A DNA stretch of 42,436 nucleotides from positions 1-42,436 of IMG/VR virus record IMGVR_UViG_3300020733_000027, one strand, 5' to 3'. The DNA comes from a virus. Within the stretch, counting starts at the first letter, position 1, and every line of letters begins with the position of its first letter. A program made the translations under genes and the position numbers. The notes under the pieces were generated by a model. That model worked only from the letters and a program-made list of their open reading frames with translations, was not told where the DNA came from and made no database searches. Of the stretch, positions 1 through 42,436 are shown piece by piece.

Positions 1-167
1 AGCTTCATGATCCTTTCGATCTCTTTGGCAGCTTGATCGCAACCACCCGGTTCACTGATACGCTTTTCCAGCATGACTTCATAGAGGTTCCACAGATTCT
101 GTAGATACTGATTACCCCCTGTGTAGGGCTGGGTCCATTTGATAGTGTATAGATATTCAGGTTTCAT
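1..167 (-). CDS. Hypothetical protein, 5' part only (runs off the left edge)
   Basis: The frame opens with ATG at 167, overlapping the TGA of the upstream 44-residue gene (ATGA junction), and stays open to the window edge for 55 codons. It begins MKPEYLYTIKWTQPYTGG and is rich in aromatic and charged residues (NLWNLYEVMLEK), so it looks like a soluble protein. I do not recognise a family. It is the fourth gene of a coupled minus-strand operon starting at 911, which supports it being real. The C-terminus lies outside the window, so length and function are unknown. Confidence 0.6.
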   Translation of the reverse strand, partial: MKPEYLYTIKWTQPYTGGNQYLQNLWNLYEVMLEKRISEPGGCDQAAKEIERIMK

Positions 168-298
168 CTTTTGGCTACGCTCTTTGCGGCTGGTCTCCTG
201 ACTACGGGAGTAGCCAGCTGTTGTTTCATTTTTTCAAACTTTTTCCTACGAGCCAAGCTGGCCTGTGCTCGCTTGATCTGTTCTAGTATCTTTTTCAT
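164..298 (-). CDS. Small basic protein (44 aa)
   Basis: Translation from ATG at 298 gives 44 residues, starting MKKILEQIKRAQASLARRKK and ending in a proline/arginine-rich tail (VVRRPAAKSVAKR). The ATG overlaps the stop of the upstream zinc-ribbon gene and its own stop overlaps the next start, so it is translationally coupled on both sides. The upstream in-frame extension to 355 lies inside the neighbouring gene and is unlikely to be used. The high Lys/Arg content suggests nucleic-acid binding, but that is inference; no domain is recognised. Confidence 0.6.
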   Translation of the reverse strand: MKKILEQIKRAQASLARRKKFEKMKQQLATPVVRRPAAKSVAKR

Positions 299-558
299 AG
301 TGAACCCACATGCTTGATCAATTTGAACAGGTCCTTTTTGTGCTTGGGAGCCCACAGACGCCCTTCTTTGCCACAGGCTTCATCACTCATGCGAGCAATG
401 GTACAGGCTTTATAGTAGGCCTTTTCTCTAGTGGGACCCGTAACTGGATCTATTTTGATTCTGGCTGGCACCAAGGCCTGCCCACAGGTCCATGTGTAGA
501 GCCTAAATGGGTTCCATTTGGCGTGTTTACAATCTCGACATAGTACAGTTTCACTCAT
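295..558 (-). CDS. Small zinc-ribbon-like protein (87 aa)
   Basis: The chosen ATG at 558 overlaps the stop of the upstream SWIM gene. The protein starts MSETVLCRDCKHAKWNPF and continues with TWTCGQAL, YYKACTIARM and SDEACGKEGRLW. The CxxC pair followed by spaced single cysteines suggests a structural zinc site. The tail 'ACGKEGRLWAPK' is a pattern I have seen in small phage and proteobacterial proteins of unknown function. Cys-rich small proteins like this often bind nucleic acid or another protein, but nothing here shows which. Confidence 0.7.
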   Translation of the reverse strand: MSETVLCRDCKHAKWNPFRLYTWTCGQALVPARIKIDPVTGPTREKAYYKACTIARMSDEACGKEGRLWAPKHKKDLFKLIKHVGSL

Positions 559-911
559 AGGATCTCCAATTCTTTTACATGTTTGCACGAGCCACGATAG
601 GTGTATCCTGGGCAGGTACAGGTTCGATCATCTACATTGAGGTAATACTTATTGCCCCGACTACCCTCAATTTCACGAACTTCACTTTGTTGCTCAATAA
701 CAACACTTGGTACGTGCTCAAATGGATTGGGCTCTACCAGTTCAAACTTGCGTCCTGAACGTGATATAGTGATGGGCTTTTTAAAGTAAAAGGGTACGAT
801 AGTTTGGCTACGGATATAGGCAATCATACGATCGCCCTCTAGCAGATAAGTGTGATTAATAGTGTCGGGTGCATCTACCCACTCTGTGATTTCTCTGTAT
901 GCTTGACTCAT
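555..911 (-). CDS. SWIM-type zinc-finger protein (118 aa)
   Basis: First gene of the leftmost minus-strand operon. The C-terminus reads YYLNVDDRTCTCPGYTYRGSCKH, which fits the SWIM zinc-finger pattern CxC...CxH; this fold binds DNA or protein in other contexts. The N-terminal 80 residues (YREITEWVDAPDTINHTYLL...) contain a short beta-rich region resembling the KTSYFS-type domain found in phage proteins that place a test value beside a SWIM finger, but I am not sure of that. A good sigma70-type promoter lies 34 bp upstream. Function unknown; a regulatory or host-binding early protein is plausible. Confidence 0.75.
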   Translation of the reverse strand: MSQAYREITEWVDAPDTINHTYLLEGDRMIAYIRSQTIVPFYFKKPITISRSGRKFELVEPNPFEHVPSVVIEQQSEVREIEGSRGNKYYLNVDDRTCTCPGYTYRGSCKHVKELEIL

Positions 912-944
912 AATGGCCTTTCAAGGTTGCCTAATATATCTACA

Positions 945-973
945 ATTATACATGAATTTAGAAAGCGTGTCAA
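945..973 (-). promoter_or_regulatory. Sigma70-type promoter for the leftmost minus operon
   Basis: On the minus strand TTGACA (968-973), a 17-bp spacer, then TATAAT (945-950). It matches the consensus in both hexamers and lies 34 bp upstream of the ATG at 911. It lacks the AAGGAGCGAA leader of the plus-strand early genes. Confidence 0.85.
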
Positions 974-1102
974 GAGCAGGAATTAGCCAAAAGAGCCTGA
1001 AAGGTGGCGGCGCGGTAGGTTCCTACCCGCGAAGCGGAACGCAAAATTTTATAGCCGTGAAACGGCAGCGGTAGGAATCCGAGCGACTCAGTATTAACCA
1101 TT

Positions 1103-1110
1103 ACTAAATA
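1103..1110 (+). promoter_or_regulatory. T4-type late promoter box (ACTAAATA)
   Basis: ACTAAATA ends five bases before the ATG at 1116. It differs from the T4 late consensus TATAAATA at the first two positions. If initiation occurs about six bases downstream, as in T4, the transcript would start at or next to the start codon. Confidence 0.45.
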
Positions 1111-1115
1111 CTCAC

Positions 1116-1286
1116 ATGAAGCCAGCCTTTATAATAGTTCTCGCACTCACACTCGAAGCCTGCGGTCACATACCAGAAGTGTGCCAGCAGGGAGTTCCTA
1201 CCACTCGAGCCTGTTTTAGCGCACTAGGTGACGCACACTCATTTAGTGTCGGGCCCTTTACCCTAGTAGAACACAAGTTTAACTAG
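1116..1286 (+). CDS. Small secreted or lipoprotein-like protein (56 aa)
   Basis: An open frame from ATG 1116 to TAG 1284-1286. The N-terminus MKPAFIIVLALTLEAC is a plausible signal peptide: a lysine, a hydrophobic core, then a Leu-x-Ala-Cys lipobox-like end. The mature part contains two further cysteines (VCQQG, RACFS). A late-promoter-like box abuts the start. No Shine-Dalgarno sequence is visible. It could be a lysis accessory or outer-membrane lipoprotein, as many phages encode, but the sequence does not prove a role. The -2 glutamate is unusual for a lipobox. Confidence 0.45.
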   Translation: MKPAFIIVLALTLEACGHIPEVCQQGVPTTRACFSALGDAHSFSVGPFTLVEHKFN

Positions 1287-1363
1287 ACTATCATATAAAT
1301 CACGCTGGTTCGCTACCTGTGCAGGCATGCCCCGGCAGCTCCCAGGCATTAACTGAATCTCAC

Positions 1364-1371
1364 TATAAATA
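1364..1371 (+). promoter_or_regulatory. T4-type late promoter (TATAAATA)
   Basis: An exact T4 late box (TATAAATA) 27 bp upstream of the ATG at 1399. Late T4-type promoters are read by a sigma factor like gp55 and lack a -35 element; none is seen here. Confidence 0.7.
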
Positions 1372-1398
1372 CATGATAACACTAGGACTTGAACACTT

Positions 1399-1680
1399 AT
1401 GAACACTAACTCACAACTTATAGAAGCTTGGACAGTATGGGCTTATTCACCCTCACTTAATCAAGAGATTCGTCAATTTAATCTAGAAGGTAACTCGACT
1501 GGTAGTTTCACAAGCCAACAGGAAGCAGAACAGTGGGCGCGAGCATTTGCCTACTCTCTAGGTGATCGTGACTACATGCGAGCACTGGATTGGCAAGCAC
1601 GTGTTAAGTTTGAGCAGTTGGGCGCTGACACTTTTGTTATAAGCCAAAACTCAATTATTACTCGTGAACAACTCAGTTAA
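1399..1680 (+). CDS. Hypothetical late protein (93 aa)
   Basis: ATG start with AGGA about 12 bases upstream and an exact late promoter further up. The product is a soluble-looking protein with Trp/Tyr-rich N-terminus (EAWTVWAYSPSLNQEIRQF), a central QQEAEQWARAFAYSL segment and a beta-like C-terminus. The central 'T-S-Q-Q-E-A-E-Q-W-A' resembles the 'sxxeAexwA' helices of small phage proteins that repeat in virion-associated polypeptides, including the C-terminal part of the 548-residue protein in this window (SQQAAEQWASKYNAEL). No family recognised. Confidence 0.75.
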   Translation: MNTNSQLIEAWTVWAYSPSLNQEIRQFNLEGNSTGSFTSQQEAEQWARAFAYSLGDRDYMRALDWQARVKFEQLGADTFVISQNSIITREQLS

Positions 1681-1774
1681 ACACAGAAGTTTACTAGCGA
1701 TTCTACTGGAAGTCATAGTAGTAGAAATCGTATTAATACTAGTATATCTATGGATCGAATCATGGGTTTACTAG
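1664..1774 (+). CDS. Possible single-pass membrane peptide (36 aa)
   Basis: A GTG-started frame overlapping the last six codons of the upstream gene in the +1 frame. After a short basic N-terminus (NNSVKHRS) comes one hydrophobic stretch (LLAILLEVIVVEIVLILVYL) and a Trp-containing end. The length and charge layout fit an inner-membrane peptide, although two glutamates lie inside the segment. No Shine-Dalgarno sequence is visible; expression would depend on coupling. Short, and therefore uncertain. Confidence 0.35.
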   Translation: MNNSVKHRSLLAILLEVIVVEIVLILVYLWIESWVY

Positions 1775-2123
1775 TGTTTATCTGCAGACTAGCAGTCATA
1801 CTAGTACTAGCCTAGACTAAAACCCACTCTAGGACACAGACAGCTAGATATATCATAGCTAGCCATGTGACTATGAGCCAAAACCAATCCTTGTTATCCA
1901 TGGCGTCGGACTAGCCAATTGACTATGACTACACTGCCTATAAGATAGCTAACCATGAGTAAGTGTGCAGACAGTGAGCACGTTTTAGTTAGTAAGAGAT
2001 AGAGTGTGTGCATGATATCTTTATAGTATCTCAATAATGATCGCTATCGGCTTTGCTTCGCGCCGCCTGCGCTGAGCCGGAACAGTTTATTACTCCACAA
2101 TTAGTATATAATTACTCTACACT

Positions 2124-2403
2124 TAGGCCCCGCTGTAGTAAGGCTACAGCTGGGTTACTTCGTAATGCTTATTTCTTACTTGAGTATCGATCAATTAAGA
2201 CAACTGCCACGGTGCATATCACAATGACTAGAGCTATGAAGACGGATAGTTCAAGGGTTGAAAACAAGCGCATAGGACAACTATACTACGGATGCTAGGG
2301 CTGTGCAAGCGATTTGGCTAGATTGATCGGTCAGTATATACTAGTATAGGCCCCGCTGTAGGCGCATACATGTATAGGGGATAGCTAGCGTAGGCCCCGC
2401 TGT
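2124..2403 (+). repeat. Three direct copies of TAGGCCCCGCTGT
   Basis: Copies start at 2124, 2347 and 2391; the first two extend by one further A. The spacing is irregular (223 and 44 bp). They are outside any supported gene. Confidence 0.75.
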
Positions 2404-2510
2404 TAGGGGTATGTATTTTAGCTATGCCTCTCTGCCAGACGGTTCAGAATTCTAGATATCCTAGTAGACCCTAGACCCAACCAGGATAATGAGTCACTAG
2501 CCCATTCTTG

Positions 2511-2628
2511 TCACACTTTGTCACACAATTCCACACAGTTTGGGCTCTTTTCTCCTGAGTTTTCACACTTTTCCTAATCTAGATCATGGTTTATCACACT
2601 AGTTCACACTAGTTCACTGTATTCACAC
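2511..2628 (+). repeat. Iteron-like TCACAC cluster
   Basis: TCACAC or one-base variants start at 2511, 2521, 2531, 2563, 2594, 2604, 2614 and 2623, all in the same orientation. Two runs are spaced by 9-10 bp, about one helical turn. Three copies are part of a longer TnACACTAG unit. Confidence 0.6.
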
Positions 2629-2674
2629 TAGCCCACGGTTTTAATCCGTCTAACTACCTAAAGGAGCAGGAACC

Positions 2675-2682
2675 GCTAAGTA
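2675..2682 (+). promoter_or_regulatory. Late-promoter-like box GCTAAGTA
   Basis: GCTAAGTACTAG has the same form as the boxes before the genes at 14604 and 18219. It lies 22 bp upstream of ATG 2705, with AAGGGAG as ribosome-binding site in between. Confidence 0.5.
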
Positions 2683-2704
2683 CTAGTATAAGGGAGTGCT
2701 CACT

Positions 2705-2917
2705 ATGCAACCTAACTATATAGTTCCTATAGCACATGTCCGTATAGCTAATACTGACACTAATGTCTATGTAAGTATCTCGATGCAGAGTCGCAATATA
2801 CATGTCTTCAAGTACTCGGAGGATCTAAGCATATGTGAGTTTGAAGTCTGTGACGATCAATCGGAAGCTGCTAGATTTATGGAATTACCTTTATCACAGC
2901 CAAAGGGCTATAGGTAA
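2705..2917 (+). CDS. Hypothetical protein (70 aa)
   Basis: ATG 2705 is preferred over GTG 2696 because AAGGGAG ends eight bases upstream of the ATG and overlaps the GTG. The protein is a small beta-rich polypeptide (NYIVPIAHVRIANTDTNVYV) with an acidic centre and a C-terminal LPLSQPKGYR. No family recognised. It is preceded by a late-type box, so it may be a late gene placed at the border of the early region. Confidence 0.6.
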   Translation: MQPNYIVPIAHVRIANTDTNVYVSISMQSRNIHVFKYSEDLSICEFEVCDDQSEAARFMELPLSQPKGYR

Positions 2918-3097
2918 GAATCGGTCTAGTTTGGGCTAGTCCGGGAGTGTTGCTCAAAATACAGACCAAAAGAGTTAGCGAGCACTGACTTACACTCAAG
3001 TTGGTAAGTGTTTACTAACCGAGAATCCTTCAGGCACTCTCCACGTCCACCCCGGAATTCTAGTCCTTCGACGCTATTGGCCTGCTCTGGGGGTTTC

Positions 3098-3149
3098 TTC
3101 GCTCCCCTTACTGTTTTAATAGTATAACACCATTTGGCTCGTTTGTCAA
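3098..3149 (-). promoter_or_regulatory. Inverted early promoter and leader with no clear gene
   Basis: On the minus strand TTGACA (3144-3149), 17 bp, TATACT (3121-3126), then a leader with AAGGGGAGCGAA (about 3098-3109). This is the same cassette as on the plus strand, including GGTGT before the -10. No ATG follows the leader at usual spacing, so it drives a non-coding transcript or is the remnant of a lost gene. Confidence 0.7.
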
Positions 3150-3183
3150 TAACCCTATAGAGACCAGTGTTGTTTTTAGACAC

Positions 3184-3212
3184 TTGACATCTGGTCCGTT
3201 TGGCAGTATACT
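3184..3212 (+). promoter_or_regulatory. Early promoter for the gene at 3243
   Basis: TTGACA (3184-3189), 17-bp spacer with GTTTGG, TATACT (3207-3212). The leader ends AAGGAGCGAACT just before ATG. Confidence 0.9.
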
Positions 3213-3242
3213 ATAGGCTAGTTAATTAAGAAGGAGCGAACT

Positions 3243-3494
3243 ATGCTATTAGAAGACCAATTTTGCCGTACAGAGTTTGAAGGTAAGGTCTACGACACAC
3301 GTCACGGTGGGCCATTTGATCGTGGCTCTGCGGACTCGTGGTACTCCCGTCCTTGTAGCCCGCATATGTTCTTAGGTGGTAGCTATATGAGTGTAGAGAT
3401 CGGCGCTAGGGACATGACCCCTGAGCAGGTTGACGAGTATCTCGCTGGCTATCGTTATAACGAACAGCATGGCGGTAAGAAAGACTGGGATTAA
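3243..3494 (+). CDS. Conserved phage hypothetical protein (83 aa)
   Basis: Preceded by AAGGAGCGAACT and the early promoter. The middle reads HGGPFDRGSADSWYSRPCSPH, a motif (G-P-[FY]-D-R-G-x-A-D-x-[WY]-Y-x-R...P-H) that I recognise from small proteins in many tailed phages of proteobacteria, followed by an acidic MTPEQVDEYLAGY helix. The family has no known function to my knowledge. Monocistronic. Being early and small, it may act on the host, but that is inference from position only. Confidence 0.8.
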   Translation: MLLEDQFCRTEFEGKVYDTRHGGPFDRGSADSWYSRPCSPHMFLGGSYMSVEIGARDMTPEQVDEYLAGYRYNEQHGGKKDWD

Positions 3495-3503
3495 AACTAG
3501 GGG

Positions 3504-3532
3504 TTGACAAGCCCCCTTTTTGGCAGTATAAT
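3504..3532 (+). promoter_or_regulatory. Early promoter for the GP88-family operon
   Basis: TTGACA (3504-3509), 17-bp spacer ending TTTTTGGCAG, TATAAT (3527-3532). Leader carries AAGGAGCGAACC before GTG 3565. Confidence 0.9.
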
Positions 3533-3564
3533 ACTTACTTACATTAATAAACAAGGAGCGAACC

Positions 3565-4272
3565 GTGTTTAAACTATTATCAACAGCTAACCCCAAGATC
3601 CAGAAGGGTACCAAGCTGGGCTATCTTACATTCATACTTCACCTGGCACCTGCGGACTTGAGTGGCAAGGAAGTATGCCCCAAGCGAACAGCTGGGTGTA
3701 CCCAATCATGTCTCAATACAGCGGGTCGTGGCGGTATGTTCCGTAAGGGTGAGACTACCAATGCTATTCAAAAGGCTCGTATACGCAAGACCCAGTACTT
3801 TTTTCAGGATCGTGCGGCGTTCATGCTTGATCTAGCCTATGACATACAAAAGGCCGTCCGTTTTGCTGAAAAGCAAGGATTAATACCCGTGATCCGCTTG
3901 AATGGTACTAGTGACCTGTCGTGGGAAAAGTATGAAGTTCCAGTGTTCTGCACTCGCAACATCTTTGAGCTATTCCCTCGTGTACAGTTCTATGACTATA
4001 CCAAAGTACTAGGGCGCAAAGTAAAAGATATCCCAAACTATCATCTTACCTTTAGCCGTGCTGAATCTAACGAAAGCGATGTACTCTTAGCTCTTGCAGC
4101 CGGTATGAATGTTGCGGCAGTATACGATGAAATCCCCAAAGGTATGCACTCTGCGGATGAAACTGATCTGCGCTTCCTAGACCCTAAGGTAGGCTTGATT
4201 GGCTTGAAGGCCAAAGGCCGTGCTAAGAAGGACTCGTCAGGCTTCGTTATTCGTATCAAGGAGGTTGTATGA
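3565..4272 (+). CDS. GP88-family protein (235 aa)
   Basis: GTG start directly after AAGGAGCGAACC. The sequence carries the hallmarks of the phage 'gene product 88' family: LSTANPKIQKGTKLGY near the start, LHLAPADLSGKEVCP, a Cys cluster C38-x6-C45-x3-C49 followed by NTAGRGG, and the RLNGTSDLSWE segment near residue 113-122. The family occurs in actinophages and many uncultured phages; its biochemical role is not established. The invariant cysteines could bind metal or an Fe-S cluster, which is inference. First gene of a three-gene operon with ATGA overlaps. Confidence 0.85.
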   Translation: MFKLLSTANPKIQKGTKLGYLTFILHLAPADLSGKEVCPKRTAGCTQSCLNTAGRGGMFRKGETTNAIQKARIRKTQYFFQDRAAFMLDLAYDIQKAVRFAEKQGLIPVIRLNGTSDLSWEKYEVPVFCTRNIFELFPRVQFYDYTKVLGRKVKDIPNYHLTFSRAESNESDVLLALAAGMNVAAVYDEIPKGMHSADETDLRFLDPKVGLIGLKAKGRAKKDSSGFVIRIKEVV

Positions 4273-4595
4273 TAGAACCATTAACCCAGCGCCAGCAGGA
4301 TCTAATCGTTTCGAATGTACTCAAGGCCGTTAAGGATATCGAAGCACTGAACAAGACGGGCTACAATTTCCTATATCTAGCATCAGGGTTCATAGCCCAC
4401 TACAGCATCAACGGATTCAAAGGACATTACACGACCTATAGCCTGGAGAAAGATATACTAGATAATGCCCGTAGCAATATGTGGTTGAACTTTGGGCCCG
4501 GCGATCGTGACTATGCCTACTACAAGAGCAAGGCTGAAGTCTATCAGCGAGTCATCGCTGGCATTAATTATATGAGCCAAAAGGAGTACGCATGA
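4269..4595 (+). CDS. Hypothetical protein (108 aa)
   Basis: ATG overlaps the TGA of the GP88 gene (translational coupling), with AAGGAGG upstream. The product is a mixed alpha/beta soluble protein with many Tyr residues (GYNFLYLASGFIAHYSINGFKGHYTTYSL) and a helical C-terminus (YYKSKAEVYQRVIAGI). No catalytic motif or family recognised. Its stop overlaps the next start. Cotranscription with GP88 suggests a shared early task. Confidence 0.75.
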   Translation: MIEPLTQRQQDLIVSNVLKAVKDIEALNKTGYNFLYLASGFIAHYSINGFKGHYTTYSLEKDILDNARSNMWLNFGPGDRDYAYYKSKAEVYQRVIAGINYMSQKEYA

Positions 4596-4828
4596 TCACC
4601 TACTACAAGATTGAAAAGCTGATGGGCCTTACCAGTGAGGCTCTGATGCGGGCCCTGGCTAAGAACGGGCACTCAGACGTCATTAAGGAAAACAAGTTCC
4701 TGGGCATTACCAACGGTCGTCAGTTCTGTTATGAGATCCTCTACTGGGATCCCAAGTTCGGAGAAGACGCCTATACCAAGGTGTTCGTGGACTTGGATAC
4801 AGACGAGCAGCCCATAGCTGACTTCTAG
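4592..4828 (+). CDS. Hypothetical protein (78 aa)
   Basis: Third gene of the GP88 operon; ATG overlaps the previous stop, with AAGGAG nine bases upstream. It starts MITYYKIEKLMGLTSEALMRAL and then has two short beta-like segments (RQFCYEILYWDPKFGEDAY, KVFVDLDTDEQP). The N-terminal helix pair 'IEKLMGLTSEALMRALAKNGH' could be a small HTH-like unit, but the match is weak. The end abuts the next early promoter with almost no spacer. Confidence 0.7.
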   Translation: MITYYKIEKLMGLTSEALMRALAKNGHSDVIKENKFLGITNGRQFCYEILYWDPKFGEDAYTKVFVDLDTDEQPIADF

Positions 4829-4831
4829 GGG

Positions 4832-4860
4832 TTGACTTTTGGTTGATTTGATGTTATACT
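4832..4860 (+). promoter_or_regulatory. Early promoter for the membrane protein at 4890
   Basis: TTGACT (4832-4837), 17-bp spacer, TATACT (4855-4860) with TGT immediately before it (extended -10). The leader has AAGGCGAGG rather than the usual AAGGAGCGAA. Confidence 0.8.
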
Positions 4861-4889
4861 AATGTTATAGTGAAAAGGCGAGGTCGGTT

Positions 4890-5114
4890 TTGATTAATCA
4901 TATTTTACAGTGGGCGGGTACCGTCTGCTTCGTTACCATGTACTGCCTTATGAGCTTCTTTCCCGGGGCCTATCCGTGGAACATTGTAGCAGGCTTGGTA
5001 GGTAGTACTTTGTACTTGGCATGGTGCATCCGTGTGGCAAATAAGCCACAGACTATAGTTAATGCCGCGGGAATACTAGTATGCCTTATAGGGTTATTGA
5101 AGGCCTGGGGTTGA
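4890..5114 (+). CDS. Small integral membrane protein (74 aa)
   Basis: TTG start; the frame is closed upstream, and AAGGCGAGG sits at a usable distance. Three hydrophobic stretches are visible: about residues 7-24 (WAGTVCFVTMYCLMSFF), 28-47 (NIVAGLVGSTLYLAWCI) and 57-71 (NAAGILVCLIGLLKA), with positive charge in the second loop (RVANKPQ). Small membrane proteins of this size are common in T4-like phages and may alter the host envelope or exclude superinfection; which applies here is unknown. Confidence 0.75.
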   Translation: MINHILQWAGTVCFVTMYCLMSFFPGAYPWNIVAGLVGSTLYLAWCIRVANKPQTIVNAAGILVCLIGLLKAWG

Positions 5115-5139
5115 CATCTAGCCCGTTTGGTACTATACT
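5111..5139 (+). promoter_or_regulatory. Early promoter for genes 5184-5605
   Basis: TTGACA (5111-5116), 17-bp spacer with CGTTTGG, TATACT (5134-5139). The -35 overlaps the stop codon of the membrane protein gene. Confidence 0.9.
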
Positions 5140-5183
5140 ACGTATGTAGTTTAAATTGTTTAACTTAATAAGGAGCGAAACTT

Positions 5184-5387
5184 ATGGGTACACCGTTATA
5201 CATGGAGCTAGGCGAGGCTTGCCAAATCGTCACCCAATATGCAATCGATAACACTGGCGGTGATGTACTGGCCGGCCTTGAAGAGATGCAGATCTGCTAC
5301 GATGATCTAGACAAACCAGAACGTGTGGCCTACCAGATGTTCATGCGTGCAGGCCGTGAGATGTTCGCGCCCAAGGAGTCTGTATGA
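5184..5387 (+). CDS. Hypothetical acidic protein (67 aa)
   Basis: ATG follows AAGGAGCGAAACTT. The product is mostly helical and acidic (GLEEMQICYDDLDKPERVAYQMFMRAGREMF). No family recognised. Its stop overlaps the start of the next gene. Confidence 0.75.
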   Translation: MGTPLYMELGEACQIVTQYAIDNTGGDVLAGLEEMQICYDDLDKPERVAYQMFMRAGREMFAPKESV

Positions 5388-5605
5388 TCAAAATAAAGAC
5401 TGCTATCGTAGAAGGCCAGATCGTTGGCATTGGTGACTATGTCAGCTTCAAAAGTGATATCGAGCAGGGCGGTCGCATTGTCGACGTCAAGCGGACCTAT
5501 TCAGGTGTAGCCCTGGTCCTGCAGAGTGACTGTGGCTTTGAGGGTGCCTACATAGGCGGAGAAGAAATAACCACAGAGCTAGCCAGGGATTGTTGGCTCG
5601 GTTGA
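5384..5605 (+). CDS. Hypothetical beta-rich protein (73 aa)
   Basis: ATGA overlap with the previous gene and AAGGAG upstream. The sequence (IVEGQIVGIGDYVSFKSDIEQGGRIVDVKR...LVLQSDCGFEGAYIGGEE) resembles a small SH3-like or KOW-like barrel: a 'VGDYVSF...GRIVDV' pattern typical of short barrels that bind other proteins or nucleic acid. This is a fold-level impression, not an identification. The 3' end overlaps the next -35 box. Confidence 0.75.
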   Translation: MIKIKTAIVEGQIVGIGDYVSFKSDIEQGGRIVDVKRTYSGVALVLQSDCGFEGAYIGGEEITTELARDCWLG

Positions 5606-5630
5606 CATCTAGCCCATTTGGTGTTATACT
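5602..5630 (+). promoter_or_regulatory. Early promoter for genes 5660-6075
   Basis: TTGACA (5602-5607), 17-bp spacer with CATTTGG, TATACT (5625-5630) preceded by TGT. Confidence 0.9.
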
Positions 5631-5659
5631 TGTATTTTAGTTAGATAAGGAGCGAACTT

Positions 5660-5863
5660 ATGTACGATATCGTTAATAATCCAATTCCACGTTCAGGCCT
5701 CTGGGCTACACCTGGTTCCGAGCAAGAGCTCTACGACATGATTGAAGGCTGTACATCAAATGCCAACGAAAAGCGTCTAGCTTGGATCGGTGCTATGCTG
5801 GCGCTCAACTGGGCCAACAGTGAGGTCGAAGCTATCCTCAAGCGTGAGGTATTTGCACAATGA
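5660..5863 (+). CDS. Hypothetical protein (67 aa)
   Basis: ATG follows AAGGAGCGAACTT. The N-terminus is loop-like (MYDIVNNPIPRSGLWATPGSE), then helices (LYDMIEGCTSNANEKRLAWIGAMLALNWANSEVEAIL). Unknown function. Coupled to the next gene by an ATGA junction. Confidence 0.75.
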   Translation: MYDIVNNPIPRSGLWATPGSEQELYDMIEGCTSNANEKRLAWIGAMLALNWANSEVEAILKREVFAQ

Positions 5864-6075
5864 ACGACTATATGATGTATTCGGACAGGGGCAATGCCCT
5901 TGTCGACCGTGTAGTTAAAGAAGCACGGGTGCAGGGGTGGGACTGGCCTAAGACTCAACGACATCTCGCCCTGCTTGCCCGAGCCCATCCGCGTGTCGCA
6001 GGGGAAGCCAATGATACCGCCGTCCGAGAGGTAGTATATGAAAGCCTCGGATTCCACGAAGATTTTTATGCATAA
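5860..6075 (+). CDS. Hypothetical protein (71 aa)
   Basis: ATG overlaps the previous stop. A mainly helical small protein (NALVDRVVKEARVQGWDWPKT, HLALLARAHPRVAGEANDTAVREVVYESL). It ends six bases before the next early promoter. No family recognised; the open frame on the opposite strand here is a shadow. Confidence 0.7.
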   Translation: MNDYMMYSDRGNALVDRVVKEARVQGWDWPKTQRHLALLARAHPRVAGEANDTAVREVVYESLGFHEDFYA

Positions 6076-6080
6076 AGTGG

Positions 6081-6109
6081 TTGACATTTGAGCAGTTTGG
6101 TGCTATACT
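6081..6109 (+). promoter_or_regulatory. Early promoter for genes 6142-6904
   Basis: TTGACA (6081-6086), 17-bp spacer with AGTTTGG, TATACT (6104-6109) with TGC before it (extended -10). Best match to the consensus of this set. Confidence 0.92.
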
Positions 6110-6141
6110 ATTGTTTTAGTAATTAATAAGGAGCGAAACTT

Positions 6142-6465
6142 ATGAAAGACTTTAATTCATCAGCAGACTTGTTAGACGAAGTAACCGAAATGGTACACCG
6201 TCATGTACAAGGCATGCGCAAGGAGCCAGCGAGCCGACTGGGGCTTGACGAGCGTTGTGGTATGTTGTGGGTTGATGAAGACACTATCGTGTCGTACACA
6301 GGCTCACGCTTAGACTACTACGGTGGCTTCGAATACATCAAAGAGGGTGAGGGTCGTACTACGCTAGGCGACTTTACTTTCTACTCCTCAGAGAGCGATC
6401 GTGTTGCAGACGCTATTGAGCAGTTGATGGAGTTCGATGGTGAATGCGAAAGCGAGGATGCATAA
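6142..6465 (+). CDS. Hypothetical acidic protein (107 aa)
   Basis: ATG follows AAGGAGCGAAACTT. An alpha/beta protein with a helical N-terminus (SSADLLDEVTEMVHRHVQGM), a strand-rich centre (CGMLWVDEDTIVSYTGSRLDYYGGFEYIKEG) and an acidic C-terminus (QLMEFDGECESEDA). No motif recognised. Its TAA overlaps the ATG of the next gene. Confidence 0.75.
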   Translation: MKDFNSSADLLDEVTEMVHRHVQGMRKEPASRLGLDERCGMLWVDEDTIVSYTGSRLDYYGGFEYIKEGEGRTTLGDFTFYSSESDRVADAIEQLMEFDGECESEDA

Positions 6466-6752
6466 TGCCTCGTTCAATCAAAGCATGGAGCCTCTGTGTA
6501 GTTTGGGACACAGGCGAAGAACAAGTGATCACAGACATTCCAGGTTGGGCCGCGGGCCCTATGGATGAGTTCCTAGACGGACTAGAAGCTGAAGCACGTA
6601 GAGACGCTGAGTCTGCTGATGCTGAAGATAACGGAGTATGGCAAGCCTACGACGGCGTCTGCCCAGACTGTGGTGAAGATATCCCTACTGATGTAGTAGC
6701 AGATCAAGAGTGTGCCAATTGTGGCTTTGTCTTTAAGGAGCAAGCAGAATGA
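6465..6752 (+). CDS. Small protein with C-terminal zinc ribbon (95 aa)
   Basis: The start is ATG 6465 in a TAATG junction, not the in-frame codon at 6444 inside the upstream gene. The N-terminus (PRSIKAWSLCVVWDTGEEQVITDIPG) is followed by an acidic helix and then a clear zinc ribbon: CPDCGEDIP ... CANCGF (about residues 71-91). Zinc ribbons of this type usually mediate nucleic acid or protein contacts. Its role in infection is unknown. Confidence 0.8.
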   Translation: MPRSIKAWSLCVVWDTGEEQVITDIPGWAAGPMDEFLDGLEAEARRDAESADAEDNGVWQAYDGVCPDCGEDIPTDVVADQECANCGFVFKEQAE

Positions 6753-6904
6753 AACCTTACTTTAGTCCTACACTCAGATTCATTAGATTCACAGCATGGG
6801 CAATCGATCACTTCCCTAAGTTCACAACAGACTATAGGACTAATGTCCAAGCTCGTTGGGAGTTTAGGAAGGCAGTTCGTAATAACCCAGCTCTAATGCT
6901 GTAA
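6749..6904 (+). CDS. Small basic protein (51 aa)
   Basis: The ATG overlaps the stop of the zinc-ribbon gene, with AAGGAG about 12 bases upstream. The protein starts MKPYFSPTLRFIRFTAWAI and is basic (RTNVQARWEFRKAVRNNP). Too short for standard gene lists, but the coupled start, Shine-Dalgarno sequence and fit in the operon support it. No known family. It is followed by a structured non-coding segment. Confidence 0.6.
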   Translation: MKPYFSPTLRFIRFTAWAIDHFPKFTTDYRTNVQARWEFRKAVRNNPALML

Positions 6905-6915
6905 CCGGTAATAGC

Positions 6916-7024
6916 GGAAGGGGACAAGTGCGTTCCCGTAGGGTCACTCCTAGAGTGCTCGCTTTATAAAGACCCTACAAAACCTGCGAGTGAATGATGG
7001 TGCCACTTCCCAAAACCACCCATC
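6916..7024 (+). ncRNA. Candidate structured RNA
   Basis: Between the operon end and the next promoter lie several perfect stems: GGGGAC (6920-6925) with GTTCCC (6932-6937, one G-T pair); GTAGGGTC (6938-6945) with GACCCTAC (6971-6978); and CTCGC (6958-6962), inside the loop of the second stem, with GCGAG (6986-6990), which would form a pseudoknot. A further bulged hairpin is at 6996-7024. There is no uridine tract. It could be a 3' stabiliser, an sRNA or a cis element. I do not recognise a known RNA class. Confidence 0.45.
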
Positions 7025-7034
7025 AACAAATTGG

Positions 7035-7063
7035 TTGACATAGTGCTCAAAAGGTGCTATAAT
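7035..7063 (+). promoter_or_regulatory. Early promoter for genes 7099-7971
   Basis: TTGACA (7035-7040), 17-bp spacer, TATAAT (7058-7063), preceded by TGC (extended -10). Confidence 0.9.
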
Positions 7064-7098
7064 ATATTTTTAACAGTAACAAATTAGGAGCGAAACTA

Positions 7099-7560
7099 AT
7101 GGGTACAAGAAGCTTAACGTTTGTATACGATACATACAAGGCCAAGAACGGTCGCGCAGTACATCGTCCGATCATTAATCTCTATCGCCAGTATGACGGC
7201 TATCCAGAAGGACACGGGCAAGAGCTCGTTGAATTCCTCAAGCAGTTTAAACTGGTTAACGGCCTAGGTGGCGAGTCTAAGACTCGTACAGCTAACGGCA
7301 TGGGCTGTTTGGCGGCACAGCTGGTCAGCAATTTCAAAGGCAACGAAGCAGGGCAGTTTTATCTGTACCCTACTGATACTAAGGACTGTGGACAGGACTA
7401 CGAGTATCACATCTATGCTAATGGCCCGACATTCCGGGTTAAGGTTGTCAACAAAGGTTGCAATATGTTTGGCCTTACTATGAGCGACACTAACGAAGTT
7501 ATCTTTGATGGCATCCTAGCTAAAGCAGAAGAGTTTTGTGCAGACAAGGAACAGCAATGA
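7099..7560 (+). CDS. Conserved phage hypothetical protein (153 aa)
   Basis: ATG follows TTAGGAGCGAAACTA. The N-terminus MGTRSLTFVYD, followed by NLYRQYDGYPEGHGQELVEFL, is a pattern I have seen in small proteins of phages and some bacteria; the shared core is 'TRS-L/I-T-[FV]-V-[YF]...YRQ-[YF]-D-G-Y-P-x-G-H-G'. No function is known to me. The rest is beta-rich with YHIYANGPTFRVKVV near the C-terminus. First gene of a three-gene operon. Confidence 0.8.
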   Translation: MGTRSLTFVYDTYKAKNGRAVHRPIINLYRQYDGYPEGHGQELVEFLKQFKLVNGLGGESKTRTANGMGCLAAQLVSNFKGNEAGQFYLYPTDTKDCGQDYEYHIYANGPTFRVKVVNKGCNMFGLTMSDTNEVIFDGILAKAEEFCADKEQQ

Positions 7561-7793
7561 AATATAAAACTGTTATCTACAGCACAGTCCGAGCAGAGAT
7601 CCATCACGATGAGGAGTTCGCAGGCAGGGGTGATGCCCTAGCCCAAATCATGGAGTGTGAGCTCCTAGACTACGGTAGCATCCTAGGCGGGCAGGATCTA
7701 TACGGTGGCCTGCGTGTTACCAGCGTAGAAGTAGTGACTGACGAAGTTAATGACTATAACCTAGAAGCAGACGAGGAGTATGCAGATGAGTAA
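7557..7793 (+). CDS. Hypothetical acidic protein (78 aa)
   Basis: ATG 7557 overlaps the previous stop, with AAGGA upstream; the longer frame from 7536 would sit inside the neighbour. The start MKYKTVIYSTVRAEIHHDEEFAGRGDALAQIMECEL and the later LRVTSVEVVTDEV form a strand-helix-strand pattern, as in small ferredoxin-like phage proteins. The C-terminus is acidic (EADEEYADE). Confidence 0.7.
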   Translation: MKYKTVIYSTVRAEIHHDEEFAGRGDALAQIMECELLDYGSILGGQDLYGGLRVTSVEVVTDEVNDYNLEADEEYADE

Positions 7794-7971
7794 GATGGCA
7801 GAATTGGATTATGATATTGAGCAGCTCTTCATTGAAGGGCTTACCGAAAAGAATATCGCTAAGACCCTGGACATCCCTGTAGAGATGGTCTACGATTGGA
7901 TGAAGACCAATGGCGTTGAAGAAGAAACAGATTCGTGGAGTCTAATTGAAGACCCACACCTAGTAAACTAG
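7786..7971 (+). CDS. Small helix-turn-helix protein (61 aa)
   Basis: ATG 7786 is preferred (GAGGAG seven bases upstream); it overlaps the previous gene by eight bases. The core ELDYDIEQLFIEGLTEKNIA followed by KTLDIPVEMVYDWMK is a good helix-turn-helix: first helix residues about 10-20, recognition helix about 29-40. Similar 'DIEQLYIEG...IA..L..PV..VYDW' proteins occur in T4-like cyanophages. It may bind DNA or RNA polymerase; with only one HTH it would act as a dimer or adaptor. Function is inferred from fold only. Confidence 0.8.
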   Translation: MSKMAELDYDIEQLFIEGLTEKNIAKTLDIPVEMVYDWMKTNGVEEETDSWSLIEDPHLVN

Positions 7972-8043
7972 TTCGCTCCTAGGCGTAGTAACGTGGGTGG
8001 GCCAACGAGAGAGCCCACACCAAATTCGTTGTAAAAATACAAC
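7958..8043 (+). promoter_or_regulatory. Hairpins and anti-leader segment before promoter 8054
   Basis: After the HTH stop codon the sequence GTTCGCTCCTA (7971-7981) is the exact complement of TAGGAGCGAAC (8101-8111), the ribosome-binding region of the next gene. It lies in a hairpin loop closed by CCTAG and CTAGG. Two more hairpins follow: TGGGC/GCCCA and a perfect GTTGTA-aaaa-TACAAC (8028-8043). There is no uridine tract. Confidence 0.5.
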
Positions 8044-8053
8044 ACTCAAATGG

Positions 8054-8082
8054 TTGACATTTTGGCTAGAGAGTGCTATAAT
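8054..8082 (+). promoter_or_regulatory. Early promoter for genes 8115-8709
   Basis: TTGACA (8054-8059), 17-bp spacer, TATAAT (8077-8082) preceded by TGC. Confidence 0.9.
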
Positions 8083-8114
8083 GTTTTTATAGTAACTAAT
8101 TAGGAGCGAACCAA

Positions 8115-8474
8115 ATGAAATTACATATCGTTACGCAATACATGGAAAACTACGGTGCCCACGATTGGGACGGTACAGGCGAGTGCCCACAGTATTGGAA
8201 GTTCAAAGGTGGTGAGGACTTCTTCTATCAGTTGGGTTCAGTAGAGCCTAGCGCAGAGCACATCGAAGAGTTGATCTTCGTGCTCCGTGAGCAGATCGAG
8301 TGGGACGACATTGGTAGCCGTCAGTATATCGTAGGCTACGGTATCGTAGAGGACAGCTTCATGACTCCATTTGAGAAGTCACAGTTGGAGTATGATGGGC
8401 ACATCGCTTACCCTGCTGTCATGTTGCAACCCCTAGCAGAAGTAGAGCCCGAGCACTACTATTTTGGAGCCTAA
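8115..8474 (+). CDS. Conserved phage hypothetical protein (119 aa)
   Basis: ATG follows TTAGGAGCGAACCAA. The N-terminus MKLHIVTQYMENYGAHDWDG, followed by CPQYWKFKGG, is shared by a family of phage proteins I recognise but whose function is unknown. The rest is mixed alpha/beta (IEELIFVLREQIEW; RQYIVGYGIVEDSFMTPFE). The Trp- and Tyr-rich conserved block suggests a binding surface. Early expression from its own promoter. Confidence 0.8.
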   Translation: MKLHIVTQYMENYGAHDWDGTGECPQYWKFKGGEDFFYQLGSVEPSAEHIEELIFVLREQIEWDDIGSRQYIVGYGIVEDSFMTPFEKSQLEYDGHIAYPAVMLQPLAEVEPEHYYFGA

Positions 8475-8475
8475 T

Positions 8476-8709
8476 ATGAACGAGCATGATAAGGGCAACC
8501 TAGACTTCTTGCTCTACAGCACAGAAGCACAGCTGAAAGAGTGGTATGCAAACTCTACAGCAGATGATCGTGACTATGCCCACGAGCTTATGATGCGAAA
8601 GGCAGAGGAATTGAGGGAAGAATCAAAGGCCCTGTTTATTGAAGCTCAATTGGGGCAAATGCTAGAATACCCTGATGCCCTTAGGGTTATTGACAAAATC
8701 AAGTTTTGA
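8476..8709 (+). CDS. Hypothetical helical protein (77 aa)
   Basis: ATG 8476 follows the previous TAA by one base and has GGAG seven bases upstream; the in-frame TTG at 8464 is less likely. The sequence is almost entirely helical and charged (EAQLKEWYANSTADDRDYAHELMMRKAEELREESKAL). The last seven codons contain the -35 box of the next promoter, an economical overlap of coding and control sequence. No family recognised. Confidence 0.7.
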   Translation: MNEHDKGNLDFLLYSTEAQLKEWYANSTADDRDYAHELMMRKAEELREESKALFIEAQLGQMLEYPDALRVIDKIKF

Positions 8710-8718
8710 TGTTATACT
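8690..8718 (+). promoter_or_regulatory. Early promoter inside the end of the upstream gene
   Basis: TTGACA (8690-8695), 17-bp spacer, TATACT (8713-8718) preceded by TGT. The -35 and most of the spacer are coding DNA for the gene ending at 8709. Confidence 0.85.
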
Positions 8719-8748
8719 AATGTTTTAGTTAGATAGAAGGAGCGAAAA

Positions 8749-9021
8749 ATGGCATCAGCATTGCAGAACTTTGTAGATAAAGAAAACGCTTACATGAAGG
8801 TATTTGGCAAGCCACCTTTGAGCCTAAGCATTGCCGCAGATCGTCAGAAGATTGCTGATCGTATCGATTCAGCACTGAGTCCTGAGCATTTGACCTGTGA
8901 CGGTGAGCTCAGCAGAACTGAAGTCCAGCGTCGTTACAATGCGTTAATCACAGCGGCTCGTCAGTTGCTGAAGGTAGACCCTGCTGTGACCTTTTATGAA
9001 TTCAGTGACGAGATTGCCTAA
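8749..9021 (+). CDS. Hypothetical helical protein (90 aa)
   Basis: ATG follows GAAGGAGCGAAAA. A helical protein (ASALQNFVDKENAYMKVFGK, LSIAADRQKIADRIDSAL, RTEVQRRYNALITAARQLL). No family recognised. First gene of a five-gene operon joined by overlapping starts and stops; its TAA overlaps the next ATG. Confidence 0.75.
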   Translation: MASALQNFVDKENAYMKVFGKPPLSLSIAADRQKIADRIDSALSPEHLTCDGELSRTEVQRRYNALITAARQLLKVDPAVTFYEFSDEIA

Positions 9022-9200
9022 TGCCTAAGTTCAAAGTCACAGCCTATGAAGAAGTCTACTACGAAGGTGTGGTAGAGGCAGAAGATCAAGATGAGGCAGA
9101 GGACATCTTTGCCTTGTCTTTGGGTCCAGTTAGACCCCAAACTAAGAGCTATGAATATCAAACAACACAAGTAATTAACCTAGGGAGCGAATATGCCTAA
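9021..9200 (+). CDS. Small DpnD/PcfM-like protein (59 aa)
   Basis: TAATG junction with the upstream gene. The N-terminal half follows a pattern common in small phage proteins: a strand (KFKVTAYEEVYYEGVVEAED) then an acidic helix (QDEAEDIFALSL), as in DpnD/PcfM-like proteins of unknown role. Too short for standard lists. It ends eight bases into the next gene, and its last codons form that gene's ribosome-binding site (GGGAGCGAAT). Confidence 0.6.
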   Translation: MPKFKVTAYEEVYYEGVVEAEDQDEAEDIFALSLGPVRPQTKSYEYQTTQVINLGSEYA

Positions 9201-9846
9201 TTGGTGCAACAATACTGTAGAGATCAGTCACAAAGATAGATCTAAAATGGAGGCCTTGGTAGAGGCCATCAACAAGGGCGAGTTCTGTAATCATGTTATC
9301 CCAGTGCCCGAAAGCCTACACATTGTAGCAGGGTGCGTCAGTGATGAAGCAGAGCAGAAGAAACTAGAAGAAGACACAGAGCGTAATATCCAAGTGCATG
9401 GCTACGGCAACTGGTATGATTTCTGTGTTGCTCGCTGGGGCACCAAGTGGGATGTTGAAGCTTACAACCCTGTAGAGTTTGACTCTGAGTGGGACAAGAA
9501 CAACAAGATCACCACAGGCTTTGACTCAGCATGGAGCCCACCCTTGGGCGTCTATGAAGCATTGATTGAGCAGGGCTTCGCAGTGCGTGGCTACTACTAT
9601 GAGTCAGGTATGGCCTACTGTGGTATCTACGATGAGTCGGGTGATGACTACTATGAAGTAGGTGGTATGAGCTCTACAGAAGTAGCAGACACACTACCTT
9701 CAGAGTTAGATGAAATGTTCTGTATCTCAGAGGGTATCGCTGAGTGGGAAGAAGACAACGCTGAAGAAGACGAAGTGCAAGAGTGGTATGAAGATGGTGT
9801 AGAGAAGTTAGGCCTAGAGCCACATAAGGTAGGTAATGAAAACTAA
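9193..9846 (+). CDS. DUF1281/YubB-like protein (217 aa)
   Basis: ATG follows TAGGGAGCGAAT. The start MPNWCNNTVEISH, then NWYDFCVARWGTKWDVEAY and a central WSPPLGVYEALIEQG, match the family of plasmid and phage proteins with a ferredoxin-like fold (DUF1281, Api92/YubB-like). These are common in mobile elements and of unknown function. The C-terminal 60 residues are very acidic (EWEEDNAEEDEVQEWYEDG), which may mimic nucleic acid; that is inference. Middle gene of a five-gene operon. Confidence 0.85.
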   Translation: MPNWCNNTVEISHKDRSKMEALVEAINKGEFCNHVIPVPESLHIVAGCVSDEAEQKKLEEDTERNIQVHGYGNWYDFCVARWGTKWDVEAYNPVEFDSEWDKNNKITTGFDSAWSPPLGVYEALIEQGFAVRGYYYESGMAYCGIYDESGDDYYEVGGMSSTEVADTLPSELDEMFCISEGIAEWEEDNAEEDEVQEWYEDGVEKLGLEPHKVGNEN

Positions 9847-9961
9847 TAAACAAAAGAATCTAGAACACACGGCTCGAGCAGATGCTCGGGTTCGCCCTGC
9901 AAAGAAAGACTATGACTTTGCGGCCTTAGAGGCGGTACTGCGCCAGTGGAGAAGCCTATGA
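9836..9961 (+). CDS. Small basic protein (41 aa)
   Basis: ATG 9836 overlaps the end of the YubB-like gene by 11 bases, with AGGT upstream. The protein starts MKTNKQKNLEHTARADARVR and ends LEAVLRQWRSL. It is basic and predicted helical. Its TGA overlaps the next ATG. Coupling on both sides supports it; nothing more is recognised. Confidence 0.5.
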   Translation: MKTNKQKNLEHTARADARVRPAKKDYDFAALEAVLRQWRSL

Positions 9962-10209
9962 GCAAGTTAGAGTTCTTTAATCGTCCCCTAGTGCAGTTTG
10001 ATGCTCACAACAAAGAGCATAGAGCACTCTACTATGGGTTCACCCAAAAGAATGGTTGGGGGCATAGTCCGTATCGTTTTATCTGCCCAGAAGGATCGCA
10101 GTTTGATTTGATCTCTATGATCCAACGACAGATGATGGACTATTATCTGCAGAGAGAGTTCAAAGATGGCACAGTTTTGGTTAGCCAAACGAGAACTAAA
10201 ACTGTTTAA
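9958..10209 (+). CDS. Hypothetical protein (83 aa)
   Basis: ATG 9958 overlaps the stop of the 41-residue gene (ATGA). The sequence (KLEFFNRPLVQFDAHNKEHRALYYGFTQKNGWGHSPYRF) suggests a compact alpha/beta protein with many aromatics. No family recognised. Last gene of the operon; followed by a promoter five bases after the stop. Confidence 0.7.
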   Translation: MSKLEFFNRPLVQFDAHNKEHRALYYGFTQKNGWGHSPYRFICPEGSQFDLISMIQRQMMDYYLQREFKDGTVLVSQTRTKTV

Positions 10210-10214
10210 ATTGG

Positions 10215-10243
10215 TTGACATTTGAGCAGTTTGGCTGTATAAT
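10215..10243 (+). promoter_or_regulatory. Early promoter for genes 10295-10856 and the tRNA
   Basis: TTGACA (10215-10220), 17-bp spacer with AGTTTGG, TATAAT (10238-10243). The leader lacks AAGGAGCGAA and uses GAGAGG instead. Confidence 0.9.
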
Positions 10244-10294
10244 TATTAATAGTAGTAGAAGTATTCATTTAACACACAGAGAGGCATTAATAAC

Positions 10295-10615
10295 ATGGCA
10301 ACAAGTAAATTATTCACAGTTTTTGGCGTATCTAAACTTAACGGCGAATACAAGGTTCGTTTTGCGACAGATATCATGCGTATCAAGGTCTTGGCTAAAC
10401 ATGGTCACGAAGATGTGCGTTTAGCAGAAGTTCCAACAGCCCTTACTAAGGTTGAAGGCATCAAGGCTATCGCCCTGCTCCCAGAGTTCCAAGATGCGGC
10501 TGCTCAGTCAGCGATTGCAGAGTATTTGGACGAGAAGGCTCCCAAGGCACCTGCTAAGAAAGCAGTTAAATCTACCAAGGCCGCTGATAAGGCTTTAGAA
10601 GATGCTCCTTTCTAA
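10295..10615 (+). CDS. Conserved phage hypothetical protein with SSB-like tip (106 aa)
   Basis: ATG with GAGAGG upstream. The first 80 residues (TSKLFTVFGVSKLNGEYKVRFA... LAEVPTALTKVEGIKAI) match a family of small phage proteins I have seen in several marine phages. A Lys/Ala-rich linker (KAPKAPAKKAVKSTKAADKA) follows, then the end EDAPF, close to the DDIPF tip used by bacterial SSB proteins to recruit partners. The tail could let it compete for SSB partners (inference). First gene before the tRNA. Confidence 0.75.
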   Translation: MATSKLFTVFGVSKLNGEYKVRFATDIMRIKVLAKHGHEDVRLAEVPTALTKVEGIKAIALLPEFQDAAAQSAIAEYLDEKAPKAPAKKAVKSTKAADKALEDAPF

Positions 10616-10616
10616 T

Positions 10617-10856
10617 ATGACTATCAAGTTAACACGTGAACAGATCATCGAGCGCCTAACGGCGCAAGATGTTCGAACTGTGCTCAGAGCCGCAGATGAA
10701 GGTGACTATCAGTTTCTCTGCGATCTAATACAAGGCAATGGCGTAGTGCCCTATAATCATATGAAACCAGATGACCTAGAAGGTGAGTATGCCATGCGTG
10801 AAGACGAGATTCAACAGCTCATAGATGATGATGAGATGCCCTACGCAGTAGACTAA
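10617..10856 (+). CDS. Hypothetical acidic protein (79 aa)
   Basis: ATG 10617 is one base after the upstream TAA; an in-frame ATG at 10602 lies inside that gene. No clear ribosome-binding site, so coupling is likely. The sequence begins MTIKLTREQIIERLTAQDVR and is helical, ending in an acidic stretch (EDEIQQLIDDDEMPYAVD). No family recognised. The tRNA gene starts six bases after its stop. Confidence 0.7.
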   Translation: MTIKLTREQIIERLTAQDVRTVLRAADEGDYQFLCDLIQGNGVVPYNHMKPDDLEGEYAMREDEIQQLIDDDEMPYAVD

Positions 10857-10862
10857 GGATCA

Positions 10863-10939
10863 GGGCCTTTAGCTCAGTTGGTTAGAGCAGAGGACTCATA
10901 ATCCTTTGGTCCGGGGTTCAAGTCCCCGAGGGCCCACCA
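10863..10939 (+). tRNA. tRNA with CAT anticodon, probably tRNA-Ile2 (lysidine type)
   Basis: A full 77-nt cloverleaf with encoded CCA. Acceptor stem GGGCCTT/AGGGCCC (one G-U pair), anticodon stem GAGGA/TCCTT, loop CTCATAA, T-stem CGGGG/CCCCG. The CAT anticodon could mean Met or Ile. Positions C4-G69 and C5-G68, which the enzyme TilS uses to recognise E. coli tRNA-Ile2, are present; E. coli elongator Met has different pairs there. The Ile2 reading, decoding AUA, is therefore favoured by family knowledge. No other tRNA was found in the window. Confidence 0.9.
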
Positions 10940-10940
10940 G

Positions 10941-10972
10941 AATAACCCTACTCGCACTAGGGTTATTTTTTA
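10941..10972 (+). terminator. Rho-independent terminator after the tRNA
   Basis: Perfect 10-bp stem AATAACCCTA / TAGGGTTATT, 7-nt loop, then a run of T. It ends three bases before the next promoter's TTGACA. Confidence 0.9.
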
Positions 10973-10974
10973 GG

Positions 10975-11003
10975 TTGACATTTTGGCTAGACGGTGCTAT
11001 ACT
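10975..11003 (+). promoter_or_regulatory. Early promoter for the gene at 11029
   Basis: TTGACA (10975-10980), 17-bp spacer, TATACT (10998-11003) preceded by TGC. Leader ends GAAGGAGCGACA. Confidence 0.92.
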
Positions 11004-11028
11004 GTATTTTTAGTTAGAAGGAGCGACA

Positions 11029-11358
11029 ATGTTAACAGTAAAAGACGTTACTAGAGATGATGACAGTACTACTACACACTATACCTGCAACGAGCTAGTA
11101 AAACTAGCAGGCGACAGTATTTGGGACTGTACACTTACAGAAGTTACAGTTACAGACGTTGTGGTACACGAATACGACGACTACAAGAGCGTTAACGTAT
11201 ACTACGACGTAGACGGCGTAGAGGGTACAGAAGTAGAAGACACGTGGCGTATGTACACAGACACGGGCTTTGAAGAAGCCATTAGTGAGCTACTAGGCTA
11301 TGACGTGTCGTTTACAGAACAAGGCATGCAAGACGACGGCGTCGCTAGCATGGAGTAG
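11029..11358 (+). CDS. Hypothetical very acidic protein (109 aa)
   Basis: ATG follows AAGGAGCGACA. The protein is strongly acidic with many Asp, Glu and Thr and alternating strands (TRDDDSTTTHYTCNELV, TLTEVTVTDVVVHEYDD, VNVYYDVDGVEGTEVEDT). The charge and beta content recall DNA-mimic or inhibitor proteins made early by phages, but no specific family is recognised. Monocistronic, with a hairpin after the stop. Confidence 0.75.
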   Translation: MLTVKDVTRDDDSTTTHYTCNELVKLAGDSIWDCTLTEVTVTDVVVHEYDDYKSVNVYYDVDGVEGTEVEDTWRMYTDTGFEEAISELLGYDVSFTEQGMQDDGVASME

Positions 11359-11360
11359 GC

Positions 11361-11382
11361 CGTGTGGCAGAAATGCCACATG
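11361..11382 (+). terminator. GAAA-loop hairpin, possible terminator or stabiliser
   Basis: TGTGGCA-GAAA-TGCCACA, extended by outer pairs, right after the stop at 11358. No uridine run follows, so it may protect the 3' end of the mRNA rather than end transcription. Confidence 0.5.
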
Positions 11383-11390
11383 ATCTTCGG

Positions 11391-11419
11391 TTGACAACTA
11401 AGCCGTTTGAGACTATAAT
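11391..11419 (+). promoter_or_regulatory. Early promoter for the gene at 11454
   Basis: TTGACA (11391-11396), 17-bp spacer with CGTTTGA, TATAAT (11414-11419). Confidence 0.9.
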
Positions 11420-11453
11420 AGTGTTTTAACAGCGAAACTTAAGGAGCGAACTT

Positions 11454-11774
11454 ATGGTAACAGCAGAACAGATCCAAGCAGGTTTGATCATTGCGCAACA
11501 GGCCGCAGAAGCCAAGTATCAACAGGTAGGCGAGCGTGACGCATGTGGCTTTGGTTGGACAGAAGTCTATGTTAGTCGCACCAACTCAAAAGAAGCCAAA
11601 GAGTTGATCCGTGCAGGTTTCCGCAAGGACTACAAGCCCAAGTGCTTGACCTACTGGGATCCAGCCAAACTGCCTACACAGAGCATTAGTGTAAAAGAAG
11701 CAGGCGCAGATGCATTTGCCACTTATCTAACAGCCTTAGGTTTCAAAGCCTACGGTTGTTCAAGAATGGACTAA
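11454..11774 (+). CDS. Conserved phage hypothetical protein (106 aa)
   Basis: ATG follows AAGGAGCGAACTT. The pattern GERDACGFGWTEVYVSRTNS, then KELIRAGFRKDYKPKCLTYW, DPAKLPTQSISVKEAGADAF and the end GCSRMD fits a family I recognise from many tailed phages and some bacteria; its role is not known. The conserved Cys-Gly-x-[GA]-Trp and the final SR-x-D suggest a compact fold with a shared binding site. Monocistronic. Confidence 0.8.
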   Translation: MVTAEQIQAGLIIAQQAAEAKYQQVGERDACGFGWTEVYVSRTNSKEAKELIRAGFRKDYKPKCLTYWDPAKLPTQSISVKEAGADAFATYLTALGFKAYGCSRMD

Positions 11775-11780
11775 CGCTAG

Positions 11781-11809
11781 TTGACGCAGGGGGCAACCCC
11801 TGCTATACT
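11781..11809 (+). promoter_or_regulatory. Early promoter for the AAA ATPase
   Basis: TTGACG (11781-11786), 17-bp spacer containing GGGGGCAACCCC (a small inverted repeat), TATACT (11804-11809). The palindromic spacer is unlike the others and may bind a regulator. Confidence 0.85.
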
Positions 11810-11840
11810 ACTAACACTATTAATTAAATCAGGAGCGACG

Positions 11841-12713
11841 ATGACACGAGTAGTTACCTCAGCAATGCTGTTAGCGGCACAGGCAGACGCCAAAAGCCTA
11901 GCACAAGAAGCGCCCGTCAAAGTACTTACAGAGTCCGACGAAGAGATCATGAAGCGTCTAGCGGATCGCTTTGAGATCCTAGAAGACATGACACGTGCTG
12001 TCAAGAAGGGCGATGTACGCTCTATGATCGTAACAGGGCCCCCAGGTGTGGGCAAATCGTTTGGTGTAGAGAAGGTCTTGAGCAAGCATGATGTTATGGC
12101 CAATATCGCCCAGGACGGCAAGTTAAAGAAGTATGAAGTGGTCAAGGGCGCGATGTCAGCACTAGGCTTGTACTCTAAGCTCTACGAGTTCTCAGACAAG
12201 AAGTCAATACTAGTGTTTGATGACTGTGACTCAGTACTACTTGATGACCTGAGCTTGAACATCCTAAAGGCTGCTCTGGACTCGGGCAAGAAGCGTATGA
12301 TCCATTGGAACACGGACTCTAGACTGCTCAAAGATCAGGGTGTGCCCAACTCATTTGAGTTCAAAGGTGGCGCTATCTTTATTACCAACATCAAGTTCGA
12401 TCACGTAAGGTCTAAGAAGCTCAAAGATCACTTGGAAGCACTAGAGTCACGCTGCCACTACTTGGATCTAACTATTGACACAGAGCGTGAGAAGCTGCTT
12501 CGTATACGTCAGGTAGTACGCGATGCGGGCATGCTGGACTCATATGACTTGTCAGAAGAAGCCAAGGTAGAAGTAGTAGACTTTATTAATGCCAACGCTG
12601 GTCGCATGCGTGAGCTGAGCTTACGTATGGTACTCAAGGTAGCAGACATACGTGCTAGCATGCCCACTAAGTGGCAGGCTGTAGCAGAAGTAACCTGCAT
12701 GCGCAACGCATAG
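11841..12713 (+). CDS. AAA-type ATPase (290 aa)
   Basis: ATG 11841 follows CAGGAGCGACG; the longer frame from 11781 would contain the promoter. Walker A GPPGVGKS at residues 66-73 and Walker B ILVFDDCD near 123-130 are clear, with an HWNTDSRLL (sensor-1-like) region after them and a C-terminal helical lid. The family is common in phages of uncertain function; proposed uses include helicase loading and remodelling of complexes. It ends the early plus-strand region; its mRNA continues into the two-loop RNA and terminator at 12748-12838. Confidence 0.85.
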   Translation: MTRVVTSAMLLAAQADAKSLAQEAPVKVLTESDEEIMKRLADRFEILEDMTRAVKKGDVRSMIVTGPPGVGKSFGVEKVLSKHDVMANIAQDGKLKKYEVVKGAMSALGLYSKLYEFSDKKSILVFDDCDSVLLDDLSLNILKAALDSGKKRMIHWNTDSRLLKDQGVPNSFEFKGGAIFITNIKFDHVRSKKLKDHLEALESRCHYLDLTIDTEREKLLRIRQVVRDAGMLDSYDLSEEAKVEVVDFINANAGRMRELSLRMVLKVADIRASMPTKWQAVAEVTCMRNA

Positions 12714-12747
12714 CAGTGCAGTAAGCAGCCCTAGAGCTGTAGTAGTA

Positions 12748-12838
12748 CAGTGGCCCACGCGAATCGCTCCCGCTAGGCCTCTGAGTAGTTCGGACTCGAC
12801 CATACAGTGATTCGCTCCCACTAGGTCGAGTCTTTTTT
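12748..12838 (+). ncRNA. Two-stem-loop RNA with anti-leader loops
   Basis: Stem-loop 1 (12748-12783): outer CAG-T-GGCC / GGCC-T-CTG, inner GCG/CGC, 9-nt loop AATCGCTCC. Stem-loop 2 (12793-12832): outer GACTCGACC/GGTCGAGTC, inner AGTG/CACT, 9-nt loop ATTCGCTCC, then six T. Both loops are complementary to the GGAGCGA(A) core shared by the leaders of about thirteen genes in this window. No promoter of its own is seen, so it is likely the 3' end of the ATPase transcript. On the other strand the same sites read GGGAGCGAAT and GGGAGCGATT. Confidence 0.6.
12793..12838 (+). terminator. Rho-independent terminator of the early plus-strand region
   Basis: A perfect 9-bp stem GACTCGACC/GGTCGAGTC and a TTTTTT tract. 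It closes the last early operon. Confidence 0.85.
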
Positions 12839-12888
12839 GGCATTGACTTTGGGCGGTCGGGGCATACATTCTTTTTGATTCTTTTATC

Positions 12889-12960
12889 ATGGTGGTCGGC
12901 ATGCAAATTATATTAATAACTATTTTTTTGATTATGGCATGCAAATTTTGGTGGCTATAG
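12889..12960 (+). CDS. Possible tiny membrane peptide (23 aa)
   Basis: ATG to TAG, mostly hydrophobic (MQIILITIFLIMACKFWW after a short MVVG). It has a lipobox-like MAC and a short C-terminal tail. A weak promoter-like TTGACT...TACATT lies upstream, but there is no Shine-Dalgarno sequence. A 12-bp direct repeat GGCATGCAAATT (12898-12909 and 12936-12947) lies within it. The frame may be chance; listed because hydrophobic peptides of this size are a known phage product class. Confidence 0.25.
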   Translation: MVVGMQIILITIFLIMACKFWWL

Positions 12961-13047
12961 GTGCAAAATCACCAGGCTGAATCTGTAAGTACTTGTTTAT
13001 AATTTTTTACGCGACAGGTTTTTTAGGCTGCAGGACCCATTTGGCCC

Positions 13048-13055
13048 TATAAATA
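13048..13055 (+). promoter_or_regulatory. T4-type late promoter abutting the start codon
   Basis: Exact TATAAATA, then CTTGAT and ATG 13062, only six bases away. In T4 the start of transcription is about six bases from the box, so the mRNA would begin at the ATG. Upstream, 13002-13035 shares a conserved block with the late promoter at 14591. Confidence 0.75.
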
Positions 13056-13061
13056 CTTGAT

Positions 13062-13619
13062 ATGAAAATTTCAGAAATCGTTCAAAAAAAACCGCTAGCA
13101 CACCACAGTGTAATGACTACTATTACTGTAGGACCATGGCAAGTTCAATTGGACACGCATGCACTGGCCAGCCGTGTAGATCCCCAGCGATCCGTTCCTC
13201 AACATGAGTTTGTTGCCATCATGAACTCGGCTTGTAACACTCCCGGCACTCTTGACACTATTCCCATAGGACGAGGAGCATTTTTCCAGGATACTAATAC
13301 TCGTGTCAGCTTGTATTTTAAAAGACTTGATCAGCATACTCTACGTTTAGAAACAGTGCTGGGAGCTGGTCAACAGCCAAAACCACCCCTATTCCGTAGA
13401 CCAGTTACGCCATGGCAACCTAATGCTCAACGAGTCCAACGACAACAGGCCATAGATCAACAGCTAGCTCAGCAGGTTCAACAACGGGGAAGAGATAGTC
13501 TAAGCCAGGATCTAGAACAGGCCAAACCTAGTCTAGACATGTATCAATCTTTGAATCGCGCAGAACGCCGCGCTTTTGATCGCATGGTTAACAAACAAAA
13601 GAAAAAGCCCTACGAATAG
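13062..13619 (+). CDS. Hypothetical late protein (185 aa)
   Basis: The start MKISEIVQKKPLAHH resembles the MK-[IT]-x-E-[IL] N-termini of other late proteins here. Residues about 20-100 are beta-rich (TITVGPWQVQLDTHAL; RVSLYFKRLDQHTLRLETV). From about 105 it is Gln/Arg/Pro-rich (RQQAIDQQLAQQVQQRG), likely helical or disordered, and it ends in a Lys tract. No homologue recognised. A virion or morphogenesis protein is plausible because of the late promoter. The stop lies in a hairpin that would terminate minus-strand transcripts. Confidence 0.7.
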   Translation: MKISEIVQKKPLAHHSVMTTITVGPWQVQLDTHALASRVDPQRSVPQHEFVAIMNSACNTPGTLDTIPIGRGAFFQDTNTRVSLYFKRLDQHTLRLETVLGAGQQPKPPLFRRPVTPWQPNAQRVQRQQAIDQQLAQQVQQRGRDSLSQDLEQAKPSLDMYQSLNRAERRAFDRMVNKQKKKPYE

Positions 13620-13624
13620 GGCTT
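13602..13624 (-). terminator. Minus-strand terminator at the end of gene 13062-13619
   Basis: Perfect 8-bp stem AAGCCCTA/TAGGGCTT with a 4-nt loop (13605-13624); on the minus strand it is followed by TTTTTCTTTT. It could stop leftward transcripts that run past 15302 against the plus-strand late genes. Confidence 0.6.
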
Positions 13625-13857
13625 AGAGTCTGCGGGCATGTCCCGTATAGTACTGCACCAGTTGTCAAATCCTTCTAGTTAGGAGGATTCTCCGAGTGCA
13701 TGAGTTTAGTTTGGGGTTTGTGATCTAAATACTCTAGGATATACATATAACCTCCAATACACAGAGCTTGTTCTGTGTACTAGTATTTACAGATTACACA
13801 CAGATTACAGCTGGAAATAGGCTGTTTCTAATCTCAGCACTTAAGGCTATATACTTG
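13625..13857 (+). other. Intergenic region with hairpins and a late-type box
   Basis: Contains a hairpin AATCCT/AGGATT (13668-13690), a TCTAAATA late-like box (13724-13731) and ACACAGA/TCTGTGT around 13760-13780. An in-frame TTG at 13768 would extend the next gene, but no ribosome-binding site supports it. Confidence 0.45.
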
Positions 13858-14070
13858 ATGAACACACACCTATGGTTATCTAGACTCTTAACAGCACTTA
13901 TCAGCATATTCCAAGCTGCTTCGCTTCGTGATCGTTACTATACTCTGGAACAGCGTTGTGAGCTATACTTGATAGCTCTAGATGATATAGAACGTATTAA
14001 CAGTAACTCTGCAAACCCTAATAGGCTTATCAGCAACATTATCACACATTTAAAATCTAATGGTAAATAA
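13858..14070 (+). CDS. Hypothetical protein (70 aa)
   Basis: ATG 13858 has AAGG about 11 bases upstream and a TATATACTTG stretch just before it. The protein starts MNTHLWLSRLLTALISIFQAAS, an amphipathic or membrane-associated helix, followed by a helical region (RDRYYTLEQRCELYLIALDDIERI). Its stop overlaps the late box of the next gene. Unknown function; a membrane-anchored helical protein is the best description. Confidence 0.6.
   Translation: MNTHLWLSRLLTALISIFQAASLRDRYYTLEQRCELYLIALDDIERINSNSANPNRLISNIITHLKSNGK
14062..14069 (+). promoter_or_regulatory. Late-promoter-like box GGTAAATA
   Basis: GGTAAATA at the end of the upstream gene, seven bases before ATG 14077. The predicted transcript would be leaderless or nearly so. 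Confidence 0.5.
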
Positions 14071-14076
14071 TTTACT

Positions 14077-14526
14077 ATGAAAACACTACGTGACTACATC
14101 GATATAATTCGTACCAATGAAGGTATTGCTAGTGATCTAGCCAAGGGTGCAAGCAGTATTGCACGACAAGCAGCACCTGCTACATTAGGTCATCTACTAG
14201 AACTAGTTCAACGTCAACGCGGTAATCTGGCGCAAATTTCACAGCTAGCAACTAACCCAAACTCCTTACCAGATGTACTACAACGTCTTAAAGCTCTACA
14301 CGGTGATCTATACGATATAGCACACTATAACAATAAGAATCCTCAAATACTAGCCCAAGTCAATCAGTTACGTGATCAACTAGCAGGCATTATTAGACAT
14401 ACCGAGCAAAGTGCTAGTCAACCCGGAATGTCCGGTTTTCTACTGCAAACTATACGTCAAGATCTAGTTCCAACACTTACACGCAAGCTAGCAGAATTAG
14501 AACAGCTGGTAAAAGCGGCCCCCTAA
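14077..14526 (+). CDS. Helical late protein (149 aa)
   Basis: The protein begins MKTLRDYIDIIRTNEGIASD, an amphipathic helix resembling the capsid-targeting N-terminus of T4 internal proteins (MKTYQEF-type). The rest is almost wholly helical, with repeated Leu/Gln heptad-like spacing (LLELVQRQRGNLAQISQLATNP; VLQRLKALHGDLYDIAHY; QVNQLRDQLAGIIRHTEQ; LTRKLAELEQLVKAA). Coiled-coil association is likely. No homologue recognised. Late control and the N-terminus suggest a head-internal protein, which is inference. Confidence 0.65.
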   Translation: MKTLRDYIDIIRTNEGIASDLAKGASSIARQAAPATLGHLLELVQRQRGNLAQISQLATNPNSLPDVLQRLKALHGDLYDIAHYNNKNPQILAQVNQLRDQLAGIIRHTEQSASQPGMSGFLLQTIRQDLVPTLTRKLAELEQLVKAAP

Positions 14527-14590
14527 AAACTCTAAGTACTTCCCCAAAATTTTTTGCGCACCAATTTTTTAGGCCTGTAGACCCGGTTCA

Positions 14591-14598
14591 GCTAAGTA
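14591..14598 (+). promoter_or_regulatory. Late-promoter-like box GCTAAGTA
   Basis: GCTAAGTA, then CTAGC, then ATG 14604. The upstream block 14548-14590 matches that at 13002-13047 (AATTTTTT-[AG]-CGC ... TTTTTTAGGC...GACCC). Confidence 0.6.
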
Positions 14599-14603
14599 CT
14601 AGC

Positions 14604-15086
14604 ATGAACTTTATGGAAAACTGGACTCCACTCGTCCAACTGCTAACACCCAAAGAGGGACGAGTAATCGCCATGGATACCGAACAGGATCCTGAGATTG
14701 ACTACCACATGGCATCAGTACGGTGGCGGCACTATGATCCCGAGCAGCATTTTGCCACTAGAGATCTCACTCGTATCATACTGGATCTGGGCTTGGGCAA
14801 GACCACACAGGCCTGGGTTACTCGTGTAGACCCCGGTTGTCACGCTCCCTGGCAGCAGGAACTAGTCGACGCCGATCTAACTCGCTATACCGTTGTTCTA
14901 CAGGACATGACTCCCGGGCAGGTCTTATGTATAGGGCCCGATACCTACAGTAAGTTAGTAGCAGGCAAGATCATCCTGTGGAACGACGTCAACTATCAAA
15001 GACTCATCATGAACGGTGGCTATACGCCTATTTGGCTCTTGGATCTCGTGGGCACAAGGCATTTCTTACCTGTCGTCACCAAGTAA
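14604..15086 (+). CDS. Hypothetical protein (160 aa)
   Basis: The start is ATG 14604, five bases after the late box; an alternative is ATG 14613. The protein is alpha/beta with several strand-like segments (EGRVIAMDTEQDPEIDYHM; LTRIILDLGLGKTTQAWVT; RYTVVLQDMTPGQVLCIGPDTY). The WVTRVDPGCHAPWQQELV stretch and the final strands resemble a small jelly-roll or cupin-like protein, but no metal-binding motif is clear. No family recognised. Confidence 0.65.
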   Translation: MNFMENWTPLVQLLTPKEGRVIAMDTEQDPEIDYHMASVRWRHYDPEQHFATRDLTRIILDLGLGKTTQAWVTRVDPGCHAPWQQELVDADLTRYTVVLQDMTPGQVLCIGPDTYSKLVAGKIILWNDVNYQRLIMNGGYTPIWLLDLVGTRHFLPVVTK

Positions 15087-15098
15087 TAGCTCTAGAGA

Positions 15099-15106
15099 GA
15101 TAAGTA
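15099..15106 (+). promoter_or_regulatory. Late-promoter-like box GATAAGTA
   Basis: GATAAGTA, 20 bp before ATG 15127, with AGGAGCGACT between. One of the few late-type promoters coupled to the early-type leader. Confidence 0.5.
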
Positions 15107-15126
15107 CACTTATACTAGGAGCGACT

Positions 15127-15351
15127 ATGGCACATAGAGTAAGAACACACCGCTGGCATCGTGGCCAGCTTAGAATACACGATGAACTATTTGAAACGTT
15201 TGAGCTAGCTGATCTCTTTGCACGCACACGTTTTGGCGCAGAATCAGTTAAGATCTACAACGATGACAATTTCGTAGTTAAGAATATTGTTTCGGGACAG
15301 GTCAGCTGGGACTACGCTTCGGGCTACGACTATCCACAGAGTTATAGTTAA
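15127..15351 (+). CDS. Hypothetical protein (74 aa)
   Basis: ATG 15127 follows CTAGGAGCGACT. The product is a basic, then mixed protein (AHRVRTHRWHRGQLRIHDELFETFELADLF, VKIYNDDNFVVKNIVSGQVSW). The layout fits small 'x-FELADLFAR' proteins of phages that share a strand-helix-strand fold, but no specific match. It overlaps the 3' end of the convergent gene 15302-15715 by 50 bp. Confidence 0.7.
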   Translation: MAHRVRTHRWHRGQLRIHDELFETFELADLFARTRFGAESVKIYNDDNFVVKNIVSGQVSWDYASGYDYPQSYS

Positions 15352-15715
15352 CTCCCTGCTGTGCTCGATAGCGAGCCAGTTCAGCCGCTTCACCTTCACC
15401 AGCACCCTGAGAGTATACCAGTAAGAATGTGGCCACAGCCGCAGGGCCCAACTTGATGATGTTGCTGAGTAGCTGTAGATCGCTTAGGGCTGACAAGCCA
15501 TCGCGGGCAAATTTAGGAAGTGGTAAATCGGGTGCTACCGCTTGGAAAGCGTTGACTATAGCAGATGAGTAACGACCCTGTGCTAGATCACTAGCAGCTT
15601 CAATCATGTTGGGACCATACTGTCCAAATATCCGTTGTACTACCGGGCTGTCAGATAGCCTAGCCACAGTGTTGGTAGCTACCAAAGGAGCGGCAGTTAG
15701 TTCACGCAGGCGCAT
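15302..15715 (-). CDS. Hypothetical late protein (137 aa)
   Basis: ATG overlaps the stop of the 548-residue gene (TAATG). It begins MRLRELTAAPLVATNTVARL and contains a helical segment (NMIEAASDLAQGRYSSAIVNAFQAVAPDLPLPKF) and a hydrophobic stretch (LGPAAVATFLLVYSQG) that may be membrane-associated or buried. The C-terminus is basic. The 3' end overlaps the plus-strand gene 15127-15351. No family recognised. Confidence 0.65.
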   Translation of the reverse strand: MRLRELTAAPLVATNTVARLSDSPVVQRIFGQYGPNMIEAASDLAQGRYSSAIVNAFQAVAPDLPLPKFARDGLSALSDLQLLSNIIKLGPAAVATFLLVYSQGAGEGEAAELARYRAQQGVNYNSVDSRSPKRSPS

Positions 15716-17361
15716 TAGCTTTTCTTAGCGCGGCCCGCTTTCATGTTGGCCATCCAGTGTGCCAGTTGCCCTTTGCGCCCACCTTGATGTGCTACCTTAC
15801 GTAGTGTACTTACACTAGCATGAGTAGGCACACCTAGACGCTTGGAGTCACCTTTGTCTTCTGGATGACGGCCGTCTGCAAAGTTTTCCGGAGTAATTTT
15901 TTGAGCTAGTTTGATCTGATCAACCATGGGATTTAGATCTATTGGCTTGGCCGCAGGAGGTGTTGCAGGTGAGATATTGTGTAGCTCAGCATTGTACTTA
16001 CTGGCCCATTGTTCAGCAGCTTGTTGACTTGGGAATTTCTTAGTGAACAACTCGTATGCTTCGCGTTGACGATTAAACATACGCATGGCAGCTAGTACAG
16101 GTCCTACGGGTAGGATACCTTCTGTTTTACGAGCTTTCTTTTTCTTAGCGATAGCAATAGCAGCCTGCTGTGCTGGATTACCTTCCGCCACACCTTGTTG
16201 ATTTTTCTTTTGAGCGTCACGAGTTTGTTGTGCTAATTGTTTAACGGCTTTGCCGGGTTGGCGAGGTTTCTTGCCAGACTTGGCCCAAACATCATAATCA
16301 AACGGTGCGTTAGGATCTACTTTAGTGGCTTCATCTATATCACGATTGGCTTCGGCTTGTTTACGACCATCTCTCCAACCTTGACGAAATTCTACGTAGC
16401 TTTTGCTACCTTCTGGATATGGATTGTCGTAGTATTCCCCGCCTAAGCCGTCTGCTTCGCCTGCTTCATACGGTGTAAGGTCAACACCTTCCGCCACACC
16501 TTTGTCAAATGTTGATTCGTGTCCTTCGACTGCCTCTGGATGCTTGTGAACATACATTAATTCGCGTTTGGCTTCTGCGGCTGAATCAAATCCAACTACA
16601 CTATAACCTGTGCCATAGTGATGGACATACCACTCGCCATTACCTGGACTTGACTCGGGATCAATACCAATCTCTCCCACTGGGTTGCCGGCCTTGTCTT
16701 TGAATACTTTTTTAACTTGATCTGCAGGGTAAGCTACACTTTCATTAGGCACACAGTTATTAACACGGACGCTACCTTTGATCTTAGTGCCTTCCTTATG
16801 CTTGCCCTTCCAGCATTTAGCATCTAGACGCTGACGTACTTCTAACAAATTATCACCGTGGGTGGCACACATACCGCAGTCCGGACACACATGTTCCATT
16901 TCAACATCTTCGTTGTGTTTCTTTTTACCTGCACAGTGAGCTCGCTGACTGAATCCTTTGGGGTGTGAGCAGTTGATTGACTTCTTGTACTTCTGCGTCC
17001 ATTTTTCCTGGATGAGTCGCTCCTGCATGATCTCCTGCTCGGCGTGCTCAATTAGAGCGGCCATTTCTTCAATAGACTCACAGTGCCAACGGCGAAGTGC
17101 TAGTGCTTTGGGAGTAGGCTTGCCATTGGGTTTACGCATAGGACCCTTGTTGCCACTCATACGAGCACAAAAAGATTTACGGCGTTTAGCGGCCTTTGAG
17201 CCCTTCTTTAACTTTGAAGGTTTGGTAGTAACAGCAGTTTTAAGTTTGCTGCCAGGATGCTCACGACGATAAGCGTTGACAGCTTTTTGTGATAAGCCGT
17301 TGGTGTGATCGTGATGATTGACCCGGTTCCAATCTTCTGTTAAAATTTCTGTAATTTTCAT
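15715..17361 (-). CDS. Modular multidomain late protein, possible internal virion polyprotein (548 aa)
   Basis: N-terminus MKITEILTED resembles a T4 capsid-targeting tail with a prohead-protease-like site (ILTE|D). Recognisable modules: KRRKSFCARMSGNKGPM (residues 60-75), a block common in marine phage proteins; KYKKSINCSHPKGFSQRAHC (124-143), another shared block; a CPDCGMC cysteine pair (159-165); an RMF-like GxADG...NPYPEG...GWRDG module (302-332); and a C-terminal RHPEDKGDSKRLGVP...QLAHWMANMKAG block (498-542). GVAEG occurs twice (289-293, 390-394), with AVEG and KTEG between modules. Cotranslated with 17361-18023 through a TAATG junction. The polyprotein idea is inference. Confidence 0.7.
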   Translation of the reverse strand: MKITEILTEDWNRVNHHDHTNGLSQKAVNAYRREHPGSKLKTAVTTKPSKLKKGSKAAKRRKSFCARMSGNKGPMRKPNGKPTPKALALRRWHCESIEEMAALIEHAEQEIMQERLIQEKWTQKYKKSINCSHPKGFSQRAHCAGKKKHNEDVEMEHVCPDCGMCATHGDNLLEVRQRLDAKCWKGKHKEGTKIKGSVRVNNCVPNESVAYPADQVKKVFKDKAGNPVGEIGIDPESSPGNGEWYVHHYGTGYSVVGFDSAAEAKRELMYVHKHPEAVEGHESTFDKGVAEGVDLTPYEAGEADGLGGEYYDNPYPEGSKSYVEFRQGWRDGRKQAEANRDIDEATKVDPNAPFDYDVWAKSGKKPRQPGKAVKQLAQQTRDAQKKNQQGVAEGNPAQQAAIAIAKKKKARKTEGILPVGPVLAAMRMFNRQREAYELFTKKFPSQQAAEQWASKYNAELHNISPATPPAAKPIDLNPMVDQIKLAQKITPENFADGRHPEDKGDSKRLGVPTHASVSTLRKVAHQGGRKGQLAHWMANMKAGRAKKS

Positions 17362-18023
17362 TAGCTTAATCCTATGATATAACTCAGTGCAGTCTGTGAA
17401 CCAGTGGGCACAGTGCCTGCTACTGCTACTAGTCTATTGGTCACAGTCCAACTGACTGTTTGTGTAAATGTTTGATTCAGTGAGTCTACTATACTGATAG
17501 TCAGTACATTGTATTCGATAGCGGCTGTTATAGGTGTACCAGATAATACTAGCGTACTAGAGTTAGTTAGCCCTGAATAGACCAAGCCACTGGGAGTTAG
17601 TCCGCTGGTAGAGAATGTATAGGGTGTAGTACCGCCCTGTGGTATGAATTCACAGCGGAATGGCACTCCAACTGTAGCTGAAAACACTGTGGGCGTTAGT
17701 GCTGTGATAGCAGGTCCCGGAACATAAGCGGGCCATGAAATAGTCACGGGATACAGCACAGCATTATCACTGAGAGCCACTCCATCTGCGGGCAATGCGG
17801 TAATAGTGTAGCCATTTGCGATAAACAGTGCAGCAGCCTGCGAGTATTGTCTTTTGGTCCAGCGTATAGCCAATTGTGTTTGCCCTGCGGCAGCACTAGT
17901 GGTTATAGCATCAAAGACCACTTGATACTGGGCAACTAGACTGGCTTGGGCAGCCTGTTGCTGAGCGAGGCTTACTCCAGCTACAGTTTGAGAGGCTTGA
18001 CTAGCGGTATATATTGACATCAT
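17361..18023 (-). CDS. Ig-like structural protein (220 aa)
   Basis: The start has two ATGs (18023 and 18020). The late box ends one base before the first, so the second fits the expected transcription start better. Residues 1-75 are helical and Gln/Ala-rich (SLAQQQAAQASLVAQYQVVFDAITTS). From about 110 there is an Ig-like domain of the He_PIG type (ITALTPTVFSATVGVPFRCEF... TTPYTFSTSGLTPSGLVYSG... LSGTPI... YNVLTISIVDSLNQ). Such domains decorate phage virions and aid surface binding. First gene of a late operon. Confidence 0.75.
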   Translation of the reverse strand: MMSIYTASQASQTVAGVSLAQQQAAQASLVAQYQVVFDAITTSAAAGQTQLAIRWTKRQYSQAAALFIANGYTITALPADGVALSDNAVLYPVTISWPAYVPGPAITALTPTVFSATVGVPFRCEFIPQGGTTPYTFSTSGLTPSGLVYSGLTNSSTLVLSGTPITAAIEYNVLTISIVDSLNQTFTQTVSWTVTNRLVAVAGTVPTGSQTALSYIIGLS

Positions 18024-18024
18024 G

Positions 18025-18032
18025 TATTTATT
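18025..18032 (-). promoter_or_regulatory. Late promoter box AATAAATA, touching the ATG
   Basis: Minus strand AATAAATA, then C, ATG, ATG. Its expected initiation point falls at the second ATG. Confidence 0.6.
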
Positions 18033-18205
18033 TCGGACCCGTGACGGTCTGAGCTAGTCGAGACAGTGAAAGAGGCCAAGAGAGGAGCCCAAACCGGAAC
18101 GCTAGTTCGCGTTAGCCGCTTCGCTGCTTCGCAGCTAGTATATCTAGCAGCCTAATTTTTTCCGCTTACGCTTCGCGATTAAAATTTTTTGCGGCCGCTT
18201 CGCGC

Positions 18206-18213
18206 GATAAGTA
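18206..18213 (+). promoter_or_regulatory. Late-promoter-like box GATAAGTA
   Basis: GATAAGTA, then CTAGC, then ATG 18219, as at 14591. The preceding stretch 18186-18205 carries AAATTTTTTGCG, the block also seen upstream of 13048 and 14591. Confidence 0.6.
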
Positions 18214-18218
18214 CTAGC

Positions 18219-18431
18219 ATGATCACTCAATATACCCAAGAAGCTGAAGATTCCAACACTACACAGTCTACTAATAATAGCCCCTTATCGGCAGCCCCTA
18301 GTTCGCAAGAAATTGATAGCCATTACGAAATGGCTGAACTACGCAGTGAAGTTGCTAGATTGAGTCGACGCATTAATCGACTAGAAGGACAAGTACAGTC
18401 TTTAGAAGCTGTTATAAGGTCTCGGGGTTAA
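18219..18431 (+). CDS. Short coiled-coil protein (70 aa)
   Basis: ATG 18219 lies five bases after the late box; the longer frame from 18189 precedes that promoter. The N-terminal 35 residues are Ser/Thr/Asn-rich and likely disordered (TQEAEDSNTTQSTNNSPLSA). The C-terminal half is a clear heptad pattern (MAELRSEVARLSRRINRLEGQVQSLEAVI), so it likely forms a coiled coil. The end overlaps the convergent oxygenase gene by 20 bp. No family assigned. Confidence 0.65.
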   Translation: MITQYTQEAEDSNTTQSTNNSPLSAAPSSQEIDSHYEMAELRSEVARLSRRINRLEGQVQSLEAVIRSRG

Positions 18432-19059
18432 TACCAGTATTATCTAGTGCGTAGTTGCCGGCAATTGAAATACGGAATTCATTGCTTGACTGGAATGGAT
18501 ATACCTGATGAAATAGCGGACTTGGAAATATAACACAGTCACCCTCAAACGTTTGTTCTAACGGATATGTATAGTGTTGAATAGTTCCCAGGATATTAGT
18601 ATAGCTAAAATTAGTAGTTCCACCTAAGACACGTTCTTTAGGAATATAAGGGTGTAGTGCTGCTTCACTGTCGCGAGTAAATGGAATCTTAAGCCAAATA
18701 ATCCAACTAAAAACACCCGGATGATTATGTGCAGGATTATACTCATTTGGGCCCATAAAGTTGACCCAAGCACTGGTTAATTTAATTGGTGCAGGGAATT
18801 CAGTTTGATTCTGAACACCTAACCATCCTGTATCTCGATCAAACTGTGCTAGCTCTGGACGTAGTAGCTTGTCTAGGTGTGGTAAGCAATCATGCAGTTT
18901 ATATTCACGAGCAATATTACCAACTAGTTCTAGATGGCTAGGATCTGCTGATTCCCAATCGTTTTGTATCTTATTAACTTCGTCCCAGACGGGCTTTAGT
19001 TGTGCGATATTAAAATGTGTTTGGTATATACCAAGGTTTCTAAAAAATATTGTTCCCAT
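18412..19059 (-). CDS. 2OG-Fe(II) oxygenase-like protein (215 aa)
   Basis: The core FMGPNEYNPAHNHPGVFSWI (H111, H113) with a distal H184 (PLFHQVYPF) and R196 (EFRISIAGN) matches the double-stranded beta-helix oxygenase layout: a metal-binding H-x-H/D pair, a distal His and an Arg that binds 2-oxoglutarate. Substrate unknown; phage members may hydroxylate proteins or nucleic acids. It is driven by a sigma70-type promoter overlapping a palindrome and would be translated from a nearly leaderless mRNA. One of four such enzymes in this window. Confidence 0.8.
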   Translation of the reverse strand: MGTIFFRNLGIYQTHFNIAQLKPVWDEVNKIQNDWESADPSHLELVGNIAREYKLHDCLPHLDKLLRPELAQFDRDTGWLGVQNQTEFPAPIKLTSAWVNFMGPNEYNPAHNHPGVFSWIIWLKIPFTRDSEAALHPYIPKERVLGGTTNFSYTNILGTIQHYTYPLEQTFEGDCVIFPSPLFHQVYPFQSSNEFRISIAGNYALDNTGINPETL

Positions 19060-19097
19060 AGTGTATTAATTATACACTATTAACGTCCCCATGTCAA
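19058..19097 (-). promoter_or_regulatory. Promoter with palindromic operator-like site
   Basis: Minus strand TTGACA (19092-19097), 17-bp spacer, TATAAT (19069-19074). A 23-bp inverted repeat ATAGTGTA...TACACTAT (19058-19080) covers the -10, the likely transcription start and the start codon's first bases. The ATG is nine bases after the -10. Confidence 0.75.
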
Positions 19098-19337
19098 CAA
19101 ACAGAGCGTCTTGAATTTAGCCTCACGAAATGCTATACAGGCTTGCCAATACTGTTGTTCTTGTGCTGTTGCCCAGGCCCAATTAACGTATCTACTGCCG
19201 CAGGTGCGATCTAGCCAATCTTCCATTATGTCTATATTATAGATCCAGTCTTGTTGCATGTCCCTATAGTCGGGCCAGGGCACTATTGCTATATGAGCAA
19301 AGTCGTGCCAATCAGGAAGATAAGTTTTAATGAGCAC
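19080..19337 (-). CDS. Hypothetical protein (85 aa)
   Basis: GTG start with GAGGA nine bases upstream and a late box further up. The product is Trp- and Tyr-rich (KTYLPDWHDFAHIAIVPWPDYRDMQQDWIYNIDIMEDWLDRTCG; YVNWAWATAQEQQYWQACIAF). No family recognised. The many aromatics suggest a protein- or membrane-binding role. It lies between the oxygenase promoter and a late promoter, so it is expressed late. Confidence 0.65.
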   Translation of the reverse strand: MLIKTYLPDWHDFAHIAIVPWPDYRDMQQDWIYNIDIMEDWLDRTCGSRYVNWAWATAQEQQYWQACIAFREAKFKTLCLLTWGR

Positions 19338-19354
19338 AAATAGGTCCTCACTAG

Positions 19355-19362
19355 TATTTATT
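19355..19362 (-). promoter_or_regulatory. Late promoter box AATAAATA
   Basis: Minus strand AATAAATACTAG, 17 bp before GTG 19337, with AGGACC between. A standard late promoter with a leader. Confidence 0.65.
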
Positions 19363-19408
19363 ATCCGGAAATAGTTATCAGCAAGTGAAAATAAACGCCA
19401 TTTAGGAA

Positions 19409-19468
19409 AAATGGGCTAAAAAACCTAGCGTAGCGGCGCCGCAAACCTAGAAAAAACTAGCCCAAAAA
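19409..19468 (-). terminator. Composite hairpin after the fibre operon
   Basis: GGGCTA and TAGCCC arms enclose poly-A/T runs and the palindrome GCGGCGCCGC. On the minus strand the arms are bordered by T runs, so it may end leftward transcripts from the fibre genes. The exact fold was not computed. Confidence 0.45.
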
Positions 19469-19510
19469 TAAAATATACCTATTGTTGAGCTAGTGATATG
19501 TCAGTGTAGC

Positions 19511-19720
19511 TTAGACAGTTATTGCTTGCTTTTCGTAGTGCCAAATACGATCAATTTCGTTTGGATGATTATGGAAGGCCTTAACTAGATAGTCTCGGCT
19601 TTCCCCTGTAGGTGTGTACACTAGTGTTAGTTTATAGAGCTTGACTACAGTATCATCGCTGAGCTGTTCGATCAAGCCGCTATCTACTACTAGCCAATTA
19701 AATTTGCCAGTTGTGTTCAT
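19511..19720 (-). CDS. Hypothetical protein (69 aa)
   Basis: ATG 19720 overlaps the stop of the giant fibre gene (TAATG); an upstream start at 19741 is less likely. A small alpha/beta protein (NWLVVDSGLIEQLSDDTVVKLYKLTLVYTPTGESRDYLVKAF). It resembles small proteins placed directly after large phage fibre genes, which sometimes act as chaperones, but that role is not shown here. Confidence 0.65.
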   Translation of the reverse strand: MNTTGKFNWLVVDSGLIEQLSDDTVVKLYKLTLVYTPTGESRDYLVKAFHNHPNEIDRIWHYEKQAITV

Positions 19721-22700
19721 TATGCTTGTGCCTCTGCCCAACGTAAAATAACGTTAGCATTAGTATTGCTACCGCTAACCTTATAGATGTTGATAGCTAG
19801 CACGTCCGGACCATTTGGGAATGTACCACGTCCACCGATCGCACTAGATGTTAACTCTTTTAGTGCTGACAAATCTAGTGTATCAGTGTTACCTGGGTTT
19901 GATACGAACGAGAATACAGTTTCACCTGGTAGTGCATAAGCAGCACCAAACTGGAATGTTGGAGTAGCACCTGCGGCAATAGTTGTATTAGCAGACTGCG
20001 TAAATGTAATACGATATACAATAGCACCTGCTACAGTAGCACCAGAATATGAACTTGGAGTTCCTGATCCTGTGCTGGTTACAACTAGTGTACCTGCTGT
20101 GCTTGATACTACAGTAAACGTACCATTCATACCAGTACCGCCTGTAATACCTGACACAGTTACCTGCATACCAGCTGGGTAAGTGTTAGTTCCGCTTAAG
20201 GTATAGGTTACCTGGGAGCCGCTACCTGATGCACTAGTAATTGTACTAGCTGTTGGGTAGAACTGACGTGTGCTTACACCGTTAACTGCTGTGCCGCTTG
20301 GGAACTGTGTATAGGTTACAGCTAGATATGTACCAATAGTAGCACCACTTGCTAACCAACTTGCTTGATCAAAGAACAAGAAGTTTTTGTTAACATAACT
20401 TGCACCAGTACCAGCTGCTGTTACAGTAACGGTTACGTTATTGCCACTACCAGATGTTGATGTAGCATTAGCATTACCGCTCATAAGAACACGAGTATAA
20501 CTAGTTCCTTGAATTGTCAAATAACCTGATTGTAATGACTGTATAGACTGTCCACCAGTAATATACGTTGATGCACTTAAGGTATCGCCTGCTGCCATAC
20601 CTGAAATTGCCATAATTGAATCTGGCACTAGGAAGTCAGCACGTGTAGTCGATAGTGCAGAAGCATAAATTGCAGTAGCAGCACTAGTAGTTGCAATAGT
20701 AACAGTAGCACCGCCTGTTGAACTAGAATTACCCACACTACTCATAACAATACGTGCATAGCTTATATTATTAATTGTAGTATAGTTTTGTGTAATACTT
20801 GATACTGTTTGTCCACCAGTAATATAGGTAGTAGCTGATAATACGTCAGTAATGTTTAAGGTTACACCGCTATATTGAGTCTGTGTAACTAGGAAATCAT
20901 TACGACTAGAACTTACAGCCGCATTATAAGTAGTAGCTACACTACTGCCAAGGGTTACTGTAACGTTATTAGCACCGTTAGTTAGAGCAGCTGGACTAGT
21001 TGCAGTACCTACACCATTCATAACAATACGAGCATAGGCTACACCAGCAATAGTAATATAGTTCTGGGTAATGCTAGCAACAGTTTGCCCACCAGTGATA
21101 TAGGTAGTAGCAAATAGCGTATCACCTACTGCCATAGGTGTTGTCAACGCAGCAAATGCAGACTGAGTCATTAAGAAATCATTACGATTTGAACTGATTG
21201 CTGAGAAATAGCTAGTATTGTAAGCTGTTTGGATTTGAACAGTTACGTTATTACCATTACCTGGAGCACTTGTACCAGTTGGGGTAGCACTTAGCACAAT
21301 CTGTGTATATGCAGTTCCTAGATAGCTGGTATTGATAGCAGCGATAGTTGTTCCGCCTGGGATATTAGTTCCAGTAATAGTATTACCAACTACTGGAGTT
21401 AATGCAAACGAATTAAACTGTGAATTAGTTAACAGGATATCAGTTCTATATATACTGACAGCTGAATTGTATCTGCTGGCTGTTGAAGTTGTAATATTAA
21501 CAGAGTTAGCACTACCTGCTGGACTAGTTACACTAGCAACTTGATTCATAATAATACGTGTATACAGACCTGAGTTATATGCTCTGGTAATTGTAGTAAT
21601 ATATGTGCCGGCGCCTAGGTTACTGCTGGTCAATGTGTCACCAAGTTTAATTGGATTAGCACCAGCTTGAATAGCATCATAGGCGGTGTTAGTGATCAAG
21701 AAGTCAGTACGTGTCTGACTTGTAGCTGATAGGTATGTGGTTCCACCGTACGGATCAATAGTGGTAAATCCTTGAGCCACTAGTGTTTGATTAACACCGG
21801 TAAATGGATTACCTGTATTAAAACCTAGTGCTGAACCGTTGGCTGTGTTATAACCAAAGCTGGCCGCAGTAACAGTTTGATTAATTGCATTGAATCCGAT
21901 AGCAGTTAGACTTGCTCCACTTGGACTAAATGAAGTTGCTGGCAAACTAGATGTGTAAGCACCGTTTACGTTTGCAGTTGTTTGGCTTACACCACCTGAC
22001 CATGATACAGAACCACCGTTAGCAATCTGTACGAAACTTGGTTGTCCACCAGCCGCACTAGAAGTAATACCGGTCCAAGTAATCTTTGTAGGATCTGTTG
22101 GATAGTTAATTGGGTTCATAACACCGGTTACAACGATTGCACCACCACCTGATACTGCATCTGATGTAATTGAAATACCAGACAACAATAATTGCGCACG
22201 ATTTAATAGTTCACGCTCACCTAGGTCACCTGTTTGGGCATTGCTTACTGATGGACTTAGACGCATCAAGAATGCAGTGTTCTGTGTCAATCCGCACTGT
22301 ACACCTGTTGCAGCATAAGAGTAAATGTAACCACGGTCAGTTGTAAACTGTCCATCTAACAAGAATGCCGAACCCCAGTGACTAATTGCCGGAGTAATCG
22401 TATTTGATACTAGAACTACACCGTTGCTAGCGCCGTGTGTACTAGCAACACCTGCGCTAAATGAACGAGTTGAGCCTGATACAAATTGTGTTAATGTTGT
22501 ACCACGAACACAACCTAATAGATTATTACCTTGAATACTGGTATAACGAACAAGTTCGTTTTCTATCATTACAGTTCCACCTTTGGGTGGGAAATAGTAT
22601 GCACTAGTTACAGGAATCGTAGTATCTGTTGCTCCGATAGCTGCTGATAATGTACTGCGAGTACCTTCATTTAATACCTCATAACGAACAGGCATATTAC

Positions 22701-25700
22701 CTGTACGCATATATGCTTCGGTGTTTACGTTTGAATTACGGAAGCGGTGTGCAAAACAATAATTACCATCCGATCCGCGTAGCATAAAATCAATGAATCC
22801 AGCACCGTACCATGTCCACTGCATACCGATCATCTGCATTTTTGTTACATCTAATTGGTAACCACTTGGCCCTTGACCGTTTAAGGTATCTTGATTCCAG
22901 TTTTCTTGAGGTACTACAAGGTCAATAGTCTTAGTGGCCTTAGCACCTGTAATAGCTACTGTGCCACGATAGTCTGGAGAAACTGTCATAACAGTATCAC
23001 TAGTAATACTAGTTACAGTATGTGTCATTCCACGGATAACCATACGATCACCAACTTGTAGCTGTGTAGTAAATCTAGTATTAACACCTGTAACTAAATT
23101 GCTGTCTGGAGTAGCACTGATAGTACCAGCTAGGTGGAAAATACTAGCACGTTTAACTAGAGCCATGCGTATACCATCATACTGCCAGAACATACCATTT
23201 TGATCATCAAATGTGCCCGAACGAATAGTAGCACCGTGCCAATTTTTAACACTCATTTGGCATGGGTCACCCAATGAAGGTGTAGCAGAACCTAGTGTCT
23301 GTGTAGCTTGGAACTGTAATACACGTTCATTAATAATAGCAGTGACAGTATAGGTACCATTGTAGCCTGATGTATTAACACCTGAGATTGCAATAACAGC
23401 ACCAACTTGACAGCCGTGATCGGTATCATCATTGGTCATAGTAATTGTGCTACCGATAGCAGTGCCATTGGCGCTTATACTTTGGATATCGTAACTTGGC
23501 GCAAATAGGGCACCAGTATTGTACATAATACCTTTACCTGATTGATAACGTAGATATTTTTTACTCATACGTATTGCTTGAGCACCATGTGCAGGACCGC
23601 CTGTACCTAACTGTACGCCACCGTCTAATGGTCTGTGTACATAGAATGCATCTGGACGACTGTACACACTGCCTGTCAGTGTATTCTGAATATTGCCCGG
23701 AGCACGTGCTGTATATCTTAATGTATTTGGTAGCGGTGTTGACTCGACAAAATATGCGCCGGCTGCGTATTGTGCATTTGTACCAGCACTGCTAATTACT
23801 ACCGTAATAGTATCGCCTGGAATAAATCCATGATTAGACGCAAAAGTAACTTCAATAGTACTAATACTAGTATATCCAATTGCAGTACTACCTGATGGGA
23901 TAGGCGCTGTAGTAACATCACTTAATATTATCGCACTTATAAAACTAATTGGATTAGTTGTCAGTGGCGTACCAGCGACAGTTACTCCTAATACTGTACC
24001 ACCAGCTTGTATGGTTAGCACGTTAATAGTTGCTGGTGTACCAGCAGTCCCTGAAATTGTAATGACAGCACCGACAGTATAACCACTGCCTGCGTTATTA
24101 ACAGTTACCGCAGTGATTGCACCAGCAGTTGGGTCGATTGTAACATTTACAGTTAACCCAGTACCGCTGTCGCTTGATGTAGTTGCTAGATTTGTTGTTG
24201 TAATTGCAGGATACGAATCACCTCCAATTAATGTTGCAGGATCAAATGTATCAACTGCATTTTTAGCACTAGCTGATGTAACAGTAATAGTTGCATCATT
24301 AGCAGGTGTAGTACCGTTTAATGAAGTACCAAGAATTTTTAAAGTGTCGCCCACAACATAACCGCTTCCCGCTGAATTTCCAGCTTCAGCAGTATAAGCA
24401 CCATTGCTTCTAGACATATTAAATGTTGCACCTGTACCTGTGCCTGTTGTTGATGCTTGCCCTAGATTAGCATAGGTCTGGCTAGTGCCTATAGTCGGAC
24501 TAGTTAGAGCACCACTTAGAGAAACAACGTTACCGTTAACACCGGTTACTTGAACAGCAGTACCATCGCCTCGATCAGTAACTAGTCCTGGAATGATACC
24601 AACAGTACTATCTACAGTATATGATGTATCACCGACTTGACTGGTTGTAGTAAGAGTAGTAGCTGCTGCAACACCGCCAGTACCGACAACACCAGTAATC
24701 TGTGTACCAGTTGTAACTCCCGTACCGGTTAAAGGTGCATCAACCGGGGGGACAGCACCGGTAAACCCTAAGAAGTTACTACCAGCAGCCGTAGCAAGAC
24801 TAGTGGTAATTGTTCCAGACTGACCATTTGTAAACACGTTAAAACTTGGTGAACCCACTGACGCACCAGTATAAAATCCTGCGGTTCTTAACTGTGTATA
24901 AGATGAACTTAACACTGTTGGATTAGCTGTACCAACTTTAGATTTAGCATAGTAGGTAAACACGTTTTGTGATGGAACCGATGCAACAATAAATGTTCCT
25001 TCAGCACGGCTAAATCCTAAAATCGAACTAGCCAATGCTTTAATAGTAAACACTGTGCCTACTGAGAATCCATGACTAGCAACTGTTGTTACTGTGATTT
25101 GGCTGGCTCCGATATATCCTGTGCCTGCTGAAGCATCTGTATACACTGAAATAACTGACTGATCGCTACCTGGAATTTCATACTGTGCAGGATAGTTACG
25201 CATCAATGAGATAGCTTGCCATTTAGTAGGCTGTAGGCCATACTCAAAGTCCGCGTCGATCATAGACTGTGGAATACCTACCTTCATACGTTCCATTGCA
25301 TCTGTGGCAATTGGATTTAATCTAACTTCTTGTGATTTACCTTCGACAAAAATCTGAATAGTATCTGTTAGCAGCATCTGACTAGTATCAATGTCAAATG
25401 TTATAGTTGTAACTGTATCGTTACCATATACTGCTGCTGGGAAATCCGGATCTGAAGTGTTGGCAGCACTATAGGTAGCTTCTGCACGATTTGTTGCGTC
25501 AGCAAAACTGTATAGTACAATGTTTTGTGTTGTGTTTGTGATTAGTAGAATATCTTTTAACTGATAGTAGCCAATGAACTTAACATAGCCACGATTGCTA
25601 GTTGCAGCAGGTAATGTAAGATTACCATTTGGTGCTAGCACGTTAATGATAATCTGTATCAATGCGTTTAGAGCAGTAATACCATTAGTTTCTGGAGTCC

Positions 25701-26136
25701 AGGTTTGATCAATTACTTGAGCCGATATTGATTGTAAACTTGAATATCTAACATTTTGCAATACGTAGTTATTAACTAGGTTTTTAAGGAACACATGTGC
25801 AGCTACCTCTGGAGCACTAGCTGATACTTGAAGCACTCCGTTTACATAGTATTTGCTACCAATGAATACTGTTTGTCTATTGCCGCCGTGACGTAGATCG
25901 CTTAGATATGCGTCAATTACATAGCTCATATCTCGGCGACATTTATCAGCGTTATAGTTGTAATAGGCAAATGGAGCGATAAGATTAACAGTATTATAGT
26001 TAATATAAGCTGTAACTTCTTCTATGATAAACTTTCTGTTTTCATATAAAAGATTATATGTTTGTGAGTACAAACTTGTACTTGGAGGTACATACCCTGG
26101 TACAAATTTATAGTTTTTTATCAGCTGCTTTGACAT
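19720..26136 (-). CDS. Giant structural fibre or adhesin protein (2138 aa)
   Basis: The largest gene. The N-terminal ~300 residues (YKFVPGYVPPSTSLYSQTYN, ...DKCRRDMSYVIDAYLSDLRHGGN...) are a non-repetitive domain found in large structural proteins of T4-like marine phages. The remainder is beta-rich, Ser/Thr/Gly/Val-dominated, with many short Ig-like modules (YNGTYTVTAI, GTGMNGTFTVVSST) and five tandem repeats (about residues 1472-1915). An enzyme domain is not seen. It likely forms a long fibre or baseplate adhesin. Preceded by AAGGA and cotranscribed with the fibre gene at 26151. Confidence 0.85.
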   Translation of the reverse strand: MSKQLIKNYKFVPGYVPPSTSLYSQTYNLLYENRKFIIEEVTAYINYNTVNLIAPFAYYNYNADKCRRDMSYVIDAYLSDLRHGGNRQTVFIGSKYYVNGVLQVSASAPEVAAHVFLKNLVNNYVLQNVRYSSLQSISAQVIDQTWTPETNGITALNALIQIIINVLAPNGNLTLPAATSNRGYVKFIGYYQLKDILLITNTTQNIVLYSFADATNRAEATYSAANTSDPDFPAAVYGNDTVTTITFDIDTSQMLLTDTIQIFVEGKSQEVRLNPIATDAMERMKVGIPQSMIDADFEYGLQPTKWQAISLMRNYPAQYEIPGSDQSVISVYTDASAGTGYIGASQITVTTVASHGFSVGTVFTIKALASSILGFSRAEGTFIVASVPSQNVFTYYAKSKVGTANPTVLSSSYTQLRTAGFYTGASVGSPSFNVFTNGQSGTITTSLATAAGSNFLGFTGAVPPVDAPLTGTGVTTGTQITGVVGTGGVAAATTLTTTSQVGDTSYTVDSTVGIIPGLVTDRGDGTAVQVTGVNGNVVSLSGALTSPTIGTSQTYANLGQASTTGTGTGATFNMSRSNGAYTAEAGNSAGSGYVVGDTLKILGTSLNGTTPANDATITVTSASAKNAVDTFDPATLIGGDSYPAITTTNLATTSSDSGTGLTVNVTIDPTAGAITAVTVNNAGSGYTVGAVITISGTAGTPATINVLTIQAGGTVLGVTVAGTPLTTNPISFISAIILSDVTTAPIPSGSTAIGYTSISTIEVTFASNHGFIPGDTITVVISSAGTNAQYAAGAYFVESTPLPNTLRYTARAPGNIQNTLTGSVYSRPDAFYVHRPLDGGVQLGTGGPAHGAQAIRMSKKYLRYQSGKGIMYNTGALFAPSYDIQSISANGTAIGSTITMTNDDTDHGCQVGAVIAISGVNTSGYNGTYTVTAIINERVLQFQATQTLGSATPSLGDPCQMSVKNWHGATIRSGTFDDQNGMFWQYDGIRMALVKRASIFHLAGTISATPDSNLVTGVNTRFTTQLQVGDRMVIRGMTHTVTSITSDTVMTVSPDYRGTVAITGAKATKTIDLVVPQENWNQDTLNGQGPSGYQLDVTKMQMIGMQWTWYGAGFIDFMLRGSDGNYCFAHRFRNSNVNTEAYMRTGNMPVRYEVLNEGTRSTLSAAIGATDTTIPVTSAYYFPPKGGTVMIENELVRYTSIQGNNLLGCVRGTTLTQFVSGSTRSFSAGVASTHGASNGVVLVSNTITPAISHWGSAFLLDGQFTTDRGYIYSYAATGVQCGLTQNTAFLMRLSPSVSNAQTGDLGERELLNRAQLLLSGISITSDAVSGGGAIVVTGVMNPINYPTDPTKITWTGITSSAAGGQPSFVQIANGGSVSWSGGVSQTTANVNGAYTSSLPATSFSPSGASLTAIGFNAINQTVTAASFGYNTANGSALGFNTGNPFTGVNQTLVAQGFTTIDPYGGTTYLSATSQTRTDFLITNTAYDAIQAGANPIKLGDTLTSSNLGAGTYITTITRAYNSGLYTRIIMNQVASVTSPAGSANSVNITTSTASRYNSAVSIYRTDILLTNSQFNSFALTPVVGNTITGTNIPGGTTIAAINTSYLGTAYTQIVLSATPTGTSAPGNGNNVTVQIQTAYNTSYFSAISSNRNDFLMTQSAFAALTTPMAVGDTLFATTYITGGQTVASITQNYITIAGVAYARIVMNGVGTATSPAALTNGANNVTVTLGSSVATTYNAAVSSSRNDFLVTQTQYSGVTLNITDVLSATTYITGGQTVSSITQNYTTINNISYARIVMSSVGNSSSTGGATVTIATTSAATAIYASALSTTRADFLVPDSIMAISGMAAGDTLSASTYITGGQSIQSLQSGYLTIQGTSYTRVLMSGNANATSTSGSGNNVTVTVTAAGTGASYVNKNFLFFDQASWLASGATIGTYLAVTYTQFPSGTAVNGVSTRQFYPTASTITSASGSGSQVTYTLSGTNTYPAGMQVTVSGITGGTGMNGTFTVVSSTAGTLVVTSTGSGTPSSYSGATVAGAIVYRITFTQSANTTIAAGATPTFQFGAAYALPGETVFSFVSNPGNTDTLDLSALKELTSSAIGGRGTFPNGPDVLAINIYKVSGSNTNANVILRWAEAQA
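20390..21720 (-). repeat. Five tandem coding repeats in the fibre gene
   Basis: Units of about 86-95 codons share R-x-D-[FI]-L near the start, GDTL..., (T)YITGGQTV-[AS]-SITQNY in the middle and Y-[AT]-R-I-V-M later. The repeat marker (R-x-D) recurs near 20633, 20890, 21175, 21435 and 21700. The two middle units are most alike. Confidence 0.8.
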
Positions 26137-26150
26137 TTACAAATTCCTTA

Positions 26151-27122
26151 TTATGATAATCCAATGGCCAATGCTACTGCTTTAGCATCGACATATTTCT
26201 TGTTTGTTGCATCTGTGTTTAGTGTTGGCAAGTTTGGTAATGTAACTTTTCCAGCAACTGAGATGCTTCCGTTTGAGTTGATATTTCCAGCAACTCCTAT
26301 GCCGCCTGAAATAACAATAGATCCGGTTGTATAGGTACTGCTTGCTGTAGTAGCTTGAAAAAATACTTCAGTACCCGGACTAAAAATAGTATTTCCAGAA
26401 CCGTCTGGGTTGATTGTGATATCACTGCTGCTACCTACTGGACTTGTGATACTTCTAGTTATCACATTGCCTGTTGTTGTACCTGTAAACAAAGCAGTTG
26501 CATCGCTGGTATCCAATACAGTGTTATTAGTGTTGGCAGATTTAACATTACCTTTAACGTTACCAACTACTCCACCGTTAGCATTAATAGCACCAGTTAC
26601 GGTTAAACTACCTAACGTACCTACTGAAGTTAGGCTTGATGTTACAATAGTTGCCGGAAGTGTTGTTCCAGTAATTCCAGAAGCTGCTACAGTAGTAGCC
26701 GCCGCAGTAATTGTAATATTCTGAGATCCATCAAATGCTACACCGTTGATATTAACCGCAGTAGCCAGTTTACTAGCAGTACCGGCATTACCTGATATAT
26801 TTCCAGTAACATTTCCAGTAACATTACCTGTTAAATTACCAGTAACATTACCTGTTAAATTACCAGAAAACCCTGTAGTTGCTGTGACAGTGCTAGCAGT
26901 AGCAGTTCCTGATCCAAGATTTAAATTACGATTTAATGCTGTAGTTTTTAAGTTAGTAAGATCATTTCTTAATAATTGTACACCACCGGTAGTTTGTCCG
27001 TTATAAATCCTAAGGGTGAACGTATCGACGTCGAAAAATATCTCCCCTATTGTAAAGGAGTTTTTATCAAGATCAGTAGCGTGATATTGCGTTAATCTAA
27101 TTGATCGTACTGGTGCGGTCAT
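26151..27122 (-). CDS. Tail-fibre protein with collar-like repeats (323 aa)
   Basis: Contains a GNLTGNVTGN block (about residues 86-110), GTASKLATAVNINGVAFDGSQ (114-134), which matches the short conserved sequence of many T4-like tail fibre proteins, a TSVGTLGSLTVTG segment and a C-terminal NKKYVDAKA, often near fibre ends. The central region is low-complexity beta. Likely a distal or proximal fibre component. Driven by a late promoter with a normal leader. The DNA repeats of the GN block are noted separately. Confidence 0.8.
   Translation of the reverse strand: MTAPVRSIRLTQYHATDLDKNSFTIGEIFFDVDTFTLRIYNGQTTGGVQLLRNDLTNLKTTALNRNLNLGSGTATASTVTATTGFSGNLTGNVTGNLTGNVTGNVTGNISGNAGTASKLATAVNINGVAFDGSQNITITAAATTVAASGITGTTLPATIVTSSLTSVGTLGSLTVTGAINANGGVVGNVKGNVKSANTNNTVLDTSDATALFTGTTTGNVITRSITSPVGSSSDITINPDGSGNTIFSPGTEVFFQATTASSTYTTGSIVISGGIGVAGNINSNGSISVAGKVTLPNLPTLNTDATNKKYVDAKAVALAIGLS
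26805..26866 (-). repeat. Tandem DNA repeat for the GNVTGN motif
   Basis: A 22-bp unit (ACATTACCTGTTAAATTACC plus AG) recurs at 26821 and 26845, with a diverged copy before. It encodes the glycine/asparagine collar-like repeat in the fibre. Confidence 0.8.
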
Positions 27123-27143
27123 AAAGGATCCTAAGTCTAGTAG

Positions 27144-27151
27144 TATTTACC
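27144..27151 (-). promoter_or_regulatory. Late promoter box GGTAAATA
   Basis: Minus strand GGTAAATACT, 21 bp before ATG 27122, with AGGATC between. Confidence 0.65.
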
Positions 27152-27169
27152 AAAAAAAGGATCTAGCTA

Positions 27170-27613
27170 TTATTCTTTACCGTAATACTTATAGTTAACT
27201 GAAGTGGGATTTTCGCGGTGTATGCTAGCACCGTTTTTAAGATGGAAGCGTCGAGCCATTTCTGTTTGCGGACTTAGTGTTACAATATTTTTAACATCTT
27301 TATGCTCACCTAAAATCCACTCAGCAGCCTTCTTTAGGAGTGTAGCACCAGCACCTGGGCTATAACTCCAGATAGTATAAAATACTGCTACATCTTTAGT
27401 TTTTTCCATAGCTTGTAGATCTTCCTCTGTTTCGGGAATTTCTTTAAGCCATTGTAAACAGGTAGCAGCTAGTATTTCTTCGCCGGCTTTGAGAATAAGA
27501 ATTTCAGCAGTTTCATTAATACGCTGACTTAGTGGAATATGCGGACGCACAGGGTCATCTTTGATGACTCTAGTCAACGGATCGTTTTGGTCTTTAAGGT
27601 GAAACAGTTCCAC
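27170..27613 (-). CDS. GNAT-like acyltransferase-fold protein (147 aa)
   Basis: GTG start with AGGAAAT upstream and a late-type box at 27635. The C-terminal half (VAVFYTIWSYSPGAGATLLKKAAEWI...VTLSPQTEMARRFHLKNGA) has the GNAT pattern: a core strand, a G-x-G/A turn that holds the acyl-CoA pyrophosphate, and a final 'x-F-H-x-K-N-G-A' strand. Proteins like it occur in T4-like cyanophages. Substrate and activity are unknown; the usual R/Q-x-x-G-x-G is reduced to SPGAGA. Confidence 0.7.
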   Translation of the reverse strand: MELFHLKDQNDPLTRVIKDDPVRPHIPLSQRINETAEILILKAGEEILAATCLQWLKEIPETEEDLQAMEKTKDVAVFYTIWSYSPGAGATLLKKAAEWILGEHKDVKNIVTLSPQTEMARRFHLKNGASIHRENPTSVNYKYYGKE

Positions 27614-27634
27614 GGTGATTTCCTATTATATGCG

Positions 27635-27642
27635 TATTTATC
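27635..27642 (-). promoter_or_regulatory. Late promoter box GATAAATA
   Basis: Minus strand GATAAATACGC, about 21 bp before GTG 27613. Confidence 0.6.
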
Positions 27643-27651
27643 TTTTAACGC

Positions 27652-29076
27652 TTAAACTAGGTCATCACTAGGTAAATTATTGAGTAGTTCTCGTAATTTT
27701 GAACTTTCTACTTGTGCTCGAACTTTAGGAACTGCGGCACCATCCATTGGATCTTCCTGTGATTGAACATTGCTACGTTGTTTAATTGAGTTCAATAACG
27801 TGCTACCTGCTGATTGACTATTGTGATTACCATAGCCTTCCTCTTCAGTTAGATCGCTGATACGCAAACTGTCAATGTTAAATTCTAGATCAATTTTCAT
27901 ACCAACACCGCTACTACTACGTGTTTTCATTAACTGAATTTGATAGCGTCCACGCTCACGCATAGCACGGCTAGTAAAGATACCAAATACGTTGTCAGCA
28001 GTTTGAATCTTACTCAATCCGCCTGAAATGTGACTGTGATCAAATTCTACTTCTTCAACAGCACCACGGTTTAACTGTGCCGCAGTTACAAATACACAAC
28101 CCTTTTCAACTGCTAGATTACGCAATTCTTCACTGACATACTTGTCTTTAATAAACAAGTCTGCCGGGCTAATTTTCTTACTGATCGGCATCAACAAATC
28201 CAAATAGTCAACTAGCAACACGTCAACTTTTCGATCCATTTTAATTTCATACTCTTTCAAGTAGCTACGAATGTCATTGGCAGTTTTACCAGAGGGCATG
28301 TATTTTACCTGGTAAGTACCGGATTTTTTACCGATCACTTTGACCTTCATTTCAACATCGTCAATGTTCTTAAAAATCTCTTTAGTGGCCATACCAGTCA
28401 GCATAGCATCCATACGCATTGACACAAGTTCTTCCGAAAGTTCTAATGTTAGATAGACTACGTTCAATCCTGCAAGTGCCCAATTGATACCTAAATTTGC
28501 TAAAAATAGTGATTTTCCTGCGCCCGAGCCACCGGCAAAAATATTCAACTCACCGCGGTTCATACCACCGAACAATTTGTCATCCATCGCCTTCCAACCA
28601 GTGGATACTTGTCCATTATTATCTTTAATTTTCATTAGTCGAGCACGCGGATCTAAAAAGTAATCAGTACCTAAATCCTTTTGTAATCCAACTTGCACCG
28701 CTTTTTTAATCATTTCTTCTACTGGACCATACTCACCTTTTTCCAGCATGTCTGCCGATTCTAGAATGGCTCGCTCTAGTCCTTTGTGTCGAATAAATGT
28801 TTCAAAGTCGCCCAATAGCCAATCAAAATGTTCTTCACGCAGATCAACTGGTACCTTAAAATTGCTGCCGGTTGCGGCATTAATAATCTCTTCTGTAGGA
28901 ACAACATTATGATCTTCTACATACTTGTTGATAAAGTCAGCAGCCGTTTGTAGTCGTCGATCAAATAGACTACTATCAAAAATACTTTGGCAACGTGCAA
29001 ATGTAGCCGCATCGGCCAGCATCATTTCCAAATAAATTTTTTGTATATCGTATCCGTAATCTTTACTTTCAGCCAT
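27652..29076 (-). CDS. 41: Replicative DNA helicase, T4 gp41 / DnaB family (474 aa)
   Basis: Walker A GGSGAGKS at residues 182-189, Walker B LLVDYLDLL, and a conserved SGGLSKIQTADNVFGIF region (RecA-like helicase motifs H3-H4) identify a DnaB-family ring helicase. The N-terminal 140 residues form the helical collar domain. It unwinds DNA for leading-strand synthesis and loads the gp61 primase. It is preceded by its own sigma70-type promoter (29084-29112) with only seven bases between -10 and ATG, so the mRNA is expected to be leaderless. The -35 lies in the 3' end of the upstream gene. Confidence 0.9.
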   Translation of the reverse strand: MAESKDYGYDIQKIYLEMMLADAATFARCQSIFDSSLFDRRLQTAADFINKYVEDHNVVPTEEIINAATGSNFKVPVDLREEHFDWLLGDFETFIRHKGLERAILESADMLEKGEYGPVEEMIKKAVQVGLQKDLGTDYFLDPRARLMKIKDNNGQVSTGWKAMDDKLFGGMNRGELNIFAGGSGAGKSLFLANLGINWALAGLNVVYLTLELSEELVSMRMDAMLTGMATKEIFKNIDDVEMKVKVIGKKSGTYQVKYMPSGKTANDIRSYLKEYEIKMDRKVDVLLVDYLDLLMPISKKISPADLFIKDKYVSEELRNLAVEKGCVFVTAAQLNRGAVEEVEFDHSHISGGLSKIQTADNVFGIFTSRAMRERGRYQIQLMKTRSSSGVGMKIDLEFNIDSLRISDLTEEEGYGNHNSQSAGSTLLNSIKQRSNVQSQEDPMDGAAVPKVRAQVESSKLRELLNNLPSDDLV

Positions 29077-29083
29077 AGTCTAT

Positions 29084-29112
29084 ATTATACGCTTTTTATA
29101 TGTTAATTTCAA
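29084..29112 (-). promoter_or_regulatory. Promoter of the gp41 helicase, leaderless
   Basis: Minus strand TTGAAA (29107-29112), 17-bp spacer, TATAAT (29084-29089), then ATAGACT and ATG 29076. Confidence 0.75.
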
Positions 29113-30043
29113 TATGTTTGGCGGTTGGGCCAGTCCACTTAATCTTTTCTTTTGTGTGATACAGAACTGCACCTATGCTCGAGCTAGGATCTCCGGGATT
29201 TGGCAAACTCCAGCGATGCTCAAAAATAGAAGTAACTATTCGTTTATTAGCTTCACTATTCATAGCACAACCGCCCATATAGACTAGGTTATTTGACCCT
29301 GTTAATCTCTTAGCAGTTTGCATAATCACATTTACTTGTTCCTCAAACACTATCTGTACTGCGGCTGCTAAATCGCATTGTTCTTGTAGTGTTGTTAATT
29401 GATCTAAGTCCCAAAATTCTACTCCGCGATGAAAATTAGTGTTTAGATCTAATATTTCGCCTGCGTTAAAATAACTTCTAATGTAGGATAAAAATCTAGT
29501 ACCGTTACCTTGTGCAGCCATCTTTTGTAGCAGGTGCTCATCTTTGATTGGTGTTAGACCGACAAATTGTGTAAATGCCGAATAGAATAATCCTAAACTA
29601 TGTGGATAACCTCGACTCCATACTTTCTTTAATTTTCCAGATTTTCCATGCCAAATAGTAGCACATTCAAATTCACCAATAGCATCTAAAACTACAACAG
29701 CACATTCGTCAAACGGACTAGTATAGTAACCGGCGGCAGCATGACTAGCATGATGCGGAGTGTATGTGACTGGTGCATATTTAAACTGTGCTAGGTGGCG
29801 TTTTGGCAGTACATCCATGTTAAACACAGTGCGATATTGTCCTGCGTACAGTTGTCTTGCTTTCTTAATCCAAGGACGTTCGTACCAAAAAATACGATCA
29901 GGACTACCAAGTCCTAGTGCCTTGACAGTGGTATCGCTGGACAGTTCGTCACCTGCGCCGACATAGTTATCGATAAATTGGCCATCCTTAAAGACGGCAA
30001 GACTATGCCCGTGATTAAGTGCGTTGACTCCCCAATATATCAT
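29096..30043 (-). CDS. Carbamoyltransferase-family protein, Kae1-like domain only (315 aa)
   Basis: Features of the NodU/CmcH/TobZ family: NALNHGHSLAVFKDG (N-terminal phosphate loop), THHASHAAAGYY-type metal site (H97, H98, H101), DAIGE (about 120-124) and YMGGCAMNSEANK. The family makes a carbamoyl-adenylate and transfers it. Full-length members are near 550-600 residues with a C-terminal transferase domain; that part is missing here. A known gene in T4-like cyanophages. Located between gp61/37-aa and gp41, coupled by an ATGA junction. A DNA or metabolite modification role is possible but unproven. Confidence 0.75.
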   Translation of the reverse strand: MIYWGVNALNHGHSLAVFKDGQFIDNYVGAGDELSSDTTVKALGLGSPDRIFWYERPWIKKARQLYAGQYRTVFNMDVLPKRHLAQFKYAPVTYTPHHASHAAAGYYTSPFDECAVVVLDAIGEFECATIWHGKSGKLKKVWSRGYPHSLGLFYSAFTQFVGLTPIKDEHLLQKMAAQGNGTRFLSYIRSYFNAGEILDLNTNFHRGVEFWDLDQLTTLQEQCDLAAAVQIVFEEQVNVIMQTAKRLTGSNNLVYMGGCAMNSEANKRIVTSIFEHRWSLPNPGDPSSSIGAVLYHTKEKIKWTGPTAKHIEINI

Positions 30044-30153
30044 TTGTAAATGAATGGATCACGTTTGCGTAATTCTTGAATACGTTTTTTGAACGCTTGA
30101 CGATCACGCCACCATCTTATAGGTTTTTTTAAAAAATTGATTAATTTATTCAT
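30040..30153 (-). CDS. Small basic protein between primase and carbamoyltransferase (37 aa)
   Basis: ATG 30153 overlaps the last eight bases of the primase gene, and its TGA overlaps the next ATG. The product is strongly basic (MNKLINFLKKPIRWWRDRQ... then RIQELRKRDPFIYK). The C-terminal 'KRDPFIYK' is a pattern I associate with similar short proteins in T4-like phages. It is likely a real operon member missed because of length. Function unknown; it may bind nucleic acid or the membrane. Confidence 0.6.
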   Translation of the reverse strand: MNKLINFLKKPIRWWRDRQAFKKRIQELRKRDPFIYK

Positions 30154-31120
30154 TGATATCCTTAAACCAAGATTTTGCTCTTAACTTAATCTTTAAACTA
30201 TTTGATTCTTTTGCTGAGGCAATCAACCATAGTGTAGTCAATCTGCCTAATTTTACTACTGCATCATTAACGTCTTTAATGCCCTCGGGCCAATCAGGCA
30301 TGCTAACTGACCACCCAAACTCTAATGCATGCTCTACAGTTTTAGGGCCTTCATGATCTCTATCTGGAACTAGTACTAGTTCTTTACCTAATTGTTTAAG
30401 CAATAGATTTTGTGCTTCTTTAATTTCAGCGCCTAGCAATGCACAGCCGTCAATACTTATCGCATCAAACGGGCCTTCACAAACAATCACGAATTCTCGA
30501 TCATCATCTTGTCCATCTAGATTAAACACAAATCCAGGCTGTTGTTCTGAAATATATTTAGGTTTAGCATCATTAACTGCACGTGCAGTATAACCTACTA
30601 GTTGTCCTTGATAATAAAACGGAATAATAACTCTGTTGCTGAATCCAACTTTAGGAGTCCAATAAAAATCATAATCATCTAAGAACAGCCTACGATCAGC
30701 AAGATAGCCCATGGCATCTATTAATTTTGAATCTAGATTATTAAATGTATCCATCATTGCACTATCCGGAGGTAATGCTCTAGTTTCAAACTTTGGCAAG
30801 GTAACAATAGTTGTACCCTGTGTTGCTTCTTCATTAAGCCTAAGTGCTTCTAAACCGAGCTTTGAAATAGTATCATCACTCATGTTTAACAATCGCATGA
30901 ACTTACGCATTTTTTGGCTAAGTGTGCGACCTGGTTGCCAACTAGCTTTGAATTGACAGTTGAAACAGTGATAGCTAACGGCAGTACCATTATTGATAAT
31001 CAATCCGCCTCGTTGCCTTTTGTCATCACAGCAAGGGGCATTGAAACTTATCCAACCACTTGGAGTTGTTTTTTTCTTACCAGGTAAATGTGCTAGTACG
31101 GTATCTGTGATTAGGCCCAT
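30146..31120 (-). CDS. 61: DNA primase, T4 gp61 type (324 aa)
   Basis: The N-terminus has a zinc-binding HCFNC with an upstream Cys pair (residues 30-31, 51-55), followed by a linker, then the TOPRIM domain with VCEGPFDAISIDG (E215, D219) and VPDRDHEG (D253, D255). This is the DnaG-like primase of T4-type phages, which makes RNA primers with gp41. The expected ATG 31120 follows TATAAT by six bases, with TTGACT 17 bp upstream of that, so the mRNA is probably leaderless. Confidence 0.88.
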   Translation of the reverse strand: MGLITDTVLAHLPGKKKTTPSGWISFNAPCCDDKRQRGGLIINNGTAVSYHCFNCQFKASWQPGRTLSQKMRKFMRLLNMSDDTISKLGLEALRLNEEATQGTTIVTLPKFETRALPPDSAMMDTFNNLDSKLIDAMGYLADRRLFLDDYDFYWTPKVGFSNRVIIPFYYQGQLVGYTARAVNDAKPKYISEQQPGFVFNLDGQDDDREFVIVCEGPFDAISIDGCALLGAEIKEAQNLLLKQLGKELVLVPDRDHEGPKTVEHALEFGWSVSMPDWPEGIKDVNDAVVKLGRLTTLWLIASAKESNSLKIKLRAKSWFKDINE

Positions 31121-31126
31121 AGCCTA

Positions 31127-31155
31127 ATTATACTACGAAACAGTTACAGAGTCAA
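31127..31155 (-). promoter_or_regulatory. Promoter of the gp61 primase, leaderless
   Basis: Minus strand TTGACT (31150-31155), 17-bp spacer, TATAAT (31127-31132), then TAGGCT and ATG 31120. The -35 lies inside the upstream structural gene. Confidence 0.75.
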
Positions 31156-32218
31156 CTAGTCCGGAGTAATTTATGCCCGAAACTTGGTAAGTAGCAGAAC
31201 CAGCTGATGCTGTGCCTGATAAGACAGTGGCCGATAATACACCGCTAACAGTATAACTTGAGCCGTATCCATTCACACCCTGGATTTCGAGTAGGGCATC
31301 ATTGGTGCCGTCAACTCCGCCCAATTGGCTACCCGGAACATTGATGAACCCGCCGATACCGTAGCCGGTACCACCTGTGACTACGGTAACACCGGTATAC
31401 ACTCCACCCGCTTTGGTTATATTAAATACCGCACCTGTGCCCATAGTTATTGTTGATTTGTAACTAACTCTAAAATAAGCATAGTTACCAACAGGTACAG
31501 TTAGAGCATATGGAATAGTGCCGGTATATGGGGTATCTGATGACCAGCTACCAAACGGACGTCCTGCATTTCGCCAACTTTCAACAGAAATCGTATCTTG
31601 TGTTGTAGCATCTAACCAAACAGATCCTATGAAATTTTCAACATGAATTGCGAAATCTAACATGGTAGTTGGCACAGCTTCATAGAACTTGGCAGGAATA
31701 GCACTACCGTGATATATTGGAAATCCGTTAAGATCAATTTCAGCAGTGAAGTCATTAAATGATCTTGGAGCTCTAGTTGTTGGTAATAGTTCACCGGCAA
31801 GTTGCATAGTACCGATAGCATTAAATTGCGTATCAACGTAGAAAATAACAGGATTGCCTCCAGTAACAGTTTGTCCTGTTAAGGAATACTTGAAACTTTG
31901 CAAATCTAAATTTAGGCTAGCGAGATCGGAATTTAAAATTGTTGCAGTGGCAATTCCCTGTGTAGCAGTAGGAGTTACTGCATAATTAAGAACAGCATTG
32001 TTGTTGTAATCCATAATGTTCAAACGAAGATTAGTGTACAGGCTAAGATCCAATCTCTTCTGATCTGTATTGAGGATTTCGAATTGAACGGTGTTATCTA
32101 ACCCGCCATATATTTTCATTGTTCGTGCGTACACTTTTCTATACTCCGTTGTGAAAGCTGCCAAATCTGCAATAACAGTGACTCTGTTTGGATATAAATA
32201 ACTTTGGATTTTTTGCAT
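31133..32218 (-). CDS. Virion structural protein, baseplate/fibre-like (361 aa)
   Basis: The N-terminus (RTMKIYGGLDNTVQFEILNTDQKRLDLS) resembles the BppU-like domain at the start of phage baseplate proteins. The C-terminal 90 residues contain a GSGY-type module (GGTGYGIGGFINVPGSQLGG) that also occurs in the giant fibre (GSGYVVGDTLKILG). No catalytic motif. Late box CATAAATA lies 19 bp upstream. It overlaps the primase promoter at its 3' end. Likely part of the receptor-binding complex. Confidence 0.75.
   Translation of the reverse strand: MQKIQSYLYPNRVTVIADLAAFTTEYRKVYARTMKIYGGLDNTVQFEILNTDQKRLDLSLYTNLRLNIMDYNNNAVLNYAVTPTATQGIATATILNSDLASLNLDLQSFKYSLTGQTVTGGNPVIFYVDTQFNAIGTMQLAGELLPTTRAPRSFNDFTAEIDLNGFPIYHGSAIPAKFYEAVPTTMLDFAIHVENFIGSVWLDATTQDTISVESWRNAGRPFGSWSSDTPYTGTIPYALTVPVGNYAYFRVSYKSTITMGTGAVFNITKAGGVYTGVTVVTGGTGYGIGGFINVPGSQLGGVDGTNDALLEIQGVNGYGSSYTVSGVLSATVLSGTASAGSATYQVSGINYSGLVDSVTVS
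32193..32200 (+). promoter_or_regulatory. T4-type late promoter (TATAAATA) for the gene at 32243
   Basis: Exact TATAAATA on the plus strand inside the 5' end of the divergent gene, 42 bp before ATG 32243. Confidence 0.6.
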
Positions 32219-32237
32219 TGGGCATTAACCTTTACTA

Positions 32238-32245
32238 TATTTATG
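32238..32245 (-). promoter_or_regulatory. Late promoter box CATAAATA for gene 31133-32218
   Basis: Minus strand CATAAATATAG, with AAAGG before ATG 32218. It overlaps the ATG of the plus-strand gene. Confidence 0.55.
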
Positions 32246-32626
32246 GCAAAACTAAGAGACGACGTAGAACAAAATTTACCCTTTATTTCAGTGCTTAACT
32301 ACGGCGAACACGAATACATAGGTATCATAATCAACCAAGATCAGTACGTAACCAGCTTCTACGATCTTAATGCTCTAAAAACTCCGGATGAAAAGACAGC
32401 GTTCTTAAAAATAGGCGAAATTTGGTGGTGGGAATCAAATCGCCAATTTCCTATATCTATTTTCTGCAGAGAGCAAATACAACCTTTTCATTATGCTATC
32501 AAAACTTTTAACAGCAAAGATGTTCGTGTAATTCTTGGACCTGTAGTTAACCTAATGAATCTTACACTTAAACGAGTCAAACGTAAATCAGTACAACTAG
32601 TGCGAAATCCTAAGAATCGAGACTAG
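32243..32626 (+). CDS. Conserved T4-like marine phage protein (127 aa)
   Basis: The start is ATG 32243 (MAKLRDDVEQNLPFISVLNY); the longer frame from 32204 has the promoter inside it. The sequence (GIIINQDQYVTSFYDLN, EIWWWESNRQFPISIF, FHYAIKTFNSKDVRVILGP, end SVQLVRNPKNRD) is one I recognise as a conserved hypothetical of T4-like cyanophages. It is likely structural or assembly-related given a late promoter. It is the only plus-strand gene in the right part and overlaps the mini-DnaE gene by 17 bases. Confidence 0.8.
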   Translation: MAKLRDDVEQNLPFISVLNYGEHEYIGIIINQDQYVTSFYDLNALKTPDEKTAFLKIGEIWWWESNRQFPISIFCREQIQPFHYAIKTFNSKDVRVILGPVVNLMNLTLKRVKRKSVQLVRNPKNRD

Positions 32627-33173
32627 CTGTTTCACAAATTAAATTCATTTGAACTACAATAGCCATTGCATACGCTATTGCGTGGGCCTTCTTAAAATAA
32701 TACTCATCTTTCTCTGGTTTTGTCCAAACCTCTGTCATTACCGTAGTCCAGTCTTTCCCTAATAGATATCTTTTGGCCGGGCGAATCACTGCTAAAACTG
32801 CGGCTAGTTGTTCCACCGAACGTGGCATCATTTGTTTCAATATAGTACTGTGCCCGTTGACGTGAAAGAGTAAGTTCACGAATTCTTCGTTTTGTAAAAG
32901 GTCCCATAGTGGTTCTGTGTCCATTAATTTTTGTAAATGTGCTCGATCTTGAACACCATCATAGACGCCAACATTTAAGAAATCTATTTTAAAATAACCT
33001 CTATCTTCAGCATCTTTGTAATCTATTGTACTTAGACCAGTTAACGGATTATAAGGAATACTCTGTACGTACACACCGGTATTATGTTTTTTATCTCCGT
33101 TGGCAGCCGTGACATGTTTAATCAAGTCTAGTGGTTTTGTACGGTCTAAGAAATCAATATCAATATCTGGCAT
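32610..33173 (-). CDS. Miniature DnaE-like protein (C-family polymerase core, 187 aa)
   Basis: The sequence aligns in order to the bacterial DNA polymerase III alpha core: PDIDIDF (residues 2-8) with the catalytic Asp pair, KKHNTGVYVQSIP (28-40) like GKHAGGVVIAP, DYKDAEDRGYFKIDFLNVG (51-69) like the segment ending in the third Asp (D64), LLFHVNGHSTILKQMMPRSV (101-120) like FQLESRGMKDLIKRLQP, AVIRPA (128-133) like ALVALYRPGP and YYFKKAHAIAYAM (158-170) like YGFNKSHSAAYA. The family is about 1,100 residues; the PHP domain, most of fingers and the C-terminal parts are absent. T4-like phages carry their own B-family polymerase, so this is not the main replicase. Activity unproven. Confidence 0.8.
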   Translation of the reverse strand: MPDIDIDFLDRTKPLDLIKHVTAANGDKKHNTGVYVQSIPYNPLTGLSTIDYKDAEDRGYFKIDFLNVGVYDGVQDRAHLQKLMDTEPLWDLLQNEEFVNLLFHVNGHSTILKQMMPRSVEQLAAVLAVIRPAKRYLLGKDWTTVMTEVWTKPEKDEYYFKKAHAIAYAMAIVVQMNLICETASLDS

Positions 33174-33364
33174 TAGTGTCTCTGATTAGATTCATAAAGC
33201 AAAAATGGCAAATTATCCTGTAGATAATCGGCATAGGTATCTGCCTCTTCCATATTTTCAAATCCAGTGAATTTGACATACACAGTAGGCTCATCGTCTT
33301 CGCTAACGATGATCTCCATCTTTAATTCAACCTTACCTTCCCAGTCTTCCGGAGTAATGTTCAT
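33173..33364 (-). CDS. Hypothetical acidic protein (63 aa)
   Basis: The TAATG junction places its stop on the mini-DnaE start. The sequence (MNITPEDWEGKVELKMEIIV; YVKFTGFENMEEADTYADYLQDNLPFLLYE) has strand-helix features and many acidic residues. It resembles small proteins that sit beside phage replication enzymes, but no family is recognised. The gene is coupled to 33361-34050 at its start. Confidence 0.65.
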   Translation of the reverse strand: MNITPEDWEGKVELKMEIIVSEDDEPTVYVKFTGFENMEEADTYADYLQDNLPFLLYESNQRH

Positions 33365-34050
33365 ATGTTTGATTCCTTTACAATCTGCTTGACCAGCTCA
33401 GTATCGGCAGGTAATTTTTTAAATTTGTTCATCCAAAATGGCACATCCATAATTGCACCAATTGCAGTTAATTGTTCGTCGTTAAACTTCTTTAGCATGT
33501 CTCGCCCTGTGACACTATTTAAAACAAGCCACGGACTAATTTTGCCATCTCTGATATCAAACGTAGCACGACTTAGACTAACATATAAAAAATAGTGGTT
33601 CCACTGTGCTTGATTATCATCAGCCCAATTTTGCATATGAACTATGCTTCTTTCTAGCGCCACCTCTACAGGTTCTTTCTTAATTAAGTCTACAACATAT
33701 TTGTCGTATAATTCGTCACGGCACCAGTGATCTAATTTAACACCCGATGTAACTACATAATCGATAAATTTCTCAGGGTATAAGGGATTAACATTACTAA
33801 CAAAGCTGCCAAACTTAACAAATGCATTATAGTAAGGACTCTTGGCAAATTCTTCGTAGGTTTTGTTACCTTTATTATTTTGACTTTGTTTATAGAATTG
33901 ATTATAAGTACCGTATCCTAACACTACATGTTTTTCGCCGCGAGCTAAGTATCTACGCTTTTGTTCGCATACATGAACTATTAGGGTTTTTTCTTGCATA
34001 AACCCTTTGTTACAATGCTGACAAATAAATGGTTGTTCTACTAGTGCCAT
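33361..34050 (-). CDS. Zinc-finger protein of the replication module (229 aa)
   Basis: Residues about 8-33 (FICQHCNKGFMQEKTLIVHVC) form a C2H2-like finger (C-x2-C...H-x-x-C). The rest is helical: SPYYNAFVKFGSFVSNVNPL, KFIDYVVTSGVKLDHWCRDEL, ALERSIVHMQNWADDNQAQW. Similar proteins occur in T4-like marine phages; I do not recall a function. Its position just after the gp62-like gene invites comparison with helicase loaders such as gp59, but the sequence does not match. Coupled to both neighbours. Confidence 0.65.
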   Translation of the reverse strand: MALVEQPFICQHCNKGFMQEKTLIVHVCEQKRRYLARGEKHVVLGYGTYNQFYKQSQNNKGNKTYEEFAKSPYYNAFVKFGSFVSNVNPLYPEKFIDYVVTSGVKLDHWCRDELYDKYVVDLIKKEPVEVALERSIVHMQNWADDNQAQWNHYFLYVSLSRATFDIRDGKISPWLVLNSVTGRDMLKKFNDEQLTAIGAIMDVPFWMNKFKKLPADTELVKQIVKESNI

Positions 34051-34529
34051 TATTTTAATTTTTTAGCAATCGTAGCCTCATCCATACCGTGCTGACGAGC
34101 AAGGTCCTTTACTTCTTTGTCTGTCATCAGCTGACTCATTAAATCGATCTCGTCTTCTTTTTTATCTGGATAAAACTCTGCTAGTAACTTTACTTTTTTA
34201 GTGTTTCCACCTGTTTTTTTCTTATTGCCAATCCATTGATGGAAAAACTTTTTATTACCATCATAGTTGCACATACATAACAAATACCACATGAGCTTAG
34301 GATGTTTTTGTAAAACAGCCCAATGCTTATTAAAATATTCATTGACTGCTAACACGAAGTGCTCCTGTATTTCACGCTTTTCGCCTTGGGCATTACTGAT
34401 ATATCTATTGAGAATAAAGAATTCATTCTTAAGTGCTTTTTGTTGATCAGAGTCCATGGCATCCCACAGTTCTCGCATGTTTTGATCAACAGCTAGAATC
34501 TTTTCTTTTAGTTCAATCTTTTCACTCAT
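34050..34529 (-). CDS. Possible clamp-loader small subunit, T4 gp62-like (159 aa)
   Basis: The layout 'FFILNRYISN ... NEYF ... KFFHQWIGNKKKTG ... LLAEFYPDKKEDEIDLMSQLM' follows the pattern of cyanophage gp62 (F-x-[VL]-N-R-x-[LI]-S ... KRF-x-K-W-x-K ... YYG-x-x-x-x-K ... LT). Family members are short (~120-190 residues), which fits. gp62 joins gp44 to open and load the sliding clamp; gp44 is not in this window. The match is moderate, so I give it as possible. Confidence 0.5.
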   Translation of the reverse strand: MSEKIELKEKILAVDQNMRELWDAMDSDQQKALKNEFFILNRYISNAQGEKREIQEHFVLAVNEYFNKHWAVLQKHPKLMWYLLCMCNYDGNKKFFHQWIGNKKKTGGNTKKVKLLAEFYPDKKEDEIDLMSQLMTDKEVKDLARQHGMDEATIAKKLK

Positions 34530-35148
34530 CTTTAGGCCTTAGTATAGCATCAAATGCCATCACAGTCCTATAGCCTGTGCCCTTCCATGGATAAACAGTA
34601 TGTCCAACATAGCTCGGAAACATCACCATAGCACCAACTTGCGGAGTTAGTTTCATTGTATCATTCATGATAAATTTAGTGATGTCTTTTGTTTGCGGTA
34701 ATCTAAATAAAACTTGCCCGTCTGACTTAGGGGAGTCTTCTTCAATTTCCGGAGCATTAATATAAATGTTTCCGCTAAGGTTGCCGCCTGGGTGACTATG
34801 CATTTCTTGATAATCTCCTGGCCCTTGACGGATAGTCCAAATACTGGTTACCACAGGTTTGCACATTTTTAGTTCTTCTGCACCACTTTGTACAGTAACT
34901 AGATCCATATATCCTTGGCAGGATTCTTCTAAGAACTGTACTAACCAAGAAACATCTAAGCCTAAGTCATTTGGGTATACTTGTATCTGTTGTCCCCCGC
35001 GGATACTGATAGTAGGATTGCCTTCGTCATTTAATTCTGGATGAGCGTGCAGGTTTTCAGCTAGGCTGAATATTTGACTAAATGTCTGTGGCGGCACATC
35101 ATCTACAGCCATTACCACTGGTTGAAAATACGCAACTTTTAATGCCAT
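34522..35148 (-). CDS. 2OG-Fe(II) oxygenase-like protein (208 aa)
   Basis: Core YQEMHSHPGGNLSGNIYIN (H117, H119) with distal H183 (YVGHTVYPW) and R194 (GYRTVMAFD) fits the HxH-type phage oxygenase family seen in T4-like marine phages. The N-terminus is a strand-rich leader. Overlaps the gp62-like gene by eight bases; a shared operon. The substrate is unknown. Confidence 0.8.
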   Translation of the reverse strand: MALKVAYFQPVVMAVDDVPPQTFSQIFSLAENLHAHPELNDEGNPTISIRGGQQIQVYPNDLGLDVSWLVQFLEESCQGYMDLVTVQSGAEELKMCKPVVTSIWTIRQGPGDYQEMHSHPGGNLSGNIYINAPEIEEDSPKSDGQVLFRLPQTKDITKFIMNDTMKLTPQVGAMVMFPSYVGHTVYPWKGTGYRTVMAFDAILRPKDE

Positions 35149-35426
35149 TATAGTTTTTCCTCACTCAATTTATAAATTAGTATAACATTTTCTATAGCTT
35201 TTTGCAAGGCCGGATTCTTCTTTCCGGCTAACCTGATCTTAATCCAAAGATTATGATCATCTAATTCTTTTTTACCTTCTGTTCTTGGATCAAACAATGG
35301 ATTTCCGGGATCATAGTCCCAACCAACTGCTTGCCTCGTGCTAGGATCAGCACCTATCTCTCTAGCATAGATTACATTATCTACACGTTCATGTATGTAA
35401 GTTGCTCCAGGTTTAAGACTGCCCAT
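35148..35426 (-). CDS. Conserved hypothetical of T4-like phages (92 aa)
   Basis: The block GATYIHERVDNVIYAREIGADPSTRQAVGWDYD is shared by small proteins of T4-like marine phages. The C-terminal helix (KNPALQKAIENVILIYKLSEEKL) is amphipathic. No function is known to me. Coupled to both neighbours; cotranscribed with two oxygenases. Confidence 0.75.
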   Translation of the reverse strand: MGSLKPGATYIHERVDNVIYAREIGADPSTRQAVGWDYDPGNPLFDPRTEGKKELDDHNLWIKIRLAGKKNPALQKAIENVILIYKLSEEKL

Positions 35427-35428
35427 AA

Positions 35429-36004
35429 CTAGTCCTTCATCGCTACAAAATTAATGTTTACGACCATTCGATTTTCATATAATCTTGGATTATTTCCGGA
35501 GTGTAATAAATCTCCACTAAACACTACTAGTCGTCCTTGTTTTGGTGCTACTTGTTTTTTGATTGTTAAATCGTCGCCTTTATAATTTCGATCTTGGTCA
35601 AAAATATAAGTATCGCCATCGCTATCGTTTAGATAATAAATGGCAGTCACTAGGTTATCAAGTCCATCATAGTCTACATGAGGCACATTGAACGTATCTT
35701 CTCTTGATTGCAAATGTTGATACGTGATGTTTACTTTTATACGAAGCAACTGTTTAATTTTAACCGGTATAGCCGAAATTATCGGAATAAATTCTTTTAA
35801 TAGTGGGCTGGTAAATTCATTAAAAACGACCACATTGACCAGCATAGAACTATCAATAATGCGATCGGTTTTTGGTAATGCAGATGCATCAACTACTGTT
35901 GATCTATTATATTGATAAGGCAATGTGTTTTGACTCATCAACTCAAATAACTTAATTTGATCTTCCTTAGGAATCACATCGTCAATAACAATTACTTCGT
36001 TCAT
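35429..36004 (-). CDS. 2OG-Fe(II) oxygenase (191 aa)
   Basis: A well-conserved prolyl-4-hydroxylase-like layout: VPHVDYDGLDNLVTAIYYLN (H109-x-D111), SGDLLHSGNNP (H168) and ENRMVVNINF (R179). The catalytic triad H-x-D...H and the 2-oxoglutarate Arg are all present, so it is the most canonical of the four. T4-like cyanophages also encode such enzymes; the substrate is not known. Operon member. Confidence 0.85.
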   Translation of the reverse strand: MNEVIVIDDVIPKEDQIKLFELMSQNTLPYQYNRSTVVDASALPKTDRIIDSSMLVNVVVFNEFTSPLLKEFIPIISAIPVKIKQLLRIKVNITYQHLQSREDTFNVPHVDYDGLDNLVTAIYYLNDSDGDTYIFDQDRNYKGDDLTIKKQVAPKQGRLVVFSGDLLHSGNNPRLYENRMVVNINFVAMKD

Positions 36005-36507
36005 AGTATCTTACTTAGATCAATAATTTCGTTTTGGCGGCTAATTTCTTTGACAAAATATACGCAATCCGGTTTTTCTTTTTTTGAAGTGGGTACTGCT
36101 AGCAACTGTCCATTTTTCATTTTAGGAAAATACCACTTGACATCATTATAGAAATTTACGATTTCAATTTTCTGGAATTCTACTCTAAAACTACTCAGCG
36201 GATTAAAACACAATGCCTCAAATCCTCGATCATTTATGCTAGTTAGCGGCAATATTTCGATATCGCATGCACTAGTGCTATCACCTACTGCGATACACCA
36301 ATCAATAGGCATTGTTACTTCATTTTCGCCGATACGTAGAACCATTGCTGGTGCGTTAAATGATTCCAAGAAGATTAACGGCATGAAAAAGAAGTCCGGA
36401 TCCTTAGGATCGGAATTGTCTAATACCGCAAAGCGTGTGCTATCGTCTACTTCATCTGGTAGATTGTTTAGCGAAAATGATATGTTGTCTAGTGTTAAAA
36501 TCTGCAT
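36001..36507 (-). CDS. Conserved hypothetical of T4-like marine phages (168 aa)
   Basis: The sequence FFFMPLIFLESFNAPAMVLRI, then PIDWCIAVGDSTSACDIEILPLTSINDRGFEALCFNPLSSF and VKWYFPKMKNGQLLAVPTSK is a block found as a conserved hypothetical in T4-like cyanophages. It is beta-rich and soluble. Function unknown. Its stop overlaps the next start (ATGA); the first base pairs after 36507 include AAGGA. Confidence 0.75.
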   Translation of the reverse strand: MQILTLDNISFSLNNLPDEVDDSTRFAVLDNSDPKDPDFFFMPLIFLESFNAPAMVLRIGENEVTMPIDWCIAVGDSTSACDIEILPLTSINDRGFEALCFNPLSSFRVEFQKIEIVNFYNDVKWYFPKMKNGQLLAVPTSKKEKPDCVYFVKEISRQNEIIDLSKIL

Positions 36508-36522
36508 AATACTCGTAATTCC

Positions 36523-37170
36523 TTAGGATAATGTTCTCACTCTTTCCAGCGGGTATTTGTTAATAGCCAATCTATTAATAAAGAATACCAGAGTCAACCG
36601 ATCAGTTTCTAGGCTGTCTCCGGTGTATTCATGGGCCGCATGGTATATGTGAGAATCAAACAGAAATAATCTGTTAAATTTGTTTTTTACTGTAACAGTC
36701 TCTTCGAACTGACTATTACTTTCAATTCTTTCGGCGTCAGCATTTGCTACGGAGCCTTTATAAAAATTTTCTTTTGTTTCTAGATGTATTGGTCTTGCGC
36801 CTGGAGTTTTTGCTGTATATAAGCTAGTGCCTGATGATTGTGTATTATTAGGATTTAAGTAAATTATTCCGGTAACTAGTGAATCTATATCGCAGTGTAC
36901 CCATCCCTCACCGAATGATTTATCAATTAGTTGAAAAGACATAGTAGTGAAGTGCTGGAATAGTTCTTCATTAGGATAATATATTCTTATCACTTTGTCA
37001 ACCACTAATTTAAATAATTCTGGATTGATTTCGTGAAGTAGCCCAGACCGTTTCCCCGGCCATCTTCCGCCCGATTCGTTATGATATTCCTGCTGTAGAG
37101 CAAATTCTCTTACAGCCATGGGATCCTCAAAGAAATCATCGATAATAGTAGCGGGCACGTAATAATTCAT
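36523..37170 (-). CDS. 2OG-Fe(II) oxygenase-like protein (215 aa)
   Basis: ATG 37170 overlaps the UvsW stop (TAATG), which is preferred over the longer frame from 37182. H92-x-D94 (VHCDIDSLVTGIIYLN), H174/H177 (SHIYHAAH) and R191 (DRLTLVFFIN) fit a DUF6445-like or P4H-like beta-helix oxygenase. The N-terminal YHNESGGRWPGKRSG block is typical of that group. Cotranscribed with UvsW. Substrate unknown. Confidence 0.8.
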   Translation of the reverse strand: MNYYVPATIIDDFFEDPMAVREFALQQEYHNESGGRWPGKRSGLLHEINPELFKLVVDKVIRIYYPNEELFQHFTTMSFQLIDKSFGEGWVHCDIDSLVTGIIYLNPNNTQSSGTSLYTAKTPGARPIHLETKENFYKGSVANADAERIESNSQFEETVTVKNKFNRLFLFDSHIYHAAHEYTGDSLETDRLTLVFFINRLAINKYPLERVRTLS

Positions 37171-38636
37171 TATTTTGCCCAATCCGTTTTTTCAATAGTA
37201 AATGGATACTTGGCTTCTTTATAAAATTTCTTTCTTTCTGTAAGATGACGTTTTGCGTACTTACAGGTACTGGTAATATCCCATATCTGGACAAAGTCTT
37301 TGTCCTCTGCTTTACGAATACCTCGGCCAATACTTTGTATTACTCTAACAAACGATTTACCAGGCTCCAACAATACCAAATTAAAGATACGAGGAATATT
37401 AATACCGACAGCCGCGACGCCATAGGTTGCGACAATAATTTTATTATCGCTTGTTTTAATTTCATCATATTCATCTTTTCTATCCTTAGTTTTTACTTCT
37501 CCTGAAATAAAAACTGCATCCTCTAATTCATTTACTAAAAATTTACCAGAATCAATTCTGTTGACTAGTACTAGGGTGTTACCTGATTGACTAACTGCCT
37601 TGATTAATTTGCTGATATAAATCATACGATCTTCGTCTGTAACAAGATATTTTAATTCCTCAGCATAGCTGGTAAATTCTTTTAGATCAATTAGCTGTGT
37701 TACATTTACATGGCAATTCGATAGTACACCTTTTTCTTGTAATTCATGTGCTTTAATTCCGCCTACTACCGGTCCAATTGATGCAAATATACTTTCGCTT
37801 TCAAACTTTTCTTTAGGTACAGTACCGGTTAATCCCCAACGAATTGGTGCATTACACATGTTTTGTGTAAGTAGATTTTTTAATACTTCTGCTTTTGCCT
37901 GGTGAACTTCGTCAACAATGATGGCCTTAACGCCATCGAGAAATTCAGCTAATGATACGATGTCTTGTTCGTGATTTTTACTCTTTTTATCTAGAATATT
38001 CAAACTTTGCCAAGTGCATATGGTATGTGTTTTATTGAGATCTTTTCGGTCTCCATAGTAAACCCCTACATCTAAATCGACTGCGATAAAGTCTTCTTCG
38101 GTTTGTTCAACTAAACTTTTGTTTGGTACGATGACAATCGTTCTTCCTATCTTTTCACATAGTTGTGACAGTGTTGCCGTGGTAATTGTCTTACCCGCGC
38201 CGGTGGCAATTTCTTGGAGGCTCTGTGGATTTTCAAGGAAGTTGTTAATAGCATCAACCTGGTAATCTCGTAGCATAATAGGTTGACCTTCTTGTGGATG
38301 GCCTTTCGGCCAAACCTTACCTTGATCAGCCCAATATGTTTCGGTTACCTTAGTAAATGACAAATTATGTTTGTTTCTGAGATCATCAATTTCTTCAATC
38401 TGAATACCTAACTTCCCTAAAATTTCCAGGATTTTTTCCATTTGATTTAGGTATCCATTACCACCTAAACCAAAGAGGCTAACCATGCCATCCCAACGAC
38501 CTAATTTAAAGGCCGGGTGGTATCGAGCGTATGGGATTTCATATTTGAATGAAGCGGCTAATTTCTTACGAGCATCAAGTGGGAGGTTCTCTAACTTAAT
38601 ATTGACCTCATCTTTTATCACTAATCTTACAGCCAT
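37170..38636 (-). CDS. uvsW: UvsW-type SF2 DNA/RNA helicase (488 aa)
   Basis: Walker A ATGAGKT (144-150), DEVH box (242-245), GLTGT and QSIGRGIRKA (motif VI) mark an SF2 helicase; the N-terminal ~110 residues (VNIKLENLPLDARKKLAASFKYEIPYARYHPAFKLGRWDG) match the N-terminal domain of UvsW. UvsW branch-migrates recombination intermediates and unwinds R-loops, switching T4 from origin-dependent to recombination-dependent replication. Coupled to the 395-residue gene upstream. Confidence 0.9.
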   Translation of the reverse strand: MAVRLVIKDEVNIKLENLPLDARKKLAASFKYEIPYARYHPAFKLGRWDGMVSLFGLGGNGYLNQMEKILEILGKLGIQIEEIDDLRNKHNLSFTKVTETYWADQGKVWPKGHPQEGQPIMLRDYQVDAINNFLENPQSLQEIATGAGKTITTATLSQLCEKIGRTIVIVPNKSLVEQTEEDFIAVDLDVGVYYGDRKDLNKTHTICTWQSLNILDKKSKNHEQDIVSLAEFLDGVKAIIVDEVHQAKAEVLKNLLTQNMCNAPIRWGLTGTVPKEKFESESIFASIGPVVGGIKAHELQEKGVLSNCHVNVTQLIDLKEFTSYAEELKYLVTDEDRMIYISKLIKAVSQSGNTLVLVNRIDSGKFLVNELEDAVFISGEVKTKDRKDEYDEIKTSDNKIIVATYGVAAVGINIPRIFNLVLLEPGKSFVRVIQSIGRGIRKAEDKDFVQIWDITSTCKYAKRHLTERKKFYKEAKYPFTIEKTDWAK

Positions 38637-39814
38637 AGCAACCTCTCATGAACTATAGGCTGTTGTTCGGTATAGTTGATAACTAAGTCACATGAATTAG
38701 CATATACCGCAGTCTTGCTGTTCTTTAAGCTATTGCCGATAGCAATGATACTCTTTGGATACCATGAATTTTTCAGGAAAAATTTCGGAATTTTGCCATT
38801 TTGTATTGCCACTACATTTGTTGTTTCGTCAAGACGAGAATTATATTTTTTATCCCTGACTAACTGATTAAATTCTCTACCTTGCTCATTATTTTCAAGT
38901 CTGAAGTAAACCCCTACATTCTCAAAAATACCATTTTTTTCCAAATTTTCCGAAAAATTCCTCAAATCTGCAAGACAGCGATTTCCGTCATATCCGTCGA
39001 ATACTACCATTACTGGGAATCTTTTTAATTCTATCAAACTTTTGAAAATTTCGCCAATGCCAACCTCTTTTCGATTTACCCAACAAAACGGACTGGTTCT
39101 AGCTGATATCATCTCGATCAAATTTTCTGGAATTTTTTCGGATTTTTCGGTAAAATATTGATAGCGTACACTACGGTCTTCGATTAGTAGTTGATCAGTA
39201 AGTTCATTGACCTGTAGTTCTTGTTTGACTAAGCGTTGGAAGGTATCATTGGTATCTGAGTTAAACATCAACTGACTCACTACTTCACGCTTCGACCAAG
39301 ATTTTATGGTTTCATACCAGTTTTTTATGGTTTCGTCAATGTCAAAGCCCAAGTGATCAATTTCTTCAATTACAGTGACAATATTTTTTTCAGTGAGGTC
39401 AATAAAGTGATTTTTTCCATTTGATGACGAACGCATATTGGATAATTTTTTTTCTAGAGCCCCCATACTTTTGCGTATATCTGCACTATAGGTGAATTCT
39501 ATGATTAATTTTTGCTCACCGTAGGGATCACTTCCAATTCTTAGGCTACGTTTCTTTTCTATGATTCGAAATGGTTTATTCCATGCTGGATTTGCCAACG
39601 ATGCTCTAATAGTTTCAAACATTGGTTCAAAATAATTGATATGTTTTTCAAGAATTTTAACTATTAAGCTACCTTGATTTAATGTTATGTATTCCGGAGT
39701 TGAAATTGCATGTCCTATACTTTTTAACACTTTAAAATCTTTACTAGGCAGATTTTTTTTGACAAGCTCAAGGTTTGTTGTTAGAATTAGCGTTAGTAAA
39801 TTATCTATTGTCAT
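38627..39814 (-). CDS. Unknown protein upstream of uvsW (395 aa)
   Basis: The chosen start is ATG 39814, since GTG 39832 lies inside the promoter -10. The sequence has a helical N-terminus (IDNLLTLILTTNLELVKKNLP), an alpha/beta core (FPVMVVFDGYDGNRCLADLRNF; GVYFRLENNEQGREFNQLVRDKKYN) and a C-terminus like IIAIGNSLKNSKTAVYANSCDLVINYTEQQPIV. This mix suggests a Rossmann-like nucleotide-handling fold, but no motif fits. It overlaps uvsW by ten bases and has its own sigma70-type promoter. I recognise the C-terminal pattern from hypotheticals beside UvsW in marine phages. Confidence 0.7.
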   Translation of the reverse strand: MTIDNLLTLILTTNLELVKKNLPSKDFKVLKSIGHAISTPEYITLNQGSLIVKILEKHINYFEPMFETIRASLANPAWNKPFRIIEKKRSLRIGSDPYGEQKLIIEFTYSADIRKSMGALEKKLSNMRSSSNGKNHFIDLTEKNIVTVIEEIDHLGFDIDETIKNWYETIKSWSKREVVSQLMFNSDTNDTFQRLVKQELQVNELTDQLLIEDRSVRYQYFTEKSEKIPENLIEMISARTSPFCWVNRKEVGIGEIFKSLIELKRFPVMVVFDGYDGNRCLADLRNFSENLEKNGIFENVGVYFRLENNEQGREFNQLVRDKKYNSRLDETTNVVAIQNGKIPKFFLKNSWYPKSIIAIGNSLKNSKTAVYANSCDLVINYTEQQPIVHERLLWL

Positions 39815-39823
39815 TATTTTGTT

Positions 39824-39852
39824 AGTATACACACACTTTTTATCATTGTCAA
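39824..39852 (-). promoter_or_regulatory. Promoter of the 395-aa / uvsW operon
   Basis: Minus strand TTGACA (39847-39852), 17-bp spacer, TATACT (39824-39829), then nine bases to ATG 39814. No Shine-Dalgarno sequence; probably leaderless. Confidence 0.8.
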
Positions 39853-39855
39853 CCA

Positions 39856-39889
39856 GATAAAAATAGGCCTCAATTTTATTTAAGGCCTA
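39856..39889 (-). terminator. Terminator after the uvsX operon
   Basis: Stem TAGGCCT/AGGCCTA (7 bp) followed on the minus strand by TTTTTAT. It separates the uvsX operon from the 395-aa/uvsW operon. Confidence 0.75.
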
Positions 39890-39915
39890 CAGTCATCTTT
39901 TTGGCGAAATTAGTT

Positions 39916-40371
39916 TTATAAACTTGCGTCTTCCATACCTGCTACACGTAATTTTACAATGTTAGTAATTTGCCATTGTTTCTGATCTAGCCCTTTAGTA
40001 ATACCTAGCCATTTATTGCGAAGTAAGGCAAATTCGTTGATAATTTTTTCCATATCAACTACATCTGCCTCACCATCGACAAATTTTTCACAATCTCTTG
40101 AGCTTAACGCTCGTTGATAGTTTTCTAAATACTTTCTAAAGAAACTACTTTTTAATCTTCGTAATTCAATGTTAAGGTATTCTAAGATTGCTTCGATTTC
40201 TTGCAGTTGTCCAAATCTGTGTTCAACTACACCCGGCAATCCAGCCGATTGTTTTTCTAAATTTCCAATTAATTTAATTTCTTGCTTGGCTTCGAGTAAT
40301 TCACTTTCGAAGTAAGCTACTGCATCGGGAATATTAGAAATATCTTTAGCTATCTCAGCATACCAGCCCAT
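39916..40371 (-). CDS. UvsY-like recombination mediator (151 aa)
   Basis: Mostly helical (DAVAYFESELLEAKQEIKLI; RFGQLQEIEAILEYLNIELRRLKSSFF), ending QKQWQITNIVKLRVAGMEDASL. The C-terminal 'x-x-R/K-x-WQI-x-N-x-x-x-x' pattern and the length (T4 UvsY is 137 aa) fit UvsY, which loads UvsX onto gp32-coated ssDNA. The position two genes downstream of UvsX supports this. No catalytic site is expected. The match is structural rather than strong in sequence. Confidence 0.55.
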   Translation of the reverse strand: MGWYAEIAKDISNIPDAVAYFESELLEAKQEIKLIGNLEKQSAGLPGVVEHRFGQLQEIEAILEYLNIELRRLKSSFFRKYLENYQRALSSRDCEKFVDGEADVVDMEKIINEFALLRNKWLGITKGLDQKQWQITNIVKLRVAGMEDASL

Positions 40372-40607
40372 TAAAACTCCAATTCATCGGTGTCGTCTTC
40401 GTCTTGGTTGCTTTCTTCATCAAGATAATATGCAATAGCTTGATCAAGTACTGGATCAACACCGCCAGCATGTTGTAGTGTACGATCAGTAACACCAAAA
40501 TCTGCTAGCAAGTCAACATAGCGTTCTGCTACTGCTTCTATTTGTTTCTTATCAATATAGTCGGAAAATAATACCCAGACATCACCAATTTGTTGTTCAT
40601 TCAGCAT
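40371..40607 (-). CDS. Conserved protein next to UvsX (78 aa)
   Basis: Starts MLNEQQIGDVWVLFSDYIDKK and contains AERYVDLLADFGVTDRTLQ, then a short acidic tail (NQDEDDTDELEF). This small gene is found just after uvsX in T4-like marine phages. Its role is unknown; its position and coupled start suggest a part in recombination. The start overlaps the uvsX stop. Confidence 0.75.
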   Translation of the reverse strand: MLNEQQIGDVWVLFSDYIDKKQIEAVAERYVDLLADFGVTDRTLQHAGGVDPVLDQAIAYYLDEESNQDEDDTDELEF

Positions 40608-41658
40608 CTTCTACTGTCTCCTCAGGAATGATTGTTGTTGTAGTTATAGGTTTGATATGGAATTTTGCCATAATCATATCTAATTTATCATCTTTCCATT
40701 CTTTTCTATAGAATTTGAATTCTTCACCAGTCTCTGGATCAACCCATTTGAGTCTGTTGCCTTCTTGTTTTAGAATACCTGCTTTTTCGCACATGTCGAC
40801 CATACCACTATAAGGATTCATACCTGTTTCATATGGAATCTTAATTTGTACAGTTTCAAACGGCTTACTATAACGAGTTTTCATAATTTTACATGATGCA
40901 CGAATACCCATTACATCTGACACTTTGTTGCCGTCTTCGTCTTCTTTCAACTTTAATTTCTTCATGGCGACTACGATACTACTTGCGTAGACAAATCCTT
41001 GTCCGCCTGAAATTTTATCATCTGGGTCGAACATGTCTTGGCTTGCGTATGTGTGATTTGTACAAACCATACCTACATTATAACTACCAAACATATTAAC
41101 ACAATTACGAACAAGTGCGGTAAGTGCTTTAGGTTTACGGCCCATGTCACCTTTCAAATCGCCTGCTTCAAACTGGTTAATATCGGTAGGAGTAAGCAAC
41201 ATACCCAATGAATCTATGACAAATAAGACCTTAGGACGTTCTGCCATTTCTTTATACTCTTTCATGAATTCGTGGATAGTTCTAGCCACATCATCAATCA
41301 TTGCCATGTTGAGTTTGAGAAGTTTTTCTTCACTAGTATCTACACCGAGTGCGTGTAACCATGCTTCATCGAGCGCATTTTCTGAGTCAATTAAGATAAC
41401 ATAAATGCCTTGCTCTTGTGCATTGCGTACTAGATTACCTGAACAGATAAACGATTTACCTGCACCTGATTCTCCAGCAAACACAGTGACTTTACCTAAG
41501 GGAATACCTTTGTTAAAATCTCCACTGATTAGATAGTTAAGCGTGTAATTGCCTGTACTAACCCAATCTGTTGGATCATTAAATCCAACACCAAGACCGT
41601 CAATTGACTTGGTCAAGGTCTTTCTAAATTTACTTAGATCAAAAGCCTTAGTTGCCAT
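40597..41658 (-). CDS. uvsX: UvsX, RecA-type strand-exchange recombinase (353 aa)
   Basis: Walker A GESGAGKS (residues 62-69), Walker B VLFVIDSLGML and the DNA-binding loop-like SGGQGFVYASSIVVAMKKL identify a RecA/UvsX recombinase. The final residues (EETVEDAE) form an acidic tail as in UvsX. It polymerises on ssDNA and drives strand exchange, feeding recombination-dependent replication. Ribosome-binding site AAGGAAA lies upstream. Cotranscribed with the HNH-like gene upstream and the UvsY-like gene downstream. Confidence 0.92.
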   Translation of the reverse strand: MATKAFDLSKFRKTLTKSIDGLGVGFNDPTDWVSTGNYTLNYLISGDFNKGIPLGKVTVFAGESGAGKSFICSGNLVRNAQEQGIYVILIDSENALDEAWLHALGVDTSEEKLLKLNMAMIDDVARTIHEFMKEYKEMAERPKVLFVIDSLGMLLTPTDINQFEAGDLKGDMGRKPKALTALVRNCVNMFGSYNVGMVCTNHTYASQDMFDPDDKISGGQGFVYASSIVVAMKKLKLKEDEDGNKVSDVMGIRASCKIMKTRYSKPFETVQIKIPYETGMNPYSGMVDMCEKAGILKQEGNRLKWVDPETGEEFKFYRKEWKDDKLDMIMAKFHIKPITTTTIIPEETVEDAE

Positions 41659-42139
41659 TTGTTTTTTCCTTTATATATTTCATAATTTTTTCTAATTCTA
41701 CTAGAGACACGTCGCTTTTTAATTTGTTAGCTCTCCAACTAATAACATAAACATTCCCAGGAACATACCCTAATTCTGGAATTACTTTATCAATTGTAGC
41801 TTTATTGTTATCTCGTCGTCCTTCCCCACTCCAACCGTAGTTTAACACAGATCCTAATATAGGGCAATGTGTAGGCTGTTCTATTTGTGAAAATTCAATA
41901 GTAAATGGAATATTATTACGGATTGCGACTTGTTTTCTAGTCAAAAATTGCCTGTAGAATGTATTTTTATATCTATAATTTTCTCTATCCTTTGGCATAT
42001 AAATCTCTTTGCCGCATTGGATACAAATACTATTAGATGTCTGTCTAGGAGATAAATGTCCGTGCTTACAAGGCTTACCTGTAAAATAAGTAAGCTCACC
42101 CTTAGCTATTGCTTCAGCTCTAGGGCCTTTCAAGTTCAT
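41648..42139 (-). CDS. HNH-like / endonuclease VII-type nuclease (163 aa)
   Basis: C24, H28 and C39-x2-C42 form an N-terminal zinc-binding motif (GKPCKHGH...ICIQCG). The C-terminus PTHCPILGSVLNYG...DNNKATIDKVIPELGYVPGNVYVISWRANKLKSD follows the pattern of phage HNH or endonuclease VII-like nucleases (CP-x-LG, x-D, S/T-x-D-x-[IV]-x-P, GY-x-x-GN-V-x-[VI]-[IV]-S). Such proteins may be free-standing homing-type endonucleases or resolvases. The insertion in front of uvsX is typical of homing sites. Overlaps uvsX by 11 bases. Confidence 0.75.
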   Translation of the reverse strand: MNLKGPRAEAIAKGELTYFTGKPCKHGHLSPRQTSNSICIQCGKEIYMPKDRENYRYKNTFYRQFLTRKQVAIRNNIPFTIEFSQIEQPTHCPILGSVLNYGWSGEGRRDNNKATIDKVIPELGYVPGNVYVISWRANKLKSDVSLVELEKIMKYIKEKTNGN

Positions 42140-42342
42140 TCTTCAACTCCAAAATGTTCTCTAATTCTATCTCGATCATTAGCGGCCATACAATTATCCA
42201 AACATTCTCTCACAATCAACTCGGCGAACTTCTCTAATTGTTCTTCTGGAGTATAGTTGTCTATCATTTCTCTGCCACTATCGTCCCAAAGTGTAAATCC
42301 TATGCCAGCATCAAGAGCAAGTTCTTTAATTCTATCATTCAT
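42136..42342 (-). CDS. Conserved small phage protein (68 aa)
   Basis: The sequence MNDRIKELALDAGIGFTLWDDSGRE, then EEQLEKFAELIVRECLDNC fits a widespread small phage family of unknown function ('x-R-I-x-x-L-A-x-x-A-G ... EKFAELIVRECxxx'). The start overlaps the upstream stop (ATGA) and its stop overlaps the HNH start. Monodomain, helical. A frequent companion in T4-like genomes. Confidence 0.75.
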   Translation of the reverse strand: MNDRIKELALDAGIGFTLWDDSGREMIDNYTPEEQLEKFAELIVRECLDNCMAANDRDRIREHFGVEE

Positions 42343-42436
42343 AGTATGGGTCCTGTGCTATACCTACATTAAGTTTGAACCAATCAATCTTAACTTTATT
42401 GTCTTGATATACTCTATCAACTTCAACACCGTTTTC
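42335..42436 (-). CDS. C-terminal end of a gene cut by the right edge
   Basis: The last 33 codons of an open frame (ENGVEVDRVYQDNKVKIDW, ending AQDPYYE) and a TGA that overlaps the next ATG. The start lies beyond the window. No family can be assigned from this fragment. Confidence 0.55.
   Translation of the reverse strand, partial: ENGVEVDRVYQDNKVKIDWFKLNVGIAQDPYYE

Follow-up and report, generated by a model that had tools for sequence, protein, structure and literature searches.

The window, by which we mean the whole stretch of DNA analysed, is a 42.4-kb viral record from IMG/VR. Its minus strand encodes a UvsX-like recombinase, a DnaB-like helicase, a primase and a helicase, together with virion genes, and small genes are clustered on its plus strand, with near-perfect sigma70-like promoters in front of them. 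The final early gene in this cluster encodes an AAA-ATPase-like protein, and two consecutive stem-loops lie in its 3'UTR. As described in the initial annotation, each consists of an outer stem, an inner stem of 3-4 bp and a 9-nt loop, and the second is followed by a T-run:

11781-11809, plus strand: sigma70-like promoter of the hairpin transcript (TTGACG-17-TATACT)
11841-12713, plus strand: early gene for an AAA-ATPase-like protein (phrog_1250), with the hairpins in its 3'UTR; synteny in relatives
12748-12785, plus strand: hairpin 1, loop AATCGCTCC at 12762-12770; a counterpart upstream hairpin is kept in relatives
12792-12838, plus strand: hairpin 2, an intrinsic terminator, loop ATTCGCTCC at 12810-12818, T-run at 12833-12838

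Structure and setting of the hairpins

The outer stem of hairpin 1 is formed by GGCC (12752-12755 with 12776-12779) plus CAG/CTG, and its inner stem by GCG/CGC; this hairpin is no terminator. In hairpin 2, an outer stem of 10 bp (12792-12801 with 12824-12833) encloses the inner stem AGTG/CACT. Both loops are complementary to GGAGCGA(A/T), and the complementarity ends at the loop edge. The folding energy of the 125-nt stretch 12714-12838 was only modestly better than that of shuffled sequences (z = -1.59), so that folding energy alone is no proof of the hairpins, and the proof is supplied by the comparative evidence below. Since isolated single hairpins sometimes fold with alternative pairing inside the loop, we did not rely on single-sequence energy folding. 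The location in a 3'UTR and the intrinsic terminator at the end are as expected of a 3'UTR-derived sRNA.

A blastn comparison of the region with phage records found no nucleotide relative, and an Rfam search of the window matched a tRNA alone, with a chance match to SNORA70 (E = 4.3) and no match to the c4 model (RF01695). A resemblance of the loop to a T-loop of tRNA was weighed and dropped. A third TTCGCTCC occurs on the early strand within 7950-8000 (+), directly 3' of the operon 7099-7971; this loop copy (7972-7979) was left out of the count, and an ambiguous fold may hide the loop.

Several other features of the window were recorded. The phrog_1250 protein is often called 'thioredoxin' in phage records, and its sole Pfam matches are sub-threshold AAA domains. 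A tRNA-Met (CAT) gene lies within the early cluster (10863-10939, +), with a terminator-like AATAACCCT...AGGGTTATT hairpin after it (10941-10963). A 54-nt intergenic direct repeat (12980-13033 and 14527-14580, 70% identical) is located upstream of two plus-strand genes, and boxes resembling T4 late promoters (TATAAATA/AAGTACTT) are found near several gene starts. Genes for a Nol-like carbamoyltransferase and a 2OG-Fe(II) oxygenase (29096-30043 and 34522-35148, both on the minus strand) may have a role in DNA or surface modification. Host assignment via genome contigs gave matches to metagenome bins of mixed phyla, from which no host was obtained.

A leader shared by early genes

We counted GGAGCGA in the window and found 19 matches, compared with 2.37 +/- 1.43 expected, a number reached in none of 100 shuffled sequences. 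Thirteen plus-strand copies are in ribosome-binding position, in agreement with the 'about thirteen genes' whose leaders the loops had been said to complement:

3233-3239, plus strand: leader GGAGCGA of gene 3243-3494
3555-3561, plus strand: leader of gene 3565-4272 (GP88 family)
5172-5178, plus strand: leader of gene 5184-5387
5649-5655, plus strand: leader of gene 5660-5863
6130-6136, plus strand: leader of gene 6142-6465
7087-7093, plus strand: leader of gene 7099-7560
8103-8109, plus strand: leader of gene 8115-8474
8739-8745, plus strand: leader of gene 8749-9021
9184-9190, plus strand: leader GGAGCGAAT of gene 9193-9846, with a 9-nt match to loop 2
11020-11026, plus strand: leader of gene 11029-11358
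11443-11449, plus strand: leader of gene 11454-11774
11832-11838, plus strand: leader GGAGCGA of the hairpin-bearing gene itself (11841-12713)
15118-15124, plus strand: possible target leader, ATG at 15127, outside the early cluster

Genes with this leader are mostly the first behind a sigma70-like promoter (none was seen just upstream of the leader at 9184-9190), and non-first genes within an early transcript usually have a different SD. In the window's clade, GGAGCGA precedes 430 of 741 promoter-linked starts (at most 75 nt from a promoter-like site) versus 52 of 2250 other starts. The motif is absent from the starts of all 28 minus-strand (replication/virion) genes of the window. The switch that the initial annotation had called 'phage-wide' is therefore better read as 'early-gene-wide': the site is missing from the late and replication genes. 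On the minus strand, a sigma70-like promoter at 3099-3147 is followed by GGAGCGA, with no clear start codon shortly after it. The plus strand has only a handful of copies of the reverse complement, TCGCTCC, and two of these are the hairpin loops.

The leader goes beyond an SD: its GGAG, but not its conserved CGA, pairs with the 16S tail. The predicted pairing energies between loops and leaders in the window (-12.2 to -14.1 kcal/mol) were stronger by about 5 kcal/mol than those between the 16S tail and the leaders (-6.5 to -8.5 kcal/mol), and the loops gave a mean of -3.7 kcal/mol at late-gene starts. The YUNR U-turn motif, typical of antisense recognition loops (PMC4485353), was present in 44 of 52 paired loop segments, compared with 35% of random 9-mers; in the window it occurs as UUCG in loop 2, and loop 1 (AAUCGCUCC) is without UUCG.

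Conservation and loop-leader covariation

Hundreds of relatives of the large T4-like phage represented by the window have such hairpins after the same early gene. Among the metagenomic loci fetched by protein homology alone (n = 80), every one of those listed had between one and four of these loops downstream of the AAA-ATPase gene. A stem of at least 6 bp was found in 163 of 173 distinct loop contexts, compared with a mean of 46.8 and a maximum of 63 when the 3' arms were swapped between hairpins, and the loop-closing pair was G-C in 172 of the 173. In an RNAalifold analysis of 18 aligned hairpins, 11 loop-region columns were invariant and nine of the ten predicted pairs showed double changes that kept the pairing; the stems vary in compensating fashion around a fixed loop. 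The initial annotation had turned on whether homologous phages possess the loops and compensatory changes, and both were found in relatives.

A sister clade (L242, L254, L255, L274, L279, L280 and others) also has GGAGCGA leaders, with a related hairpin further downstream. Some homologous loci have no such hairpin within 460 nt. The GGAGCGA leader family is absent at the locus of Pseudomonas phage Paride (PA5oct group; protein 45-49% identical), no anti-leader hairpin follows the homologous gene in Paride or in a Karamvirus, and a single-protein search with the Paride protein returned zero loci. Fetching loci by loop sequence biases the CGA count and leaves the non-CGA tests unaffected.

More distant homologues have different leaders, and in these the downstream hairpin bears a matching different loop. 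The GGAGCGA leader and TCGCTCC loop of the window's clade correspond elsewhere to leader GGAGCCAAC with loop GTTGGCTCC (whose hairpin resembles a terminator), GGAGCTAG with CTAGCTCC, GGAGCTAA with TTAGCTCC, GGGCTAGAAA with TTTCTAGCCC, GGGCTAGTAA with TTACTAGCCC, and GGAGTGAGA with TCTCACTC(C). Close relatives also differ in this way, with co-switches inside supported tree clades (L248 vs L252/L315; L278 vs L316) between GGAGCCAAC/GTTGGCTCC (L248, L278), GGGCTAGAAA/TTTCTAGCCC (L252, L315) and GGGCTAGTAA/TTACTAGCCC (L316). One-base mismatched loci exist as well, such as an own leader GGAGCGT/CGC with a TCGCTCC loop, or GGAGCCT with a TAGCTCC loop. After the gene in a TGA-leader clade (L231, L239, L251), a CT-rich large-loop hairpin TCACTCTCACTC matches leader GGAGTGAGAA, as does a second hairpin with TTCTCACT in L232 and L251.

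We compared the longest complement between each locus's own leader and own loop with that of permuted pairs in 170 non-redundant loci, and obtained a mean of 6.38 nt versus 5.42 nt (z = 12.2, 0/2000 permutations); with the CGA class left out, the match persisted (z = 8.4, 0/2000). Upstream segments and the leader's reverse complement (identity control) gave null results as controls in this test, and the reversed leader gave a weak signal (z = 2.5). All own matches of at least 8 nt begin at positions -14 to -9, and the leader and loop triplets were concordant in 102 of 136 cases, compared with a permuted mean of 52.7 and a maximum of 69. Among phylogenetically independent pairs, the own combination was better in 25 and the swapped one in 15 (sign test, P = 0.15; one-sided Wilcoxon test on sizes, P = 0.015), a weaker result, which indicates that shared ancestry inflates the significance of the permutation test in part. 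With this qualification, the sequences point to strong covariation of loop and leader. Such intermolecular covariation makes base pairing between them very well supported, and the earlier proposal that the loops pair with many phage mRNAs at the Shine-Dalgarno gains from it: relatives keep the loops, their stems compensate, and from clade to clade the loop changes with the leader.

The number of matching leaders differs among clades. Most large records of the window's clade contain 8-15 strict leaders (AGGAGCGA-N1-9-ATG), mostly clustered, and in most of them two hairpins lie close together on the strand of the leaders, where the cluster ends or nearby, with the leaders mostly preceding them. 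Records of the CCA clade contain 1-5 matching leaders each and those of the CTA clade about one each, so that a regulon is clear in the window's clade only and partly in the CCA clade. These counts suggest that the ancestral state may have been self-regulation of a single gene, from which the regulon was derived.

A putative antisense RNA against early translation

We propose that the 3'UTR of the AAA-ATPase-like phrog_1250 gene encodes a tandem-hairpin antisense RNA with an intrinsic terminator at its end. Each 9-nt loop would present the complement of the leader GGAGCGAA, which serves most early transcripts, the hairpin-bearing one among them, as the ribosome-binding site of their first gene. 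The RNA would build up during early transcription, either with a free 3' end or still within the mRNA, and its loops would pair with the leaders over 7-9 bp and cover the Shine-Dalgarno. Since this pairing would hide the SD, initiation would be blocked, as it is by icaR (PMC3868564) and RNAIII (PMC2837412), and early translation would go down, as negative feedback and as an early-to-late switch. We assign a probability of about 0.72 to this reading as a whole, a 3'UTR antisense RNA that shuts down early translation. The accumulation of the RNA, its action in trans, repression rather than activation and the timing are what we infer, and the likeliest mode would be repression of the early regulon in trans.

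The pairing could instead occur in cis, the 3'UTR loops binding the SD of their own mRNA (5'-3' circularisation) and controlling the translation or stability of the AAA gene alone, with the other shared leaders as a by-product. Such pairing has a precedent in icaR (PMC3868564), and the partner with the best support in the CCA, CTA, TGA and GGGCTAG clades is the own leader of the gene that bears the hairpins. In the window's clade, however, a single pair of hairpins is matched by 8-15 leaders transcribed from separate promoters, and where the own leader has drifted to GGAGCGT/CGC the loop still complements the other leaders; we consider cis pairing alone rather unlikely. An RNA that acts as an activator or stabiliser of early mRNAs, or one that the leaders titrate as a sponge, appears less probable still: complementarity alone is established and leaves the direction of the effect free, but pairing at -14 to -9 covers the SD itself, which normally blocks initiation.

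Extreme loop conservation and tandem hairpins would also suit sites for a phage or host protein, the loop resembling the leader because the protein or the ribosome sees both. Loop and leader are complementary, not identical (the identity control was null), and they change jointly between clades, which makes this explanation very improbable. The alternative raised in the initial annotation, a pair of inverted leader copies, combined here with ordinary terminators and no function, draws on the fact that hairpin 2 is a good intrinsic terminator and that the early leaders are themselves repeated; it is scarcely credible, given that the complementarity is confined to the loop, which is kept while the flanks change freely and the stems have diverged, that hairpin 1 is no terminator, that all homology-fetched clade loci among those listed keep the loop, and that other clades show matched replacement of loop and leader.

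By analogy, the antisense RNA, absent from Rfam, would act like c4 RNA, S. aureus RNAIII or the icaR 3'UTR. In the c4 antisense RNA of phages P1/P7 (RF01695), loop segments complementary to the ribosome-binding region block translation (PMC12197685), and here too the loops of a phage RNA are complementary to the RBS of putatively regulated mRNAs; c4, however, serves antirepressor control in temperate phages, whereas the present hairpins lie in a 3'UTR of T4-like phages and face a leader shared by many early genes. A 3'UTR motif of S. aureus icaR likewise pairs with the SD of its own mRNA and blocks initiation (PMC3868564). That case concerns a single bacterial gene, unlike the tandem, terminator-ended hairpins described here, with their likely trans regulon and, in different clades, several loop/leader sequences that match each other. 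S. aureus RNAIII and E. coli CyaR bind the SDs of several mRNAs through anti-SD hairpin loops (PMC2837412). The present loops are likewise complementary to several mRNAs, a complementarity conserved by covariation, and would repress their translation in trans, but those bacterial RNAs are based on the SD core, whereas here the leader extends beyond it (CGA, CCA, CTA and others) and coevolves with the loop.

In its putative role the RNA resembles T4 RegA, a protein that acts at the initiation regions of about 30 mRNAs to stop their translation (PMC3014915), with the difference that it is an RNA. The RegA profile PF01818 matched a Karamvirus positive control and nothing in the window or in 13 relatives, many of whose records are fragments in which remote homologues could be missed. 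By this analogy, the RNA may fill the role of RegA in these phages. We found no such regulon in the published literature, with subscription journals only partly covered. A more tentative extension, which we regard as possible but doubtful, is that in a widespread group of T4-like phages an RNA switch replaces RegA for the whole early regulon, with a loop/leader 'code' in each lineage that spares the early genes of co-infecting phages. If confirmed, these results would represent antisense control of early translation across a whole regulon of lytic T4-like phages and hint at how such phages may manage without RegA. The natural intermolecular covariation over many lineages would then provide a ready set of orthogonal RNA regulators, and the early-to-late translational switch would be directly testable by two-base changes.
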